Of a DNA stretch of 64,000 nucleotides, positions 1 to 64,000 are shown piece by piece. Source of the DNA: Phycisphaeraceae bacterium (GTDB lineage Bacteria; Planctomycetota; Phycisphaerae; Phycisphaerales; SM1A02); assembly GCA_015709595.1 (NCBI GenBank), contig CP054178.1, positions 372,001 to 436,000 of the forward strand. Reading direction: 5' to 3'. Under the pieces are notes generated by a model that saw only the letters and a program-made list of their open reading frames with translations, had not been told where the DNA came from and searched no databases. Positions within the stretch are counted from its first letter, which is position 1; each line of letters begins with the position of its first letter. A program made the position numbers and the translations under genes.

Positions 1-1
1 C

Positions 2-502
2 GCCAGGCATGAGCCCGTGCGATGCGCCGTGTTGACGGTATCCGACACCCGCAACGAACACACGGATACGGGCGGGCGCCGCGTGCGCGAGATTCTCGGC
101 GAGTTCGGACATGAAAGCGTCGCCCGAGCCATCGTCAGGGATGAGCCCGGCGCGATCCGGACGACGCTGGCTGACTGGCTGCGCCGCCGCGATCTGCACG
201 CCATCATCACCACGGGAGGCACGGGAATCGCCCGCCGTGATACCACCATCGAGGTGGTCCGTTCATTCCTGACCCACGAACTGGAGGGCTTCGGCGAACT
301 GTTCCGCATGCTCTCGTGGCACGAAGTCGGATCGAGCGCCATGCTCAGCCGCGCCGTGGGGGGACTGGCGACGGACGCCGATCCGGCCTGGCTCGGCGTG
401 TTCCTGTTCGCCATTCCAGGATCAGTCAACGCGGTTGAAACGGCGATGCGTCGGCTCATCGGTCCGGAACTGGCGCACCTGGTCTGGGAGCGAACGCGCT
501 AG
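2..502 (+). CDS. moaB: MoaB/Mog family molybdenum cofactor biosynthesis protein (5' partial)
   Basis: Molybdopterin-binding (MoCF) fold protein that adenylylates or binds molybdopterin during Moco synthesis in the cytoplasm. The visible 166 residues include the family hallmarks: an N-terminal VLTVSDTR strand, the TTGGTG loop followed by RRDTT, a GFGELFR segment, GSSAMLSRA and a late PGS turn. A GTG at 17 could start it, but the frame is open to the window edge and the upstream codons continue the usual family N-terminus (His-Glu-Pro-Val before Arg-Cys-Ala), so I treat it as 5'-truncated by the window. MoaB and Mog cannot be separated from this fragment. It reads towards a minus-strand gene with a 41-bp gap. 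Confidence 0.88.
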   Translation, partial: ARHEPVRCAVLTVSDTRNEHTDTGGRRVREILGEFGHESVARAIVRDEPGAIRTTLADWLRRRDLHAIITTGGTGIARRDTTIEVVRSFLTHELEGFGELFRMLSWHEVGSSAMLSRAVGGLATDADPAWLGVFLFAIPGSVNAVETAMRRLIGPELAHLVWERTR

Positions 503-543
503 CCGGGGCGAACACGTCCGCATCCCCAGGATCGCTCGCGGCC

Positions 544-1086
544 TCACCTCGGCTGGCGCAACTCCACCCGCACGGGCATGCGCGACAACCGCTCAAACAA
601 CCGTCGGGCGTTGCGAATGGGCCACCAGTCGTAGAGGAAGATCTCGATCGGCCGCCACATCGCCACCCATCCGGCGATGAGCAGCGATTCGCCGATCACC
701 TGCACCGCGGCGGATTCGCCGAACAGTCGCTCCAGTTCGATGTGCGCAGTGATGCAGAGCGCCAGCGCGACCAGCCCGATGAAGAGACTGGCGCGGCCGC
801 GGCGCATCAGGTCACGGAACTCACGTCCTTTCACCTGCGACTGGTACTCGAAGTAGTTGCGCACGGCCTCTCCCACCGATGCGGAGGGATCGGCGTCCAG
901 CGGGGGTTCATCCAACGTGATGACCAGGGACACGTGGGCGTCGCGTGGGAACTCACGCGCCCAGCCCACGATGAACTCTTCGGCATCGTGATCCAGATCC
1001 TTCTCGTGAAAGGGCGAAGGATCCATCGAGTTGAACAACTGGCGAATGTCGCGCAGCCGAACCTTGATCTCATGGGCGGTGGGCAC
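544..1086 (-). CDS. Hypothetical membrane protein, two TM segments
   Basis: I do not recognise this 180-residue protein. The first ~95 residues are soluble and rich in charged residues. Two hydrophobic segments follow at about 99-118 and 128-152, then a basic, Arg-rich C-terminus, so it is probably an inner-membrane protein with both ends in the cytoplasm. The start is GTG at 1086 and has no clear Shine-Dalgarno. A good SD lies about 30 bp further upstream but leads into another reading frame. The coding call rests on frame length, sensible composition and the absence of a competing gene on the other strand. Confidence 0.6.
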   Translation of the reverse strand: MPTAHEIKVRLRDIRQLFNSMDPSPFHEKDLDHDAEEFIVGWAREFPRDAHVSLVITLDEPPLDADPSASVGEAVRNYFEYQSQVKGREFRDLMRRGRASLFIGLVALALCITAHIELERLFGESAAVQVIGESLLIAGWVAMWRPIEIFLYDWWPIRNARRLFERLSRMPVRVELRQPR

Positions 1087-1143
1087 GCAGGATCATTGCC
1101 CGCACCAACGTTCATTTCCTCCACCCTCGGACCGCTTCACGAC

Positions 1144-2469
1144 TCAGAAGAGCAGCTGCAGCTGACTGCGCACCACGATCTGCCCGTCCTCACCGACGCC
1201 ATCCACTCGCCAGCCCGCGCCGGACGACGGGAACGAACCATTGACCCCGTTGAACCCGTATCCCGCGTCCGTGGTCCACTTGAGCGTGTGCTTGTGGAAG
1301 TAGCGGTTGAAGCCGATGGTCGCCACGCTCAGCTCATCGGCGTCGGTGTCATCATCCGCCCATTCGTAGCGTGCGAAGAACTCCAGATCCTCGGTCACGA
1401 AGACGCCGCCCTGAACGAGGAAGCCGTATTCATCGAGGTTTCCGGAGTCCCGATCGGTGTGACGCCCCACTGCCGCGGCATACAGGTTCCACCCCCCGCC
1501 TTCCACGGATAGGTCCGCGGTCCAACTGAAGAACCGCCTCTCGTCATCGTTTCCCAGTCCTGTACCGGGGTTGAACGTGGTGCCGGATTCATCCCGCTCG
1601 GCATGGACCGCGACGCCGAGCATCACGCCCGCTTCGTCTCCCCGGAAACTCGTGAAATCGTTGAATGATCCCCACGCCCCGGCCAGCAGAAACTCCCCGC
1701 GAGCAGTAAGCGCGAACTCAGTGTCCTCCGCCAGGGCGGGCGCAAGCGTGGTGTTCTCGCCGTTGGAGACCGCCGCGCTCATCCGCCACCGTTCATGCTC
1801 GTACTCCACCATGACGGCGCCGGCCCGTCCGAGCGTCCAGGCCTGATGGATGAGCGACCGGTCCACCGCCAGCAGCCGCTTGCTCGACATGAGTGCCTCG
1901 CGCATGAACGGCAGCTTGAAGCGACCAAAGGTGAGCGACCAGCCCTCGCCGAGTTCCTTGGTGATCGTGGCGTCGTTGACCCCCATGACGCCGGTCGAAC
2001 TCATCGCCGTAATGATCCGATAGCGCCACGAAGGGTCCACCACGTGCCCCTGGAACTCCAGGAACATGCGACGAATGTCGAACCCGGCGCGGTCGCCGTC
2101 CGTCGCCTCGTCCGGTTGGTGGTTCCAGACGTAGCGCACCTGCAGGCGCCCGAGAACTTCGAGACGGAACGCACCGCTCGGATCAGCCAGGTAGAAACGG
2201 TTCTTCCATCCGGCGGAGACGGGTTCATCCCGCAGCATGGAGCGGCTGTCCGCATCCGACAGCACGTCGGCGACCAGGTCGCGAACGGCCTGGCTTCGAT
2301 CGGCGGACCAGCCCGCCCCGCCCGGTTCACCCTGCAACAGGCGAATCTCCCGTTCGATCCGATCGAGCCGCGCCGCAAGATCATCATCCGCGATCGCAGG
2401 CGACGCGATCGCGGTAGCCACGCCGAACAGCACAAGCCGGGCGACCAGTGTCAAGGTCAGGTTGCTCAT
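1144..2469 (-). CDS. Outer-membrane porin, OprO/OprP-like
   Basis: A 441-residue exported protein with a signal peptide (about residues 1-28, ending ASPAIA), a short coiled coil (about 29-47, like the periplasmic trimerisation segments of planctomycete porins), and then a long alternating polar/aromatic beta-barrel region ending in a terminal Phe. The barrel resembles phosphate-selective porin O/P family proteins, but substrate specificity cannot be read from sequence. The gene is divergent from the gene at 2586. An ATG start lies 6 nt from a minus-strand TAGGAT box at 2476-2481, fitting leaderless transcription. Confidence 0.8.
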   Translation of the reverse strand: MSNLTLTLVARLVLFGVATAIASPAIADDDLAARLDRIEREIRLLQGEPGGAGWSADRSQAVRDLVADVLSDADSRSMLRDEPVSAGWKNRFYLADPSGAFRLEVLGRLQVRYVWNHQPDEATDGDRAGFDIRRMFLEFQGHVVDPSWRYRIITAMSSTGVMGVNDATITKELGEGWSLTFGRFKLPFMREALMSSKRLLAVDRSLIHQAWTLGRAGAVMVEYEHERWRMSAAVSNGENTTLAPALAEDTEFALTARGEFLLAGAWGSFNDFTSFRGDEAGVMLGVAVHAERDESGTTFNPGTGLGNDDERRFFSWTADLSVEGGGWNLYAAAVGRHTDRDSGNLDEYGFLVQGGVFVTEDLEFFARYEWADDDTDADELSVATIGFNRYFHKHTLKWTTDAGYGFNGVNGSFPSSGAGWRVDGVGEDGQIVVRSQLQLLF

Positions 2470-2475
2470 GTCGGC

Positions 2476-2481
2476 ATCCTA
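2476..2481 (-). promoter_or_regulatory. -10 box for the porin gene (leaderless arrangement)
   Basis: TAGGAT on the minus strand, six bases before the ATG at 2469. A weak TTGCAA lies about 18 bp further upstream. Transcription would start at or next to the start codon. Confidence 0.45.
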
Positions 2482-2585
2482 CTGACCGACCGCAACGTGT
2501 TGCAAATTCACGTACGGATGGCACGTTTCGGAACAAGCGGCTACATTGGCATTGTCCGCCTGATGCTGACGCAGGGGTTCCGCGC

Positions 2586-3416
2586 ATGACGCCGCCCGTC
2601 GCCAAACACCGGACTGGCCCGCTGGTCATCGTGTCCATCTGCGTGGGCGGAGCCATTGCATTCAGCGCGCCTTTCGGGCTGATGTTCATGCTGCGCGGCC
2701 TGGCGACGCAGCGGCAGTCAGACCAGGCCGAACTCGAATCCCTGCGGGCCGAGAGCCAGGCGATGCGGGACGACGTCCTGCGCCAGATCGAGTCGGAAGG
2801 ATTCGTGCGCACCGACACGACGGGGCTGGACCGTATGCTCGCCGCGATGCGGCGCAGCGCGGAGCGGATGAACTCCAGCGACGGGCGTTCCGCTCTGAAC
2901 GCCGCCGCGGCCGCCCTCGACACCCTGCGCCCTTCGCTGGAGGCGTACGCCGCCGCGCTCAACCGGCTGGAGCAGGCCGGCGGACTCACCGTCGAATCCC
3001 TGCCCTCCCCGCGCCGCATCGACGAGCGGCTTGAGCTGATCGATGCCCTCGATCTGGCCAACACCACCCTGTCGGACGCCTACGCCGCCATGCCAGCCCG
3101 ATTCGAAACGCTGATGCTGGAGGCGGGCATCGGCGCCCGTGAGGCGAGCGAGGCGGCGGCGCGGTTCCGTGATTCCTCGCAGCTCCCCGTCACGCTCGCC
3201 ATTCGGCGCACCGACGCCGATCTGTGCGAGGCCATGCGCGGGCTGCTGCGGCTGCTCCGCGCACGATGGGGCCGCTGGGAGCTTGATCGCGCCTCCGGCA
3301 TGGTGATGTTTCAGGACGATGCCGACGTAGCCGCCTTCAATCAGTGGATGGCCCGACTTCAGCAGATCACCGACGAGCAGACCCGCCTGCAGCGTCAGGT
3401 TCTGGGTGGGTCATGA
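2586..3416 (+). CDS. Membrane-anchored coiled-coil protein, unknown function
   Basis: A 276-residue protein with one N-terminal transmembrane segment (about residues 12-38), followed by a helical, coiled-coil-rich domain of Ala/Leu/Glu/Arg heptads with no recognisable enzyme motif. Topology suggests an inner-membrane anchor with a large helical domain. The stop overlaps the start of the next gene (ATGA at 3413-3416), so the two are translationally coupled and probably co-transcribed. A TACATT element at 2541-2546 may be its -10 box, giving a leader of about 35 nt. The frame is open further upstream, but ATG 2586 is the first start that places the TM segment near the N-terminus. Confidence 0.65.
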   Translation: MTPPVAKHRTGPLVIVSICVGGAIAFSAPFGLMFMLRGLATQRQSDQAELESLRAESQAMRDDVLRQIESEGFVRTDTTGLDRMLAAMRRSAERMNSSDGRSALNAAAAALDTLRPSLEAYAAALNRLEQAGGLTVESLPSPRRIDERLELIDALDLANTTLSDAYAAMPARFETLMLEAGIGAREASEAAARFRDSSQLPVTLAIRRTDADLCEAMRGLLRLLRARWGRWELDRASGMVMFQDDADVAAFNQWMARLQQITDEQTRLQRQVLGGS

Positions 3417-4252
3417 CGCATGACGCCGGACTCATCGATCTGACCGCGCGCGTGGAGCACGCCGAAGCGGTCATTCGCCGCACCATGGACGCCCTGGCCG
3501 CGGCGCCGGGCGATGCGCACGCCGTGTTCGGGGGCGTCACCGCGTTCATCAGCCGGGGCATTCCGAACACGTTCTTCAATCGCGCCATCGGGCTGAGCGA
3601 GCAGGACATCGGGCACATTCCAGCGATTGCGAAGTGGTTCACCAATCATGGCATCCCGCCCCGCTTCGACCTGGCGCCGCCCCGTGCCGGGACCGACGTG
3701 CGGACGGCGCTTCGAGAAGCCGGCTGCGCGGAGGAGACGATGCCGGGGCTGACCCGGCGGCTTCTGGCCGGATCGGTCGGGGGTCAGCCATCCAAGCCCA
3801 CCAGCATCCGAATCGAGAACGCGGTCGGCCCACTGCTCGAATCGTTCCTCGACATCCAGATGCAAACCTGGCCCGAGGATGGCGGAACCCGTGTGGAGCG
3901 CCTGGATCGACTGCGACGCACCGCCAGCGCCCCTGGCCTGACGCGGCTGGTCGCTATCGTGGAAGGCGAGGTCGCCGGCACCGCTGCGCTGCACGTCGTC
4001 GCAGGCGTGGGGTGGCTCAATAGTGGGGCAACCGTGCAGCGGCACCGGGGACGAGGTGTTCAAACAGCACTGATCCGCCACCGGATCGACCTGGCACGGC
4101 AACTGGGCGCTGACCTGGTGTGCTCGCTTGTCGCGGCGGGGTCGGCCAGCGAACGAAACCTGCGCCGCGGCGGCCTGGAGCCGCTCTGCGACCGTGAGCT
4201 CTGGCTGCCGCCCGATTGGACCGATCATCCGTTCTATCGCGACGCCGGGTGA
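3413..4252 (+). CDS. GNAT family N-acetyltransferase
   Basis: A 279-residue GCN5-related acetyltransferase. The C-terminal half (about 140-275) carries the fold. The acetyl-CoA pyrophosphate loop is seen as RHRGRGVQTALI, preceded by a beta-strand with GVGWLNSGATV and followed by ASERNLRRGGLEP, the usual 'N-x3-GF' region. The N-terminal ~130 residues are a second, degenerate GNAT-like or substrate-binding half, as in tandem GNAT proteins. The acceptor is unknown. It is coupled by a 4-bp ATGA overlap to the membrane coiled-coil gene. Confidence 0.8.
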   Translation: MTHDAGLIDLTARVEHAEAVIRRTMDALAAAPGDAHAVFGGVTAFISRGIPNTFFNRAIGLSEQDIGHIPAIAKWFTNHGIPPRFDLAPPRAGTDVRTALREAGCAEETMPGLTRRLLAGSVGGQPSKPTSIRIENAVGPLLESFLDIQMQTWPEDGGTRVERLDRLRRTASAPGLTRLVAIVEGEVAGTAALHVVAGVGWLNSGATVQRHRGRGVQTALIRHRIDLARQLGADLVCSLVAAGSASERNLRRGGLEPLCDRELWLPPDWTDHPFYRDAG

Positions 4253-4283
4253 GCATGGGCTTGTGGCGCACGGGCCGCGCTGG

Positions 4284-4289
4284 GATACT
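4284..4289 (+). promoter_or_regulatory. -10 box for the TPR-protein gene (leaderless arrangement)
   Basis: GATACT ends six bases before ATG 4296, with no Shine-Dalgarno between them. It belongs to the recurring -10-to-start pattern of this window. Confidence 0.4.
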
Positions 4290-4295
4290 GGCGAC

Positions 4296-6194
4296 ATGAT
4301 CACACGGAATACGACGTTCATTTCACGGGCACGCCGACTCACGCTCCTTTCGTGGCTGATTCCGCTCATGGCCTTGAGCGGCGCAGTCGTGGCGCAGGAG
4401 CGTGCGGCATCACCCGACGAGGCGGAACGCTCCGCCATCCTGACCCTGCTGCAGCGTTTCCACGATGCGGCATCGGGCGGGCGCGCCGCCGAAGCCGCCG
4501 ACTGTCTGGACGTCAGCGCCCTGCTCGATCACGCGGTCGCCACGGGGCTGGTGCCATCCAACCTGCTGGAGCATCGCGAACCGTTCCTGACGGGGCTTCG
4601 GGAGGGCGTCGAACGCGGCCTGTCGCGCAATCAATGGTCGTTCCCGGATGGAAAGGTCACGCTGCGCAAGGTTGAAGCGTCCGCGCCGGACCGGATCGTC
4701 GCCATCACCTACACGCGCGGAACCGCGGGTTACGGATCCACCATGCGATGGTGGCTGCATCGGAGCGGCGGAACGTGGCGCATCGGCGATTTTGAGGATC
4801 TCGACGCCGGCATGCGCACCTCGATGATCATGGGCGTTACCGCCTCGCAGATGGGCGAGGGCGTGCCGCCGGCCTGGGTCTCTCGTTTTCAGCAGTTGAT
4901 GATGGCCGCCCAGCGGCTGCAGGGCGAGGCCCTTGAAGCCGCCGAGATCCTGCTCGATGACCTGGAGGATGCGGACTTTCCGCCCATGATCGAGGCGCTG
5001 CGGCGCATGCTGCTCGCGGGATGCTACGTGGGCGCCCACCGCACCGAGGACGCTCTGCGCATGACCGACGCCGCGGAGTCGCTCCACGCGGACATGCCGA
5101 TTCTCCACTATCTGCGCGCCGTGGCGTGGAACATGGAGGGACATCATGAGGAAGCCCTGGCGGCGGCCCGCCAGTATCTCGATCGCGTGGGCGATGACCC
5201 CGAGGGGCTGCTTCAACTGGCCGCTGCACACGACGGACTCGGCCAGCCGACGGAGGCACGGGCCGCCTACGAGCGTGGGCTGCGTGAGGCGCCTGACTCC
5301 ATGGACCTGCTTCACGCCTACTTCTGGTCGGTGCCCGCGGACGATGACCTCGATTCGCTGATCAAGCACATACAGGCCGCGCCGGACCCGGCGCAGGCAT
5401 TCCGGGTTCTTGCCGACGACGCCGCAGACACAGGCGACCCCATTCGATTGGAATCTCTGGTTCACGCCATGAGCCAGCACCTGGCGAACGAGCCGCTCAT
5501 TACCTACTACCTTGCCCACGTGGAGAATCTGCGGGATCGACCGGGCCTTGCCGCCCTGCTGGCGCGCGGCGCCCTCAGCGGTCTGACGGAGGCGGAGGAC
5601 CGCACGGCAGCCCGGCGGCTGTTCTGGGATTGCCAGGTGCAGCTGGGCCGCGCTGTCGAGGCGTATCTCGAAGCCGATCAGCGTGATGCCGCCTTCGACT
5701 ACATGCTCGAGGAATGTGATCATCCGATCACCGCGTCAGAGCGGCTGCGCCTGCTGGAGGCACGCTGCAAGGACGCGCCCGATGACCCGTTCGTGGCGCT
5801 GCGGCTGGCGCAGACCCTTTCCGAACTCGGCGAGCACGCACGGTGCTACGAGGTGCTGGTCGCCCACCGCGAGGCGATCACCACCGAGGAGGATTATCTT
5901 GTCGCCTTCGAGGACGGCTTCATCCGCACCTGTCTGTTCCTCGGCAAGGCCGACGAGGCATTGACGGTCGCGCAGGAGTCCACCGACCGCGACGATGACC
6001 CCTTCTTCGAGGTGATCGTGTACGCCTGGAAGGGCGATGTGCGGGGCGTGATGGCCGCGATGGAAGTCTGCGTCGAGGACTTCGGCTACGACCCCGCCGT
6101 GTTCTATCACGATGCCGACGTGGGCGCGAAACTGCGCGGCCCGGCATTCAAGCCGGTGCGGGAGAAGTTTCCGCCGGAGTCGTCGGACTGGTGA
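4296..6194 (+). CDS. Secreted TPR-repeat protein
   Basis: A 632-residue protein with a signal peptide (about residues 1-36, hydrophobic core LLSWLIPLMALSG, Ala-rich cleavage site). An N-terminal domain (about 45-165) is followed by helical tetratricopeptide-like repeats over most of the remainder, with segments such as LLQLAAAHDGLGQPTEARA and VALRLAQTLSELGEHARCY showing the W/L-G-A-P spacing. It probably acts as an extracytoplasmic scaffold; the partner is unknown. The open frame extends upstream of 4296 but only this ATG gives an N-terminal signal peptide. It converges on the cysteine desulfurase gene. Confidence 0.75.
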   Translation: MITRNTTFISRARRLTLLSWLIPLMALSGAVVAQERAASPDEAERSAILTLLQRFHDAASGGRAAEAADCLDVSALLDHAVATGLVPSNLLEHREPFLTGLREGVERGLSRNQWSFPDGKVTLRKVEASAPDRIVAITYTRGTAGYGSTMRWWLHRSGGTWRIGDFEDLDAGMRTSMIMGVTASQMGEGVPPAWVSRFQQLMMAAQRLQGEALEAAEILLDDLEDADFPPMIEALRRMLLAGCYVGAHRTEDALRMTDAAESLHADMPILHYLRAVAWNMEGHHEEALAAARQYLDRVGDDPEGLLQLAAAHDGLGQPTEARAAYERGLREAPDSMDLLHAYFWSVPADDDLDSLIKHIQAAPDPAQAFRVLADDAADTGDPIRLESLVHAMSQHLANEPLITYYLAHVENLRDRPGLAALLARGALSGLTEAEDRTAARRLFWDCQVQLGRAVEAYLEADQRDAAFDYMLEECDHPITASERLRLLEARCKDAPDDPFVALRLAQTLSELGEHARCYEVLVAHREAITTEEDYLVAFEDGFIRTCLFLGKADEALTVAQESTDRDDDPFFEVIVYAWKGDVRGVMAAMEVCVEDFGYDPAVFYHDADVGAKLRGPAFKPVREKFPPESSDW

Positions 6195-6206
6195 GTGAGT
6201 GAGTGA
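6191..6206 (+). repeat. (GTGA)4 tetranucleotide run
   Basis: Four consecutive GTGA units start at the last codon of the TPR gene, and its TGA stop lies within the first unit. It sits in the 71-bp gap between convergent genes. Slippage here would not change the coding product. Confidence 0.7.
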
Positions 6207-6265
6207 GCGAGCGCCGCACATCACCGGGCGGCACGTTGATCCACATCCCACGCCGCTTCGTCGGC

Positions 6266-7453
6266 TCACACCGCCGCCAGGTTCGACCGCAGCCGCGCGA
6301 TCGACGCCGCGATCACCTCCACCGCCTCATCCAGTTCCTCCGCCGTCGTCTCGCGCGAGATCGAGAAGCGGATCGACCCGTGAGCCAGTTCAGGCGGCAT
6401 GCCCATCGCCAGCAGCACGGGCGAGGGGTCCAGCGACCCGGATGAGCACGCCGCCCCCGCGCTGGCGTACACGCCGCGCTCCGAGAGCAGCAGCAGAATC
6501 GCCTCCGCCTCCAGCCGGGGGAAGGCGATGTTGCTGGTGTTCCACAGACGTTCCGCTCCGGCGGCGTTCACCACCGCGTCGGGCACGCGCTGAAGCACCA
6601 TGCGCTCGAAGCGATCGCGCAGGCCGCGCAGGGCGTCGACGCCGTCGCGCCCGCTTTCCGCCCCCTCCGCCAGCCAGATGCGCGCCGCCTCCGCCGCCGC
6701 GCCGAAGCCGAGGATGCCGGGCACGTTCTCCGTGCCGCCGCGCATCTCGCGCTCCTGCGGCCCGCCGATGATCTCGCGGCTGATTCGCACCCCCCGCCGC
6801 ATATACAGCGCGCCCACGCCCTTCGGCCCGTGGAACTTGTGGGCCGAGAACGTCATCAGGTCGATGGGCGTGTCCGCGACGCTGGTCGGCATCTTTCCCA
6901 CCCACTGCGTGGCATCGCAGTGGAAGCGCACGCCGTGCCGCCGGCACGCTTCCCCGATCTCCCGCACGGGCTGGACCGCACCCGTCTCGTTGTTGGCCCA
7001 CTGCACGGAGACCACGGCGACCTCGCCGGCGCGCTGCGTCAGCAGTTGCTCCAACGCGAGCGCATCCACGCGGCCGCGATCATCGAGCGGCAGCCAGATG
7101 ATTTCCACGCCGCGCTCCGCCAGCGATGAGGCCAGATCGCGCGTGGCGCTGTGCTCCAGTCGATCGGTCACCACCACGCGCCTTGCGGGGGCTGGCTGCG
7201 CGTGCAGCGAACCGACGATCGCCAGGTTGGTGCTCTCGGTGCCGCCGGAGGTGAAGATGATCTCGCGCGGCGACGCCTCGATCAGCTGCGCCACCGATTC
7301 GCGGGCCAGCTCCATCCGCTGCCGCACGCGCTGCCCGGCCCGGTGGATGCTCGACGGGTTGGCCCAGAGGTCGGTCAGGGCCTCGTGAACCGCCTCAACC
7401 ACCGACGGCAGGGGCCGCGTGGTGGCGTTGTTGTCGAGGTAAATCGTCCGCAC
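6266..7453 (-). CDS. iscS: Cysteine desulfurase (NifS/IscS type)
   Basis: PLP enzyme that removes sulfur from cysteine for Fe-S cluster, thio-tRNA and cofactor synthesis in the cytoplasm. The 395 residues carry the full class V signature: LDNNATTRPLP at the N-terminus, SGGTESTN (69-76), the catalytic-base region LEHSAT with His101, the PLP lysine in SAHKFHGPKG (Lys206), RGGTENVPG (239-247) and the active-site cysteine loop CSSGS (Cys336). The short loop before the cysteine resembles group I (NifS/IscS) enzymes rather than SufS. It is solitary: no IscU, SufB or SufE is nearby. The start is GTG at 7453, five bases from a TACGAT box. Confidence 0.95.
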   Translation of the reverse strand: MRTIYLDNNATTRPLPSVVEAVHEALTDLWANPSSIHRAGQRVRQRMELARESVAQLIEASPREIIFTSGGTESTNLAIVGSLHAQPAPARRVVVTDRLEHSATRDLASSLAERGVEIIWLPLDDRGRVDALALEQLLTQRAGEVAVVSVQWANNETGAVQPVREIGEACRRHGVRFHCDATQWVGKMPTSVADTPIDLMTFSAHKFHGPKGVGALYMRRGVRISREIIGGPQEREMRGGTENVPGILGFGAAAEAARIWLAEGAESGRDGVDALRGLRDRFERMVLQRVPDAVVNAAGAERLWNTSNIAFPRLEAEAILLLLSERGVYASAGAACSSGSLDPSPVLLAMGMPPELAHGSIRFSISRETTAEELDEAVEVIAASIARLRSNLAAV

Positions 7454-7458
7454 GGGGG

Positions 7459-7464
7459 ATCGTA
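7459..7464 (-). promoter_or_regulatory. -10 box for cysteine desulfurase (leaderless arrangement)
   Basis: TACGAT on the minus strand, five bases before the GTG start at 7453. The SD-like motif AGGAGG in this gap lies on the opposite strand and is irrelevant. Confidence 0.45.
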
Positions 7465-7566
7465 GGAGGGTGCTTCAGGCGCGGGGATCGATGGAATCAA
7501 TCATGCGGATGCATTGATGCGCCAGCGCGTTGCGCGGCGATGAACAGATCACGCGTCATCACGCCC

Positions 7567-9444
7567 TCACGTACCCACCAGCCGGCTGCGCTCGGCGCGG
7601 TCGGCCCGCTTTCGATCACTCTCGTTGAGCATCTTCTTGCGGAGACGCACCGACTGGGGCGTGATCTCCACGTACTCGTCATCCTCGATGTATTCGAGGG
7701 CCGCCTCGAGCGTGATGGTGCGCGAGGCCTTCAGCACAACAGTGGCTTCCTTGTTGCTCTCGCGCACGTTGGAAAGCTGCTTGGCCTTGACGACGTTGAC
7801 GCCCAGGTCGTTGTCACGGCTGTTTTCACCCACGATCTGGCCCACGTAGACGGGATCGCCGGGCTTGACGAACATCATGCCCCGCTCGGACAGGTTGAGC
7901 AGCGCGTAGGTGGTGGCCGTACCCGCCTCCACCGCCACCATGACGCCGTTGGTGCGCTTGCGAGGCGTGCTGCGGACGGGGGCGAACTCCTTGAAGGCGT
8001 GGTACATGACCACCTCGCCTCCCGTGGCGGTGAGCATGCGCGAGCGCAGCCCGATCAGCCCGCGGGCGGGGATTTCTGCATCCACGTGCATGCGGTCCCC
8101 GCGCGTCTCCATGTGAGTGACTTCGCCGCCGCGGATGCCCAGCAGCTCGAGCGCAGGGCCCATCGCCTCGGATTTCACGTCCAGCGTGAGCCGCTCGATC
8201 GGCTCACAGACCACGCCGTCGATGACCTTTTCGATGACCTCGGGGCGTCCCACCGAGAGTTCATACCCCTCGCGCCGCATCGTTTCCAGCAGCACGCCCA
8301 GATGCAGCAACCCTCTTCCCGAGACGAGGAACTCATCCGCCGACTCGCCCGGCTCAACGCGCAAGGCCACGTTGGATCGCAGCTCGCGCTCCAGCCGCTC
8401 GGCGATCTGGCGGGAGGTGACGAACCGACCTTCCTTGCCGGCGAAGGGGGAATCATTGATGCGGAAGATCATGTGCAACGTGGGTTCGTCCACGGCCACG
8501 CGGGGCAGCGGACGGGGATCATCCGGGTCGGCGATGGTGTCGCCGATCTCGAAGTCGCCAAGCCCTTCGACCGCGCAGATGTCGCCCGCTTCCACCGTGT
8601 CCACCGCCAGACGCCCCAGTCCCTCGAAGCGGTTGAGCCGCATCACGCGGGCGCTTTCGATCGAACCATCCTTGCGGCAGATGGCCACCCGGTCGCCGCT
8701 GTGGATGGCGCCGGAATGAACCCGTCCGATGGCGATGCGCCCGACGTAGCTTGAATAATCGATGGTGGTGATGAGCAGCCGCAGCGGAGCATCGGGATCG
8801 CCGGAGGGCGGCGGCACGCGATCGAGAATGGTGTCCAGCAGCGGCGCCACGGTGCCGTCGTGCGCGTCGTGCGACGTGGACGCCCATCCCTCGCGCCCCG
8901 CGGCGAAGATGACGGGAAAGTCGAGAATCTCATCGCTGGCCCCCATCGCCACCAGCAGATCGAAGACCTCGTTGACGACGGCGTCGGGACGCGCGTCGGG
9001 GCGGTCGCACTTGTTCACGACCACGACGATCTTCAGCCCCAGTGCGAGCGCCTTGGACAGCACGAATCGCGTCTGAGGCATGGGGCCTTCAAATGCATCC
9101 ACCAGCAGCAGCGCGCCATCCGCCATGCTGAGGACGCGCTCCACCTCGCCCCCGAAGTCGGCGTGGCCGGGCGTGTCGATGAGGTTGATGCGATAGGCCT
9201 GTCCCGCCCGTGCGCCAGCGCCCCCGCCTCGCGGGCGATACACGATCGAGCAGTTCTTGGCCAGAATGGTGATGCCCCGCTCCCGCTCAAGCGGATTCGA
9301 GTCGAGCACGCAGTCAGGCGTGTCGGCGGTCTTCTCCAGCGTGCCGGCGTACGTCAGCATCGAGTCCACCAGGGTGGTCTTCCCGTGGTCGACGTGGGCG
9401 ATGATGGCGACATTGCGCAAGGATGGGTCAGCGGTGCGGCTCAT
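7567..9444 (-). CDS. typA: Ribosome-associated translational GTPase TypA/BipA
   Basis: A 625-residue member of the EF-G/LepA-like GTPase family. G1 is AHVDHGKTT near residue 20, the switch region has ERGITI, G3 is [17 protein letters not shown]4 is [11 protein letters not shown]. These are followed by the beta-barrel domain 2, an EF-G-like domain and the family-specific C-terminal domain with GxVVYHxF- and KxLTNxR-like segments (here VMYHAFKEF and [12 protein letters not shown]). It is slightly longer than the E. coli protein because of short insertions. It acts in ribosome assembly and stress adaptation. ATG 9444 lies 10 nt from a TATCAT box at 9455-9460. Confidence 0.96.
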
Positions 9445-9549
9445 GCAAGCCGTGATGATAGCCCGCGGAAATGCGGCGTCTGCGCATCGGCGTCAGCCCG
9501 AAACGTGCCGCGAATGCAGCCGGATCGACCCGTTCGGTGTAGGAGGATC

Positions 9550-10329
9550 ATGATCTCACGCGAGCATCTCATCGATGCACTCTCCAGGTCGTTGCCTCAG
9601 TCCCTCGAGGTGAAGGCCGCATGGCTGGCGGGCAGCCAGGCCACCGGGCGGCTGGACGAATGGTCCGACATCGACCTGATGCTGCTTGTGGAGGATGACG
9701 CCGTCGATGTCGCCATCAAACTCGTGGAGGCGACGCTCACAACCCTTTCAACCATCGCGCTTCGATACCGCGTCCCCGAACCAGCATGGCACGGCCATTC
9801 GCAGGTCTTCTACCAACTGACGGATGCGCCCCAATGGCTGATGGTGGATGTGCTGCTCATGAAACGGACCACCAGCAACTGGTTCCTCGAACCGGAGCGG
9901 CACGGCACGCCCACCGTGTTGTTCGACCGCGAGGGACTGGTGAAGCCGGCAACGCTCGACCGGGCGGTCCATCAGCGGCAGATTGACGCCAAACTCGCTG
10001 ACCTGCGGGTGAAGTTCGTCATGTTCCAGCATCTGATCCGCAAGAGCATCCGGCGCAGGAACCCCGCCGAAGCCGTGGCGTTCTATCACGCCCTCACGCT
10101 GCGCCCGCTGGTGGAACTGCTGCGCATCCGGCATTGCCCCGAACGGTTCGACTATGGTCTGCGATATCTCCACGACGACCTGCCGCCCGGCATGGCGGAG
10201 CGTGTGAATGACCTGTCGCTGATCGTCGATCTGGAAGATCTGGAGCGCAAGCACGCGGCGTGCCTCGCCTGGTTCGATGAGACCCTGGATGCCCTGGAAA
10301 CCGGCTCGCCAGCGACGCCGATCGGTTGA
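9550..10329 (+). CDS. Nucleotidyltransferase-domain protein
   Basis: A 259-residue protein with the DNA polymerase beta-like minimal nucleotidyltransferase motif at its N-terminus: [16 protein letters not shown] (residues 28-43), giving the GS...DxD metal-binding pair Asp40/Asp42. A third acidic residue would come from the ML-V-D-VLLM strand. The remainder is helical, like aminoglycoside-adenylyltransferase-type or stand-alone NTase proteins; the substrate is not evident. The ATG is preceded at 9541-9546 by a perfect AGGAGG. Upstream open frame on this strand is a shadow of typA. Confidence 0.75.
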
Positions 10330-10381
10330 CCGGCGACCCTCCTCGCCTAGCATCCGGGACGCGGTTTCGCCGCGTTTTGAC

Positions 10382-10455
10382 GCCGATATAGCTCAGCTGG
10401 TTAGAGCGGAGGATTCATAAACCTCAGGTCGGTGGTTCGAGTCCACCTATCGGCA
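10382..10455 (+). tRNA. tRNA with CAT anticodon (elongator Met, or Ile2)
   Basis: A full cloverleaf: acceptor GCCGATA/TATCGGC, D arm GCTC/GAGC, anticodon loop TTCATAA, T arm GGTGG-TTCGAGT-CCACC, discriminator A, no encoded CCA. The anticodon stem GAGGA/ACCTC has an A-A mismatch at 31:39. It is not an initiator: the acceptor's first pair is G-C and the anticodon stem lacks three G-C pairs next to the loop. Elongator Met versus lysidine-modified Ile(CAU) cannot be settled here. Confidence 0.92.
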
Positions 10456-10457
10456 CT

Positions 10458-10486
10458 GCCCCGCGCCCGGCGCGGGGCTTTCATTT
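10458..10486 (+). terminator. Intrinsic terminator of the tRNA gene
   Basis: A GC-rich hairpin (GCCCCGCGCC / GGCGCGGGGC, 10458-10467 and 10469-10478; in practice 9 bp with a CCG loop) followed by TTTCATTT, immediately downstream of the tRNA. Confidence 0.75.
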
Positions 10487-10568
10487 GGAAGGCGACCTGC
10501 CCACGACCCCGATTCTCAGGCAATCGCTTCCTCGCTCAGCGGGCCGCGTCGCGCGGGCAGAGGCGCGC

Positions 10569-10596
10569 CGACTTTGTGACTAGAATCACAAAGTCG
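10569..10596. promoter_or_regulatory. CRP/FNR-type palindrome upstream of resB-ccsA
   Basis: Perfect 11-bp arms (10569-10579 and 10586-10596) with a 6-bp spacer; the core is TGTGA-N6-TCACA, the classical CRP consensus. A -10-like TAGAAT (10581-10586) overlaps the spacer, and the resB ATG lies 44 bp downstream. No T-run follows, so it is not an intrinsic terminator. It is likely an operator of a CRP/FNR-family regulator; that regulator is not in this window. Confidence 0.6.
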
Positions 10597-10640
10597 CCGA
10601 GCCACGCTGCCTCGGCCGCACGACCACCCGGGACCATTCG

Positions 10641-13130
10641 ATGCCCGATTCCGCTTCCACGCCGTCCACGCCGCCTCCGAGTGCGGCCGCACCGATGCTC
10701 TCCGCCGGGCGTGGGCGACTTCCTGCTCCGATCCAAGCGATCTACGACCTGTTCAGCAGCGTGCGATTCGGCATCACGCTGCTTTCGATCCTGTTCGTGT
10801 ACTCGTCGGTCGGTTCGGCGGGCATTCTGTATCCCATTTCGCTGAACGTCTTCGACCTCGACAATTGGGATCAGATCGTTCCGCGGCAGCAGCGATGGGC
10901 GGAAATGACCGAGTTCGAGTGGTTTCACTGGTGGCCCTTCAATCTGCTCATTGCGCTCATCTGTCTCAACATCACCGTGACGACGCTGCGGCGCATCCGC
11001 TTTCGACCCGTGAACTACGGCGTGTGGATGATCCACACCGGCATCATCATCCTCGCCCTCGGATCAGTCTGGTACTTCACGCTGAAAGTGGAGGGCGACG
11101 CCCCAATCGCGCGGCGGATGGTGGTGATTCGCTCGCCGCACCATGAACCGCTTCACATGATCGCCCAGCCGGGCATGCGCGTGACCGCGGGCGAAGGCGA
11201 CCGCCGCGCCGAGTACCGCGTGGTGGACATCGACCCCGACTGGGAGCTGCTCACCGGCGACGCGGCGGGACGACGCGCGTACAGCGTCACCGTGCAGGTG
11301 ACGCGGGCCGATCGCACGTTCATGCGGCAACTGCTCGCGGGTCACCCGGACCTGACCGAGGACGTGCTGCCGGGTCAGGGCCGCGCCGTACGCGTGACTG
11401 GCGAGAAACTGGTCGACCCCGACCTTTCGATGTCGCTCGAGTACGCGCCGCAGCGATATTTCTATCTCGCTCATTCCGAGGCGCTCTACCTGCGCGAGGT
11501 CGGACGGACCGAGTGGGTGGAGCGGCCCATCCACGGCCTGCCCCGCTACAACGACTCAGTGGACGACTACGCGGAGATCTGGCCCGTGGCCCCGGGCTCC
11601 ATTCCCGCACTCAATCCCCTGGGCATCATCGTGCCGCCCGTCGCGGTCGATGATCCGCTGCCCGGCATGAATCTGCGCATTGACAGCTACCTGCGATACG
11701 CCGACCTGGCGCCGGGCCTGGTGAGCGGAGGCGACCGCTTCGACCCTTCCATCACGCTGCGCCTGATCTCCGCCGACAATCAGACGCTGCGCGTGGAGAT
11801 GAAGGCGCTTGACCCCACAACCAGCAACGACCTGCTCGGCTTCGAGTGGGTGGATGATGAGCGTGAGATTGACGCGCACCGCGCGACCACGCCCGGACGA
11901 CTGGTCGTCGAAGTGCCGGGCGGCGATGGACGTGAACCCGTCATGCGCGAGTGGTCCGTGCCTGAATTGAAGCTCGACCGGGCCGAACGCCCGTTCATCC
12001 CCATCGAGGGCACAGAATACGCCATTCGCGTGCAGAACTTGATCGACTCGATCCCAATGGAATCCGGGCCGTCCCAGTCCGCCGCCATCGTGGAAGTAAA
12101 GCGTGGCGACGCATCCTACGTGCGGTTCGTCTCCAGCGACGCCGATCGTTCGCTTGACCAGTCGGTGGACGCGGCGACGGGGGCGCGCACGGAGATTCCG
12201 ACCGACCCCGGCATCCGGATGCGCTATATCGGCTCACAGCGCCCGCGCCTGATGACGATCGTCGCCGGCCCGACGGAGAATCGGCTCCGCATCGTGATCG
12301 CGGATGCCGAGTCGGATCGCACCGAACTGCGCGACCTCCCGCTCAACACGCGGGTGCAGCTTTTCCCCAACCTGTCGATGGTGGTGGATCAGTACGTGGC
12401 CCGACCGCGGCAGGTGACCAGGCCGGTCGTCGTGCCTCGTGAGCAGCGGAACCGCGATCTGGACATGCGACTGCGCATGGTGAAGGTCGAGTTCGAGGGC
12501 CGCGACCCGGCGAGGCCGGTTTCGTACTGGCTGCCCTTCCATGACTACCCCTTCGAGAATGCGCCAACCGCCCTGCGACGTTTCGCCTACCGCCCCACCG
12601 TGGTGCGGCTCTCCGATGGACGCTCCATCGAAGTGATCTTCTCGCGCCGCCGCATGGAACTGCCCGCCCCGGTGGTGCTGGAGGACTTCGTGCTCGAGGA
12701 GCACGTGGGCGGCTTCACGGGATCGAACGTCAGCGTGCGCGACTGGCGGAGCGTGATTCGGTTCGCGGCGGCAGACGGCCTGACTGAACCGATCAACGTG
12801 TCGGTGAACAAGCCGGGCGAGTTCCGTCGGTACTGGTTCTTCCAGTCCATGTGGGATCCGCCTGACGCGCCGCGGGCCGCCGGCGAGGTCGCCTCGCGCG
12901 GTCGCAACTACACCGTGCTCGGCGTGGGCAACCGCGAGGGCGTGTACACGCAACTGTTCGGCTGCGTCGTGGCGGTCATCGGCATGCTCTACGCCTTCTA
13001 TGTGAAGCCGATGTTCAAGAGGCGAAAGCAACTGCAGGCGCAGGCGACGGCCTCGACTGTACGCTCCATGTCAACCCGCGCGACGTCACCCGCGCGCGAA
13101 CCGGCGCTGACGGGAAAGGAGGCGTCATGA
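10641..13130 (+). CDS. resB: Cytochrome c biogenesis protein ResB-like
   Basis: An 829-residue membrane protein of the ResB/Ccs1 family, which with CcsA forms the system II holocytochrome c synthase delivering heme to apocytochromes outside the membrane. Three N-terminal TM segments lie at about 40-60 (beginning LFSSVRFGITLLS, the usual ResB opening), 92-112 and 120-140 (YGVWMIHTGIIILALG). A very large extracytoplasmic domain follows, with one TM near residues 775-795 before a short cytoplasmic tail. It is longer than classical ResB (~450-550 residues), as is typical of planctomycete versions. It is coupled to ccsA by an ATGA overlap. The CRP-like palindrome upstream suggests respiratory or nutrient control. 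Confidence 0.85.
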   Translation: MPDSASTPSTPPPSAAAPMLSAGRGRLPAPIQAIYDLFSSVRFGITLLSILFVYSSVGSAGILYPISLNVFDLDNWDQIVPRQQRWAEMTEFEWFHWWPFNLLIALICLNITVTTLRRIRFRPVNYGVWMIHTGIIILALGSVWYFTLKVEGDAPIARRMVVIRSPHHEPLHMIAQPGMRVTAGEGDRRAEYRVVDIDPDWELLTGDAAGRRAYSVTVQVTRADRTFMRQLLAGHPDLTEDVLPGQGRAVRVTGEKLVDPDLSMSLEYAPQRYFYLAHSEALYLREVGRTEWVERPIHGLPRYNDSVDDYAEIWPVAPGSIPALNPLGIIVPPVAVDDPLPGMNLRIDSYLRYADLAPGLVSGGDRFDPSITLRLISADNQTLRVEMKALDPTTSNDLLGFEWVDDEREIDAHRATTPGRLVVEVPGGDGREPVMREWSVPELKLDRAERPFIPIEGTEYAIRVQNLIDSIPMESGPSQSAAIVEVKRGDASYVRFVSSDADRSLDQSVDAATGARTEIPTDPGIRMRYIGSQRPRLMTIVAGPTENRLRIVIADAESDRTELRDLPLNTRVQLFPNLSMVVDQYVARPRQVTRPVVVPREQRNRDLDMRLRMVKVEFEGRDPARPVSYWLPFHDYPFENAPTALRRFAYRPTVVRLSDGRSIEVIFSRRRMELPAPVVLEDFVLEEHVGGFTGSNVSVRDWRSVIRFAAADGLTEPINVSVNKPGEFRRYWFFQSMWDPPDAPRAAGEVASRGRNYTVLGVGNREGVYTQLFGCVVAVIGMLYAFYVKPMFKRRKQLQAQATASTVRSMSTRATSPAREPALTGKEAS

Positions 13131-15202
13131 CATCCATCACCATTGATCGCACCGGACGACTCCGTCGCCTCGCCGTGCTGCTGCTGATTCCCGTCGTCCT
13201 CGTCGTCTCACCGGATCTTCTCGCTCAGCAGCCCACGGGAACCGTCGAACGCGCCCCGAGCGGCGCGGCGGCGGGCGGCTCGTTCGAGAGTCGCGTCAAT
13301 CTCACCGCTCTCGGCCACCTCGCGGTCCACTCCAACGGACGGCTCAAGTCGCTCGACTCCTTCACCACCGCGGTGATGCAGGTCATCACCGGCCCGCACC
13401 GCATCGGAGGCCAGCACCGCACCTTCACCTACCTTGACATGATGTTCCGCCCGGAGAACTACTTCGAGCGGGACGTGATCTACGTGCCCAAGAAGATCGT
13501 GCGCGAGCGCCTGGTGCAGGCCATGCGCCGCGACCCGGCGCTCACCGCCGACCTTTCGTCGCGGCTGGATCGCTTCATGAAGACCGGCCTGATCGCCGAG
13601 TCGATTCTCCGCCGCCGGGACGTGAACGCCGAGATGAGCGCGCTGCGGGGCGACCTCATCAAGACCGCCCGCTTTGTCGAGGACGTGGACTTCGCGCGCC
13701 AGATGATGCATCCGGCCAACCTCGAAGGCGGGTTGCGCCTCATTCCGCAGCCGGGGGGCGGCGAACTGGACCCCTGGCTCACCCCCGCCGAGTTCATTGG
13801 CGCCGACTGGACCGGGACTCCCGGCTTCGACGCCGCCATGCAAGCCGACGTGCGCGGCGCCTGGGAGACCCTTCGCGACGGCTGGCGGCGCCAGGACGCT
13901 GACGCCGTCAACCGCGCCATCGATCGTCTCGCCGCCGCCGCGCGTCACATCAACCCCGCGCTGTACCCAAGCGGGGCGCGCACCGGCTGGCCGTGGTCAT
14001 TTTCGGGCGATGGCGCCGCCGCCGCGTGGGTCGCCGCCATCCTCACCATTGCCGCCTTCCTCGGCATGGGGGCGTTCGGCTTCGCCACGGCGCGGCCTCG
14101 CCTGGGGCTGCTCGGGGCCATGATCGCCGGGGCTCTCTGCCTCATGCAGGCCGGGGCGCTGGTCATCGGGCGCTTCGACGCCCTGGCGCTCGAGAGCATG
14201 TACTTCAACAATCACCACTGGTTCACGCTCAACTGGGTGGTGTATCTGCTGGCGATGGTGCCGCTGCTCATGGGCGTGGTCTACCGCTGGCGCGGGGCGC
14301 ACGCCGCGGGCATGGCCATGTTCCTGCTGGCCTTCGCCTTTCAGACCGCGGCCCTGCTGCTGCGCTGGTACGTGGCCGACCGCTGGCCCAATTCCAACAT
14401 GTTCGAGGCGGTCACCACCGCCGCGTGGTTCGGCGGGTGCGGCGCGATCATCATGGAGATGATCGTCTGGCGCACGGGGATGCGCAACCTGTTCGCCCTG
14501 GGCAGCGCAGCGGGGTCGATGACCGCCCTCATGGCCGCTCACTTCCTGCCTCAGGCCCTCAACGCCAACATTTCCAACCGCATGCCCGTGCTGGATGACG
14601 TGTGGCTCTACATCCACACCAACGTCATCATCTTCAGTTACGCCCTGATCTTCATGGCCGCCATCGTGGCCGGGCTGTACATGATCTACCGCTTCATTGC
14701 GCGGCTGAACGGCTTCGGCGGCACGCACCACTACGCCCGCGTGGGCGGGGCGGGAACGCTGATCGCACTGGGCGGAGGCGAGGCCGTCGGCTCTCAGCCG
14801 TCACCCGTCAACACCGACACCCAACAACCGACTGCCGAGAGCCCCCCAGCACTCGGCACACGGCACTCAGCACGGTCCTCCCCCTCCCGCCTCACCGTCG
14901 GGCAGGTCTTCGACGGGGCCACAATGATCCTGATGGAACTCTCGTTCATCCTGCTCTGGGCGGGCATCGTGATGGGCGCCATGTGGGCTGACCATTCCTG
15001 GGGCCGCCCGTGGGGCTGGGATCCGAAGGAAGTCTTCGCCCTCAACACCTTCATCGTCTTCGCGGTGCTGGTTCACGTGCGGCTGAAGGTGAAGGACAAG
15101 GGCTTCTGGACCGCCCTGCTCGTCCTCTTCGGCTGCGTGGTGATGCTCTTCAACTGGATCTTCATCAATTTCAAGATCGCCGGGCTGCACAGTTACGCGT
15201 GA
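13127..15202 (+). CDS. ccsA: Cytochrome c assembly protein CcsA/ResC with N-terminal extension
   Basis: A 691-residue system II heme handler. After a signal/TM segment (about 8-27) there is an unusual extracytoplasmic extension to about residue 290, then the polytopic CcsA domain. The tryptophan-rich WWD motif is present as HSWGRPWGWDPKE, and candidate heme-ligand histidines occur in NNHHWFTLNW, LYIHTNVIIF and FAVLVHVRLK. A Pro/Ser/Thr-rich stretch at about 554-588 interrupts the conserved domain just before the last helices; it is encoded by degenerate repeat DNA (see the repeat entry at 14789). A strong SD (AAAGGAGG) lies inside the end of resB, and the start overlaps the resB stop. Confidence 0.9.
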   Translation: MTSITIDRTGRLRRLAVLLLIPVVLVVSPDLLAQQPTGTVERAPSGAAAGGSFESRVNLTALGHLAVHSNGRLKSLDSFTTAVMQVITGPHRIGGQHRTFTYLDMMFRPENYFERDVIYVPKKIVRERLVQAMRRDPALTADLSSRLDRFMKTGLIAESILRRRDVNAEMSALRGDLIKTARFVEDVDFARQMMHPANLEGGLRLIPQPGGGELDPWLTPAEFIGADWTGTPGFDAAMQADVRGAWETLRDGWRRQDADAVNRAIDRLAAAARHINPALYPSGARTGWPWSFSGDGAAAAWVAAILTIAAFLGMGAFGFATARPRLGLLGAMIAGALCLMQAGALVIGRFDALALESMYFNNHHWFTLNWVVYLLAMVPLLMGVVYRWRGAHAAGMAMFLLAFAFQTAALLLRWYVADRWPNSNMFEAVTTAAWFGGCGAIIMEMIVWRTGMRNLFALGSAAGSMTALMAAHFLPQALNANISNRMPVLDDVWLYIHTNVIIFSYALIFMAAIVAGLYMIYRFIARLNGFGGTHHYARVGGAGTLIALGGGEAVGSQPSPVNTDTQQPTAESPPALGTRHSARSSPSRLTVGQVFDGATMILMELSFILLWAGIVMGAMWADHSWGRPWGWDPKEVFALNTFIVFAVLVHVRLKVKDKGFWTALLVLFGCVVMLFNWIFINFKIAGLHSYA
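14789..14888. repeat. Degenerate heptamer-type repeat read in frame inside ccsA
   Basis: Low-complexity DNA with CAGCACTC (14848-14855) and GGCACTCAGCAC (14862-14873), plus CAACA/CCGAC units. These are the same words that form the tandem array at 36515-36704. It encodes a Pro/Ser/Thr-rich linker absent from the CcsA core. Confidence 0.55.
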
Positions 15203-15343
15203 GCAAGGGCGACTTCGGCGGGTGGATGCAGCCAACGACGCCGCGATGCGGGGCGGCGTGCGCGACCGTGCATGGGATTACGCCCGATCATGCGCCTGCG
15301 ACGCGTCAACAGGGCCAGTGCCTGCCAGACAACCTCGCCTCCG

Positions 15344-15673
15344 TCACAGCACCGCGTTGATGGCCGCCTTCAGGTCTTCCTTGTTCGTCAGACCGACGAA
15401 CTTCTTGGTCACCTTGCCGTCCTTGAACACCATGACGGTGGGAATTGACTGGATGCCGAACTTCACCGACACGTCGCGGTTGGAGTCCGTATCCACCTTG
15501 CCCACCTTGGCCTTGCCCTGGAACTCGGCGGCCAGCTGATCGATGGTCGGCCCCAGCATGCGGCATGGCATGCACCATTCCGCCCAGAAGTCCACCACCA
15601 CGGGGACGGGCGAGTTGATCACTTCGCGGTCGAAGTTGCTGTCGGTGAACTCGAGTGTCGCGGGACCGGCCAT
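15344..15673 (-). CDS. trxA: Thioredoxin with a CMPC active site
   Basis: A 109-residue thioredoxin: cytoplasmic disulfide reductase recycled by thioredoxin reductase. The fold markers are all present: VVDFWAEWC at the active site, Asp28, the cis-proline in SIPTVMVF (Pro78), and the C-terminal KEDLKAAI helix. The redox motif is Cys34-Met-Pro-Cys37 instead of the near-universal CGPC; the residue between the cysteines tunes redox potential, so this may be a slightly different reductant. It is monocistronic. The ATG has an SD (AAGGAG), and its leader contains the inverted repeat at 15700-15720. Confidence 0.93.
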   Translation of the reverse strand: MAGPATLEFTDSNFDREVINSPVPVVVDFWAEWCMPCRMLGPTIDQLAAEFQGKAKVGKVDTDSNRDVSVKFGIQSIPTVMVFKDGKVTKKFVGLTNKEDLKAAINAVL

Positions 15674-15699
15674 GCTGATGCTCCTTGCTGCGTTGCGTG

Positions 15700-15720
15700 T
15701 CCTGACAACCGTGGTCAGGA
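15700..15720. promoter_or_regulatory. Inverted repeat in the trxA leader
   Basis: TCCTGAC (15700-15706) and GTCAGGA (15714-15720) separated by 7 nt, between a probable minus-strand TAGGAT -10 (15724-15729) and the SD of trxA. It could be an operator or a 5'-UTR hairpin. Confidence 0.35.
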
Positions 15721-15754
15721 ATGATCCTATCCGGCGCTGAAGATCGTTCCACGA

Positions 15755-16657
15755 TCACGACCCTGTGGCGGCGCCGGCGGCGTGAATCGCCTCCGCCACC
15801 GCCAGAGCGCGGCGGTGCGCTCCAACATCATGCACCCGGAACAACCGCACGCCCATCAGGCAATGAGCCACGCTCATCGCCAACGTACCCTCCAGACGCG
15901 CCGCCGGCGTGTCCACGCCGCTTACGCGACCGAGAAACGACTTGCGGCTGGCGGCGCTGAGCACCGGACGTCCCAGCGACGCCATGTCCATGATCCGGGC
16001 GGCCAGCCGGTAGTTCTGCGCCACCGACTTGCCGAACCCCAGTCCAGGATCAAGCACGATTCTTCGATGCCCCACGCCCGCCGCGGTTACGTCGGCCATC
16101 CGCCGCCGCAGGTGCTCGCGGACGCTCGCCACCACGTCGTCGTAGGCGGGCTCCTGCGCATAGCGGTCGCTGTAGGAATCCTGCTCCGGCGCGACGCGAC
16201 GGTGCATCAGCACCACACCGCACGACCGCGTGGCCATGAGCGGCAGCATGGCCGGATCGTCCGTCGCCGCCGACACGTCGTTGATGATGTCCGCGCCTGA
16301 ATCAAGCGCCGCCCGCGCCACGTCCGCGCTGGTGGTGTCCACCGAGATCAGCACGCTGCTCCGCGCCCGGATGCGCCGGATGACGGGCGTGACGCGGCGG
16401 ATCTGCTCCGAGGGCGACACGCGGCGGGCCCCGGGACGCGAGGATTCCCCCCCCACGTCGATCACGTCGGCCCCTTCGTCGATCATCGACAGGGCGCGGT
16501 CCAGCGCGGTCTCGGCGTCAAAGAACATGCCCCCATCGCTGAAACTGTCGGGCGTGACGTTGAGCACCCCCATCAGGCGCGGGCGGTCGAGCGACAGTTC
16601 GCGGTCAGGGCCGATCTGCCAGCCATCCGGCGCGGGCACGTTGGGGGGTCTGGTCAC
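15755..16657 (-). CDS. folP: Dihydropteroate synthase
   Basis: A 300-residue TIM-barrel enzyme that joins p-aminobenzoate to dihydropterin pyrophosphate in folate synthesis (the sulfonamide target). Signatures: LMGVLNVTPDSFSDGG (about 28-43, including the pyrophosphate-binding Asn), DVGGESSRPGA (67-77), the pterin-binding Asp in a DIINDVSA strand, LDPGLGFGKSVAQN, and the C-terminal SRKSFLGR loop that binds the substrates. The start is GTG 16657, 43 bp downstream of the stop of the gene at 16701, so it may be co-transcribed with that gene. The folate link recurs with the cyclo-ligase at 23722. Confidence 0.95.
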   Translation of the reverse strand: MTRPPNVPAPDGWQIGPDRELSLDRPRLMGVLNVTPDSFSDGGMFFDAETALDRALSMIDEGADVIDVGGESSRPGARRVSPSEQIRRVTPVIRRIRARSSVLISVDTTSADVARAALDSGADIINDVSAATDDPAMLPLMATRSCGVVLMHRRVAPEQDSYSDRYAQEPAYDDVVASVREHLRRRMADVTAAGVGHRRIVLDPGLGFGKSVAQNYRLAARIMDMASLGRPVLSAASRKSFLGRVSGVDTPAARLEGTLAMSVAHCLMGVRLFRVHDVGAHRRALAVAEAIHAAGAATGS

Positions 16658-16700
16658 GGTCGATTGTTCGCACGTGACGCGACGGAAGCGCGATCCGCGT

Positions 16701-18353
16701 TCAGTTCCCCAGACCCTTGCCGGTCGCTCCGATGGATTTCATCCGTTCGACCACCTGATCCAGCAGGATCGTCAGCACATCGGACGGAACGACCATGCCC
16801 GCCTCCACCATCGCGTCGCCCGCGGCCAGCCCGAAGCCGACGGGCTTCACCTTCGGATCGATGGTTGGGATGGGGATATCCCCGACGGGAATCATGTCCT
16901 TGAACTGATTGATGATCCTGGCGAACTGCCCGATGCCCAGGAACGCCTCCGCGTCCGCCTCGGGGGGAAGCCAGGCGCGCATCTGGCGCAGGACGGGATC
17001 TGACGCGAGGGAGTCCGATCCGCCCGCGGCCTTCACCGCGCTGGCGAAGACATCCGGCCGCTGTGAGAAGGTGATGATGAGCGAGCCGGGCGCCTCGCCC
17101 ACGAAGCCGCGGAAGCCGCCCCGTCCGAACATCACGGTGGCGGCGGTGGCCATCATGGCATCGCCTTCGCCGGTCGGCGTAGGCACGACGTAGCCATCCA
17201 CGGCGACGCCCTCGACCTCGCGCTTCGCCGGTTCCCACTGGGCGCCGTTCACGACAAGTTGATCGCGCATGAAGTCACGCGCCGTCCGCGGCTCGTCGGT
17301 CAGCAACACCAGCGTGGCCTCGTTGAGCAGCCCACCCTGCACCCCCAGCGCGCTGGGGCTGGCGGCGAACTGCACCCCCTTCGCTGAGCCCACCCACGCG
17401 GGCAGATCGATCAGCCCCCCGCTCTGCGTTCGCAGTGCTTCAAGCAGACCCGAGCCGTCAAGCGACGCCGATGCGGCGAAGTAGAACGGCTTGCGCGGCA
17501 GGCGCGACAGGGCGGGCACAGATCGCGCGGCCGCCCCGCGATCTCCAGCGCCGGCCTTTCTGAGCGAGCCGAACGGCGACTCCTCGTTGAATGCGACCAT
17601 CATCGTGACGCCCAGCGCCAGCGGATCGAGGTTCACCACCGCCAGCGCCATGTCCACGCCCCGGGTCAGCCCTTCCAGTGGGAGCGCCGGCATCGCCGGA
17701 AACCCGCGCGGGGCCGCCTCATCCGCCATCGTCGGCACGACTCCGGAAAGCTGGCTCACAAAATACTCGCTGAGATACACGATCGCCTCCCCACCCAGCA
17801 TGACCTTCTCGACCCGCTCGCCGAATCGCTCGTGCAGCCGCTGAGCGAGCCACGGCTGACCGTCGAAACTGCCGAGATCGTCCTTGTTCCGAGCCAGGAT
17901 CACATGACGCTCGAGCGGTCTGGCGTACACGGCTTCTCCGCTGGCCATGACCAGGCGCTCGCCGTTTCCTTCATCCCTGGTGAAGTTGGATTTCAGAAAC
18001 TCGTCGGCGTTGGTCACGGGCACGGCGAAGGCGTATGAAACGTCGAACTTGCCGACGAACATCACCATCACCCCGCCGCGCAGCTCATCCACCCCCGCGT
18101 GCAGACCGGACATGGCCCGGAAGTGATCCAGCGGCCGACTGCCGACCAGCAGGTTGGCCCGATCCATGCCCTCAAGCATCTGCACAATGTCATCGTTGAC
18201 CCGCTTGAGCGAGGGAACGACGATCGCAAAGACGGCGTCCCGCGGCACCAGGTCCAGCGCGGTCTGCAGCAGGTCGGTGGGCCGTCGCGTCTCCTGGGCC
18301 AAGGCGGGGAGTGACAGCACACAAGCCAGGCACAAGGTGGGAGCGAATCGCAT
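16701..18353 (-). CDS. Secreted hypothetical protein, DUF3352-like architecture
   Basis: A 550-residue protein with a clear signal peptide (residues 1-20, cleavage after LPALAQ). The mature part has repeated alpha/beta blocks with Gly-rich turns and no catalytic motif I can name. The opening, LVPRDAVFAIVVPSL, is typical of planctomycete secreted proteins that begin by comparing 'P-x-D-A-x-hydrophobic' strands. The protein at 44117 has a similar general plan (signal peptide, same length class, same N-terminal P-[ED]-S/A-V strand) and may be a distant paralogue. The ATG has an SD (GGAGGA); a TACACT about 60 nt upstream is the likely -10. Confidence 0.65.
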   Translation of the reverse strand: MRFAPTLCLACVLSLPALAQETRRPTDLLQTALDLVPRDAVFAIVVPSLKRVNDDIVQMLEGMDRANLLVGSRPLDHFRAMSGLHAGVDELRGGVMVMFVGKFDVSYAFAVPVTNADEFLKSNFTRDEGNGERLVMASGEAVYARPLERHVILARNKDDLGSFDGQPWLAQRLHERFGERVEKVMLGGEAIVYLSEYFVSQLSGVVPTMADEAAPRGFPAMPALPLEGLTRGVDMALAVVNLDPLALGVTMMVAFNEESPFGSLRKAGAGDRGAAARSVPALSRLPRKPFYFAASASLDGSGLLEALRTQSGGLIDLPAWVGSAKGVQFAASPSALGVQGGLLNEATLVLLTDEPRTARDFMRDQLVVNGAQWEPAKREVEGVAVDGYVVPTPTGEGDAMMATAATVMFGRGGFRGFVGEAPGSLIITFSQRPDVFASAVKAAGGSDSLASDPVLRQMRAWLPPEADAEAFLGIGQFARIINQFKDMIPVGDIPIPTIDPKVKPVGFGLAAGDAMVEAGMVVPSDVLTILLDQVVERMKSIGATGKGLGN

Positions 18354-18453
18354 GGTTCCTCCGGTCGTGAGCGTCCTGCAGGTTGTTCGGTCCCGTGGGG
18401 CGCGTGTGACGCGGGAGTGTAGGAATCCCGTGCGATCGTGCTGGAGCGCTCAC

Positions 18454-19704
18454 ATGCAATCCCCCCGCGCCCTATGGTTCGCACTCACTTCGCTGGAGCC
18501 GCGCGTGGCCCTGACGCTGTTCTTCCTTGTTCTCGTCACCTTTGCGGTTACGCTGAGCATGCTGCTGCGGCGACTTGGCGCGCCGGGCGGGGCCATCCTT
18601 GGAGGGCTGATCGCGGGCATCATTCTCGGCCCGACGCTCGCCGGGCGCTTCGCGCCCGCGTGGTACGAGCGAACCGTCATCGGCGGTTTCGCCGAGCGCG
18701 AGGAGCTCGACCGACTCACGGCGACCCACGGCATGAACCGGGCGGCCCGACAGCACTTCGGCATGCCAGCGGAGCAGGCCGCGCCGCTGGACGTGAATGA
18801 GCGGGATCTTGAGATGGCTCAGCGCGAGCGCGTGGCCGCGGCCCGATGGGAGCATCAGACCGCCGCTCGCTGGTTCGTCGCGATGGTGGTCGGTCTGCTG
18901 CTGCTCGCCGCCTTCGCTCGCGAGCGCCCGGCGGGCGAGCGGCCCGACTGGTACCAGCCGGTGGTCACCGGCCTGTGGGCCGCCGCGCTGCCGGGGGCGA
19001 TCGGGTTGCTCTTCCTGCGCTGGTGGGGGCTGGAGGGGGTGATGTGCCTGGCCGCGGGGTCGTGCCTCGGGGCAGGCGCGCTGCTCATCCCACGATCGGA
19101 TCTCGAAATCGCCGACGACGCCGAGCCGGGCGGACGACGGCTCATGCAGAGCGCGGCGGGCGTGGCCTTTGCAGCCGCCGCGATCGTGCTGGGCTGGGCG
19201 ATGGTCGAGCATCGCGGGTGGTCGGGGCTGGCTGGACTGTGGCCGGTTGGGCTGAGCGTTGCGGCATGGGTGATCGGTTCAGGTCGGCCGCTGCCGACGA
19301 CATGGGCGGATCGAGGAAGATGGGCCGCGGAACGCCTGCTCACGCCCGCGCTGGCCGCCATGATCGCCTACCGCATCGAGCTTTTCCAGCACGCGTCCAT
19401 CTGGATCATCGTGGTGCTGGTGCTTCTCTCGGGCGACGGAAGATGGTGTGGTGCGTTCATCGGCGCCATGCTGGCCCGCGCCCGCCGCGCCCTGCCCACG
19501 ATGCGGCTGGTGCTGGCGAGCATGGCCGCGGGACCGACGCAAGTGGCGCTGACCGCGCTGGCGCTGCACCTGGGGTTGGTGCGTGAGCCGGTGGCGCTGG
19601 GCCTGCTGATCGGCGCGATGGTCATGGAGTTGACCACCCCGCTGCGCGCCGCCATGGCAAGCCGGGCGCGCGAGGTGGAGGAGGACCAAGACGAGTCGGC
19701 GTGA
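18454..19704 (+). CDS. Polytopic membrane protein, cation-antiporter-like N-terminus
   Basis: A 416-residue protein with roughly ten hydrophobic segments. The first two (about 12-65) include LGAPGGAILGGLIAGIILGP, which resembles the N-terminus of CPA-type Na+/H+ antiporters. A charged soluble insert of about 75 residues follows (66-140, including two 'ERE/ERD' rich helices), and then eight further TM segments. I do not see the conserved Asp-Asp or Asn-Asp pair of functional antiporters, so transport is only a guess. It is divergent from the secreted protein gene at 16701 with a 100-bp shared upstream region. The frame is open upstream; this ATG is the first giving a sensible N-terminus. Confidence 0.6.
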   Translation: MQSPRALWFALTSLEPRVALTLFFLVLVTFAVTLSMLLRRLGAPGGAILGGLIAGIILGPTLAGRFAPAWYERTVIGGFAEREELDRLTATHGMNRAARQHFGMPAEQAAPLDVNERDLEMAQRERVAAARWEHQTAARWFVAMVVGLLLLAAFARERPAGERPDWYQPVVTGLWAAALPGAIGLLFLRWWGLEGVMCLAAGSCLGAGALLIPRSDLEIADDAEPGGRRLMQSAAGVAFAAAAIVLGWAMVEHRGWSGLAGLWPVGLSVAAWVIGSGRPLPTTWADRGRWAAERLLTPALAAMIAYRIELFQHASIWIIVVLVLLSGDGRWCGAFIGAMLARARRALPTMRLVLASMAAGPTQVALTALALHLGLVREPVALGLLIGAMVMELTTPLRAAMASRAREVEEDQDESA

Positions 19705-19716
19705 CGAGGCCCGGCG

Positions 19717-19722
19717 TACGAT
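19717..19722 (+). promoter_or_regulatory. -10 box (leaderless arrangement) for the gene at 19731
   Basis: TACGAT, eight bases before ATG 19731, no SD. Confidence 0.4.
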
Positions 19723-19730
19723 CACCTCCG

Positions 19731-20156
19731 ATGACCAATCCGGAGCAGCTGACCTGCCTGTCGATCCTGATCTGCGATGACATCTTCCGCGATGACCGCA
19801 CGCGCAAGCTGGTGATCGTCGGCACGTTCAACTACATCAACGCGGCCCGGTTCCCCTGCCGACACCCGCGGATGCGGATTCTCATCACGCTCACGAACGG
19901 ACGGGGCCGTTACGAACTCAAACTCTCGATCCGCCATGCCGCTACCGATCAGCCGCTGCTGGAGATGAGAGGGGACGCCAGTTTCAAGGATCCCACGCAG
20001 ATCGTGGACATCGACATGGAGATCCGCGACCTGCAGTTTCCCGAGCCGGGCAAGTACTGGGTGGTGCTGGAGGCGGACGATCAGATCATCCAGCAGCGTC
20101 CGTTCGTGGTGACGCAGGCGCGGGAGACGGGTCCGCCGCAGGCGAAGTCTGACTGA
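19731..20156 (+). CDS. DUF6941-like small protein
   Basis: A 141-residue cytoplasmic, beta-rich protein. It begins QLTCLSILICDDIFRD and contains LVIVGTFNYI, then alternating strands ending in FPEPGKYWVVLEADDQII. This looks like the short beta-sandwich family DUF6941, commonly annotated as hypothetical in planctomycetes; no function is known. It converges on glmS with no gap (its TGA ends at 20156, the glmS stop begins at 20157). It lies 27 nt downstream of the membrane-protein gene but has its own -10 box. The family assignment is from memory of the pattern. Confidence 0.6.
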   Translation: MTNPEQLTCLSILICDDIFRDDRTRKLVIVGTFNYINAARFPCRHPRMRILITLTNGRGRYELKLSIRHAATDQPLLEMRGDASFKDPTQIVDIDMEIRDLQFPEPGKYWVVLEADDQIIQQRPFVVTQARETGPPQAKSD

Positions 20157-22010
20157 TCACTCCACCGTCACGCTCTTCGCCAGGTTGCGCGGCTTGTCCA
20201 CATCCTTGCCGCGCAGCACCGCGGCGTGGTAGGCCATGAGCTGCAGCGGCACCACGGTGAGCATGGGCTGCAGCGGTTCGCTCACGTCGGGCACGTAGAA
20301 CACGTCCTCGCACAGCGAGCGGATCTGCTCATCGCCCTCCGTAGCCACGGCGATGATGTGCCCGCCGCGGGCGCGGACCTCCTGGATGTTGGACAGCACC
20401 TTTTCGTACTGGCTGTTGCGCGTGGCCACGAAGACCACCGGCATTCCGTCGTCGATGAGCGCGATGGGCCCATGCTTCATTTCCGCCGCCGGCATGCCCT
20501 CGGCGTGGATGTAGGAGATTTCCTTGAGTTTCAGCGCGCCTTCCAGGGCCACGGGGTAGTTGTGGCCGCGACCCAGGAAGAGCCAGTTCTCGCGCTCGAT
20601 GTACTTGGCCGTCACGTCGCGGATCGACTTGCTCTGGGCCAGCACCGTCTCGACGTGATCCGGGATCGACTCCAGCTCGCGCAGGAGCGTCGAAACGTAA
20701 TCCGCCGAGAGGAATCGCCTTCGCCCGATGAAGGTGGCGATGAGCGTGGCCACCATCACCTGGCCAAGGAACGCCTTGGTGCTGGCCACGCCGATCTCAG
20801 GGCCGACGCGCAGGTACACGCCCGCGTCCGTTTCGCGGGCGATGGACGATCCCACCACGTTCACGATGCCCAGGGCCAGGGCGCCGCGCTGCTTCGCCTC
20901 CTGCAGCGCGGCCAGGGTGTCCGCCGTCTCGCCCGACTGGGAGATCGCGATGACGACGGTGCCGTCCTCGACGATCGGGTTCCGGTAGCGGAACTCGCTG
21001 GCGAACTCCACCTCCGTGGGGATCTTCGCCAGATCCTCCATGATGTACTCGGCCACCAGCCCGGCATTGAGCGCGGTGCCCTGGCCAACAAAGATGATCC
21101 GCCGCGCCTTGACGAGGTCGCGTGCGAACGGCGCGATGCCGCCCAGCACCACCTGACCGGCCCGTGTGTCGACGCGCCCCTTCAGGCAGCGGCGCAGTGC
21201 GGTGGGCTGCTCGCAGATCTCCTTGAGCATGTAGTGCTCAAACGCGCCCAGGTCGATCTGGTCCAGGTCGAACTCGAGCTCGCGGATCTGCGGCGTGATG
21301 GGAACGTTGTCCACCGTGGTGGTGTTGAACGAATCCCGCGTCAGTTTGGCGACGGTGTAGTCGTCCAGCGTGAACGCCTGCGTGGTGTGAGCCACGATGG
21401 CGCTGGAGTCGGACGCCACGATGTACTCGCCGTTGCCAACGCCGACCATGAGAGGCGAGCCCTTGCGGGCCACCACCAGCACGTCCGGCTCCTCGCGGCA
21501 GATGACCGCGATGGCGTACGCGCCCGTCACCTCGCGCAGAGCGGCCTGCACCGCGTGCTCCAGCCCCCCACCGTTGACGTTGGCGTACAACTCGCCGATC
21601 AGGTGAGCCAGCACCTCGGTATCCGTCTCGCTGCGAAAGACGTGGCCCTTCTCCTCCAGGTACTTCTTGATAACGTCGTAGTTCTCGATGATGCCATTGT
21701 GGATGACGGCGATGCCGTGACCCTGCTTCTCATCATCGAAGTGCGGGTGAGCGTTGGGCTGCGTGACGCCGCCGTGCGTCGCCCAGCGGGTGTGGGCGAT
21801 GCCGATCGTGCCGTCGAAGGTCGGGTCATGCTGGATCATCTCCTCCACGACGCGCACGCGCCCCACCGCCTTGGCGACGCGCACTTGACCCTTGCGGTCA
21901 ATCACACCCACGCCAGCAGAGTCGTACCCGCGGTACTCCAGCCGCTTCAGGCCTTCGAGCAGGATGGGCTTGGCTGACCGGCGACCGATGTAGGCGACAA
22001 TTCCACACAT
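20157..22010 (-). CDS. glmS: Glutamine--fructose-6-phosphate aminotransferase (isomerizing)
   Basis: A 617-residue enzyme making glucosamine-6-phosphate, the entry step to peptidoglycan and lipid A amino sugars. The class II amidotransferase domain starts MCGIVAYIG (Cys2 becomes the N-terminal nucleophile) and has the RWATHG and NG-IIENY substrate segments. Two SIS sugar-isomerase domains follow, with CEQPTALR, SQSGETADT and the C-terminal KSVTVE ending characteristic of GlmS. It is full length and intact. An SD (GGAGGAG) precedes the ATG. A possible promoter, TTGGAC-17-TATTCG, lies just upstream. No glmS ribozyme core was found in the leader. Confidence 0.97.
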   Translation of the reverse strand: MCGIVAYIGRRSAKPILLEGLKRLEYRGYDSAGVGVIDRKGQVRVAKAVGRVRVVEEMIQHDPTFDGTIGIAHTRWATHGGVTQPNAHPHFDDEKQGHGIAVIHNGIIENYDVIKKYLEEKGHVFRSETDTEVLAHLIGELYANVNGGGLEHAVQAALREVTGAYAIAVICREEPDVLVVARKGSPLMVGVGNGEYIVASDSSAIVAHTTQAFTLDDYTVAKLTRDSFNTTTVDNVPITPQIRELEFDLDQIDLGAFEHYMLKEICEQPTALRRCLKGRVDTRAGQVVLGGIAPFARDLVKARRIIFVGQGTALNAGLVAEYIMEDLAKIPTEVEFASEFRYRNPIVEDGTVVIAISQSGETADTLAALQEAKQRGALALGIVNVVGSSIARETDAGVYLRVGPEIGVASTKAFLGQVMVATLIATFIGRRRFLSADYVSTLLRELESIPDHVETVLAQSKSIRDVTAKYIERENWLFLGRGHNYPVALEGALKLKEISYIHAEGMPAAEMKHGPIALIDDGMPVVFVATRNSQYEKVLSNIQEVRARGGHIIAVATEGDEQIRSLCEDVFYVPDVSEPLQPMLTVVPLQLMAYHAAVLRGKDVDKPRNLAKSVTVE

Positions 22011-22237
22011 GTTCTCTCCTCCATCGGTTCAAGACGAATACACGGTAAACGGGGTAAGTCCAACTTGATCCTTTCTCCCAGATTGCCGATTTTATCAGAC
22101 CTGAAAGAAGGCAATTGGACGACGACAGACCTGCATCACCTGGCCATGATCCACGGACACTCCGTTCTTCCCACCGGACGGGGCCAAGGACGCGACGAGC
22201 CGGTCGTGGTCTCAACGGAGTCCATACGCACGACATC

Positions 22238-22243
22238 TACAAT
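22238..22243 (+). promoter_or_regulatory. -10 box (leaderless arrangement) for rarA
   Basis: TACAAT, nine bases before ATG 22253, no SD. It lies in the 242-bp divergent glmS-rarA region, which otherwise shows nothing beyond the glmS leader. Confidence 0.45.
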
Positions 22244-22252
22244 GGTTTGCAC

Positions 22253-23725
22253 ATGTCCGACCTCTGGGCTCCTCAGCGCGATGCCAGACGACGGGCCGTC
22301 GAGCCGTTGGCGGTGCGTCTGCGGCCGCGCACGCTCGATGAGGTCGCGGGTCAGCGGCACATTCTCGGTCCCGGCAAGCTGCTGCGCCGGATGATCGACG
22401 CCGACCGGTTCACGTCGGTGATCTTCTGCGGTCCGCCCGGGACCGGCAAGACCACGCTCGCCGAGGTCATCGCCCGACACACGCAGGCCCACTTCGAGCG
22501 GGCCAACGCGGCATCGGTGGGCGTGAAGGAGATTCGTGAGGTTCTCGAAGGAGCCGTCAAGAGGTTGGAGACGGACCAGAAACGCACCATTCTCTTTCTC
22601 GACGAGATTCACCGCTTCGCGCGCAATCAGCAGGACGTTCTGCTTGAGCATGTGGAGCGCGGCCTGATCACCCTGATCGGCGCCACCACCGAGAACCCCT
22701 ACTTCTCGGTCAACAGTGCGCTGGTCAGCCGCTCCACCGTGTTCCGACTGGAGCCGCTGAGCGAGGCGGAGATTGCCGGACTGGTCCGTCGGGCCTGCAC
22801 CGATGAACGAGCGTTCCTGGGGCTGACGATCCAGATTGACAACGCGGCCATCGCACTCTGGGCTCGCAAGAGCGACGGAGACGCCCGTCGGGCGCTGACC
22901 GCGCTGGAGGTGGCGGTGCTCAGTCAGGTGCGGGACAAGGCGGGCCAGAAACCCTCACCCCCTGCCCCTCTCCCGAAGGGAGAGGGGAGTTCGGGCGGAG
23001 AATGGAGTCGGACGATCCGCATCGACTTGGCCACCGCCGAGGAGTCGATTCAGCAGAAGGCGCTGGTCTACGAAGGGACGGGCGACGCCCACTACGATCT
23101 GGCCAGCGCGTTCATCAAGTCGATGCGCGGCAGCGACCCGGATGCCTCGGTCTACTGGCTCGCCCGGATGCTCGAAGCGGGCGAAGACCCCCGCTTCATC
23201 GCCCGCCGCATCGCCATTCTCGCCAGCGAGGACATCGGCAACGCCGACCCCCACGCTCTGCAGGTCGCCAACGCCGCCTGGCAGATCACCGAGCGCGTGG
23301 GAATGCCCGAATGCCAGTTGACGCTCGCCCAGGCGGCGATCTACATGGCCTGCTCCCCCAAGTCGAACGCCTCGGCCAAGGCGATCTGGGCCGCCATGGC
23401 CGAAGTGCGTGAAGGACGAACCATCGAAGTTCCAATAACCATTCGCGATCAAAATTCAACCGTTTCGCGCGTCACCAGAAGCGGGGAAAGCGGCTCATCC
23501 GGCGAATCACTGCAACAAATCAGGGATTTCCCGCGAAAATACACCTATCCACACGACGCGGCCGATGGAGTGGTTCCTCAGGATTATCTCGGCGTCGATC
23601 GCGTGTTCTACGAACCCACGGATCGGGGGGTTGAAGCCAGAATCAGGGTCCGACTGGATGCCATCCGTCGGATGCTGAAGGAAGCGCGACTCGACGCGGA
23701 CAAGGGGTCAACGCCGTCACCATGA
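22253..23725 (+). CDS. rarA: Replication-associated recombination ATPase RarA/MgsA
   Basis: A 490-residue clamp-loader-like AAA+ ATPase acting at stalled replication forks. Visible motifs: LRPRTLDEVAGQRHILGPG (24-42), Walker A GPPGTGKTT (60-68), Walker B LFLDEIHRF (114-122), sensor 1 GATTENPYF, sensor 2 DGDARRAL, then the tetramerisation domain with SEDIGNADP and ACSPKSNA. It is longer than the usual ~440 residues because of two insertions: 233-250, encoded by a palindromic repeat (22951-22990), and about 399-428, encoded by a locally AT-richer patch, at the position of the usual short loop before YKYPHD. The stop overlaps the next start (ATGA). Confidence 0.94.
   Translation: MSDLWAPQRDARRRAVEPLAVRLRPRTLDEVAGQRHILGPGKLLRRMIDADRFTSVIFCGPPGTGKTTLAEVIARHTQAHFERANAASVGVKEIREVLEGAVKRLETDQKRTILFLDEIHRFARNQQDVLLEHVERGLITLIGATTENPYFSVNSALVSRSTVFRLEPLSEAEIAGLVRRACTDERAFLGLTIQIDNAAIALWARKSDGDARRALTALEVAVLSQVRDKAGQKPSPPAPLPKGEGSSGGEWSRTIRIDLATAEESIQQKALVYEGTGDAHYDLASAFIKSMRGSDPDASVYWLARMLEAGEDPRFIARRIAILASEDIGNADPHALQVANAAWQITERVGMPECQLTLAQAAIYMACSPKSNASAKAIWAAMAEVREGRTIEVPITIRDQNSTVSRVTRSGESGSSGESLQQIRDFPRKYTYPHDAADGVVPQDYLGVDRVFYEPTDRGVEARIRVRLDAIRRMLKEARLDADKGSTPSP
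22951..22990. repeat. Palindromic dispersed element read in frame inside rarA
   Basis: A 10-bp-arm hairpin (CCCCTCTCCC at 22965-22974, GGGAGAGGGG at 22978-22987, loop GAA) preceded by ACCCTCACCCCCTG. It is translated as PSPPAPLPKGEG, the product expected from the widespread 'CCCTCTCCC...GGGAGAGGG' intergenic palindromes. A related copy lies at 51419-51505. Confidence 0.7.
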
Positions 23726-24324
23726 GCGAGCCCATCGACCAGCAGAAGAGCACCATTCGCCAGTCCATCGCGGCACGCTTGCGGGCGATGACGCCCCAGG
23801 AGCGTCACGACAAGTCCATCAAGGTGTGCCAGCGCGTCATCGGGCTGGAGCCGTTCAGCCACGCCGGCGTGGTCATGCTCTACATGCCGTTGCCCACCGA
23901 GGTGGACGTCACGCCCATCGCCATCCGCTGCTTCCAGTCAGGCAGGACCGTCTGCGTCCCGCGGGTCGATTGGCAGCGCCGGGACATGACCCCGGTCGAA
24001 GTGACCCGTTTCGACGATTCGATCATGGACGTGGATGAGCATGGCATCCGCGTGCCGCGCGATGGACGTCCCATTCTCCCGGCCTTGATCGACCTGGTGG
24101 TCATTCCGGGCCTGGCGTTCGACACGCGGGGACGCCGCCTGGGTCGGGGCGGGGGTTTCTACGATCGCTTCCTGCGCCGCGTCAGCCGCGAGGCCACCCG
24201 AGTCGCCGTGTGCTTTGACGATCAGATTGTCGAGGAAGTGCCGGTGACCCCCTGCGATATGACGGTGGACATCGTGGCCACCGATCGTCGCTGCACGCAT
24301 GTGGCCAACGCGCACGCGAGATAG
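23722..24324 (+). CDS. 5-formyltetrahydrofolate cyclo-ligase family protein
   Basis: A 200-residue enzyme converting 5-formyl-THF to 5,10-methenyl-THF with ATP (MTHFS/YgfA family). The N-terminal helix with SIAARLRAMTPQER, the strand pair VVMLYMPLPTEVDVTPI, the RDMTPVE segment and the diagnostic glycine-rich phosphate loop GRGGGFYDRFL (about 138-148) are present; the C-terminus has the D-V-E-PVTPCD-like substrate segment. It is translationally coupled to rarA by a 4-bp ATGA overlap, so both probably share the rarA promoter. There is no 6S RNA-like structure next to it. Confidence 0.92.
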   Translation: MSEPIDQQKSTIRQSIAARLRAMTPQERHDKSIKVCQRVIGLEPFSHAGVVMLYMPLPTEVDVTPIAIRCFQSGRTVCVPRVDWQRRDMTPVEVTRFDDSIMDVDEHGIRVPRDGRPILPALIDLVVIPGLAFDTRGRRLGRGGGFYDRFLRRVSREATRVAVCFDDQIVEEVPVTPCDMTVDIVATDRRCTHVANAHAR

Positions 24325-24504
24325 CCCGACGGCGATCGAGCCAGTCATCTGACGCCGCATTCCGATCGGCGCCGCCGTCTCGCGCGAAACCTGACAATTG
24401 CGTGACCGGGATGCGCCATCAATCGCACAACGCGATACACTGTGGCTCGCGGCAGGGATGCCCCGCGCGCCTTCGCCGCGCACCGTTGGTCACGGAGGAT
24501 CACC

Positions 24505-25779
24505 ATGCCACTTCCCAGCCAGTCGGCCCGGCTCGACGCCCGTCGCGCGTACATGTATCGACGCAAGCGCTTCCCGCGCACGCCCCTGTTCGTGCTCGGC
24601 GCGGTCCTGGTGGGCGGCGTGAGCTGGGCACTGCTGGCCACGCTGGGCGGCCCTGACAGCGCCTCGGGCGATGGCGGCGGCAGCGGCGCGCCGGTCGCTG
24701 GCAATGGCGCCCTGACGCCCCCGACCGGCTCGGGGTCGCCCGCGCCGGGAGGCACGGGAACCGGCGCCGCTGGCGAGCGGAGCGGATCGCAGCCCCCGGC
24801 TCACCTTGCCGGAGCCAATCGAAACTCGTCGCCGACCTCCCCGCCCACGAACGAAGGAGCGGCCTCCCCTCCGCGCCGTGATTCAAGCGGCGATCGAGCC
24901 GCCGCCTCTCCCCCACCCGCCCCGGGCGGGACCACGGGTGGCTCAGCGGGAGGCGGCGCCCCCATCAACTCCGGCGCGGATCAGACCGGCGCCTCGGCCC
25001 CGCGTCAGCCCGGGCAGCCGCCGTCATCCATCGCCGCTGCGCTGGCCTTGGCCGACTCCCGGCCCGTCGAGGCCCGCCGCCAGCTCTCCGCCGCGGTTCA
25101 TGGCGGCACGCTTTCCCCGGCGGACGAGGCCGCCGCGCTCGAAGCCCTCAACCGCATCAATCGCGAACTGGTCTTCAGTCCGGCGGTGCATCCGGACGAC
25201 CCCTTCGCCCGCGCCTACACGGTCAAGTCCGGTGAAACACTCGAGCGCGTGGTGCGGAACCAGTCGCTGCTGGTGGACTGGCGCTTCATCATGCGCATCA
25301 ACCGCATCCAGGATGAGCGCAAAGTGCAGGCAGGTCAGCGGATCAAACTGGTCACAGGCCCGTTCCATGCCGTCGTCTCAAAGTCGAAGTATCGGCTCGA
25401 CCTCTACCTCGGCGACGACGCCGATCGCGTGCTGGTGGGCAGCTACAAGGTCGGACTGGGCGAGTACGACTCCACTCCGGTGGGCATGTTCAAGATCGGC
25501 TCCAAACTCATCAATCCGGAATGGCGCAACCCCCGCAATCTGCGCGAGCATTACCTGCCCGACGACCCCCAGAACCCGCTGGGTGAGCGCTGGATCGGTC
25601 TGATCGGCGTGGACGACAACACCCGGGAGTTCACCGGTTACGGCATCCACGGCACCATCGAGCCGCAGACCATCGGCACGCAGGCCTCGATGGGGTGCGT
25701 GCGCATGCTGCCCGATGACGTCGCCTTGATCTACGAAGTTCTGATGCCCGGGGGGAGCATGGTCGAGATCCGGCGGTAA
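24505..25779 (+). CDS. LysM domain L,D-transpeptidase (YkuD)
   Basis: A 424-residue envelope enzyme. A basic N-terminus and one TM anchor (about 27-46) are followed by a Gly/Ser/Pro-rich linker (50-175), a helical segment, a LysM peptidoglycan-binding domain (237-284, from YTVKSGETLERVV) and a YkuD catalytic domain (about 287-423). The catalytic motif is intact: His382 in GIHGT and Cys398 in SMGCVR. It probably makes 3-3 cross-links or attaches lipoprotein to peptidoglycan, consistent with planctomycetes having a peptidoglycan wall. ATG 24505 follows an SD (GGAGG, 24494-24498). A TACACT at 24436-24441 is a plausible -10. Confidence 0.92.
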   Translation: MPLPSQSARLDARRAYMYRRKRFPRTPLFVLGAVLVGGVSWALLATLGGPDSASGDGGGSGAPVAGNGALTPPTGSGSPAPGGTGTGAAGERSGSQPPAHLAGANRNSSPTSPPTNEGAASPPRRDSSGDRAAASPPPAPGGTTGGSAGGGAPINSGADQTGASAPRQPGQPPSSIAAALALADSRPVEARRQLSAAVHGGTLSPADEAAALEALNRINRELVFSPAVHPDDPFARAYTVKSGETLERVVRNQSLLVDWRFIMRINRIQDERKVQAGQRIKLVTGPFHAVVSKSKYRLDLYLGDDADRVLVGSYKVGLGEYDSTPVGMFKIGSKLINPEWRNPRNLREHYLPDDPQNPLGERWIGLIGVDDNTREFTGYGIHGTIEPQTIGTQASMGCVRMLPDDVALIYEVLMPGGSMVEIRR

Positions 25780-25785
25780 TGGTCG

Positions 25786-25856
25786 AACCCAGTGGCAGAG
25801 GTGTCTCGCCTGTGATCCGCAACCCCAGTGGCACAGGCGTCTCGCCTGTGATCCGC
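25786..25856. repeat. Tandem pair of 35/36-bp palindromic repeats
   Basis: Copies at 25786-25820 and 25821-25856 begin AACCC(C)AGTGGCA and end CTGTGATCCGC. The second contains the hairpin CACAGGCG-TCT-CGCCTGTG (25832-25850). It lies in the gap between the transpeptidase and dnaK. The first copy has two mismatches in the left arm, so it is the decayed member. Confidence 0.8.
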
Positions 25857-25985
25857 CCGCCACCCGGCAAGCCGCCAAAACGGCAGTCTGACGAGTGCCG
25901 CTTGCCCGATCGGCTGGTGAACAACCTCGGAATCACCGTCATCACCGGCGTTTTTCTGGCATTCGACTTGCGGAATCTCGATTGA

Positions 25986-26001
25986 CCGACGTCTCCGTCG
26001 G
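25986..26001. promoter_or_regulatory. Hairpin upstream of dnaK
   Basis: CCGACG-TCTC-CGTCGG, 24 bp before the SD GGAGGAG (26025-26031) of dnaK. It could be a 5'-UTR structure or operator. No CIRCE element (TTAGCACTC-N9-GAGTGCTAA) is present in this gap. Confidence 0.35.
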
Positions 26002-26037
26002 CCTGATTGCTGATCCACGCTCCCGGAGGAGTTTCAC

Positions 26038-27975
<1,938 letters not shown>

Positions 27976-27992
27976 TCCGTCCTTCGACTCTC

Positions 27993-28106
27993 AAGTGAGC
28001 CGCGACCGTGAGGGAGCGGATTCCCAAGTGAGCCGTGACGGTGAGGGAGCGGACGGGTTCCGCCATCGGGCTGAGCACCGCTCCCTGACAGTCGCGGCTC
28101 GCTCAC
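27993..28106. repeat. Dispersed 28-bp repeat: two direct copies and one inverted
   Basis: Direct copies at 27993-28020 and 28026-28053 (core GTGAGCCG[CT]GAC[CG]GTGAGGGAGCGGA) and an inverted copy at about 28077-28106 (GCTCCCTGACAGTCGCGGCT). They fill the gap between convergent dnaK and the multicopper oxidase gene. The direct and inverted copies can pair into a long stem, so they may act as a bidirectional terminator. Confidence 0.8.
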
Positions 28107-28115
28107 CAACGCGCC

Positions 28116-29456
28116 CTACCCAAGATCGCGCGCCATCTCCTCGCTCGTGGCCGGTGACGCCTGCGTGCCGGGCGGGTTGGCGTACCAGCCGGGGTCGTCG
28201 TAGGACGTGATTCCCTCGCGCACCTTCAGAATCGTGAACATGCCGCCCATGGTGATGTAATCGTGCGGCCCGCGGGCCCCGATCATGGGGATGCTGTTGG
28301 GCGGGTTGCGCATGCCCATCTCGCCCATGTCGCCCATGCCGTGGTGGCCCATGGTCATATAGCCGGGCAGCACGGGGCGGTAGCGCTGGTCGAAGTCGCC
28401 GGGATCGACGCCGATCATGTTCGGGATGCCGTGGCCCATCTGGTTCATCACGTGGTGGGTCATGTGACAGTGCATGGCCCAGTCGCCGGGCTCATCGGCG
28501 ATGAACTCCACCGAGCGCGTGCTGCCCACGGGCACGAGCACGGTGGTCTCGGGCCACTGCGCCGAAGGCGGAATGTCGCCTCCATCGGTGGCCGTGGTGA
28601 TGAAGTGGTAGCCGTGCAGGTGAATGGGGTGATGATCCATGGCGCTCAGGTTGCCGAAGCGAAGCCGGACGCGATCCCCTCGTTTGGCCACCAGCGGCGA
28701 AGTGCCGGGGAAGCACTTCGCGTTGAGCGTGAGCACGTTGAAGTCAAGCATCACGTTCGGGTCGGGCCGGTAGGTGCCCGGCGTGATGGCCCACTCACTG
28801 AGCATGAACACGAAATCGCGATCGACGCGGTACCCCTCGCCCGCATCGCGCGGATGGACCACGATCATGCCCATCATACCCATGCCCATCTGGGTCATCT
28901 CGTCGTGATGCGAGTGGTACATGAACGTGCCATGCTGGCGGAAGGTCCACTCGTACTTGAACGTCTCGCCCGGCTGGATGGCCTTCTGGTTGAGTCCGCC
29001 CACGCCGTCCATGCCGCTGGGCAGATAAATGCCGTGCCAGTGCACGGTGGTTGGCGCGTGCAGCCGGTTGGTGACGTAGATGCGCACGCGGTCGCCTTCG
29101 ACCGCCTCGATGGTCGGGCCGTGCACGCGCCCGTTGTAGCCCCAGCATCGCCCGCGAAGCCCGGGCGCGAACTCATGATCCACTTCCTCCGCGATCAGGT
29201 GATACACCTTGACGCCGTCCACCACCTTCCAGGGGAGCGCCGCGCCATCGGGCGTGATGACCGGCGTGTAATCGCGCCCCGGCTGACCGGGCGGCAGGAG
29301 CGGGCCATTCTTCGGGCCGCCGCTGTAGGAGCGCGACCACCGGTCATCCTGCGCGATCGGGCGACTCGCACGCGTGAAGGCCCGGGGCAGCAGCGCCCCG
29401 CCCGGCGCCGCGGCGGCCGCCGCGCCACTCAGCAGCATCTCTCGTCGTGTGAACAT
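28116..29456 (-). CDS. Tat-exported multicopper oxidase (CopA/CueO-like)
   Basis: A 446-residue periplasmic copper oxidase, probably oxidising Cu(I) or organic substrates. It has a twin-arginine signal (TRREMLLSG, residues 3-11). All four copper-ligand motifs are present: HWHG (139-142), HSHH (181-184), HPIHLHG (276-282) and HCHMTHHVMNQM (329-340), giving the type 1 His-Cys-His plus Met340 axial ligand and the trinuclear histidines. Methionine clusters (MTQMGMGMMGM at 187-197; MTMGHHGMGDMGEMGM at 367-382) suit Cu(I) capture. The start at 29456 is chosen because it gives the Tat signal; SD GGGAGG lies inside the end of the TolC-like gene, one base upstream of this start. Confidence 0.93.
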   Translation of the reverse strand: MFTRREMLLSGAAAAAAPGGALLPRAFTRASRPIAQDDRWSRSYSGGPKNGPLLPPGQPGRDYTPVITPDGAALPWKVVDGVKVYHLIAEEVDHEFAPGLRGRCWGYNGRVHGPTIEAVEGDRVRIYVTNRLHAPTTVHWHGIYLPSGMDGVGGLNQKAIQPGETFKYEWTFRQHGTFMYHSHHDEMTQMGMGMMGMIVVHPRDAGEGYRVDRDFVFMLSEWAITPGTYRPDPNVMLDFNVLTLNAKCFPGTSPLVAKRGDRVRLRFGNLSAMDHHPIHLHGYHFITTATDGGDIPPSAQWPETTVLVPVGSTRSVEFIADEPGDWAMHCHMTHHVMNQMGHGIPNMIGVDPGDFDQRYRPVLPGYMTMGHHGMGDMGEMGMRNPPNSIPMIGARGPHDYITMGGMFTILKVREGITSYDDPGWYANPPGTQASPATSEEMARDLG

Positions 29457-29457
29457 G

Positions 29458-30879
29458 TCAGTGACCTCCCGCGGCGGCGCCGGCTGGGGCGCCCGACTCC
29501 ATCGACGATCCATTCGCACTGAGATCGCCCGGCGCGCTGCCGCCCGCGAGAATGGCGTCCATCTCGCCCCGCGCCAGCCAGTAGTCGCGCAGCGCCTCGA
29601 TGAGGCGGCGACCGGCGTCGATCTCGGCCTGCCGCACCTGAATCAGTTGCACGGCCCCGATCTGCATGGCGTTGTAGTCCAGCAGCGTTTCGCGGTAGAT
29701 GCGGCGCCGCAGCGGCACCAGCACGTCGCGATGGTGGAGCGCGATCTCGCGCGCCGCGCTCAGACGATCGCGCGCCGCCCGCGCCGCGGCGCGAACTTCC
29801 ACCGCCGTCGCGTAGTGCTCGTGCATCGCCCGTCGAAGGTTGGATGATGCGATGGCCCGCCGCGCCTGCCCCTGGTCGAACAGCGGGATCGGCAGTTCGA
29901 TCTCCGGCCCGATTTCCCATTCGCCCTCGTCGCGCGTCGCCTCCGCGCCGACCTCGAGGAACTCCAGCAGCGCGGTGCGGTCGGTGAGCCCCGCGCGGGC
30001 CGCCGCCGCATCCACACGCAAGCGCCCGGCGGCCAGCGCCAGACTGCGCTCCACGGCCACGCGCTCGACATCATCGGGCAGCGACTCCGTCTCCGGAATG
30101 TCGGGCAGACGCAGCGCCAGCCGCCACTCGGTCTGTCCGCCCCATGTGCCCATCAGGATGTTGAGCTGCTCGCGCGCCGCCCGACGTTCGGCCTCGGCGA
30201 ACGCGGCGCGCAGCCGCGCTTCTTCCAATGCCGCCTGCTCCACCGCCACATCCAGATCGCGCACGTTGCCCGCCCGGTGCAGCCGCGTGACGAACTCCAG
30301 CGAGGCCTCCGACGCCAGCAGCACCTGCTTCCACAGTTCGACCGACTGTTCCGCGGCTTGCGCGCGGATGAACGCCGCGTGGGTTCGCGCGGCGTGATCG
30401 ATCACGGCCGCCGCGACGTCGGCCTGCGCCGCCTCGTACGACGCCTCCGCCGCCCGCACCCGCAGCGGCATGGCGAACACGTCCAGGAAACTCCACGCCA
30501 CGCCGAACGCCAGGTTCGTGCCATGACCCGCCTCGAGGAACTCCGCGCCCGCGCTGAACACGGGGTTGCGCAGCAGCCCCGCCTGCACCAGCATGGCCTG
30601 CGCCACGCCGAGGTCTTCGTACAGCGCCTGCAGCCGCCGGTTGTTGAGCAGGGCCACTTGCACGGCGTGCGGCGCCTCCAGTTCGGCCGCCAGCAACTCG
30701 GCGATTCGTGCGTCCGCCGCGTCATCCTCCGCCGCGCCGGTGCGCCAGTGAATGCCATGGTCGGTGCGATCGCCGATCGTCGATTGCACGTTCTCGAAGC
30801 CCGGCCGCGCATCCGGCGCCGCGCAGCTGGTCGTCAATGCGATGGCGACGATGGCGGGCACGATTCGTCGCGCCTTCAT
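29458..30879 (-). CDS. TolC/CusC-like outer-membrane efflux lipoprotein
   Basis: A 473-residue outer-membrane channel protein. The signal peptide ends at a lipobox (ALTTSC, Cys19), as in CusC-type factors. Two outer-membrane-efflux repeats follow, recognisable from VQVALLNNRRLQALYEDLG, AQADVAAAVIDHAARTHAAF and the second-half counterpart ALAAGRLRVDAAAARAGLT with the long Ala/Arg-rich helices of the periplasmic barrel. Partner RND pump (CusA) and adaptor (CusB) genes are absent from the window, so the transport partner is unknown. ATGA overlap with the upstream HMBD gene and one-base gap to the oxidase downstream indicate a tightly coupled operon. Confidence 0.88.
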   Translation of the reverse strand: MKARRIVPAIVAIALTTSCAAPDARPGFENVQSTIGDRTDHGIHWRTGAAEDDAADARIAELLAAELEAPHAVQVALLNNRRLQALYEDLGVAQAMLVQAGLLRNPVFSAGAEFLEAGHGTNLAFGVAWSFLDVFAMPLRVRAAEASYEAAQADVAAAVIDHAARTHAAFIRAQAAEQSVELWKQVLLASEASLEFVTRLHRAGNVRDLDVAVEQAALEEARLRAAFAEAERRAAREQLNILMGTWGGQTEWRLALRLPDIPETESLPDDVERVAVERSLALAAGRLRVDAAAARAGLTDRTALLEFLEVGAEATRDEGEWEIGPEIELPIPLFDQGQARRAIASSNLRRAMHEHYATAVEVRAAARAARDRLSAAREIALHHRDVLVPLRRRIYRETLLDYNAMQIGAVQLIQVRQAEIDAGRRLIEALRDYWLARGEMDAILAGGSAPGDLSANGSSMESGAPAGAAAGGH

Positions 30880-31262
30880 GGCTGATGATCCTTGTGGTCG
30901 TGCGGCTTGCCTGTCGGCACCAGCTTCATGCCGCACTCGGGACAGCGCGACGGCTCGTCGCTGACGACCTCCGGATGCATGGGACAGACGTAGGCGGCCT
31001 GCTTCGGCGTTTTACCGGTCGAAGGCGGCGGCGGCTCGCCGGCGCCCAGGTGACCCGGGTGATCGTGGTTCATCTCGCCGCCCGATTTGGCTGGCGCAGG
31101 CCCGATGGCCGATGTGAACACCGACCCGTTCGCTGCACGCCCCGCCGACGCCTCGGGATGCCCCGGGTGTTCGCGATCCGGCGTCCACTCGCCCTGATGT
31201 GACGCGCACCCGCCCAGCAGGGCCATGACCGCCGCCCATGTCAGTGTGTTCCGTGTCACCAT
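30876..31262 (-). CDS. Heavy-metal-binding (HMBD) lipoprotein
   Basis: A 128-residue lipoprotein: lipobox ALLGGC (Cys19), a His/Pro/Gly-rich linker (DREHPGHPE, NHDHPGHLG), then one HMBD zinc-ribbon-like domain at 91-114 with YVCPMHPEVV and CPECGMKL, and a His-Asp-Lys tail. HMBD domains normally precede CusB adaptors or CopA ATPases; here the domain is stand-alone and probably scavenges Cu(I) or Ag(I) in the periplasm. The frame is open to 31328, but the ATG at 31262 places the lipobox correctly. It overlaps the TolC-like gene by 4 bp. Confidence 0.85.
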   Translation of the reverse strand: MVTRNTLTWAAVMALLGGCASHQGEWTPDREHPGHPEASAGRAANGSVFTSAIGPAPAKSGGEMNHDHPGHLGAGEPPPPSTGKTPKQAAYVCPMHPEVVSDEPSRCPECGMKLVPTGKPHDHKDHQP

Positions 31263-31367
31263 CGAGTCACTCCCCGCGCGCAAGAACAGACGTCCCCGGA
31301 GAATGGGCCGGGCGATGACGCGCATCACCCGGCCCGATGTCGTGTGCGAGGGCGCGATCGCCGCCGA

Positions 31368-32078
31368 TCAGCCGCCCTTGCCGTGATGCTCCGCGTGGCC
31401 GGTGCCTGTGCCCTGTCCGGCCTTCTCGTGCTGCTTCTTCCACGCGGCGTCGAGCGTAGCGACGTGCTTGGCCGCGTCTTTCATCAGCCCCTTCTTGCAG
31501 CCGCCGCAGCACAGCCGCACCAGGCGGTTGCCGATGACGACCTCAACCGGCTCGCCCATGCCGCCCAGTTCCTCGCCGGAGACGAGGCAGGTCTTCAGCG
31601 GGTAATGCTCGCGCTGCTTCTCGATGACCTTCTTGTCCAACTCGGCGAGAAACTTCTCCGGCTCGGCGTTGAACTTGCGGGCGCACATGCGGCAGCACAC
31701 CTTCACCAGCCGGTTGCGGTGGACGATCTCGATGGTCTTGCCCTCTTCGAGGGCATCGCCGCGCACCACGCAGGTGTCGAGCGGGTAGTAGTGCTGCTGC
31801 TGCCTGGCGAGTTCGGCGTCGATCTTCTTGAAGTACGTCGCCTTGTCGGCCTCGAGCTTGGCGATGCAGGGCTCGCAGCAGAAGCGGACTTCGCGCCCGT
31901 CGATCTCCTTCACCACCGGGTCGCCCATCGACCCCAGTTCCTTGCCCGTGACGGGGCAGGTGGTCAGGGTGTACGGATCGCTCTTGCGATCCTCGACGGT
32001 GGCCGCGGCGGCCGCCAGCAGGCCCGCGCCGAACAGCGCGGCGGCGAAACAAGAAAGAACCTTGGTCATGCGCTTCAT
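31368..32078 (-). CDS. Exported protein with three tandem CC-x2-C metal-binding modules
   Basis: A 236-residue protein: signal peptide (1-26), then three ~60-residue repeats at about 36-94, 98-156 and 159-218. Each has a Y-x-L-x-T-C-x-V-x-G start, a strand with NRLVK/RxV, a Cys pair and a helix ending in LD...Q. Cysteines: 41/67-68-71, 103/128-129-132, 164/190-191-194, i.e. C-x24/25-CC-x2-C. This looks like the YHS/TRASH-type metal-binding fold in triplicate, with a His-rich tail (HAEHHGKGG). It probably binds copper or another soft metal outside the membrane. SD AGGAG precedes the ATG. It lies 105 nt upstream of the HMBD gene. Confidence 0.8.
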   Translation of the reverse strand: MKRMTKVLSCFAAALFGAGLLAAAAATVEDRKSDPYTLTTCPVTGKELGSMGDPVVKEIDGREVRFCCEPCIAKLEADKATYFKKIDAELARQQQHYYPLDTCVVRGDALEEGKTIEIVHRNRLVKVCCRMCARKFNAEPEKFLAELDKKVIEKQREHYPLKTCLVSGEELGGMGEPVEVVIGNRLVRLCCGGCKKGLMKDAAKHVATLDAAWKKQHEKAGQGTGTGHAEHHGKGG

Positions 32079-32116
32079 GGTGATGCTCCTTCGTGTGAAC
32101 AGGTGGTGGAATCGTA

Positions 32117-32962
32117 TCAGAAGAGAATGCGGAACCCCACGCCCAGTGTGTACGCCATTGGCGGGCGGTGATCGACGTCATCCAGCACGGGCAGCTGGAT
32201 CGACGCCTCGAACACCCAGTTGCGGGCCTCGTACATGATGCCCGGCCCGATCATCCACTCGTGATCGCCGTTGGTCTCGTACGTGCCGTTCAGTTCCGCC
32301 ATCAGGTACCACGCGCCTTTCGTGTCGGCGGTGTACTGCGGGGGGTCGATGCGGTAGAGATACGCGAAGTCGGCGTAGAGGATGTCATCCTTGCTGTCGC
32401 CGGCGCGGACGAACGACTCGCGCTCGCCGGTGTTGAACTTCCAGCGCAGGGCGGCGTTGACGCCGTGCCGTCCCTGAATGCTGGTGAATACCACGCCGAT
32501 CATCGGATCCCACGATTCGTTGCCGAAGGGATGCTTGCCGGTGGGAATGTCCAGCCCCGCGAGAATGCTGAAGCGCATGGTGTCGATCGGCCCGGTGTCG
32601 TGCTTCCACACGCGCCACTTGGCCATCAGATGCAGGTCGCCGAAGTGAAAATCGGTGGATTCGGTGTCGCTCACGCGCTCCTCCGCCCGGCGGTGAATGA
32701 GCGGAATGTTGAGAATCAGCGACAGGTCGTGCGTCAGCCCGTGGGCGATGGTGGTGTCCACCTGGAAGTCGTTGACCACGCGATCGAGATCGGTGGGGTC
32801 ATCCTCCAGCCGGATGAACTGGTACGTCTGCCGCACCATCGTCACGCCCGGCGAGGGCTGCGCGGCGGAGATGTTGTGGAAGGACTGCTGCGCCGATGCG
32901 GCGCCGCTGACGAGCAAGGCGCCCACAATGGACAGACAGGTGACAGTGCGTTGGATGGGCAT
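32117..32962 (-). CDS. Outer-membrane beta-barrel transporter-like protein
   Basis: A 281-residue protein with a signal peptide (cleavage after about residue 24, GAASAQQ), then alternating beta strands rich in aromatic residues ending in a C-terminal Phe (GVGFRILF), the signature of outer-membrane barrels. The pattern (HGLTHDLSLILNIPLIHRR, FSILAGLDIPTGKHPFG) is like the 'MetA-pathway of phenol degradation'/transporter family, often found beside copper genes in planctomycetes. The solute is unknown; the context suggests metal or metal-complex passage. SD AGGAG lies 6 nt before the ATG. It is 38 nt upstream of the triple-module gene. Confidence 0.75.
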   Translation of the reverse strand: MPIQRTVTCLSIVGALLVSGAASAQQSFHNISAAQPSPGVTMVRQTYQFIRLEDDPTDLDRVVNDFQVDTTIAHGLTHDLSLILNIPLIHRRAEERVSDTESTDFHFGDLHLMAKWRVWKHDTGPIDTMRFSILAGLDIPTGKHPFGNESWDPMIGVVFTSIQGRHGVNAALRWKFNTGERESFVRAGDSKDDILYADFAYLYRIDPPQYTADTKGAWYLMAELNGTYETNGDHEWMIGPGIMYEARNWVFEASIQLPVLDDVDHRPPMAYTLGVGFRILF

Positions 32963-32998
32963 GTGAACTCCTGATCCAATCAACAAACGACTCGTCCG

Positions 32999-33200
32999 TG
33001 CGCCGCGGCTCTGTGAGCCATGTTCGGGTGTGCCACGGCTCTGTGAGCCGTGCGTGCGTCCCTCGATGACCAACCATGCAGGGTGTGCCGTGTACGACTT
33101 CATCACTTCCGCTCCGCGCATCACTCGCGCGCCCGCACGGCCGACACGGCCGTGGCACACGACATGGCGCGCCCGCACGGCCGACACGACCGTGGCACAC
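32999..33200. repeat. Cluster of palindromic dispersed repeats
   Basis: Two copies of an element with core GGCTCTGTGAGCC (33001-33022 and 33031-33052; the second has perfect arms CACGGCTC-TGT-GAGCCGTG). There are also two 32-bp copies at 33129-33160 and 33169-33200, period 40, with core CACGGCCGACACGGCCGTG. They occupy most of the 247-bp gap between the barrel gene and the HMA lipoprotein gene, and split the metal cluster into two likely transcripts. Confidence 0.8.
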
Positions 33201-33209
33201 TTCGATCGA

Positions 33210-33566
33210 TCACGGCGTCTCGACTTTCACCAGCGTGAAGCCGCTCTGATCCACGGCTCGCGCCAGGGCGGCATACGTGGGCGGATTGGCCTTGTCCACA
33301 TGGACTTTCACCGCGCCGTCGGCGAGGTTGATGTTGACGTCCGTCACGCCGCGCACGCGCCGCAACAGCAGGTCGATGTTGTTGGCGCAGAGCGGGCACG
33401 ACATGCCATGCACGATCATCGTCACAGGTGACTGACGGACCGGCTCATCAGTCACACCGGCGGACGCGCCGGTCATCGAATCGCCGGTGGTCCTGGTCGA
33501 ACTGCAGCCCGGCAACACAAGGAGGGCGGCGGCCATCACGGCCATGAACGGAATTTGGAATCGCAT
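33210..33566 (-). CDS. HMA-domain lipoprotein
   Basis: A 118-residue lipoprotein. The lipobox is VLPGC (Cys21), followed by a short polar linker and a single heavy-metal-associated ferredoxin-like domain (about 47-116) with the metal loop GMSCPLC (Cys57, Cys60) and the strand-helix pattern ending GFTLVKVE. CopZ-like domains bind Cu(I); placing one on a lipid anchor outside the cytoplasm is unusual, since they usually serve P-type ATPases inside. SD GGGGAG. It is separated from the 126-residue gene upstream by 116 bp and from the barrel gene downstream by the repeat cluster. Confidence 0.85.
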   Translation of the reverse strand: MRFQIPFMAVMAAALLVLPGCSSTRTTGDSMTGASAGVTDEPVRQSPVTMIVHGMSCPLCANNIDLLLRRVRGVTDVNINLADGAVKVHVDKANPPTYAALARAVDQSGFTLVKVETP

Positions 33567-33682
33567 GACGGGTTCATCTCCCCGGCCTCGCTCTTCCGAG
33601 GGGAGGCGGACCGGCAGGGTCAGTGGTTGATGGAGTGACGAGCACGCCGCAGGGCGCGCAAGGGCGGCGCGAATGAGCGCGC

Positions 33683-34063
33683 CTAGGTCAACCAGACCCC
33701 GATGAACGCGTGGAAGCGGGCGCCCGCCACGGGGCGATGGACCCCGGCGAACACGGGCATGAAGGGGCGATGACTCGACCCGTCGATGCTGAACACGATC
33801 CGTCCCACCACGGGGGGCGAAGGCAGTTCCCACCGCTCGTTCGCCTGCGGCCGGGGCGTGGGGGCCACGGGTCGCTGCTCCGGCTCGGCGGGCCTGGCGC
33901 AGGGGCAGGCATCCACCGGGCAACACGGGCAAACGCCGCCGCACGTGCCGGGCGTGCCCACGACCATCCCCGCATCACCCGCATTCAGCGCGGCCATACC
34001 CCACGCGATGGACATCGCCGGGGTCAGCAGCAGCAGGATGGCGAGCAGGAATCGAAGAGCCAT
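33683..34063 (-). CDS. Small exported Cys-cluster protein
   Basis: A 126-residue protein not matching a family I know. It has a hydrophobic N-terminal segment (about 3-24; signal peptide or anchor), then a dense cysteine cluster, CGGVCPCCPVDACPC (Cys 41, 45, 47, 48, 53, 55), a Pro-rich spacer and a beta-like C-terminal region. The cluster looks suited to soft-metal binding, and the position at the head of the metal-handling block supports this by context only. The ATG lies 7 nt from a minus-strand TAGGAT box (34071-34076), so it is probably leaderless and first in the block. Confidence 0.6.
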   Translation of the reverse strand: MALRFLLAILLLLTPAMSIAWGMAALNAGDAGMVVGTPGTCGGVCPCCPVDACPCARPAEPEQRPVAPTPRPQANERWELPSPPVVGRIVFSIDGSSHRPFMPVFAGVHRPVAGARFHAFIGVWLT

Positions 34064-34070
34064 GAAGGGA

Positions 34071-34076
34071 ATCCTA
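34071..34076 (-). promoter_or_regulatory. -10 box for the metal-handling block (leaderless first gene)
   Basis: TAGGAT on the minus strand, seven bases before the ATG at 34063. Confidence 0.45.
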
Positions 34077-34122
34077 CCGTCAACCGCACGGGAAATGAAC
34101 CGATAAGAGTGTACACCCGGGC

Positions 34123-34138
34123 CGATTCTGGAATCGGG
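34123..34138. promoter_or_regulatory. Palindrome in the divergent promoter region
   Basis: A perfect 16-bp palindrome, CCGATTC-TG-GAATCGG, between the metal block (starts at 34063, minus) and the endonuclease-family gene (starts at 34148, plus). It begins about 47 bp upstream of the metal-block -10 box, a position suited to an operator. Confidence 0.45.
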
Positions 34139-34147
34139 CGATGCACC

Positions 34148-35254
34148 ATGATCGAGCAGACGCCAACTCCCGCATCCTGTCAAACCCGCCGGGCGTGGCG
34201 GTTATTCCGCCGCGTCGTGGTGCTCGCGCTGGTCATCACGCTGGGCTGGTACGGCTTCGGGCGCATCGTCGCCCCGCTTCGGGCGGTGCGGATCGTGGGT
34301 CCGGGCCAGTCCGTGCAGCCCGACGCCGCGGCCGAAGTCGCCAGGTCACCGGATGCGGGCGACACAACCGCCGGGGCGGCCGTTCCGCCCGCCGCGCCAC
34401 CGGCCCGTCCCCCCAGGGCCGCCGCGCAGAACACGCTGCGCCTCGTCACCTGGAACATCGCGCACGGCCGGGGCTTGCACGAATCGAACTTCACCGGCGA
34501 GGTTCGGGACACGCGACTGGCGCGGCTGGCCGCCATCGCCCGGACGCTCAAGGAACTCAACGCCGACATCGTGATCCTCAACGAGGCGGACTTCGACTGC
34601 TCGTGGTCGCACCGCGTGAATCAGGCGAAGGTGATCGCCTCCGAAGCGGGCTACCCCTGGCGGGCGGAGCAGCGGAACTTCGACGCGTCGATTCCCTTCT
34701 TCGCCATGCGCTTCGGCAACGCGGTGCTGAGCCGCTGGCCGATCCGCCACGTCGAGCGCATCGACCACCCCGCCGCGCGCTGGTGGCAGGCGGCCTTGGC
34801 CGGGTGGAAGCGCGGCCTGCTCGCCGTAATCGATGTGCCGGGTCTGGGGCGGCTGAACGTGGTCGCCGCCCACCTCGACCAGTCGGCGATGGAAGAGGAG
34901 ACGCGCATCGCCTCCGCCGAGTCGATCCGCGAGCGGCTGAAGCGCGATGACCTGCCCGCCATCATTGCCGGCGACCTCAACACCGCGCCGCCGGGCTTCC
35001 CCCGCGTGGTCGCCAAGCGGCTGGAGCGCACCGCGCTGTCGGTGTTCACCGACGATGGCGCATTCCATACGCTGCCCGTGGCCGACCCCGCGCCCGAGGA
35101 TGCGACCTACCCCGCCCCCGACCCCAAGCGGGTGATCGACTGGATTCTCGTGCCGAGCGGCTGGCGGATCAACTCCCGCCGCGTGGTGGTGACGGATCTG
35201 TCGGATCACGCGCTGGTGGTGATGGAGGTGGGGGTGGGGCGGGTCGTTCGGTAG
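34148..35254 (+). CDS. Membrane-anchored endonuclease/exonuclease/phosphatase family protein
   Basis: A 368-residue protein: one TM segment (about 16-36), an Ala/Pro-rich linker, then an EEP domain (about 95-365) with the metal-dependent hydrolase motifs VTWNIAHGRG, LNEADFD (catalytic Glu), AAHLDQS, AGDLNTAP (Asp/Asn) and SDHALV (catalytic His). The family includes nucleases, sphingomyelinases and inositol phosphatases; the lack of DNA-binding extensions and the extracytoplasmic topology leave the substrate open. It is divergent from the metal block across 84 bp with the palindrome at 34123. Confidence 0.85.
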   Translation: MIEQTPTPASCQTRRAWRLFRRVVVLALVITLGWYGFGRIVAPLRAVRIVGPGQSVQPDAAAEVARSPDAGDTTAGAAVPPAAPPARPPRAAAQNTLRLVTWNIAHGRGLHESNFTGEVRDTRLARLAAIARTLKELNADIVILNEADFDCSWSHRVNQAKVIASEAGYPWRAEQRNFDASIPFFAMRFGNAVLSRWPIRHVERIDHPAARWWQAALAGWKRGLLAVIDVPGLGRLNVVAAHLDQSAMEEETRIASAESIRERLKRDDLPAIIAGDLNTAPPGFPRVVAKRLERTALSVFTDDGAFHTLPVADPAPEDATYPAPDPKRVIDWILVPSGWRINSRRVVVTDLSDHALVVMEVGVGRVVR

Positions 35255-35368
35255 GGTGGGGTGAGGCCTTGAGAACCCCACCGGGTTTCATCGCGTCTGC
35301 ACCAAGCGGTGGAATGCCCAAAGCGTCATCCCACCCGACGATGTGCTGCGTCGAATGTGGCCAACGGT

Positions 35369-36499
35369 TCACCCGGGCGGAGTCGTGGACTCGTCCGTCG
35401 AGACCTTCGTGAACACCAGCCGCTCCGCGCCGGGTGGTGCGCCTGGAGCGGTGGAGAGATTGAGCGTGAGTGTCGATCCGTTCGTACTGAATAGATACCT
35501 TCCGTGTTGCAGGTAATCCGCCTGTTCGAAACTGTCAAGGATTTCGAGACTTGAACCAGGTGGCGTCAGCAGCGCGGACTTGAACCGCAGCCGGATTGGG
35601 TGGCCAACGCCGGGCACTTGCAACAAACCCTCCGGCATTCCTGCCAGGTTGGTGATGTCGTCCGCGCCCTTGATCGTCAGCGACCATCGTGTCGCCTCGG
35701 GCTGGTTCTGATCGGCAACGTGCTCCCAGGCGCCCACCAACCGCGCATCGGCTGGCACCCTGAAGGGTGGCCTCGCCGTCCCGTCGGCGCCGCCGGGTAC
35801 GTCGGTCTCAGAGGGCCGGCGGATCGCACTCACCTCAATGTAGTCATTCGACTCAACGATCGGAGCCGTGCTTGGGTTGCCGCGAACTGTCGAGAGCCGA
35901 TACGTCGTCGTGCGAGCCATCTGCCCTTCGCCGCGAGTGATCGAGATCTCATGGTCAATGATACTTCCGGCTGTGATGACACTCCCCGCGGACGTGAGCA
36001 ATTGCATGAGCGTCATCCTCCCGGAGGGCGGAAGGGTGTACACGCCGGGGCGCGCGACCGAACCACCGACGTAGACCTGTCCCGGCAACTCCTGCGGGGC
36101 CGGCGCTGCCGTTGAGCCGACGCGCAGCGCCACGAGTTGCTCGCCAAGCGAACGAATCGCCTCCGTCTGCGCGGATTGCGCCCGCCACATCTGCACCGAC
36201 ACCGCCGCCAGCATGAGCAGCACCACGATCATGAGCACGAGGTTCATCTTCTGGAGCATGCGCTCCTCCTTTCTCGCAATCCGCACGCAGGCGCGGCGGA
36301 TGGAATCGACATCGCCGAATCGCCGCCGCGCCAGGTCGTGCGCCGCGGCGGCGTCATGCCCGTCCGCCGCCAGTTCCTCCTCCAGCCGGGCCAGGTGAAA
36401 CGTGAACTCATCCTCCAGGTCGCGCGACAGATCCTCATCCGATCGAGGGTCAGGCGTCGGCAGCCAGGGGCGGATGAGATGGCGCAGGGGGAGGGGCAT
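35369..36499 (-). CDS. Permease-prefix / TM / SLBB-domain protein
   Basis: A 376-residue protein with an unusual fusion. Residues ~22-78 (DEDLSRDLEDEFTFHLA ... ARRRFGD) match the 'permease prefix domain' that normally sits in front of PadR-controlled FtsX/MacB-like ABC permeases. A TM helix follows (86-104), then an SLBB domain (about 141-225, GQVYVGGSVARPGVYTLP) as in polysaccharide-export proteins, and a C-terminal beta domain starting LVGAWEHVADQ, reminiscent of lipocalin-like modules. No permease domain is present. A start at 36520 is possible, but that ATG is formed by the heptamer repeat array, so 36499 is preferred. PadR lies just upstream. Confidence 0.7.
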   Translation of the reverse strand: MPLPLRHLIRPWLPTPDPRSDEDLSRDLEDEFTFHLARLEEELAADGHDAAAAHDLARRRFGDVDSIRRACVRIARKEERMLQKMNLVLMIVVLLMLAAVSVQMWRAQSAQTEAIRSLGEQLVALRVGSTAAPAPQELPGQVYVGGSVARPGVYTLPPSGRMTLMQLLTSAGSVITAGSIIDHEISITRGEGQMARTTTYRLSTVRGNPSTAPIVESNDYIEVSAIRRPSETDVPGGADGTARPPFRVPADARLVGAWEHVADQNQPEATRWSLTIKGADDITNLAGMPEGLLQVPGVGHPIRLRFKSALLTPPGSSLEILDSFEQADYLQHGRYLFSTNGSTLTLNLSTAPGAPPGAERLVFTKVSTDESTTPPG

Positions 36500-36514
36500 G
36501 GGGCGTGAGGAAGC

Positions 36515-36704
36515 AGGCATTAGGCATTAGGCATTAGGCATTAGGCACTAGGCACTGGGCTCAGGGATTGGGTTGTCGGTTGTCGGAACGCAGCACTCAG
36601 CACTCCACACAACGCCGATGGTGGGCCTCGAAGACTCGACCGACCCTACACACAACTCGGAACTCGGAACTCGGAACCCGGAACTCACTCAGCACTCAGC
36701 ACTC
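36515..36704. repeat. Heptanucleotide short tandem repeats (STRR-like)
   Basis: Several 7-bp tandems: AGGCATT x4 then AGGCACT x2 (36515-36556), GTTGTCG x2 near 36572, ACTCAGC-type units at 36595-36605 and 36687-36704, and AACTCGG x3 plus AACCCGG (36654-36681). The right end supplies the last codons of padR, and the left end runs into the possible upstream start of the SLBB gene. Confidence 0.85.
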
Positions 36705-37086
36705 CCCTCTCCCTCGGCGTCCCCATCACGCGCCCGATGGCGGTGGAGAGGTCGCGCCAGAGGTCGGTCTCGGTGCGCAGTTTCTCGCGGCCTTCGCCGG
36801 TGAGCGAGTAGAACTTGGCCCGGCGGTTGTTCTCGCTGGGGCGCCAGTCGCTGCGCAGGAAGCCGCGCTTCTCCAAGCGATGCAGCGCGGGATACAACGA
36901 ACCCTCCTCGACAATAAGCACTTCCTCCGACATCTGCCGAATGCGGCGGGCGATGCCGTAGCCGTGGTTCGACCCGCCTGTCTCAAGCACGCGCAGGATC
37001 ATCATGTCCAGCGTGCCCTGGAGGAGTTCGGGGGACGTCGAGGATGGTCGGGCGGTGCGCGGTGGCATGGCGTTTCCCCTTGTCAT
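36685..37086 (-). CDS. PadR family transcriptional regulator
   Basis: A 133-residue winged-helix repressor. The PadR signature is complete: LLQGTLDMMILRVLE, GSNHGYGIARRI (recognition region), VEEGSLYPALHRLEKRGFL (wing-helix) and NRRAKFYSLTGEGREKL. It most likely controls the prefix/SLBB gene downstream, since PadR plus prefix-domain proteins form a recurrent pair. ATG 37086 is chosen because a TTGACA/TACGCT promoter ends eight bases upstream; an in-frame ATG at 37068 with an AAGGGG SD is the alternative. The last residues (GVLSAE) are encoded by repeat DNA. Confidence 0.93.
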   Translation of the reverse strand: MTRGNAMPPRTARPSSTSPELLQGTLDMMILRVLETGGSNHGYGIARRIRQMSEEVLIVEEGSLYPALHRLEKRGFLRSDWRPSENNRRAKFYSLTGEGREKLRTETDLWRDLSTAIGRVMGTPRERGVLSAE

Positions 37087-37094
37087 ACGAGGGG

Positions 37095-37122
37095 AGCGTA
37101 CCGCGCATCCCTAGAATGTCAA
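37095..37122 (-). promoter_or_regulatory. padR promoter
   Basis: On the minus strand: a perfect -35 TTGACA (37117-37122), 16-bp spacer, -10 TACGCT (37095-37100), then ATG eight bases later. It is the only textbook -35 I found in the window. Confidence 0.6.
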
Positions 37123-37152
37123 TGGGTCAGATTGAGAGAACGCTTCGCCGTC

Positions 37153-37170
37153 TTGAACGATTTGAACGAT
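37153..37170 (+). promoter_or_regulatory. Tandem 9-bp direct repeat upstream of the fasciclin operon
   Basis: TTGAACGAT twice in succession, followed by a T-rich run, about 128 bp upstream of ATG 37298. It could be a regulator-binding site; the GAAC core also resembles ECF sigma -35 elements. Confidence 0.3.
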
Positions 37171-37297
37171 TTTTCTTCCCCGACCCGAATCCAACCCCAG
37201 CCCGACGCCGAAACCACGGGCGTCCACGGCACGTCCGCCGTGGCACGCGGGAACCACCCGCGAACCACATCCATCGCGATTCTGAAGGAGCAACGTC

Positions 37298-38269
37298 ATG
37301 CCACGTTCACGCGCTGTTCTTGCGCTCACCTGCGGCGCCCTCATCACCGGCACTCTCGCCGCCGCCTCGAATGACCCCTGGAGCACCTCGTGCAGCAGCG
37401 CCAAGAGCGCGCCGGAGTCGGTGCAGTGGGCCATTCCCGCCGAAGCCGGCGACATCATCGACACCGCGGTCGGCGCGGGGAAGTTCAACACCCTGGCCGC
37501 GGCCCTCAAGGCGGCGGGTCTGATTGACGCCCTCAAGGGGCCAGGACCCTTCACGGTGTTCGCCCCGACTGATGAGGCGTTCGCCAAGCTGCCCAAGGGC
37601 ACGGTGGAGAACCTGCTGAAGCCGGAGAACAAGGCGCTTCTCACCTCGATTCTGACGTACCACGTGGTGTCGGGTAAGGCGCCTGCATCAGCCGTCATCA
37701 GCAGGAACGGCTGGATCACGCTGAGCGGCCAGCGGATCGACATCGCCATCAGCAACGGCAAGGTGATGGTGGATAATGCCGCCGTCACACAGGCGGACAT
37801 CATGGCCAGCAACGGCGTGATTCACGTCATCGACACGGTCATCCTGCCGGAGACGAAGAACATTGTTGAGATCGCCTCGGGCGCGAAGACCTTCGGCACG
37901 CTGCTCGCAGCGGTGAAAGCGGCTGGCCTTGCCGATGTGCTGATGGGCGAAGGGCCGTTCACAGTGCTGGCGCCGACGGATGAGGCGTTCTCGAAGCTGC
38001 CGCCCGGCACGGTGGAATCGCTGCTCAAGCCGGAGAACCGTGAGAAACTGGTGGCGATCCTGACGTACCACGTCATCCCCGGCCGCGCCTACGCCAAGGA
38101 TGCGGTGGCGGCGGAGACGGCGGCGACGATCGAGGGCTCGAAGGTGCGCTTCCGCGTGGTCGATGGGCGACTGACCGCCAGCGGGGCCAACGTCGTGGCC
38201 ACGGACATCGAGGCCAGCAACGGCGTGATCCACGTCATCGACGCGGTTATCATGCCCGGGCTGAATTGA
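37298..38269 (+). CDS. Secreted protein with two fasciclin (FAS1) domains
   Basis: A 323-residue exported protein: signal peptide (about 1-23), short linker with two cysteines, then FAS1 domains at about 50-185 and 188-323. Each has the H1 motif ([19 protein letters not shown] / [19 protein letters not shown]), the YHVVSG / YHVIPG strand and the H2 motif [14 protein letters not shown] / [17 protein letters not shown]1 proteins act in adhesion or matrix binding. The SD AAGGAG precedes the ATG. It sits three bases upstream of an ECF sigma gene, so it may be an output or co-regulated target of that system. Confidence 0.93.
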
Positions 38270-38272
38270 CCC

Positions 38273-38905
38273 ATGACGGCGGCGGCGTTCATCGCGGAGC
38301 GTCGAGCCCCGGTGAGCGCCGCCGCCCGTTTCCGACGCCGATCATTTTTCGTGACCGAAATTCTCCTCCATCGTGTGGCGGCGGGCGATCAGGGGGCCAT
38401 GCAGGCCCTCATCGATCGTTTTGGAGGGCTGGTCTGGTCGCTGGCCCGTCGCTCCTGTCCCACTGAGGCCGAAGCGGAGGAGGCGGTGCAGGAGATCTTT
38501 GTTGATGTGTGGCAGAGCGCGTCGCGGTACGATGCCGCCAGCGGGGCCGAGGCCACCTTCATCGCCACGATTGCCCGCCGACGGCTCATCGACCGACGCC
38601 GCAGGAGCGACCGCCAGAAGCGGCTGGTCGAGAGCGTGGGGCGTGAGCGCCCGGACACGGCCCCCGACCGCACCGATGAGGTCGCGCTGGGCGACGAGGC
38701 GGCCCGCGCGGCGGCCTTTCTGGCGTCCGTCTCGCCGGAGCAGCAGCGTGTGCTCCGGCTGAGCATCTACCAGGGGCTGTCGCACGAGGAGATCGCCCAG
38801 TCCACCGGGCTCCCGCTGGGCACGGTGAAGACGCACATTCGCCGCGGACTCATCAAGTTGCGCGACCTGCTCGCATCGGCCCGCCCCGCGGAGGCGATTG
38901 GATAG
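38273..38905 (+). CDS. ECF-type RNA polymerase sigma factor
   Basis: A 210-residue sigma-70 family factor with region 2 (about 28-100: ALIDRFGGLVWSLARR, EEAVQEIFVDVW, ATFIATIARRRLIDRRRR) and region 4 (about 146-200: LSPEQ-like VSPEQQRVLRLSIYQGLSHEEIA with GLPLGTVKTHIRRGLIKLRDLL), and no region 3. It probably directs a small regulon and is inhibited by the adjacent RskA-like protein. The N-terminal ~25 residues are not conserved, and a GTG at 38351 (VTEILLH) is an alternative start. Confidence 0.92.
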   Translation: MTAAAFIAERRAPVSAAARFRRRSFFVTEILLHRVAAGDQGAMQALIDRFGGLVWSLARRSCPTEAEAEEAVQEIFVDVWQSASRYDAASGAEATFIATIARRRLIDRRRRSDRQKRLVESVGRERPDTAPDRTDEVALGDEAARAAAFLASVSPEQQRVLRLSIYQGLSHEEIAQSTGLPLGTVKTHIRRGLIKLRDLLASARPAEAIG

Positions 38906-38909
38906 GAAG

Positions 38910-39758
38910 ATGACCCCCGTCACGCCCCCCAACCCGAACCGGCTTGAGGAACTGCGCTGCGACGCCGCGGCGCAGGGCCTGAGCGACGCCGAGCGCGCCG
39001 AGATGGCCGCGCTCCTCGGCGCGGGTGAGGCGAGAGACGCGGATCAGCAGGCCCTTGATCGAGCCGCAGCGGCGCTGATGCTGGCCTTCGCGGCTCAGGA
39101 AGGAGATGAACACGCCTCCATGCCCGCATCACTGCGAGCGAAGGTGCATGACGCCGTGGCTCGTGCCCCGCGCGAGGGTGGCTCCGGGGCGGCGCCGAAG
39201 TTGCGGCTGGCGGGCACGCCGCAGGATCGCCCGGCGCCGCTGTCAACCCCCGCCACACGGATGAACTGGTTCCCCTGGCTCCTCGCGGCGGCATGTCTCG
39301 CTCTGGCGGTGGTGGCGTGGTGGCCGCAGCGAGGCGGGCGCGGAGAAAGTCCCACGCTCGCCGAAGCGCGCCAGCAATTGCTCGCCGCGCCCGGTTCGCG
39401 CACCGTGTCATGGGCGCAGAACGATCTGGGCGTCACCGGCGACATCGTGTGGAATAACGAGCGTCAGGAGGGGTACATGCGCTTCGCCGGGCTGCCGGCC
39501 AATGATCCGACGGATATCCAGTACCAACTCTGGATCTTCGACGGCAAGCGTCAGCTGCACAACGAGTTCCACGCGGTGGATGGCGGCGTCTTCGACGTTG
39601 AGAAACGCGAGGGAGAGGTCATCATCCGCATCACGCCCAAGTTGCGCATCTTCGAACCAGCGCTCTTCGCCATCACCAGCGAGCCGCCCGGCGGCGTGGT
39701 CAAGCACACCGACACCGAGAAGCACCGGATTCTGCTGGTTGCTCCGGTCGAGGGATGA
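38910..39758 (+). CDS. RskA-type anti-sigma factor
   Basis: A 282-residue membrane protein. The N-terminal cytoplasmic part (LEELRCDAAAQGLSDAERAEM) resembles an anti-sigma zinc-finger-less ASD, followed by one TM helix (about 119-138) and an extracytoplasmic RskA domain (about 160-282) with MRFAGLPANDPTDIQYQLW, GGVFDVE and ITSEPPGG segments. It would sequester the preceding ECF factor and release it by proteolysis after an envelope signal. The ATG follows the sigma stop by 4 bases; a TTG at 38898 would instead overlap it. Confidence 0.87.
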   Translation: MTPVTPPNPNRLEELRCDAAAQGLSDAERAEMAALLGAGEARDADQQALDRAAAALMLAFAAQEGDEHASMPASLRAKVHDAVARAPREGGSGAAPKLRLAGTPQDRPAPLSTPATRMNWFPWLLAAACLALAVVAWWPQRGGRGESPTLAEARQQLLAAPGSRTVSWAQNDLGVTGDIVWNNERQEGYMRFAGLPANDPTDIQYQLWIFDGKRQLHNEFHAVDGGVFDVEKREGEVIIRITPKLRIFEPALFAITSEPPGGVVKHTDTEKHRILLVAPVEG

Positions 39759-39812
39759 TCGCTGTGCTCGAATGCGGCGGCGGCATGACGGGCGCGGAGC
39801 TCGCCAATCCGG

Positions 39813-39818
39813 TACAAT
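39813..39818 (+). promoter_or_regulatory. -10 box (leaderless arrangement) for the gene at 39825
   Basis: TACAAT, six bases before ATG 39825, no SD. Confidence 0.45.
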
Positions 39819-39824
39819 CGACCC

Positions 39825-40268
39825 ATGGACGCCTCCGCCCCGCCCACGCCCCAGCGACCCGGGCTGCTCTCCCTGCCGGAGATGCTCTTCCAGAACGCCT
39901 ACGTCTGGATGATCTTCTTCTCCGCGATGGACGTGGTGCTGACAGGGCTCATCCTGCGGTCAGGCGACGGCGTGGGGCTGGACCCCAACCGTGAGATCAA
40001 CCCCGTGGCTCGCCTCGTCATTGCCCACTGGGGCATGCTGGGGGCGTCCTTCTTCAAGTTCGCCCTGGTGATGCTGGTCATCGTGATCGCCGAGACGATC
40101 GGCCGCATGAAGCCAATGGTCGGTCGCACGCTGGCGTGGACGGCTGTGGGCATCTCCGCGTTTCCGGTCGTGTGGTCGCTGACGCTGCTGACGGTCCACC
40201 GCATGCATCTCTTTGACCAGGCGGAGGAATCCGGCGGCTCAACGATCGTAATGTCGTTGATGTCGTGA
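39825..40268 (+). CDS. DUF5658-like small membrane protein
   Basis: A 147-residue integral membrane protein with three TM segments (about 24-44, 70-92, 101-123). The first loop, EINPVARLVIAHWG, and the TM1 pattern (DVVLTGLILRSG) match the DUF5658 style, in which a conserved 'D-x2-LT' helix is followed by an N-P motif. Function unknown. It has its own -10 box, so it is probably not part of the sigma/anti-sigma transcript although it lies 66 bp downstream. It converges on a protease gene across 12 bp. Confidence 0.7.
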   Translation: MDASAPPTPQRPGLLSLPEMLFQNAYVWMIFFSAMDVVLTGLILRSGDGVGLDPNREINPVARLVIAHWGMLGASFFKFALVMLVIVIAETIGRMKPMVGRTLAWTAVGISAFPVVWSLTLLTVHRMHLFDQAEESGGSTIVMSLMS

Positions 40269-40280
40269 ACGACCGAACGG

Positions 40281-41168
40281 TCACCGTCCCGCGCAGGTGG
40301 CGAGGATGTCCTCGACGCTCACGCACAGCCGGATCACCATCTGCGGGTTCTCTTTCTTTTCCGTGTCGGCGTACAACGTTCGCGTGGACAGCGCCATGCC
40401 CACGACGTTGCCGCACGCATCCACCACCGGCGCGCCGCTCGACCCGGTGGCGAAGCCCGCGGTAATCTGCAGCCGCCTGCTGGCTTGTTCGCCCTCGCCC
40501 AGCAGGCGCGACACCACACCGTCGGTGAGCATGTAGAAGTGGCTCTGAGGGTGGCTGACCACGGCGACGGGCTCGCCAGGCGCCGGGTCGGCCTCGGCCA
40601 GCGGCAGCGCCCGCAGATTCGATGCGTCCACGCGCAGAATCGCCACGTCGCGGGCCTCGTCGATGGCCGCCACCGCCACGATGGGGTACACCGTTTCGTC
40701 GTGCAGCATGACGGCGCCGACGTGTTCACGGTGCTCCCCCGTGACCACGTGGGCGGCGGTGACGATCCAGCCGTCGGAATGAATCACGAATCCCGTCGCC
40801 ACGCCGCCATGCCAGTTGGCGCACCGGTCGCACTTGTAGCCGGTATGCACCATGACCGTCGCGTCGCACACGACGCGGTATCGCTCGCTGCCGTTGAGCG
40901 ACCGCTTCGAGGCCGCGGGCAGCGCGGGCAGTTGCGCCAGCGGCGTCCACGGCAGCGAACCGATGGGTTGCAGCAGGCCCTCGCGCTCCAGCCGCATCAT
41001 GGCCGTGTTCAGGTCGTTCCGCCTGGCGCGGTCATCCACCTGGGATGGCGGCGGCGGCGACCCGGGGTGCTCCGGCGGTTCCTGCAAGGGGGTGGCAAGC
41101 CGCGCCAAACCCAGCGGCATCGCAAGCCAGAGGGCAAGCAGAGTCGTCGGCAGCGAAGGTGAAGGCAT
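40281..41168 (-). CDS. Secreted trypsin-like serine protease
   Basis: A 295-residue S1-family protein: signal peptide (about 1-27), Pro-rich linker and a helical pre-domain, then a chymotrypsin-fold domain from about 97. The catalytic triad is visible: His140 in TAAHVV, Asp174 in DVAILR, Ser244 in GSSGAPV. No PDZ domain. A CxxC (YKCDRCANWHGG, 111-122) precedes the first strand and may bind metal or form a disulfide. SD GGAG; a minus-strand TACAGT lies about 40 nt upstream of the ATG. Confidence 0.85.
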   Translation of the reverse strand: MPSPSLPTTLLALWLAMPLGLARLATPLQEPPEHPGSPPPPSQVDDRARRNDLNTAMMRLEREGLLQPIGSLPWTPLAQLPALPAASKRSLNGSERYRVVCDATVMVHTGYKCDRCANWHGGVATGFVIHSDGWIVTAAHVVTGEHREHVGAVMLHDETVYPIVAVAAIDEARDVAILRVDASNLRALPLAEADPAPGEPVAVVSHPQSHFYMLTDGVVSRLLGEGEQASRRLQITAGFATGSSGAPVVDACGNVVGMALSTRTLYADTEKKENPQMVIRLCVSVEDILATCAGR

Positions 41169-41275
41169 CGTCGAACTCCGGTCGTTACGGCGAAGGATGT
41201 GCCGTCACTGTACCACGAGCCGACCACCCCGCGGCGGACAACGTCGATGACCGCATGGATGCTGACGGGAACCGC

Positions 41276-41281
41276 TACACT
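41276..41281 (+). promoter_or_regulatory. -10 box (leaderless arrangement) for deoC
   Basis: TACACT, six bases before GTG 41288; this spacing decides the start among several in-frame candidates (41255, 41288, 41312, 41315). Confidence 0.45.
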
Positions 41282-41287
41282 CTCCGC

Positions 41288-42229
41288 GTGCGGATCGTGC
41301 CTGTTGAACCCGTGATGCTGGAGCAACGCGCCCGAACCTTCACCACGCGCTCCATCAAGCATCAGGCCAAGGCCGCCGGGCTCCGGGTGGCCCTGTCGAT
41401 GGTGGACCTGACCACGCTCGAAGGCGCGGATACGCCGGAGAAGGTCCGCTCCCTCTGCCGCAAGGCCATCGACCCCCTCTCTGGCGTGTCCCCTCTTGGA
41501 GCAAGGCGCTCCGCCGTCACCCTCCCTTCCGTCGCCGCTGTCTGCATCTACCCCGCGCTGCTCCCGGTGGCGAAGCCGATTCTCGCCGGTTCGCCCGTGA
41601 AACTTGCTGCGGTGGCCACGGGTTTTCCCAGCGGACAGTTTCCGCTGGACATCCGGCTCGCGGACGTCGCCCGCGCCATCGCCGACGGCGCGGACGAGAT
41701 CGACATGGTCATCAATCGCGGCGCATTTCTCGCGGGACGGCTCGGTGAGGTGCGCGAGGAGATCAGGCAGGTCTTTCTCGTCTGCCGCGCGGGTGGGGCG
41801 CATCTGAAAGTCATCCTGGAAACCGGCGAACTGGGCACGTACGACGCCATCCGCCGCGCCAGTGATCTGGCGATCGACGCCTGCGCCTCGGTCGGCGGCC
41901 TGGCTGACGGCGAGGTGTTCATCAAGACCTCCACGGGCAAGGTGAGCGTCAACGCCACGATGCCGGTCACGCTGGTCATGCTGGAGGCGATTCGTGACCA
42001 CTTCCGCGCCACGGGCGTCCGCATCGGCATGAAGCCGGCTGGCGGCATCCGCGCCGCCAAGACCGCCCTGCACTATCTGGTGATGGTGAAGGAGACACTG
42101 GGCGAGGGGTGGCTCACGCCGCGGCTCTTTCGTTTCGGCGCTTCATCGCTGGTCAACGACCTGCTGCGGCAGATCGTGCGGCTGGAGGCCGGGCGGTATG
42201 TGTCGGTCGATGACTTCGCGGAGGCGTAA
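41288..42229 (+). CDS. deoC: Deoxyribose-phosphate aldolase
   Basis: A 313-residue class I aldolase that splits 2-deoxyribose-5-phosphate into acetaldehyde and glyceraldehyde-3-phosphate in deoxynucleoside catabolism. The active site is intact: Asp138/Asp-rich strand GADEIDMVINRG, the lysine in LKVILETG (Lys174), the Schiff-base lysine in FIKTSTGK (Lys213) and the second lysine in MKPAGGI (Lys249). It has the longer, eukaryote-like architecture (about 310 rather than 220-260 residues) with an N-terminal helical extension. No other nucleoside-catabolism genes are adjacent. Confidence 0.95.
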   Translation: MRIVPVEPVMLEQRARTFTTRSIKHQAKAAGLRVALSMVDLTTLEGADTPEKVRSLCRKAIDPLSGVSPLGARRSAVTLPSVAAVCIYPALLPVAKPILAGSPVKLAAVATGFPSGQFPLDIRLADVARAIADGADEIDMVINRGAFLAGRLGEVREEIRQVFLVCRAGGAHLKVILETGELGTYDAIRRASDLAIDACASVGGLADGEVFIKTSTGKVSVNATMPVTLVMLEAIRDHFRATGVRIGMKPAGGIRAAKTALHYLVMVKETLGEGWLTPRLFRFGASSLVNDLLRQIVRLEAGRYVSVDDFAEA

Positions 42230-42267
42230 GAGCGTCCTGTCAGCGATCCACGCGCGTGAGCCGAGCG

Positions 42268-43386
42268 TTACCGATCCTTCCGCCTGGGCCGCCGGTTCGG
42301 TCCCCGCTTCCACGCGGGCAGGGGCGGCTTGGGCGCGCCCAGCGGTTTCCGACGCGGGCGGGGTGGCGGGCCTTCTTCGGATCGCGGGCTGATCGCGTTC
42401 GTGTCACGAGTACGTGAGTCATCGCGAGGAGGCGGCCCATCTGATTGGGTCGCCGAATCCGGATCGCCGATCTGGGGCCTCCGGCCCCCGCTCTCCTTCC
42501 CCATGATGAACAGGTAGTTGAACCCGCGAAGGAAGAAGTTGCCCTGCTCCGCCGCGGCGCGGTAGTTGCCCATTTCCAGCGTGCGGTTGTGGCGCGTCAC
42601 GGCGATGATGTCCACCGGCGTGAAGCGCCGACGCAGCATGGCGAACAACTCGAAGCCGATGGGGAAGAACCCCCTGCCCTTGATGAACGAGTCGCTGACG
42701 TAGAGCGCCATCGCACGCTCGGGGCGCAGGATGCGGTCGATCTCGTCGATGACCTGCTCCATGGCCTCGTAGTACGAGCCGTCCGCCGCGCTGAGTTTGC
42801 CGATGCAGCGTGGGTCATCGGAGTAGTCGATGTGGGTGGAGTAGGGCGGGTCGATGAAGACAAAGTCGGCCTTCCCGTCCTCCAGGGGCAACGCGCGGGC
42901 ATCGGCGCGGAAGATGTCTGGCCGGGTGGGCGACAGGTCGTAGCCGAGCGCCCGGCGGTCCAGATCGCGGGCCACATCCAGCGTCGTCCCGCTGCCGGCG
43001 CAGGGGTCCACCACCAGGTCGCCTGGCTCGGTGTATCGTTGCAGCAGGTTCCAGATGATGTAGCTGGGCGTGGCGCCCTTGTAGCGGGGGTTGCCCTGCA
43101 CGCCGTCGCCGTAGTGCTGCGAGGGATAGTCCCACAGCGTGGTCGGCTGCAGCACGAGAGGCGGCTTGCCGCGCCGCCGCGGGCCGAGACCGGGATGGGT
43201 CGCTGGATGGCGGGCGCGGAAATCGCCGCCGTCTGCCTTGCGGAAATCCGGCTCGTGCGACCGGACCCCGCCGCGAGGCCCTCCGCCCGAGCGAGGGCCG
43301 AAGCGCGGTGGACCCTTGAACCCGCGAGGCGGTTGACCATCCGGCCCGCGGCGCGGACCCTTGTTCGATCGGGGGCGAGGTGGCAT
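42268..43386 (-). CDS. DPPY-type DNA (or RNA) methyltransferase with basic low-complexity tails
   Basis: A 372-residue amino-methyltransferase. An Arg/Gly/Pro-rich tail (1-75, with RGG-like repeats) is followed by LWDYPSQHYG, motif I DPCAGSGTT (127-135), the acidic DARALPLEDG strand and motif IV DPPY (179-182). A C-terminal tail (300-372) is again Arg/Pro-rich. Motif order I then IV fits N6-adenine or N4-cytosine enzymes without a long target-recognition domain. No restriction endonuclease is adjacent. The ATG is five bases from a minus-strand TACGAT (43392-43397), supporting this start over an upstream in-frame extension. Confidence 0.85.
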   Translation of the reverse strand: MPPRPRSNKGPRRGPDGQPPRGFKGPPRFGPRSGGGPRGGVRSHEPDFRKADGGDFRARHPATHPGLGPRRRGKPPLVLQPTTLWDYPSQHYGDGVQGNPRYKGATPSYIIWNLLQRYTEPGDLVVDPCAGSGTTLDVARDLDRRALGYDLSPTRPDIFRADARALPLEDGKADFVFIDPPYSTHIDYSDDPRCIGKLSAADGSYYEAMEQVIDEIDRILRPERAMALYVSDSFIKGRGFFPIGFELFAMLRRRFTPVDIIAVTRHNRTLEMGNYRAAAEQGNFFLRGFNYLFIMGKESGGRRPQIGDPDSATQSDGPPPRDDSRTRDTNAISPRSEEGPPPRPRRKPLGAPKPPLPAWKRGPNRRPRRKDR

Positions 43387-43391
43387 AAGGA

Positions 43392-43397
43392 ATCGTA
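43392..43397 (-). promoter_or_regulatory. -10 box (leaderless arrangement) for the methyltransferase
   Basis: TACGAT on the minus strand, five bases before the ATG at 43386. Confidence 0.45.
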
Positions 43398-43441
43398 GGG
43401 GTGTGTTCCACCAAGCGCGTGAGAAACGGTTTGGCGGATCG

Positions 43442-43948
43442 CTACGTCTTCTTCCGAGCGGCTTTTTTCTTGGATTCCGCCTCGCGGGCACGTCGCTTCT
43501 CGCGCATCTGCTGTTTGTGCTTGAGCAGTTTCTTCGCCTCGCGGACGTCCGCCTTGCTGGAGTCCGGCGTAATGGTGAGACGGGTCGAGGAGTTCGAAGC
43601 ATCCGTCTCCGGCGCGGCGGTGGATTCGGACTTGGCGGCGGTCGTGGCACTGTCCACCGGCTTGGCATCGGCGGAGTTGTCGGCGGTCTTCGGCGCGGCG
43701 TCCTTCTTCCCGTCGCCTCCTGTGGCGGACTTGCTCTCCTGCTCCGCGGCTTTCTTGTAGCTCTCGCTTCGGTAGTCGGTCTCGTAGAAGCCGCCGCCCT
43801 TGAAGATGACGCCTGCGCCCACGCCGATGAGCCGCTCCAGCTTCAGCTTGCCGCACTTGGGGCACTTGCGCTGCACCGGCGCGGTGATGGACTGAAAGAG
43901 CTCGAACTCGTGGCCGCAGGCGCGGCAGACGTAGTCGTAGGTTGGCAT
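43442..43948 (-). CDS. FmdB-type zinc-ribbon protein with long charged tail
   Basis: A 168-residue protein. Residues 1-45 form the FmdB/CxxC regulatory zinc ribbon (MPTYDYVCRACGHEFE, then RKCPKCGK), followed by the family's short GVGAGVIFKGGGFYETDYR segment. The rest (about 65-168) is a Ser/Thr/Ala then Lys/Arg/Glu-rich extension not seen in the usual 70-110-residue family members; it looks disordered and then helical. Molecular role unknown. ATG 43948 is chosen because it starts the zinc ribbon; the frame is open upstream without homology. The 168-bp gap upstream shows no other feature. Confidence 0.88.
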   Translation of the reverse strand: MPTYDYVCRACGHEFELFQSITAPVQRKCPKCGKLKLERLIGVGAGVIFKGGGFYETDYRSESYKKAAEQESKSATGGDGKKDAAPKTADNSADAKPVDSATTAAKSESTAAPETDASNSSTRLTITPDSSKADVREAKKLLKHKQQMREKRRAREAESKKKAARKKT

Positions 43949-44116
43949 GGTCAACGTCTCGTCGATCGGCCAAGAGTCAGACAGGACCGATCCGACACTA
44001 CGTGATCGGACGGCCCTGACGATCTGGCATGAGCCGACAACTGTTGCCCCGATGGGGCTCGTTGGCAACCCGGATCAGACTGCTCATCAAATCCCCGCCG
44101 CCATCAGCCGCGTTTG

Positions 44117-45826
44117 TCACCTGGTCGGCGGCAGCGTGCGGTTGGTCAGCAGCAGGCCGTCGGCTCGGGCTTCCAGCCGCCAGATGGAAGGGCCGATGTG
44201 CTCCTTGAGGAAGGCCATGTCTGGCAGGTCCGGCGCCATGCCCATGGGGGCTCCGAACTGTTCGCCCATGCCCGCCGCCATGCCTCCCACGAACGAGGAG
44301 AAGAGCGTGAAGAGCGAACTGGTGTCCGAGTAGCCCCAGCCGATGACAGGCCCTCGTCCCAGGTGGCTCGCCGCCGCCTTGAAGACCGGCGAGCCAGCCA
44401 GCGTGGCCTCGCCGGTCAGGCCGGCGGCCCGCAGGGCGTCCTCCACGGCGAGGGGGGGACCAACGAACAGGTGCCCGGCGCCGAGACCAATGGCGACCGG
44501 GGCGAAATCGCCGCTGTAGATGGTGTGCCCCTGGAAGTTGCGCGGCTCCATGCCCCCCTGCGGCGCATACTGAGCCACGACGCCCTCCACCTTGGCGGCG
44601 TCGGTGCAGCGCATCGCCACCACCATGCCGTCATCGCCCATCGTCACCAGGTGCATCTCGCGCCCCATGTTGCCGAAGAGCGTGCGCAGATCGGGCTCCA
44701 GTTCGGCCATGATGTCCTCGCCCTGCATGGCGAGTTCCGGCACGCTGGCCATCACGGCCTTCACCAGGTCGAGCAGACCGTTGAAATTGAAGTTCATGCG
44801 CACGTAGCTGGCGGCGTCGGCGCTCACGAAGGACGGAACCGCGGTCGAGGCCTCGCCGGGCTCCATCAGCCCCAGCAGCCCGGTGCGCTCGCCCGCCAGC
44901 AGCAGGCCGACGCGCTGCGTCATCATCGAGCCCTCGTCGGCCATGTCCATTGACATGGACATGGCCTTGATGTTGGCCAGCCCCAGCATGCGCATCGGCT
45001 GGGCCAGCGTGGGGCCCATGAACATCATCATCGGCTGCATGTTGGCGATCTTCAGCAGGCCGTCGATCATGACGACCACGCGCCCGTCCGCCCTGCCCGA
45101 CTGCTCCACCGCCGCGTGCCAGGTGGTGTTGTCGCGCAGCGATCGCATCTTGCGGCCCTCCAGCGCGTGAAGGGCGTTCTCGAGCACCGTCACGTTGGTG
45201 GACGCCAGCAGCATGCCGTCGGCGTGCGTCACGAAGAGCGTGTCCACGCCGACCATCATGGGTTCGAGCATGGACATGGGGTCATCCATGTTCATGCCGC
45301 CGAAGTCGTCTTCGTCGTCGTCCACGTCGGCCTCGGGGTCACGCAGCGGCACGGCGAAGGCGCGGCGGCCCAGGATGTCGCGCTCCTTGATCTCGGCTCC
45401 CATCATGCCCATCTGGTCCTCGGCCATGGTGAAGATGGCTTCGAGCGCCTTGGCGTCGCCGAAATCCGCCATCACCATGAAGCCCGCGGTGTCGAAGCCG
45501 TAGGCGTCATTCATCGCGGTGAAGAGGGCCATGCCCACCGCCCCGCGGGGCGCGCCGAGCGACCCGGCGGGCAGGTTCATCTCCTCCTCCATCATGCTCA
45601 GCATCTCGCCGATCTGGTCGAAGCCGGCGCGCACGTCGGCCAGCTCCTTGGCGGCGAAGACCGGCGCCAGCGGGCCGTTGCGCACGCGATCAAGCGTGGC
45701 GCCCATGTTGTCCATGCCGATCACCACCACGCTGGACTCGGGCGCCAGATCCTGAATGGTGCGCTGGGCGAACACGGGGGCGGCGACGATGGCCAGCGCC
45801 CCGAGCAGGGCGAAACGTGTCTTCAT
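44117..45826 (-). CDS. Secreted hypothetical protein, DUF3352-like architecture
   Basis: A 569-residue protein: signal peptide (1-20, cleavage after APVFAQ), then a mature part with repeating beta/alpha blocks, many Met residues (NMQPMMMFMGP; DQMGMMGAEI) and an acidic stretch, DVDDDEDDFGG. No enzyme motif is visible. In size, signal peptide and N-terminal strand (LAPESSVVVIGMDN) it resembles the protein at 16701, and both may belong to a planctomycete-specific secreted family. The Met-rich segments are unlike that protein. A TACACT lies about 35 nt upstream of the ATG, with an SD-like GAGGA near the start. Confidence 0.65.
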   Translation of the reverse strand: MKTRFALLGALAIVAAPVFAQRTIQDLAPESSVVVIGMDNMGATLDRVRNGPLAPVFAAKELADVRAGFDQIGEMLSMMEEEMNLPAGSLGAPRGAVGMALFTAMNDAYGFDTAGFMVMADFGDAKALEAIFTMAEDQMGMMGAEIKERDILGRRAFAVPLRDPEADVDDDEDDFGGMNMDDPMSMLEPMMVGVDTLFVTHADGMLLASTNVTVLENALHALEGRKMRSLRDNTTWHAAVEQSGRADGRVVVMIDGLLKIANMQPMMMFMGPTLAQPMRMLGLANIKAMSMSMDMADEGSMMTQRVGLLLAGERTGLLGLMEPGEASTAVPSFVSADAASYVRMNFNFNGLLDLVKAVMASVPELAMQGEDIMAELEPDLRTLFGNMGREMHLVTMGDDGMVVAMRCTDAAKVEGVVAQYAPQGGMEPRNFQGHTIYSGDFAPVAIGLGAGHLFVGPPLAVEDALRAAGLTGEATLAGSPVFKAAASHLGRGPVIGWGYSDTSSLFTLFSSFVGGMAAGMGEQFGAPMGMAPDLPDMAFLKEHIGPSIWRLEARADGLLLTNRTLPPTR

Positions 45827-45926
45827 CGGAGAATCCTCGTGTGTGGAGCGTGTTTCGAGTGTATTCGGTCAATCGGCCGCCGTGTTTCGGCCCCGCCCCT
45901 GGCGACAAATCCGCTACCCGCGACTC

Positions 45927-46928
45927 TCAGGGGTGCTGGAGCGAGGAAGATGACCCGCCGGACCCCTGGCTTGTTCCGTCCTTCAGCGCGGGTGGCGGGC
46001 CGAAGCGCTTTCTGGCCGGGGGCACGTGATAATTGTGCCCGCTGTTGGGGTTGGCGGCGTCGTAGGCGAAGGCCTCGCGGTTGCGGATGAAGTCCTTGAC
46101 GTACCGGGCGGGGATGGCGAAGCCCAGCGACTCGCCTCCGGGAATGCCCATGTTGGTGATGCCGATCACCTCACCCCGCGTATTGAAGAGCGGCCCGCCG
46201 GAGTTGCCAGGGTTGATGGCGGCGTCGGTCTGGATGTAGGTCAGCCCCTCGAAGTTCCGCCGCGTGGTTGACACCACGCCCTGGCTGAGCGTGCGCTCCA
46301 GGCCCAGCGGGTTGCCGATGGCGAAGACGCTCTGACCGGCCTCCAGCTCCTCGGCGTCGTCCAGCGGCGCGAAGTGGAACTCGCCCCCCTCCGGGTGCTT
46401 CAGACGCAGGAGAGCGAGATCAACGTGGTTGTTCAGCGCGAGAAGTTCCACGTCTTCGATGATGACGCGGCGGAGCGTACCGTCCCGCTCGGGGAACCAC
46501 ACCGTGGCCTTGAGGGCCGTTTCACCCTGCACCACGTGGGCGTTGGTGATGGCGTAGCCCTCGGGATTGATGATCACGCCCGAACCCAGCCCGCTGGGGG
46601 TGGACACCTTGATGACCGCCGGACCGATGCGCTTGGCATGCTCCTTGGGGCTCAGTTCCGGCAGGTTCGTGGCGGTGCGGAAGAGGGATTCCGCCTTCAC
46701 ATCCACCGCCCCGCCCGCATCGGCGATCTCCACGGTGTCGATCGACTCCATCGTCAGCTCCAGCACCGTGGGACCGATGTCGAGCCACAGCCGCTGATCC
46801 GTGCGCTTGATGACCGTTCCCTCCAGCGTGCGCCCGTTGCGCAGCTTCACGGTGTCGGCGAGCCCGGCGAAGGCCAGCAGGAAGGCGGCGAGACCCGTAC
46901 TCAACCCGATGGTGGTGTGTCGGTTCAT
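45927..46928 (-). CDS. HtrA-like secreted serine protease without PDZ domain
   Basis: A 333-residue protein: signal peptide (about 1-24), a short N-terminal beta domain with LRNGRTLEGTVIKR (a strand pattern typical of planctomycete 'SHD1-like' modules, 28-70), then a trypsin-like protease with the complete triad His131 (TNAHVV), Asp170 (VDLALLRL) and Ser243 (GNSGGPL). GVGS-type loops IGNPLGLERTLSQGVVS and IQTDAAINPGNSGGP are HtrA-like, but the protein ends soon after FAIPARYVKDF with a Gly/Ser tail and no PDZ. ATG 46928 gives the signal peptide; upstream frame is repeat-derived. Confidence 0.87.
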   Translation of the reverse strand: MNRHTTIGLSTGLAAFLLAFAGLADTVKLRNGRTLEGTVIKRTDQRLWLDIGPTVLELTMESIDTVEIADAGGAVDVKAESLFRTATNLPELSPKEHAKRIGPAVIKVSTPSGLGSGVIINPEGYAITNAHVVQGETALKATVWFPERDGTLRRVIIEDVELLALNNHVDLALLRLKHPEGGEFHFAPLDDAEELEAGQSVFAIGNPLGLERTLSQGVVSTTRRNFEGLTYIQTDAAINPGNSGGPLFNTRGEVIGITNMGIPGGESLGFAIPARYVKDFIRNREAFAYDAANPNSGHNYHVPPARKRFGPPPALKDGTSQGSGGSSSSLQHP

Positions 46929-46929
46929 T

Positions 46930-47055
46930 GGAAGTGCTGGGTACCGTGTAGCGTGTGGGCCGAGCCGCGAGACCTGTCCCTGGGGTGTGCGGAAGACCGA
47001 AGGCCGAACTTCCTGGCGCCAATTGCCTGACACCTGACGCCCAGCACCTAAAACC
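46930..47055. repeat. Degenerate heptamer-type repeat sequence
   Basis: The divergent gap upstream of the HtrA-like gene holds AAGTGCTGGGTACC and CCTGACACCTGACGCCCAGC followed by ACCTAAAACC. These are decayed versions of the GGCATTA/GGCACTA words of the 36515 array. A TATAGGAT at about 47076 is a plausible -10 for the plus-strand gene. Confidence 0.4.
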
Positions 47056-47154
47056 TCGATCTTTCGACCACCCAGTATAGGATCGACCTGTCTCATACCC
47101 GCCAGCTCATCGAAGTATGCGGCGAACCGCCCAACCAGCGTTCAGGAACCCGGC

Positions 47155-49485
47155 ATGACCCCGCGCACCAGCCAAGCACGCCTTCCACGCACGCTCCTGA
47201 CCGTTCTCTTGATCGGCGCGGCGTCGCTCGGAAGCGTCGTGCATGCACAGGATCTCGCCGAGTACTTCGGGTTCGCGGGACTGGAGATCGTGAAGATCGA
47301 TCGAGGCGCAGGTCCGATCGCCGTGGCGGACATGGATGGCGACGGGCTCAATGATCTGATCGCGGTCAACAACTTCAAGAGCCGGGTGGAGATTCACTAC
47401 CAGCGACGCAATGCCTCCCCGGATGGGGAGGCGCTCACGCCGCCGCGCACCAATGAAATCCCCGGCCATTGGCGTTTCCGGCGCGAGTTCGTCACGGTCA
47501 GTCACCGCGTGGGCGCGATCACGCCCCACGACTTCGACGGCGACGGCCGCCTCGACCTCGTCTACGTCGGCACGCCTTCGGAGATCGTTTTCCTGCGTCA
47601 GTCCAGCCCCGGCACGTTCGAGTCAGTCGCGCGGCATCGCGTGAAGGATCTGCTGGGCAACAAGGACGCCCTGCGCGTGGCCGACGTGGTTGGCGACGCC
47701 TCGCCTGAACTCATCACCATCGCCGAAGGGAAGATTCTGATCTGGGGCATGAAAGGCGCCTCGATCACCCGACTGGAGACGCTGGCGGGCGGCGCCCCGA
47801 TCGTGGCGTGCTGGATCGACGACTTCGATGGCAACGGGCGGCTGGACGTGGCCGGAGCCATTCCCGACGACCCGTCCCCCGTCCGCCTCTGGCTGGCGGA
47901 GTCGGAGAATGGCCGGGGCGTGCTGGGCCCGCAGCTGCGCTTCGAGTCACCCCCCTTGGCGGAAGTGGCGCCCGTGCGTCTGCCGGGGGGCCCGGCGCCG
48001 CTCATCGCCACCATCGAGCGCGCCTCGCGCCGCATGGTGATCTCGCGGCTGGTGCGTGAGACCATCGGCCAGTCCGGCGACCGAGACGCCGCCCTCTCGG
48101 TGTTCGGCTTCACCGACCCGGCCAGCAAACTGCGCAGCGTGGTGGTGACCGATGCGGACGGCGACGGGCTGACCGACCTGCTCACCACCGACAACGAAGC
48201 CAACACCATCGTGCTGTACCGCCAGATCACCGGCAAGGGTCTGCAGCGTGTCCGCAGTTTCCCCTCGCTGGCCGAAGTCGGCGCCCTGGCGGCGGGCAAC
48301 GTGGATGACGATCCGCAGGCGGAGCTCTTTGTCCTCTCGGAGAAGGAAAGCGTGGTGGGTCGCTGCGAGATCGACGTGGACGGTTCGATCACCTACCCCG
48401 CGCCCGTGCCGCTGCCGGAGGGTCAGACGCCCGTGGCCATGAATCTCGTGCGGCTCAACGGTCTGCCCCGGCTGGCGGTGGTGCTCAAGGAAGGCCGCAC
48501 CTACTCCGTGGCGCTCATCGCCATGGACGGAACCACGGAACGAATCGGGCTGGGCTCGGCCAGCAAGTCGCCTGACTCCATCGTTGCGCTGGACGCCGAT
48601 CAGGACGGCCGAACCGACGTACTGCTGCTCACCGGCGACAAGCCCATGATGATGCTTCATGCCGAGGAGACCGGATTCAAACTGCGCGAGTCGAAGGACA
48701 TGGGTCAGTTCGGGCTGGTTCAGGCGGCGACCAGCGAGAACACCACGGTGCATGATGTGGATGGCGACGGCATCGACGAACTGCTTATCGCCGACCGCAA
48801 CTTCGTGCGGGCGGCCCGCTTCGTGTCCAGCCCGCCCGCGGGAGTCAGCCCCGGCTGGCAGGTGGTGGCGCAGTTCGCGGCGGACAACCCCGCGTCGAAA
48901 CTGGTAGCCATCACCGTGTCGCAGGGACGGATCATCGCCTCCGACACGCAGAACAACCGGCTGATCATCTTCGCGTCGGAAGAGGGAACCACGCCGCGAG
49001 AGTACCGCCAGCGCGAGAGCGTCTTCGCCCGCGGGTTCACCTTCAGCGACATCCACGCCGGGGCGTTCTCCGGCGACGGCGCGGAAAACGTGCTCGCTGT
49101 GGGCAGCGACGGCTTCGCGGTCATCCGGCTGGCGGGCGAGCGGCTGACCCTGAAGGAAGTGGCCGCCTGGCGCAGCGACAACGAACGCCGCGTTCATCAT
49201 GAACTCACCGCCGGAGACGTGAACGGCGACGGCTTCACCGACCTCGTCTCGCTGGATGCTGGCGAACAGATGCTCGAAATCTTCACGTTCTCCGAAGCGG
49301 GGCGCATGCTCCACGCTGCAAGCTGGAAGGTGTTTGAGTCGCGCCTCTTCTCCGGCGGCGAGCCGCGCCAGTTCGAGCCCTCCGCCTGCGTGATCGCCGA
49401 CGTAACGGGCGACGGAGCGGACGACCTGATCCTGCTGACCCACGACCGGGCGCTGATCTACCCGCAGATGACGGAGACGAGGTGA
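47155..49485 (+). CDS. Secreted FG-GAP/VCBS repeat protein
   Basis: A 776-residue exported protein: signal peptide (about 1-32, ending VVHAQ), then a series of ~50-60-residue beta-propeller blades carrying calcium-loop motifs: DMDGDGLND, DFDGDGRLD, DFDGNGRLD, DADGDGLTD, DADQDGRTD, DVDGDGIDE, DVNGDGFTD and DVTGDGADD. This integrin-alpha-like propeller family is expanded in planctomycetes and is likely involved in surface binding. Its partner is unknown. SD AGGAA lies 8 nt before the ATG. The following ABC exporter starts 31 bp downstream with its own -10 box. Confidence 0.9.
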   Translation: MTPRTSQARLPRTLLTVLLIGAASLGSVVHAQDLAEYFGFAGLEIVKIDRGAGPIAVADMDGDGLNDLIAVNNFKSRVEIHYQRRNASPDGEALTPPRTNEIPGHWRFRREFVTVSHRVGAITPHDFDGDGRLDLVYVGTPSEIVFLRQSSPGTFESVARHRVKDLLGNKDALRVADVVGDASPELITIAEGKILIWGMKGASITRLETLAGGAPIVACWIDDFDGNGRLDVAGAIPDDPSPVRLWLAESENGRGVLGPQLRFESPPLAEVAPVRLPGGPAPLIATIERASRRMVISRLVRETIGQSGDRDAALSVFGFTDPASKLRSVVVTDADGDGLTDLLTTDNEANTIVLYRQITGKGLQRVRSFPSLAEVGALAAGNVDDDPQAELFVLSEKESVVGRCEIDVDGSITYPAPVPLPEGQTPVAMNLVRLNGLPRLAVVLKEGRTYSVALIAMDGTTERIGLGSASKSPDSIVALDADQDGRTDVLLLTGDKPMMMLHAEETGFKLRESKDMGQFGLVQAATSENTTVHDVDGDGIDELLIADRNFVRAARFVSSPPAGVSPGWQVVAQFAADNPASKLVAITVSQGRIIASDTQNNRLIIFASEEGTTPREYRQRESVFARGFTFSDIHAGAFSGDGAENVLAVGSDGFAVIRLAGERLTLKEVAAWRSDNERRVHHELTAGDVNGDGFTDLVSLDAGEQMLEIFTFSEAGRMLHAASWKVFESRLFSGGEPRQFEPSACVIADVTGDGADDLILLTHDRALIYPQMTETR

Positions 49486-49502
49486 TCCGCCCGGCTTCTG
49501 AA

Positions 49503-49508
49503 TACCCT
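49503..49508 (+). promoter_or_regulatory. -10 box (leaderless arrangement) for the ABC exporter operon
   Basis: TACCCT, eight bases before the TTG start at 49517. Confidence 0.4.
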
Positions 49509-49516
49509 CACGCATC

Positions 49517-51547
49517 TTGAGCGCGGCCTCGACGACAACCCAGCCCGACCGCGACCGCGTGGATCTGGCCCGCGTGCGGCGCACGGTGCCTCGGCTGCTC
49601 ATGCTGGGGCTGCGGCATCGGGGCGCCCTGGCTCTGGCGCTGCTGGTGACGCTGGTGCTGCAGGTGATGGCGGTGGGCGAACTGGTCAGCGCTGGGCTGG
49701 CCGTGGACGTGCTGCGCCATCACGCCGATGCCAGCGCTCCCGCCCCATCCTGGCCGCTGGGGTTGACGCCCCCCGATGACGCGCCCTTCATGCGGCTGCT
49801 GCTCTACACCGCCGGTGCCGCGCTGCTGTTCGGCATCGTCCGCGCCTTCGGCTACTACGCCGAGCGCGTCACCGATGAGCTGCTCGCCCAGGCCATCGTG
49901 GTGCGGTTGCGGGATGAGGTCTACGAACGACTGCAGCGCCTGCCCTTCTCCTTCTTCGACACGCATGACTCGGGCACCATCATCAACCGAGTCACAGGCG
50001 ACGTGCAGTCCGTGCGACAGTTCATCCAGGGCGTGCTGATCCGCGCGCTGACGTCGGTGGTCACGCTCATGGTGTACCTGGCCGCCATGCTCATGATCCA
50101 CGCCTGGCTGACGCTGGCGTGCCTGGCGTTCATCGTGGTGCAGGCGTGGGTGATGATGCGATTCGCCAGGCGGGCGGCGCCGGCGTTCCGTGTGCAGCGC
50201 GAGCTGCTCGACAACCTGACGACACGACTCTCCGAGGGCGTGCAAGGGATCCGCGTGGTGCGGGCCTTCGGGCGCGAGCACTACCAGATCGACCGCTTCG
50301 AGCGTCAGAGCGCCGACGCCCGGGACCAACGCATGTCGCTGTGGACCCTGATGAGCAACCACATGCCCTGGATCATGGGCACCTCGTGGATGAGCGTGGC
50401 CGTGCTGGTGGGCTACGGCGGGTTCCTGGTGCTCGTGGGGCCGGAGGGAGGCGGCATCGCGCTGGGATCCATGTGGGTCTTCTTCGGGCTGCTGCGCACG
50501 CTCTCGGGACAACTGGAAGGCATCGTGCAGGTGGCTGGCCAGCTGCCCGAGGCGATGATCGGCGCCGAGCGCGTGTTCGAGATTCTGGATGAGGAGCCAT
50601 CGATCACCTCGCCTTCCCGTCCCACCCCGCCGCAGGCCAGCCAGCTCGGCGCGGTGGAGTTTCGCGGCGTGTCATTCGGCTACAGGCCGGATGAACCGGT
50701 GCTGCGCGATCTTTCCTTTTCGGTCGCGCCCGGAGAGACCATCGCCATCGTCGGCCCCACCGGGTCCGGCAAGACGACGCTGCTGCAACTGATCGCGCGT
50801 TTTCACGACCCGACGGTCGGGCAGGTGCTGGTGGACGGGGTGGACGTGCGCGAGCGCGACCTTGATGAGTTGCGCCGCTCGATCGGATTCGTGTTCCAGG
50901 AGCCGTACCTGTTCTCTAACACCGTCGCCGCCAACGTGGCGTTCGGAAGGCCGAATGCCGATCCCACGCGCATCGACGCCGCCATCGCCACCGCCGGGGC
51001 GGCGGAGCTCGTCCCGCGGCTCGAGCACGGCGCCGACACCATCATCGGTGAGCGAGGCGTAACGCTCTCCGGCGGCGAGCGGCAGCGACTGTCGCTCGCC
51101 AGGGCGCTGCTCATCGAACCGCGCATCCTGATTCTCGATGACGCCATGAGCGCGGTGGACGCGGAAACCGAGGCGCGCATCGAGAAGGCCATCGCCCGCA
51201 CAAGCCGTGATCGCACCACGATCATCGTCTCGCACCGGCTCAGCACGCTGCGACGCGCGGACCGCGTGCTGGTGATCGAGGGCGGCCGCCTCGTCGCCGA
51301 GGGGACGCACAACGACCTGATGCTTCGTGACGGACACTACCGCGATGCGGCGCTGGCCCAGTTGCAGGAGGAAGCCGCTGAGCGAGCCGGGCGGGACACC
51401 GACGGCGATAAGGGCGTCACACCCCCTCTCCTGACGGGGGAGGAACTGGGTGAGAGCGCCGCTCCCCCCGCCCCTCCGGGAGAGGGCCGGGGTGAGGGCG
51501 CTTTCATTCTGCGCTCGCCGAACAGCCACGGAGGAGGCGCCGCATGA
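49517..51547 (+). CDS. ABC exporter half-transporter (permease-ATPase), degenerate site partner
   Basis: A 676-residue type IV ABC exporter subunit: six TM helices (about 25-340) with the FFDTHDSGTIINRVTGDV coupling region, then an NBD with Walker A GPTGSGKTT, Q-loop VFQEPYLF, a canonical signature LSGGERQRL, Walker B ILILDD and H-loop VSHRLST. The catalytic Glu after Walker B is Asp542, as in the degenerate half of heterodimeric exporters. The C-terminus (about 634-676) is a Pro/Gly/Glu-rich tail encoded by a palindromic repeat. The TTG start is supported by the -10 spacing. It is coupled to the next gene by ATGA. The substrate is unknown. Confidence 0.92.
   Translation: MSAASTTTQPDRDRVDLARVRRTVPRLLMLGLRHRGALALALLVTLVLQVMAVGELVSAGLAVDVLRHHADASAPAPSWPLGLTPPDDAPFMRLLLYTAGAALLFGIVRAFGYYAERVTDELLAQAIVVRLRDEVYERLQRLPFSFFDTHDSGTIINRVTGDVQSVRQFIQGVLIRALTSVVTLMVYLAAMLMIHAWLTLACLAFIVVQAWVMMRFARRAAPAFRVQRELLDNLTTRLSEGVQGIRVVRAFGREHYQIDRFERQSADARDQRMSLWTLMSNHMPWIMGTSWMSVAVLVGYGGFLVLVGPEGGGIALGSMWVFFGLLRTLSGQLEGIVQVAGQLPEAMIGAERVFEILDEEPSITSPSRPTPPQASQLGAVEFRGVSFGYRPDEPVLRDLSFSVAPGETIAIVGPTGSGKTTLLQLIARFHDPTVGQVLVDGVDVRERDLDELRRSIGFVFQEPYLFSNTVAANVAFGRPNADPTRIDAAIATAGAAELVPRLEHGADTIIGERGVTLSGGERQRLSLARALLIEPRILILDDAMSAVDAETEARIEKAIARTSRDRTTIIVSHRLSTLRRADRVLVIEGGRLVAEGTHNDLMLRDGHYRDAALAQLQEEAAERAGRDTDGDKGVTPPLLTGEELGESAAPPAPPGEGRGEGAFILRSPNSHGGGAA
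51419..51505. repeat. Palindromic dispersed element read in frame at an ABC transporter C-terminus
   Basis: G/C palindromic DNA of the CCCTCTCC / GGAGAGGG type, related to the element inside rarA (22951-22990). It is translated as TPPLLTGEELGES and APPAPPGEGRGEG. Confidence 0.65.
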
Positions 51548-53415
51548 GCCCGACCTCCCCCACCGCCGCAGCGCTTCGCGATCGGAATCGGCTGGCGGTC
51601 GTCTCCGCTGCGGACTCGATGGGCGACCGCGCCAAGCCGCTGGACTGGGCGATTTCGCGCCGCATCCTGCGGCACATGCTGCGTTATCGCGGATTGTTCT
51701 GGTGGATCGCGGTGTTCGCCACGGGGCTGGCGCTGCTCAACGGCGCGTTGCCGCACGCGGCCGGGCTGGTGATCGCCGGGCCGGTGGTGTCGCCCGCGGC
51801 GTTCGAGGAGTCGTGGGGCATCCCCGCGGGCACGGGCGTGTGGCTGGGCGCGGGGCTGATTGCGCTCCTCGGCCTGCTGTGGGTCGTGGTGATGAAGGTG
51901 CGCTTCGTGCTCGTGGCGCTCATGGCCGAGCGCGTGGCTCATGATCTGCGGGCGGCGCTCTTCCGCCACCTGCACCGTCTGGGGATGAGCTACTTCGACC
52001 GCACCAAGGTCGGCTGGATCATCGCGCGGGGGGGCAGCGACATCGACCAGATTCGCAGCGCGGTGTCGCAGGTCATTCCGCGAACGCTCATCGCCGCCCT
52101 GCAGATGGCCTACGCGGCCTTCGCCATCGCGCTCTACGACCTGTGGATGCTCGGCGCGCTGGCGCTCATCGCGCCGGTGGTGTACGGCATCAACCACTAC
52201 TTCCGCCAACGCCTCTCGGTGGCACACCGCGAGGTGCGGGCCAGTTTCAGCCGCCTGACCGCCAACCTGGCCGAGTCGGTAGCGGGCATCCGCGTGACGC
52301 AGGCGTTTGTACGCGAAGGACGCAACGCCGCCATGTTCCATGATCTGAACATGGAGCACCGGCGCAACAACCTGCGCGAGGCGCGGGCCCACGGGCGCTA
52401 CGTGCCAACACTGGAGTTCGCCGGCCAGGCGTTCATCGTGATCGCGCTCCTGCTGGGCGGCTGGCGCGTGCAGGAAGGACTGATGACCGTGGGCGCCCTG
52501 ATCGGCGTGATGCTCATGTCGCGCCCCTTCTTCCAGCCCATCACCGTGCTGGGCGAAATGTACAACATGACGCTGCAGGCCATGGCGGGGGGCGAGCGAG
52601 TCTTCACCCTGCTTGACACCCCTTCCACCGTCCGTGAACCGGAGAAACCCGTCCCCCTGCCCCGCACCGGGCAGGGCGCGCGCGTGGAGTTCCGCCACGC
52701 GGGCTTCGGGTACGCGCCGGACCGGCCCGTCATTCAGGACGTGTCCTTCACCGCCGAGCCGGGCCAGACCATCGCCATCGTGGGCCACACCGGGGCGGGG
52801 AAGACCACCATCGCGTCGCTTCTGGCGAAGTTCTATGAGCACAACGCGGGCGACATTCTGATTGACGGCGTTCCGATCCGCGACATCCACTCCGACGACC
52901 TGCACGCCCAGACCGCGATGGTGACGCAGCAGCACTTCCTGTTCTATGGCACGGTGACTGAGAACATCCGCTTCGGCCGCCCTGAGGCCACCGACGACGA
53001 AGTGCGAGCGGTGTGCGAGCGGCTGGGCTGCCTCGACGTGCTGGAGTCGCTGCCGCACGGGCTGGCCAGCGAGGTGGGCGAGCGCGGCGAGAATCTGTCC
53101 CTCGGCCAGCGGCAACTGGTGTGCTTCGCACGAGCCATGATCGCCCGTCCGCGCATTCTGCTGCTCGATGAAGCCACCAGCGCGGTGGACGCCGTGACGG
53201 AGTCACGCATCCAGGCCGCCATTGAACGTCTGCTGGAGGGGCGAACCAGTTTCGTCATCGCCCACCGGCTCTCCACCGTCCGCCGCGCCGACCTGGTGCT
53301 GGTCATGGAACGAGGCCGCATCATTGAGCGCGGCACGCACGATCAACTGGTGGCCCAGGGTGGGGTGTACGCCGGACTGTACGAGCAGTTCGTGCGGCTG
53401 AGTACGGGGGAGTAA
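51544..53415 (+). CDS. ABC exporter half-transporter, catalytic-Walker-B partner
   Basis: A 623-residue second subunit of the exporter: six TM helices, YFDRTKVGWIIARGGSDIDQI coupling segment, Walker A GHTGAGKTT, Q-loop VTQQHFLF, signature LSLGQRQ (518-524; deviates from LSGGQ), Walker B ILLLDEATSAVD with the catalytic Glu, and H-loop IAHRLST. It pairs with the preceding subunit so that one ATP site is complete (this Walker B with the partner's LSGGE) and one is degenerate. It starts by a 4-bp overlap with SD GGAGG. It may export lipid, peptide or drug; there is no neighbour to decide. Confidence 0.93.
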   Translation: MSPTSPTAAALRDRNRLAVVSAADSMGDRAKPLDWAISRRILRHMLRYRGLFWWIAVFATGLALLNGALPHAAGLVIAGPVVSPAAFEESWGIPAGTGVWLGAGLIALLGLLWVVVMKVRFVLVALMAERVAHDLRAALFRHLHRLGMSYFDRTKVGWIIARGGSDIDQIRSAVSQVIPRTLIAALQMAYAAFAIALYDLWMLGALALIAPVVYGINHYFRQRLSVAHREVRASFSRLTANLAESVAGIRVTQAFVREGRNAAMFHDLNMEHRRNNLREARAHGRYVPTLEFAGQAFIVIALLLGGWRVQEGLMTVGALIGVMLMSRPFFQPITVLGEMYNMTLQAMAGGERVFTLLDTPSTVREPEKPVPLPRTGQGARVEFRHAGFGYAPDRPVIQDVSFTAEPGQTIAIVGHTGAGKTTIASLLAKFYEHNAGDILIDGVPIRDIHSDDLHAQTAMVTQQHFLFYGTVTENIRFGRPEATDDEVRAVCERLGCLDVLESLPHGLASEVGERGENLSLGQRQLVCFARAMIARPRILLLDEATSAVDAVTESRIQAAIERLLEGRTSFVIAHRLSTVRRADLVLVMERGRIIERGTHDQLVAQGGVYAGLYEQFVRLSTGE

Positions 53416-53458
53416 GTGGTTCGTATGGTGGGGCAGGCGTCACCACGACCACCCCGAT

Positions 53459-53505
53459 CGCAGCCGAGACGGCTGCGTTGATGAACAAGACTGCCGTTCT
53501 GGCAG
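53459..53505. repeat. Palindromic repeats upstream of clpB
   Basis: CGCAGCCG-AGA-CGGCTGCG (53459-53477) and a smaller hairpin CTGCC-GTTCT-GGCAG (53491-53505), in the 270-bp gap after the ABC genes. The rest of the gap is pyrimidine-rich with no clear promoter. Confidence 0.7.
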
Positions 53506-53685
53506 CAATACACGTGATTTCGCCCCCGCCAGCCGCCTGGGGAGCGGGCATCCCGTTTGCACATCCTCGGGTGGATTGGTGGGAATCCACGGCGTGAGCG
53601 CGCGAGGGTGTCTTCTCTCTCCTCCCCTCCGCGCTCCGCCCTTTTCTCCCGCCCGACGCCCGAACGCTCCCGGCAGGAACAGATC

Positions 53686-56319
<2,634 letters not shown>

Positions 56320-56328
56320 CGCGCCGCG

Positions 56329-56970
56329 TTACTCAGCGCCTTCGCCCTTGCGGCGGCGCTCCGCGTCGGCGGCGGCCAGCAGCAGCTCACGCAGACGGAC
56401 GCGACGGTACGGCCCGTCATCCACGATGCCGCCCCGCAGGGCTTCGGTGAGCGGCGCCGGTTGCGGCGTCGGCCTCGCGGCGTTCGACTCCCGCATCACA
56501 CTCGGCGACTGCGCGGTGATCCGCGGGTCCGCCCGCTGGTGCAACAGCGGAATCGCCTTCAGCCGGGCATCCAGGCGATTGGAACGGGCGATCAGATCCG
56601 GATGCGGCGCCATCGGCTCCAGGGGAATCCCGCCGATGTGGAAGATCGTCCCCGGCGGAATCAACGGTCCGCGCTCGTCGTACACGCTCTCGCGGAAGAG
56701 AGCATAGATCGCGCCATCCACGCGCATCAGCCAGCCGGGCCGCCCCGGCACTCGATAGACCTGCTGAAAGCCGGACGGCACGCGCAGCCCGGGGTCGATC
56801 ACGCGACCACTTCGCGCCAGACCGGCGCCGACGTCCTCGATGCCCTGATCGACGGGCGGACCGAAGTCCGCCCGATCATCGCGACGAAGATCATGACGCT
56901 CCTGCGCTCCGACCATCATCGGCGACAACACGCCGATGAGCACGCCCAGGATGACGACCGGATTGACCAT
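56329..56970 (-). CDS. Secreted hypothetical protein
   Basis: A 213-residue protein of unknown function. Starting at ATG 56970 it has a signal peptide (about 1-23, PVVILGVLIGVLSPMMVGAQ). The mature part includes an Arg/Asp-rich start, a central segment, IPPGTIFHIGGIPLEP, that looks like a small beta domain, and a basic C-terminus. The frame is open to 57036, which would add 22 residues before the signal peptide. It lies convergent to clpB across 9 bp. Nothing in it suggests an activity. Confidence 0.6.
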   Translation of the reverse strand: MVNPVVILGVLIGVLSPMMVGAQERHDLRRDDRADFGPPVDQGIEDVGAGLARSGRVIDPGLRVPSGFQQVYRVPGRPGWLMRVDGAIYALFRESVYDERGPLIPPGTIFHIGGIPLEPMAPHPDLIARSNRLDARLKAIPLLHQRADPRITAQSPSVMRESNAARPTPQPAPLTEALRGGIVDDGPYRRVRLRELLLAAADAERRRKGEGAE

Positions 56971-57106
56971 CCGCAAACGCTCCACGGCGGGCCACGGCCG
57001 ATTCGGCGGTGCAACGGAGCTGACTCCACCCGACACCGCACGGCTCGCGGAGCCGCGACATGCCGCCAGAACAGTCTATCGGCCAGATGCGCCTCGGGGG
57101 CGAGCG

Positions 57107-57916
57107 TCAGGCACGGGCGAATCCGTCCGTCTCAACCCGAACGATGGTCGTTGTGGCGGCTGGCAGCACCCGGGGGCCTTCGATGGTCTCGATCGTCAAC
57201 CCCCTCGTTGGGTCGATCCCAATGATGGCGCCTTCATACTCCCGTCCGTCGTGGCGCAGCACGGCGTGAGCGCCGGTGAGCAGGTCGCGTCGGCGGAACG
57301 CCTCCTTCAGAGCGTCATCGGTCGCCACCCAGCATCGCGACAGCGCGCCGATGAGCGTTTCAATCACGACCAGCCGATCTACGCACGCGCCCGCCTGGGC
57401 CAGCGAAATGGCGATGGACCGCAGGTCGTCCGGCCAGTCGCACTGCGACACGTTGATGCCGACGCCCACGCGTGCGACGGCGCGATCCTGCTCCACCAGC
57501 ACGCCCGCGATCTTGCGTCCGTCAACGATCACATCGTTCGGCCACTTGAGCCGCACGGGACGGTTCAGGTGTGATTCCACCGCCTCCGCCGCTGCGACCC
57601 CCGCCAGGAGAGAGAGGCGTTCGGAGACGCCAGCGGGCAGGGTGAACGTGACGGCGGCGCCTGCCGGTGCGCCGCTCGACCCGCGAGCCCGCTCCGCGCC
57701 GCCGGACCACCGCCGCCCCAGCCGTCCGCGACCGCGCGTCTGCTCCCACGCCACGATCACGTCGCCTGGCTTGGCGTTCAAGCGGATCGCGGCGTCCTGC
57801 GTCGAATCCACCTCGCGCAGCACCACGGCGCGGCGCAGCGGTGATCCCGACGCGGCAAGCCGGTCGATGGCCGCGTTCAGCCGATCAGGCCATTGCTCGA
57901 GAGGAATCTCGTTCAC
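57107..57916 (-). CDS. birA: Biotin--[acetyl-CoA-carboxylase] ligase
   Basis: A 269-residue biotin protein ligase that activates biotin with ATP and transfers it to the BCCP lysine. The catalytic motifs are EVDSTQDAA, GRGRLGRRWSG (biotinyl-AMP loop) and LKWPNDVIVDGRKIAGVLVE, followed by the C-terminal SH3-like domain (GAHAVLRHDGREYEGAIIGID). There is no N-terminal winged helix, so it is the mono-functional class I type and not a repressor. The start is GTG 57916, overlapping the nadC stop (GTGA), so birA and nadC are co-transcribed. Confidence 0.94.
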   Translation of the reverse strand: MNEIPLEQWPDRLNAAIDRLAASGSPLRRAVVLREVDSTQDAAIRLNAKPGDVIVAWEQTRGRGRLGRRWSGGAERARGSSGAPAGAAVTFTLPAGVSERLSLLAGVAAAEAVESHLNRPVRLKWPNDVIVDGRKIAGVLVEQDRAVARVGVGINVSQCDWPDDLRSIAISLAQAGACVDRLVVIETLIGALSRCWVATDDALKEAFRRRDLLTGAHAVLRHDGREYEGAIIGIDPTRGLTIETIEGPRVLPAATTTIVRVETDGFARA

Positions 57917-58833
57917 GACGGTTCGATGTCCAGTCCCACGTCGAGCGCAGGCGCGGAATGCGTGATCGCCCCCACGGAGACACGCTCGACGCCCGACTCC
58001 GCGATGGCGCGAATGGCGCCAAGCGACACGCCGCCCGACGCTTCCAGCAGCACGCGGCGACCCGACCGGTTGCGCTTCTCCACCGCCTCGCGCAGCATCT
58101 GGAGCGGCATGTTGTCGAGCAGAATGACATCCACCAGACCTTCTTCACAGGCCAGCACCGCCTCCAGCTGAGCGAGCGAATCGACTTCCACCTCAACGAA
58201 TCGCGGAGACGCGGAAGCGCGCACCGCGCGGACGGCACGATTGATCGCCTGCGTCAGGCCGACGGTCGGAACGTGGGCGAGGTGGTTGTCCTTGTAGAGG
58301 GCAGCGTCATACAGCCCGACTCGGTGCAAGGTGCCGCCCCCGCAGCGCACCGCGTACTTCTCCACGCCGCGAAGTCCGGGCGTGGTCTTGCGCGTGTCGC
58401 AGACCACGGCTCCCGTGCCGCGCACCTGCTGCACGTGGGCGTCGGTGATGGTGGCGACGCCTGAAAGCCGACCGATCAGGTTGAGCAGCGTGCGCTCGAT
58501 CGCCAGGATGCCCCGCAGCGGGCCTTCCAGCCGGGCCAGCACGTCGCCGGCCTGGCATCGGGAACCATCGGGCCGCCTGATCGCCACGTCAGCCGGGCAT
58601 CCGAACACATCCAGCAGCAGCGGAACGGCGGCCAGCCCCGCCACCACGCCCGGCCTTCGGGCGCCAAGCGTGGCGCTGGCGATTGCGTCTTCGGGAATGA
58701 TCGAGTCGGTCGTGATATCGCCCGCCGCCCCGAGATCCTCGTTCCTGGCGATCTCCAGCGTGCGGCGGAGCAGCCCGTCGGCGGTGAGGGCGTGGAAGAG
58801 ATCCGGCAGCGGCAGGGCGTTGAGATCAAGCAC
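57913..58833 (-). CDS. nadC: Nicotinate-nucleotide pyrophosphorylase (carboxylating)
   Basis: A 306-residue quinolinate phosphoribosyltransferase of NAD de novo synthesis. Visible: the N-terminal EDLGAAGDITTDSI motif, IERTLLNLIGRLSGVAT, the phosphoribosyl-binding DTRKTTPGLRGVEKYAVRCGGG (key Arg/Lys/His) and the C-terminal VDVILLDNM and LEASGGVSL strands. GTG 58833 is preferred over an upstream in-frame start because a minus-strand TACACT ends five bases before it. It is the first gene of a nadC-birA operon. Neither nadA nor nadB is nearby. Confidence 0.94.
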   Translation of the reverse strand: MLDLNALPLPDLFHALTADGLLRRTLEIARNEDLGAAGDITTDSIIPEDAIASATLGARRPGVVAGLAAVPLLLDVFGCPADVAIRRPDGSRCQAGDVLARLEGPLRGILAIERTLLNLIGRLSGVATITDAHVQQVRGTGAVVCDTRKTTPGLRGVEKYAVRCGGGTLHRVGLYDAALYKDNHLAHVPTVGLTQAINRAVRAVRASASPRFVEVEVDSLAQLEAVLACEEGLVDVILLDNMPLQMLREAVEKRNRSGRRVLLEASGGVSLGAIRAIAESGVERVSVGAITHSAPALDVGLDIEPS

Positions 58834-58887
58834 GCTGGAGTGTAGACGCGGTTGGCCCCGCCCCATGCGCCCGGTATCCTCTCACGC
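58834..58887. promoter_or_regulatory. Compact divergent promoter between nadC and yhhQ
   Basis: Only 54 bp separate two start codons. The minus-strand TACACT at 58839-58844 serves nadC (5 nt to GTG); the plus-strand TATCCT at 58875-58880 serves yhhQ (7 nt to ATG). Both transcripts would be leaderless, and no room remains for a riboswitch on either side. Confidence 0.5.
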
Positions 58888-59724
58888 ATGGCCGTCACCA
58901 AGAGCAAGTCCGCGCCGCGACTGCACCCCATCGAGGCCTCGCACCTGCACGCGCGTCGGGAGCGGGTGTTTCTCGTCCTCGCCGGACTGTTTCTGGGCAC
59001 GCTGGCGATGCTCAACATCCTCGGCGTGACGCGGTTCATCGCCCTGGCCAGCTACACCCCACCCGCGGATGGCGGCGACGCCGGGGCGGGAGCCGGATGG
59101 TCGTGGGGAACGTTCGGCACGTACTCCTTCGCGGTGGCGGTCGGCGTGCTGCCCTATCCGATCACGTTCCTCTGCACCGACTTCATCAGCGAGTTCTACG
59201 GCCGGGCGCGGGCCAACGCGGTGGTATGGGTTGGTTTTCTGCTCAACATCTGGGTGGTGTTCATCCTGTGGCTGGGGGGCGTGCTGCCGGGAAGCGAGTC
59301 GCCCGCCTTCTTTGAAGTGCGGCGGCTGGCCTTCGGCGCGGTCACCGCCTCGATGATGGCCTACCTGGCCGCCCAGTTCTGCGACGTGTACGTCTTCCAC
59401 TTCTGGAAGCGGCTGACCAATGGCAGGCACCTGTGGCTGCGCAACAACGGCTCCACGATGGTGAGTCAGATGGTGGACACGGTGGCGGTGATCACCATCA
59501 CCTACTGGGCGGGGGGCCTGGACGGCATCATCGCCGCGGATCGAGCGGCGACGCCTCAACTGCTGCTGCTCATGGCGACGGGGTACGCCTTCAAATTCGT
59601 CTGCGCCTTGCTGGACACCATTCCGTTCTACGTGGGCGTGCGCTGGCTGAGCGGGTATCTGCAGATCGACCCCACGCAGGAGCACCGTGCGGACGCGGAG
59701 GAACTGCTGCTGGATGAAATGTAG
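58888..59724 (+). CDS. yhhQ: Queuosine precursor transporter (YhhQ/DUF165 family)
   Basis: A 278-residue membrane protein with about six TM helices. Family features: LNILGVTRFI in the first helix, YPITFLCTDFISEFYGRARANAVVW (the conserved acidic D/E pair), QFCDVYVFHFWKRLTNG and LRNNGSTMVSQMVDT. It probably imports 7-cyano- or 7-aminomethyl-7-deazaguanine for tRNA queuosine. The C-terminus is acidic (ADAEELLLDEM). No queuosine biosynthesis gene lies in the window. The start is chosen from the TATCCT box seven bases upstream. Confidence 0.9.
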   Translation: MAVTKSKSAPRLHPIEASHLHARRERVFLVLAGLFLGTLAMLNILGVTRFIALASYTPPADGGDAGAGAGWSWGTFGTYSFAVAVGVLPYPITFLCTDFISEFYGRARANAVVWVGFLLNIWVVFILWLGGVLPGSESPAFFEVRRLAFGAVTASMMAYLAAQFCDVYVFHFWKRLTNGRHLWLRNNGSTMVSQMVDTVAVITITYWAGGLDGIIAADRAATPQLLLLMATGYAFKFVCALLDTIPFYVGVRWLSGYLQIDPTQEHRADAEELLLDEM

Positions 59725-59803
59725 GAGCAGTGAGTTGTCGGTGATCGGTTCGGGTTTGGAGCCGTCGTCGGCCCCCGGCGTTTGGTGCCCCGGCCCGTCA
59801 CAC

Positions 59804-59842
59804 ATTCTGTTCTCCCGCTCTCCTGTTCTCCCGTTCTCCTCT
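59804..59842 (+). repeat. Pyrimidine-rich tandem repeat (TTCTCC-type units)
   Basis: Imperfect repetition of GTTCTCCCG / CTCTCCT units just before the HIT gene. The adjacent GTTGTCGGTGATCGG near 59733 echoes the heptamer words at 36572. The 128-bp gap holds no clear promoter. Confidence 0.55.
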
Positions 59843-59852
59843 GGACACTCCC

Positions 59853-60278
59853 ATGCCCGAGACCATCTTCTCCAAGATCATCCGCGGCGAGATTCCGTGC
59901 CACAAGGTGTACGAGGATGAACACGTAGTCGCCTTTCTCGACATCGGCCCGCTTTCGACCGGCCACACGCTGCTGATTCCCAGGGAGGCCAAGGCCCACC
60001 TGCACGAGTTGTCGGATGAGAGCGCCGCGGCTCTGGGTCGCGCGCTTCCCCGGCTGTGCCGCGCAGTGATGCGGGCCACGGGATGCACCGCCTACAACGT
60101 GCTGCAGAACAACGGCCGGGCGGCGCACCAGGTCGTGGATCATGTACATTTCCATGTCATTCCAAGATTCGAGGGCGCCGGGCTGGGGCTCATCTGGAAC
60201 GCCGGCAAACTGGATGCGGGAACAGGCCGCGACCTGGCGGCCCGCATGGCGAACGCCATGATGGAGACGGGTCGATGA
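59853..60278 (+). CDS. HIT (histidine triad) family hydrolase
   Basis: A 141-residue HINT-like nucleotide hydrolase/transferase. The N-terminal FSKIIRGEIPCHKVYEDEHVVAFLDI, the GHTLLIPR strand and the catalytic triad HVHFHVIPR (His-x-His-x-His) are intact; NNGRAAHQVVDHVHFH is the usual run-in. It probably hydrolyses AMP-linked purine phosphoramidates. The stop overlaps the start of the large channel gene (ATGA at 60275-60278), so the two are coupled. Confidence 0.95.
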   Translation: MPETIFSKIIRGEIPCHKVYEDEHVVAFLDIGPLSTGHTLLIPREAKAHLHELSDESAAALGRALPRLCRAVMRATGCTAYNVLQNNGRAAHQVVDHVHFHVIPRFEGAGLGLIWNAGKLDAGTGRDLAARMANAMMETGR

Positions 60279-63200
60279 TGCGGCGCGTCCGGACTCATGT
60301 GCGTCGGGGGCTGGCATGGGCCGCATGCCTCGTGGTGGGCGCGGGCGTCGCCATCGCCGCGCCGGCGCAGCAGACACCACCATCGCCCCCCCCGTCGGAC
60401 CCCCCCGCCTCGCCCCCCACCGCCCAACCGGTGGACCTGTCGCAGATCGAGCCGCTCATCGCCCCGCTGGTCGAGAAGGAGGCCGCTGGAGCGCTCGACG
60501 AGGTGGAAAAGGCGCGGCTGGCGCTGCTCAAGCAGGCCCAGTCGCATCTGCAGACCCTGGCGACGCTGCAGGCGGAGTCGCAGCAACTGCTCGAACTGGC
60601 CCGCACCGCGCCGGACCGGGCCGCGGCGATTCAGACGGAGATCGCCGCCCCCATCGAGTCCGCGGTGCCGGCGGTCGATCCGGCGCTGACCGCGGAGGAC
60701 ATCACCGCGCGGCTGGAGACGGCCCGTCACGCGCTCGACGCCGCTCGCACGCAGCGGACCGCCGTCGAGGGCGACCTGGCCCGGCGCACGCAGCGCCTGG
60801 GCGCGCTGGCCACCGAGAGCGCCGAGGCCATCAACCGGCTGGCGGAACTGCGTTCGCGCCTCGGCGCCGGGGGCGACCCCAACGATCCTCCGCCGGTGGC
60901 GGAAGCCCGCCGGCTGGCGCTGCTCGCCGAGATCCGTCTGGTCGAGGGGCTGATCGCCAAGCTGGACGCCGAGGGTCGAAGCTACGAGGCGCGCAAGACC
61001 GTCATGCCCCTGCGCGTGCAGCAGGCGGACCGCAACGTGGTCATCGCGGAGCGCACGATCCGGGCCCTGGAGGAGGCGCTCAACCGCAAGCGCGCCGAGG
61101 CGGCGGAGGCGGCCCGACGCCAGGCCGAAGCGGAGCAGCGGGCCGCCGCCTTTCAGCACCCGCTGGTGCAGCACATCGTCGCCCGCAACACCGAACTCGC
61201 CACGCGCGTGGCGGAACTGACCACCACGATCACCGAGGCCACCGCCGAGCGCCAACAGCTCGAACGACTCCTCCAGACGTGGCGCGAGTCGTACCGGAAA
61301 TCGCGGGAGCAGGCCGAGGTCGCCGGGCTGTCTGACACCATCGGTCTTCACCTGCGCAACCAGCGGTCGCGTCTGCCCGATGCGCGGGCCCATCAGCGCG
61401 CCACGGTGATCCGGCAGAAGTCGCTGCGCGAACTGCAGCTTGAGTCGAACCAGTACCACGACGCCCTCAACGACCTGGTGGAGCTGGACGCGGCGCTCGA
61501 CGCCCGCATCGCCCAGGCCGATCCCCCCGTCGCGCCGGAACGCCTGGACCTGGTCCGCGTCGCGGCCCGCGAGGCGATGGTGCGCCAGCAGGAAACCCTC
61601 GCGCGACTGGTCGGCACGCTCGACGATTACGTTGACACGACCCTGCCCGAGCTTCAGCGCCTCGAGCGCGAGTTGATCGCGCTGGTCATCGAGTACCGCG
61701 CCTTCATCGACGAGCGCATCCTCTGGATTCAGAGCCGCGAAGTGGTGCAGATGAAGGATCTGCGGCTGTCGTGGGAGGCCATGAAGTGGTTCGCCCGCCC
61801 GGACGCCTGGCGCGAGACCGCGCAACTGCTGTGGACCGACGCCCGCCAGTATCCGCTGGTCTACCTGTCCACCATTCTGCTGCTGGCGGCCCTATTCGTG
61901 TCTCGGACTCGGCTGGCCCGACAGTTCGACGTGCTCGCGGAAAAGGTCCGCAAGCCGACGACCGACCGCTTCACCTGGACCTTCGCCGCCGCCGTGCTGA
62001 CCCCCGTGCTGGCGGCGATCGGCCCGCTGGCCTTGGCGATCGTCGCGTGGCGACTCACCTCGGGCACGGTGCAGTCCGGCTTCGGGGCGGCGCTGGCGTC
62101 GGGCCTGCGGGGCGTCGCCATCCTGCTGTTCGGCACCGAGGTGCTTCGCATTCTCTGCCGCCCCGACGGCGTGGGCGACGCCCACCTGGGGTGGCGCGCC
62201 GATTCGCTGCGGCTGGTGCGCCACCACCTGCGCTGGCTGGTGCTGATCGCCATGCCGGCGGCGTTCGTCATCGGCGTGGCCGACGCCGCCGAGGAGCGCG
62301 CCCGCGAACCGCTGGAGGCGCTCTCCCGCCTGGCGTTCGCCCTGGCGCTGCTGGGCGGCGCGGTCTTCGCGCATCGTGTGTTCCACCCGGACCGGGGCGT
62401 GCTGCGCGACGTCATCGCCCGCTACCGGGGCGGGTGGATCGACCGGCTCCAGACCCTGTGGTTCTGGGGGCTGGTGCTGGCGCCCGCCGCCCTGGCCGCG
62501 GCGTCGCTGGTGGGCTGGCACTACACCGCGCTGCAGCTCGAGAGCCGGCTTCTCTCCTCCGCCATTCTGGTGCTCACGATCGTCACCGCCCACGCCATGT
62601 TCATGCGCTGGCTCACGCTCACGCAGCGGCGCATCGCCATCGAGCAGTGGCGCAGGAAGCGGGCCGCCATGGCCGAGCAGGCGGCGGCGCCATCCGCGGA
62701 AACCGGCGAAATCGCCTCCGCCGCCCCACAGGAGGAAGGCATCGACGTGGCGGCGGTCAGCGAGCAGTCCAAGCGGCTGCTGGGCGTGGCGGCGGTCTTC
62801 GCCCTGGTCATCGGACTGGCGTGGGTCTGGGCCGAGGTCATGCCCGCCTTCCGCATCCTCGACACGATCGTGATCTGGCACGATTCGCGCACCGTCACCG
62901 ACGCCGACGGCATCTCATCCATCATCGCGGCGGACATCACGCTCACGCACCTGGCCATCGCGCTGATCATCTTCATCGTCACCTACGCGGTAAGCCGCAA
63001 CATCCCCGGCCTGCTGGAGATCACCATCCTCCAGCGACTGCCGCTCACGCCCAGCGCGCGCTACGCGGTCACCACCCTGGTGCGCTACGTCATCGTCATC
63101 GTGGGCGTGGTGCTGGGGTTCAACGCCGTGGGCATCGGCTGGTCCAAGGTGCAGTGGCTGGCGGCGGCCATCACCTTCGGACTGGGCTTCGGACTTCAGG

Positions 63201-63793
63201 AGATCTTCGCCAACTTCGTCTCGGGCATCATCATCCTGTTCGAGCGCCCCATCCGCGTGGGCGACGTGGTCACCGTGGGCGACGTGTCGGGCGTGGTGTC
63301 CAAGATCCGCATGCGGGCCACCACCATCACCGACTGGGACCGCAAGGAGCTCATCATCCCCAACAAGGAGTTCGTCACGGGCCGGGTGATGAACTGGACG
63401 CTCTCCGACTCGACGCTGCGCGTGCGCATCACCGTCGGCATCGCCTACGGCTCGGACACCGAGAAGGCCAAGCAGGTGCTGCTGGACATGGCGGCGAGGA
63501 ACCCGCTGGTGCTGCGCGACCCCCCGCCGCGGGCGCTCTTCATCGGCTTCGGCGCCAGTTCACTGGATTTCGAACTGCGCTGCTTCGTGGCCAGCGTGGA
63601 CCACAACATGCAGGTGCGCGATGAACTGAACATGGCCATCGACCGCGCCTTCCGCGAGCAGGGCGTCGAAATCGCCTTCCCGCAGCAGGACATTCACATC
63701 CGGTCGGTGGATGCGCCGATTCCGCTGCAGCGCGTCGGGCGCGATCAGTCCGATCAGGAGCCGCCGTCGGTCGAACCACCCCGCGAAGCGTGA
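60275..63793 (+). CDS. Large mechanosensitive channel, MscK/KefA type
   Basis: A 1172-residue MscS-family protein. Signal peptide (about 1-30), Pro-rich linker, a periplasmic coiled-coil region (about 55-520, Ala/Glu/Arg/Gln heptads), about ten TM helices (about 545-960) and a C-terminal MscS domain: pore helix with GFGLGFGLQEIFANFVSGIIILFERP, the beta domain starting IRVGDVVTVGDVSGVV, TTITDWDRKELIIPNKEF and the alpha/beta C-domain. It would gate in response to membrane tension to release osmolytes. Overlaps the HIT gene by 4 bp. Followed by a convergent minus-strand lipoprotein gene 8 bp away. Confidence 0.93.
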   Translation: MMRRVRTHVRRGLAWAACLVVGAGVAIAAPAQQTPPSPPPSDPPASPPTAQPVDLSQIEPLIAPLVEKEAAGALDEVEKARLALLKQAQSHLQTLATLQAESQQLLELARTAPDRAAAIQTEIAAPIESAVPAVDPALTAEDITARLETARHALDAARTQRTAVEGDLARRTQRLGALATESAEAINRLAELRSRLGAGGDPNDPPPVAEARRLALLAEIRLVEGLIAKLDAEGRSYEARKTVMPLRVQQADRNVVIAERTIRALEEALNRKRAEAAEAARRQAEAEQRAAAFQHPLVQHIVARNTELATRVAELTTTITEATAERQQLERLLQTWRESYRKSREQAEVAGLSDTIGLHLRNQRSRLPDARAHQRATVIRQKSLRELQLESNQYHDALNDLVELDAALDARIAQADPPVAPERLDLVRVAAREAMVRQQETLARLVGTLDDYVDTTLPELQRLERELIALVIEYRAFIDERILWIQSREVVQMKDLRLSWEAMKWFARPDAWRETAQLLWTDARQYPLVYLSTILLLAALFVSRTRLARQFDVLAEKVRKPTTDRFTWTFAAAVLTPVLAAIGPLALAIVAWRLTSGTVQSGFGAALASGLRGVAILLFGTEVLRILCRPDGVGDAHLGWRADSLRLVRHHLRWLVLIAMPAAFVIGVADAAEERAREPLEALSRLAFALALLGGAVFAHRVFHPDRGVLRDVIARYRGGWIDRLQTLWFWGLVLAPAALAAASLVGWHYTALQLESRLLSSAILVLTIVTAHAMFMRWLTLTQRRIAIEQWRRKRAAMAEQAAAPSAETGEIASAAPQEEGIDVAAVSEQSKRLLGVAAVFALVIGLAWVWAEVMPAFRILDTIVIWHDSRTVTDADGISSIIAADITLTHLAIALIIFIVTYAVSRNIPGLLEITILQRLPLTPSARYAVTTLVRYVIVIVGVVLGFNAVGIGWSKVQWLAAAITFGLGFGLQEIFANFVSGIIILFERPIRVGDVVTVGDVSGVVSKIRMRATTITDWDRKELIIPNKEFVTGRVMNWTLSDSTLRVRITVGIAYGSDTEKAKQVLLDMAARNPLVLRDPPPRALFIGFGASSLDFELRCFVASVDHNMQVRDELNMAIDRAFREQGVEIAFPQQDIHIRSVDAPIPLQRVGRDQSDQEPPSVEPPREA

Positions 63794-63801
63794 CGCGGCG
63801 A

Positions 63802-64000
63802 TCAGTACCCGCAGTGCGGCGCGCGACGCGGCAGGTGGACCGGCGGCCCGCCATGATGGCGGCCATGGCGCGTGGAATGCACGTGCCGCACGTGATGCAC
63901 GACCACGGGGTCGCAATGGTCGTCGTAGTACGCCGGGCCGTACGAGGCGTATGACACGCGCGAGTACACGTGAGAGCCGCGATGGCAGCCGGCGAGGATG
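63802..64000 (-). CDS. His-rich lipoprotein, 5' end beyond the window
   Basis: The last 65 codons of a minus-strand gene that runs off the window edge. The visible start reads Ile-Leu-Ala-Gly-Cys, a good lipobox, so only the signal peptide's first half is missing. The mature part is rich in His and Tyr (YYDDHCDPVVVHHVRHVHS, then RHGRHHGGPP) and ends HCGY before TGA at 63802-63804. His clusters suggest metal binding, or simply a small surface lipoprotein. It is convergent with the channel gene. Confidence 0.6.
   Translation of the reverse strand, partial: ILAGCHRGSHVYSRVSYASYGPAYYDDHCDPVVVHHVRHVHSTRHGRHHGGPPVHLPRRAPHCGY

Follow-up and report, generated by a model that had tools for sequence, protein, structure and literature searches.

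The window analysed here is a 64,000-nucleotide stretch of a Phycisphaeraceae bacterium chromosome, and positions refer to it unless given in kb of the chromosome. It contains seven ORFs, all on the minus strand and spanning 28116–34063, which are parts of one presumed operon. Read in the direction of the genes, these encode a Cys-rich exported protein that is a candidate copper-sensing leader (33683–34063; an ORF with no Pfam or NCBIfam family above cut-off), an HMA-domain lipoprotein (33210–33566; PF00403, 33.3 bits, cut-off 24.8), an outer-membrane barrel of the Phenol_MetA_deg/transporter type (32117–32962; PF13557, 46.8 bits, cut-off 22), an exported triple TRASH protein (31368–32078; PF24273, 30.9 bits, cut-off 27), a small HMBD lipoprotein (30876–31262; PF19335, 55.1–55.5 bits, cut-off 23.6), a TolC/CusC-fold lipoprotein channel (OEP; 29458–30879; PF02321, 104.8 bits, cut-off 22) and a multicopper oxidase (MCO; 28116–29456; PF07732/PF07731, 131.5 and 100.4 bits). 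The HMBD and OEP genes share 4 bases, and the gap between the OEP and MCO genes is one base. The MCO start, a Tat-type MFTRREM, was picked by eye in an ORF that stays open up to 29519, and the signal peptides and lipoboxes of the block proteins were likewise assigned by eye. Downstream, the block is flanked by dnaK (PF00012) in convergent orientation, and on the other side by a divergent endonuclease/exonuclease/phosphatase gene (PF03372). ORFs and Pfam thus agree with a preliminary description of this DNA as seven minus-strand genes, the last three overlapping or one base apart, and Pfam bears out its MCO, OEP, HMBD, TRASH, barrel and HMA identities; its placement of the HMA and HMBD modules on lipoproteins is supported as well. 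As it had also stated, the block has neither an RND pump nor a cytoplasmic regulator: ORFs and family profiles revealed no RND, ATPase or DNA-binding regulator gene within it. When CsoR operators were sought as palindromes of the ATACCC type, the block gave nothing beyond weak sites with at least two mismatches, of the sort expected by chance, and the genome's own csoR genes gave no site, so that the scan is uninformative.

By gene content and order, the block consists of two conserved modules adjoining each other, presumably in one operon. Module A comprises the Cys-rich exported protein, the HMA lipoprotein (GMSCPLC, in which CPLC forms the CxxC) and the barrel. Module B comprises the TRASH protein, with three TRASH/YHS-like CC-x2-C motifs, a small lipoprotein (here with HMBD), the TolC-type channel and the Tat MCO. 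The seven-gene arrangement is more than chance, since its parts recur elsewhere in the same order. A same-strand OEP or CusC-profile match lay within 1.5 kb of the oxidase gene for 136 of 147 MCOs from several phyla, the window's own included, a count biased by loci picked through OEP similarity (L039–L046 and four of six plasmid loci). Five loci sharing contigs with others (L123, L143, L147, L160 and L195) were left out of the OEP tree and of the 125-locus flank survey described below; without them, the count is 131 of 142. Six of the 147 MCOs lay away from contig ends and had no neighbouring OEP. The order HMBD–OEP–MCO was found in the named Myxococcus loci (L152, L163 and L164), and a Sinorhizobium plasmid relative encodes a Cys-rich exported protein, a small lipoprotein, the OEP and the MCO. 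Of 50 planctomycete loci, 19 had a TRASH3-profile match on the strand of the MCO, at a distance of up to 3 kb on its upstream side or up to 1.5 kb on its downstream side. The small lipoprotein of the window has a REHPGHPEA stretch after the lipobox Cys and HMBD at its C-terminus; at other loci, the OEP is preceded by lipoproteins with a similar HPAxPxA stretch and no HMBD match, as judged by eye.

A search across 298 genomes of the class gave barrel relatives in 49, and in 40 of these 49 an HMA gene lay upstream on the same strand, at most 547 bp away (counted by eye and then by script; the misses were G662, G048, G617, G599, G334, G658, G504, G678 and G587). These pairs are mostly located away from the oxidase. 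None of the fetched flanks of 125 MCO-chosen loci (50 planctomycete and 75 other) contained a barrel match above 50 bits, and G044 was the only one of eight OEP-chosen loci in which all four of the HMA, barrel, OEP and MCO genes come together. Conservation of the core gene order in relatives, which the preliminary description had proposed to look for, holds for the OEP–MCO and HMA–barrel pairs; the seven genes do not form one conserved unit. Within the module A set (30 loci from 29 genomes, since L210 and L224 share one genome), the module adjoins a CsoR-family gene in L214 and an MCO gene in L210.

The candidate leader at the head of the block is 126 aa long, with a Sec-type signal, a CGGVCPCCPVDACPC cluster, a Pro-rich stretch and the C-terminus VWLT-stop. 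Judged by sequence, it is a member of an unnamed family ending in W-x-x-stop, whose members diverge strongly everywhere but in the Cys cluster and at the very C-terminus. Relatives with the same layout and W at position −3 head three kinds of copper operon: HMA–barrel, TRASH–OEP–MCO (L045) and YHS–CusB–CusA (L120). Among 116 Cys-cluster ORFs, some of them redundant, 24 carried a Trp in the last 8 residues; in 16 of these, representing 13 distinct ORFs, it stood at −3, although one of the 13 (L129) looks like chance. Scored as a W in the last six residues, with L213, L222 and the second ORF of L205 rejected by eye, the leader was present in only 11 of the 30 module A loci. A Cys-rich exported protein without the W-x-x end occurs in L207, and another C-terminal end is likewise seen in the Cys-rich protein encoded at the cusCBA cluster of the window's genome. 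Against DUF2946 (PF11162), the window's leader gave no match at E up to 5, and the Sinorhizobium relative scored 15.1 of 23.7 bits. From its sequence and by eye, the protein looks exported, equipped with a Cys metal motif and placed at the head of a metal operon, and its conserved C-terminal W-x-x differs from the DUF2946-type motif. We consider it somewhat more probable that this first gene encodes a leader like CutF, CruR or CopL, exported and responsive to copper, than a storage protein; although no cytoplasmic regulator was found, such a leader may be what the Cys-cluster gene supplies. The alternative, a structural copper-binding protein and not a leader sensor, has slightly less than an even chance. 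It would account for the signal sequence and the Cys cluster, and the RNA fold between leader and HMA gene is unremarkable (a stem-loop sought in this gap gave z −1.2, with 27 of 200 shuffles folding at least as well); nevertheless, strong divergence outside the Cys cluster and the C-terminal end, with W at −3, is a pattern to be expected of C-terminal arrest peptides, and the family sits before three kinds of copper operon.

The AlphaFold model of the MCO (pLDDT 78) has two cupredoxin domains, and its best PDB matches in Foldseek were the two-domain MCOs 2zwn, 3gdc and 3g5w. The expected Cu ligands H139, H141, H181, H183, H275/H276, H279, H281, H329, C330, H331, H335 and M340 were invariant in 32 MCO sequences, as were M367, M369, M374, M382 and M403 of a Met-rich segment. 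With two cupredoxin domains and a full T1/T2/T3 ligand set, the protein is predicted to be a two-domain oxidase with intact ligands; its scores lie far under the cut-offs of the CueO (NF008205, 89.4 of 525 bits) and CopA–PcoA (TIGR01480, 170.1 of 478.95 bits) families. It probably oxidises copper from Cu(I) to Cu(II). Solved two-domain MCOs are homotrimers with the trinuclear site between subunits. Given its two cupredoxin domains, the block's MCO is presumably active in trimeric form, which would match the trimeric channel.

The model of the OEP (pLDDT 88) matched CusC, TolC, OprN and OprM in Foldseek, and its sequence scored 27 of 210.05 bits, below cut-off, against the CusC/NodT RND outer-membrane subunit family (TIGR01845). 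In a midpoint-rooted tree from a quick ML search, from which matches shorter than 330 aa were excluded, a single clade (support 94 at its split) took in 117 of 126 MCO-adjacent OEPs and only one of 23 labelled CusB-adjacent OEPs. In the latter, L151, channel and MCO share a single ORF; this apparent fusion of 860 aa was dropped as evidence, because unresolved bases in the channel part and the junction could hide a stop. The clade is also marked by a residue at the periplasmic tip, where the window's OEP has the motif YNAM (residues 402–405): Met replaces the usual Gly in 117 of 119 clade members and in 0 of 43 OEPs outside. A control run with relatives' OEPs gave 23 matches outside the nine orthologues, and all of them carry Gly at the tip. 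Nine MCO-adjacent OEPs lack the tip Met and belong to the ordinary type: the one in L105 and those in eight loci whose MCOs form a more distant group. On this sequence evidence, the OEP seems to be dedicated to the adjacent oxidase and not to be an ordinary CusC.

The block lies at 400–406 kb, and pump genes occur on the same chromosome about 60–140 kb away. At 258–275 kb and 318–338 kb, P-type ATPase genes with an HMA domain adjoin CsoR-family repressor genes (PF02583), and both regions contain RND genes that come with outer-membrane factors of their own. With P-type ATPase, CsoR-family and RND genes at this distance, the preliminary view of a "self-contained" route does not hold. The absence of a pump or ATPase is true inside the block and not supported as a property of the system. 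The fetched flanks of the oxidase contained CopA or CusA matches at 23 of the 50 planctomycete loci and at 32 of the 75 loci from other groups. A cusCBA operon elsewhere with a different outer-membrane factor, which had been named as an observation that would count against the original proposal, was largely found, cusA at 266–270 kb being split over two frames and the RND gene at 334–337 kb being intact. TolC-type channels are usually regarded as pump parts. All 35 MCO-bearing genomes tested had RND matches, 26 of them above the TIGR00914 cut-off, so the channel could simply serve a pump encoded elsewhere; these genomes were hand-picked as MCO-positive and chiefly more complete, with three found through the OEP, and the best listed RND match in G196, a 91% complete draft, reached only 394.8 bits. 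A search for oxidase genomes free of pumps, intended to discriminate, cannot separate the readings for the same reason. The OEP might be the outer-membrane part of a tripartite pump, RND or otherwise, encoded elsewhere (334–337, 790, 1128 or 1151 kb for the RND genes) and merely co-regulated with the oxidase, and the conserved TolC/CusC fold and the lack of an OEP match beside the RND genes at 790, 1128 and 1151 kb would fit this. We nonetheless regard it as rather unlikely: the clade is almost exclusively linked to MCOs, both RND clusters near the block have their own OEP, and the clade-specific Met lies at the periplasmic tip, which we take to be the docking site of pump adaptors.

The reading that we favour, with reasonable though limited confidence, is that of two copper-defence modules in which Cu(I) oxidation is coupled to exit across the outer membrane. 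The TRASH protein and the small HMBD lipoprotein would bind periplasmic Cu(I), whether brought there by CopA-type ATPases whose genes lie elsewhere or arriving from outside, and the two-domain, Tat-exported MCO would convert it to Cu(II). Through the adjacent OEP, copper in its oxidised form or loaded on a carrier could then leave over the outer membrane, and the HMA lipoprotein and small barrel of module A might add an outer-membrane-associated step of copper binding or passage. Of the original proposal, the handling of copper outside the cytoplasm, by oxidation and a step at the outer membrane, is supported at the level of sequence. It is improbable that the block mainly sequesters copper, with the Cys, TRASH, HMA and HMBD proteins as buffer, the MCO as oxidase and the OEP and barrel serving other substrates such as organic ligands: four of the seven proteins are likely metal binders and the barrel family name PF13557 carries no metal evidence, but the OEP–MCO pair is kept across phyla and module A has CsoR-family or MCO neighbours, which ties both to copper.

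The coupled oxidation and exit that we favour might take a more specific form, which we put forward as a speculative and, taken whole, doubtful proposal. The trimeric oxidase would cap its own trimeric OEP at the periplasmic mouth, with matching three-fold symmetry, held or fed with metal by the lipoprotein and by a ring of Met residues at the hairpin tips; oxidation of Cu(I) would take place at this entrance, and the resulting Cu(II) would follow its gradient outwards without a pump; in addition, the planctomycete operon would be switched by the new W-x-x leader family, sensing copper during translation. With an oxidase-tied channel clade that has its own tip residue, it becomes directly testable whether an enzyme can take the place of a pump as a channel's partner, and the leader family is a concrete candidate for how planctomycetes control copper genes whose operon contains no regulator.

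In titles and the beginnings of abstracts of open-licence PubMed Central articles, we recognised no paper naming an oxidase-linked TolC clade and no planctomycete copper system of this kind. The oxidase-linked OEP clade, the tip Met and the W-x-x leader family are put forward here as new details; the oxidase–channel kind of system is already in print for Sinorhizobium and Myxococcus. The block resembles CusCFBA in its TolC-fold outer-membrane lipoprotein and in HMBD, which also occurs in the CusB of the window's genome; in contrast, it has no adaptor or pump, and its OEP belongs to another clade with Met for Gly at the tip. CueO and PcoA are characterised by Tat export, a four-copper ligand set and a Met-rich segment. 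The block's MCO shares all three with CueO and PcoA–CopA, and differs in having two cupredoxin domains where these have three. A comparable "MCO operon" of Sinorhizobium meliloti CCNWSX0020 was reportedly described by Lu et al. 2017 and Li et al. 2013. In a review, it is a copper-induced omp–cueO–azurin-like–copper chaperone operon, for which oxidation of Cu(I) and export of Cu(II) over the outer membrane were proposed (PMC6266702). By gene content, the likeness lies in an OEP gene adjoining an MCO gene on one strand; the azurin-like and chaperone genes of that operon are lacking here, where dnaK follows convergently, and HMBD and TRASH proteins are found instead, with module A attached. In Myxococcus xanthus, MXAN_3424 (an outer membrane efflux protein) is linked to the copper-induced MCO gene cuoB, near the HMA protein gene MXAN_3427 (PMC3107203). 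This again resembles the block in gene content, whereas that system is run by the copper-dependent sigma factor CorE. Finally, CutF, CruR and CopL (DUF2946) are described as small exported Cys-motif proteins that head copper operons, including a cutFOG operon with an MCO, and that have a conserved C-terminal motif (PMC9973294, PMC9426467). Those leaders end in a proline-rich or RAPP motif, whereas the candidate leader of the window ends in W-x-x-stop and has no PF11162 match.

The seven minus-strand open reading frames (ORFs) that the preliminary description assigned to a copper block (28116–34076; 400–406 kb of the genome) are all present with the overlaps it gave, and Pfam backed six of the seven; the Cys-cluster protein (33683–34063) reached no family cut-off in that search. 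The portrayal of the block as self-contained did not survive, as the same 3.84 Mb single-contig genome encodes two further copper clusters. One (L050, 258–275 kb) comprises a Cys-rich protein, a YHS protein, a CusC-like outer-membrane channel (OEP), CusB with three HMBD, CusA, an HMA protein, a CsoR-family repressor and a P-type ATPase, and the other (L049, 318–338 kb) a CsoR-family repressor, a P-type ATPase, an OEP, a YHS protein and an RND. Pfam confirmed the ATPases, repressors, CusB and CusC, and the YHS proteins were identified by eye; the RND at 334–337 kb scored 774.9 bits, over the heavy-metal RND cut-off of 701.45. The cusA gene of L050 is split over two reading frames (L050 8471–12153; genome 266–270 kb), so this copy may be broken or hold a sequencing error. 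The ATPase/CsoR-family clusters look duplicated, with a similar gene of ~310 aa near each, and a transposase-like gene was noted by eye at L049 9901–11046. Near the block, a secreted protein (37298–38269), presumably with two fasciclin (FAS1)-type repeats, is followed by an apparent sigma factor/anti-sigma gene pair.

A conserved feature of the block was the pairing of the TolC-type channel with the multicopper oxidase (MCO). An OEP lay beside the MCO on the same strand in 136 of 147 cases (131 of 142 without five loci sharing contigs with others), a count that includes loci chosen by OEP similarity; five of the remaining 11 MCOs lay at a contig end and six had no OEP neighbour. The loci span Planctomycetota, Myxococcota, Poribacteria, Verrucomicrobiota-type and alphaproteobacterial records (best 80 of 394) as well as Agrobacterium, Phaeobacter, Massilia and Burkholderia plasmids and one Simkania plasmid. 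The MCO came first and the OEP second for 26 of the 82 MCOs in the named set, chiefly in myxobacterial-type records. In the interval from 3 kb upstream to 1.5 kb downstream of the MCO, same-strand HMBD-profile matches were found in 19/50 planctomycete loci and 25/75 loci of named genomes, and TRASH3-profile matches in 19/50 and 5/75, respectively. In several loci that lack HMBD, inspection by eye showed the channel preceded by a small lipoprotein that has a comparable HPAxPxA stretch, so the window's HMBD lipoprotein probably represents one version of a shared third partner. CopA or CusA matches in the fetched oxidase flanks (23/50 planctomycete loci, 32/75 loci of named genomes) are lower bounds because contig ends cut many flanks.

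In a tree of 162 OEP sequences, 117 of 126 MCO-adjacent channels formed one clade; the nine outside it were that of L105 and those of eight loci of a more distant MCO group. The clade included only one of 23 labelled CusB-adjacent channels (L151), which shares one ORF with an MCO. The second hairpin of the clade mostly reads [Y/F]-N-[A/G]-M, with Met in 117/119 members; outside the clade, the same column held Gly in 29/43 sequences and Met in none. A control with the relatives' OEPs gave Met in nine orthologues, including the window's own, and Gly in the other 23 hits. The AlphaFold model of the OEP (pLDDT 88) matched CusC, TolC and OprN in fold, and its helices 338–403 and 409–444 place Met405 in the tip loop. 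The corresponding part of TolC forms the periplasmic gate and the docking site for adaptors.

The oxidase is far from both the CueO and CopA family models. AlphaFold gave a model with two cupredoxin domains (mean pLDDT 78, with low values for the signal region and in the Met-rich segment), and its best structural matches were the two-domain MCOs 2zwn, 3gdc and 3g5w. Across 32 sequences there was no variation in the His, Cys and Met ligands or in several Met residues of the Met-rich segment at the C-terminus. Solved two-domain MCOs are trimers with the trinuclear site between subunits; with only two domains, the site would have to form in this way here, and a trimer is expected. As the channel fold is also trimeric, a three-on-three oxidase–channel complex is possible.

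Of 298 genomes in the class, 49 encoded relatives of the barrel (32117–32962), and in 40 of the 49 an HMA lipoprotein gene preceded the barrel gene by no more than 547 bp on the same strand. A CsoR-family gene (L214) and an MCO gene (L210) adjoining this HMA–barrel module tie it independently to copper. Besides the window, the module stood directly ahead of OEP and MCO only in G044 among the loci examined, which also carries a leader candidate there (locus L204). Eight relatives of the HMA lipoprotein (33210–33566) have in-frame TGA at CxxC positions (L215–L222; UxxU in six, CxxU in two) and are probable selenoproteins; the window's protein matched the NCBIfam UxxU family NF041115 below cut-off. 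Other HMA lipoproteins (L206, L213, L226) have a further Cys-rich tail at the C-terminus, suggestive of a merger of leader and HMA functions.

The candidate leader family is the freshest part of these findings and also the most tentative. Of 30 HMA–barrel loci (29 genomes, window counted), 11 have a relative of the Cys-cluster protein ahead of the HMA gene, and all 11 proteins end in W-x-x-stop; a Cys-rich exported protein in L207 lacks this end. A wider scan of the collected loci yielded 116 exported-looking Cys-cluster ORFs, some redundant. Where Trp occurred in the last eight residues, it was at position −3 in 16 of 24 ORFs (13 distinct, one apparently by chance). A W-x-x leader also precedes TRASH–lipoprotein–OEP–MCO (L045) and YHS–CusB–CusA (L120), one case each, and no scanned leader reached a Pfam or NCBIfam cut-off. 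In L227, two leader-type genes in a row (305–805 and 1327–1740), both ending W-x-H, precede one HMA–barrel module. The lay-out resembles that of CutF, CruR and CopL, for which control of copper genes by nascent exported chains or upstream ORFs has been described (PMC9973294, PMC9426467).

The channel–oxidase pairing itself is already published. It is described for the MCO operon of S. meliloti, where export of Cu(II) has been proposed (review PMC6266702), and for M. xanthus, where MXAN_3424 is paired with cuoB (PMC3107203; PMC3707914 deals with the curA operon). A Bradyrhizobium Tn5 screen for copper tolerance hit a tolC and an MCO gene, whether or not as neighbours (PMC5057107). Novelty is thus confined to specific and testable additions to this known pairing, namely the dedicated channel clade, the tip Met, the two-domain oxidase and the leader family.
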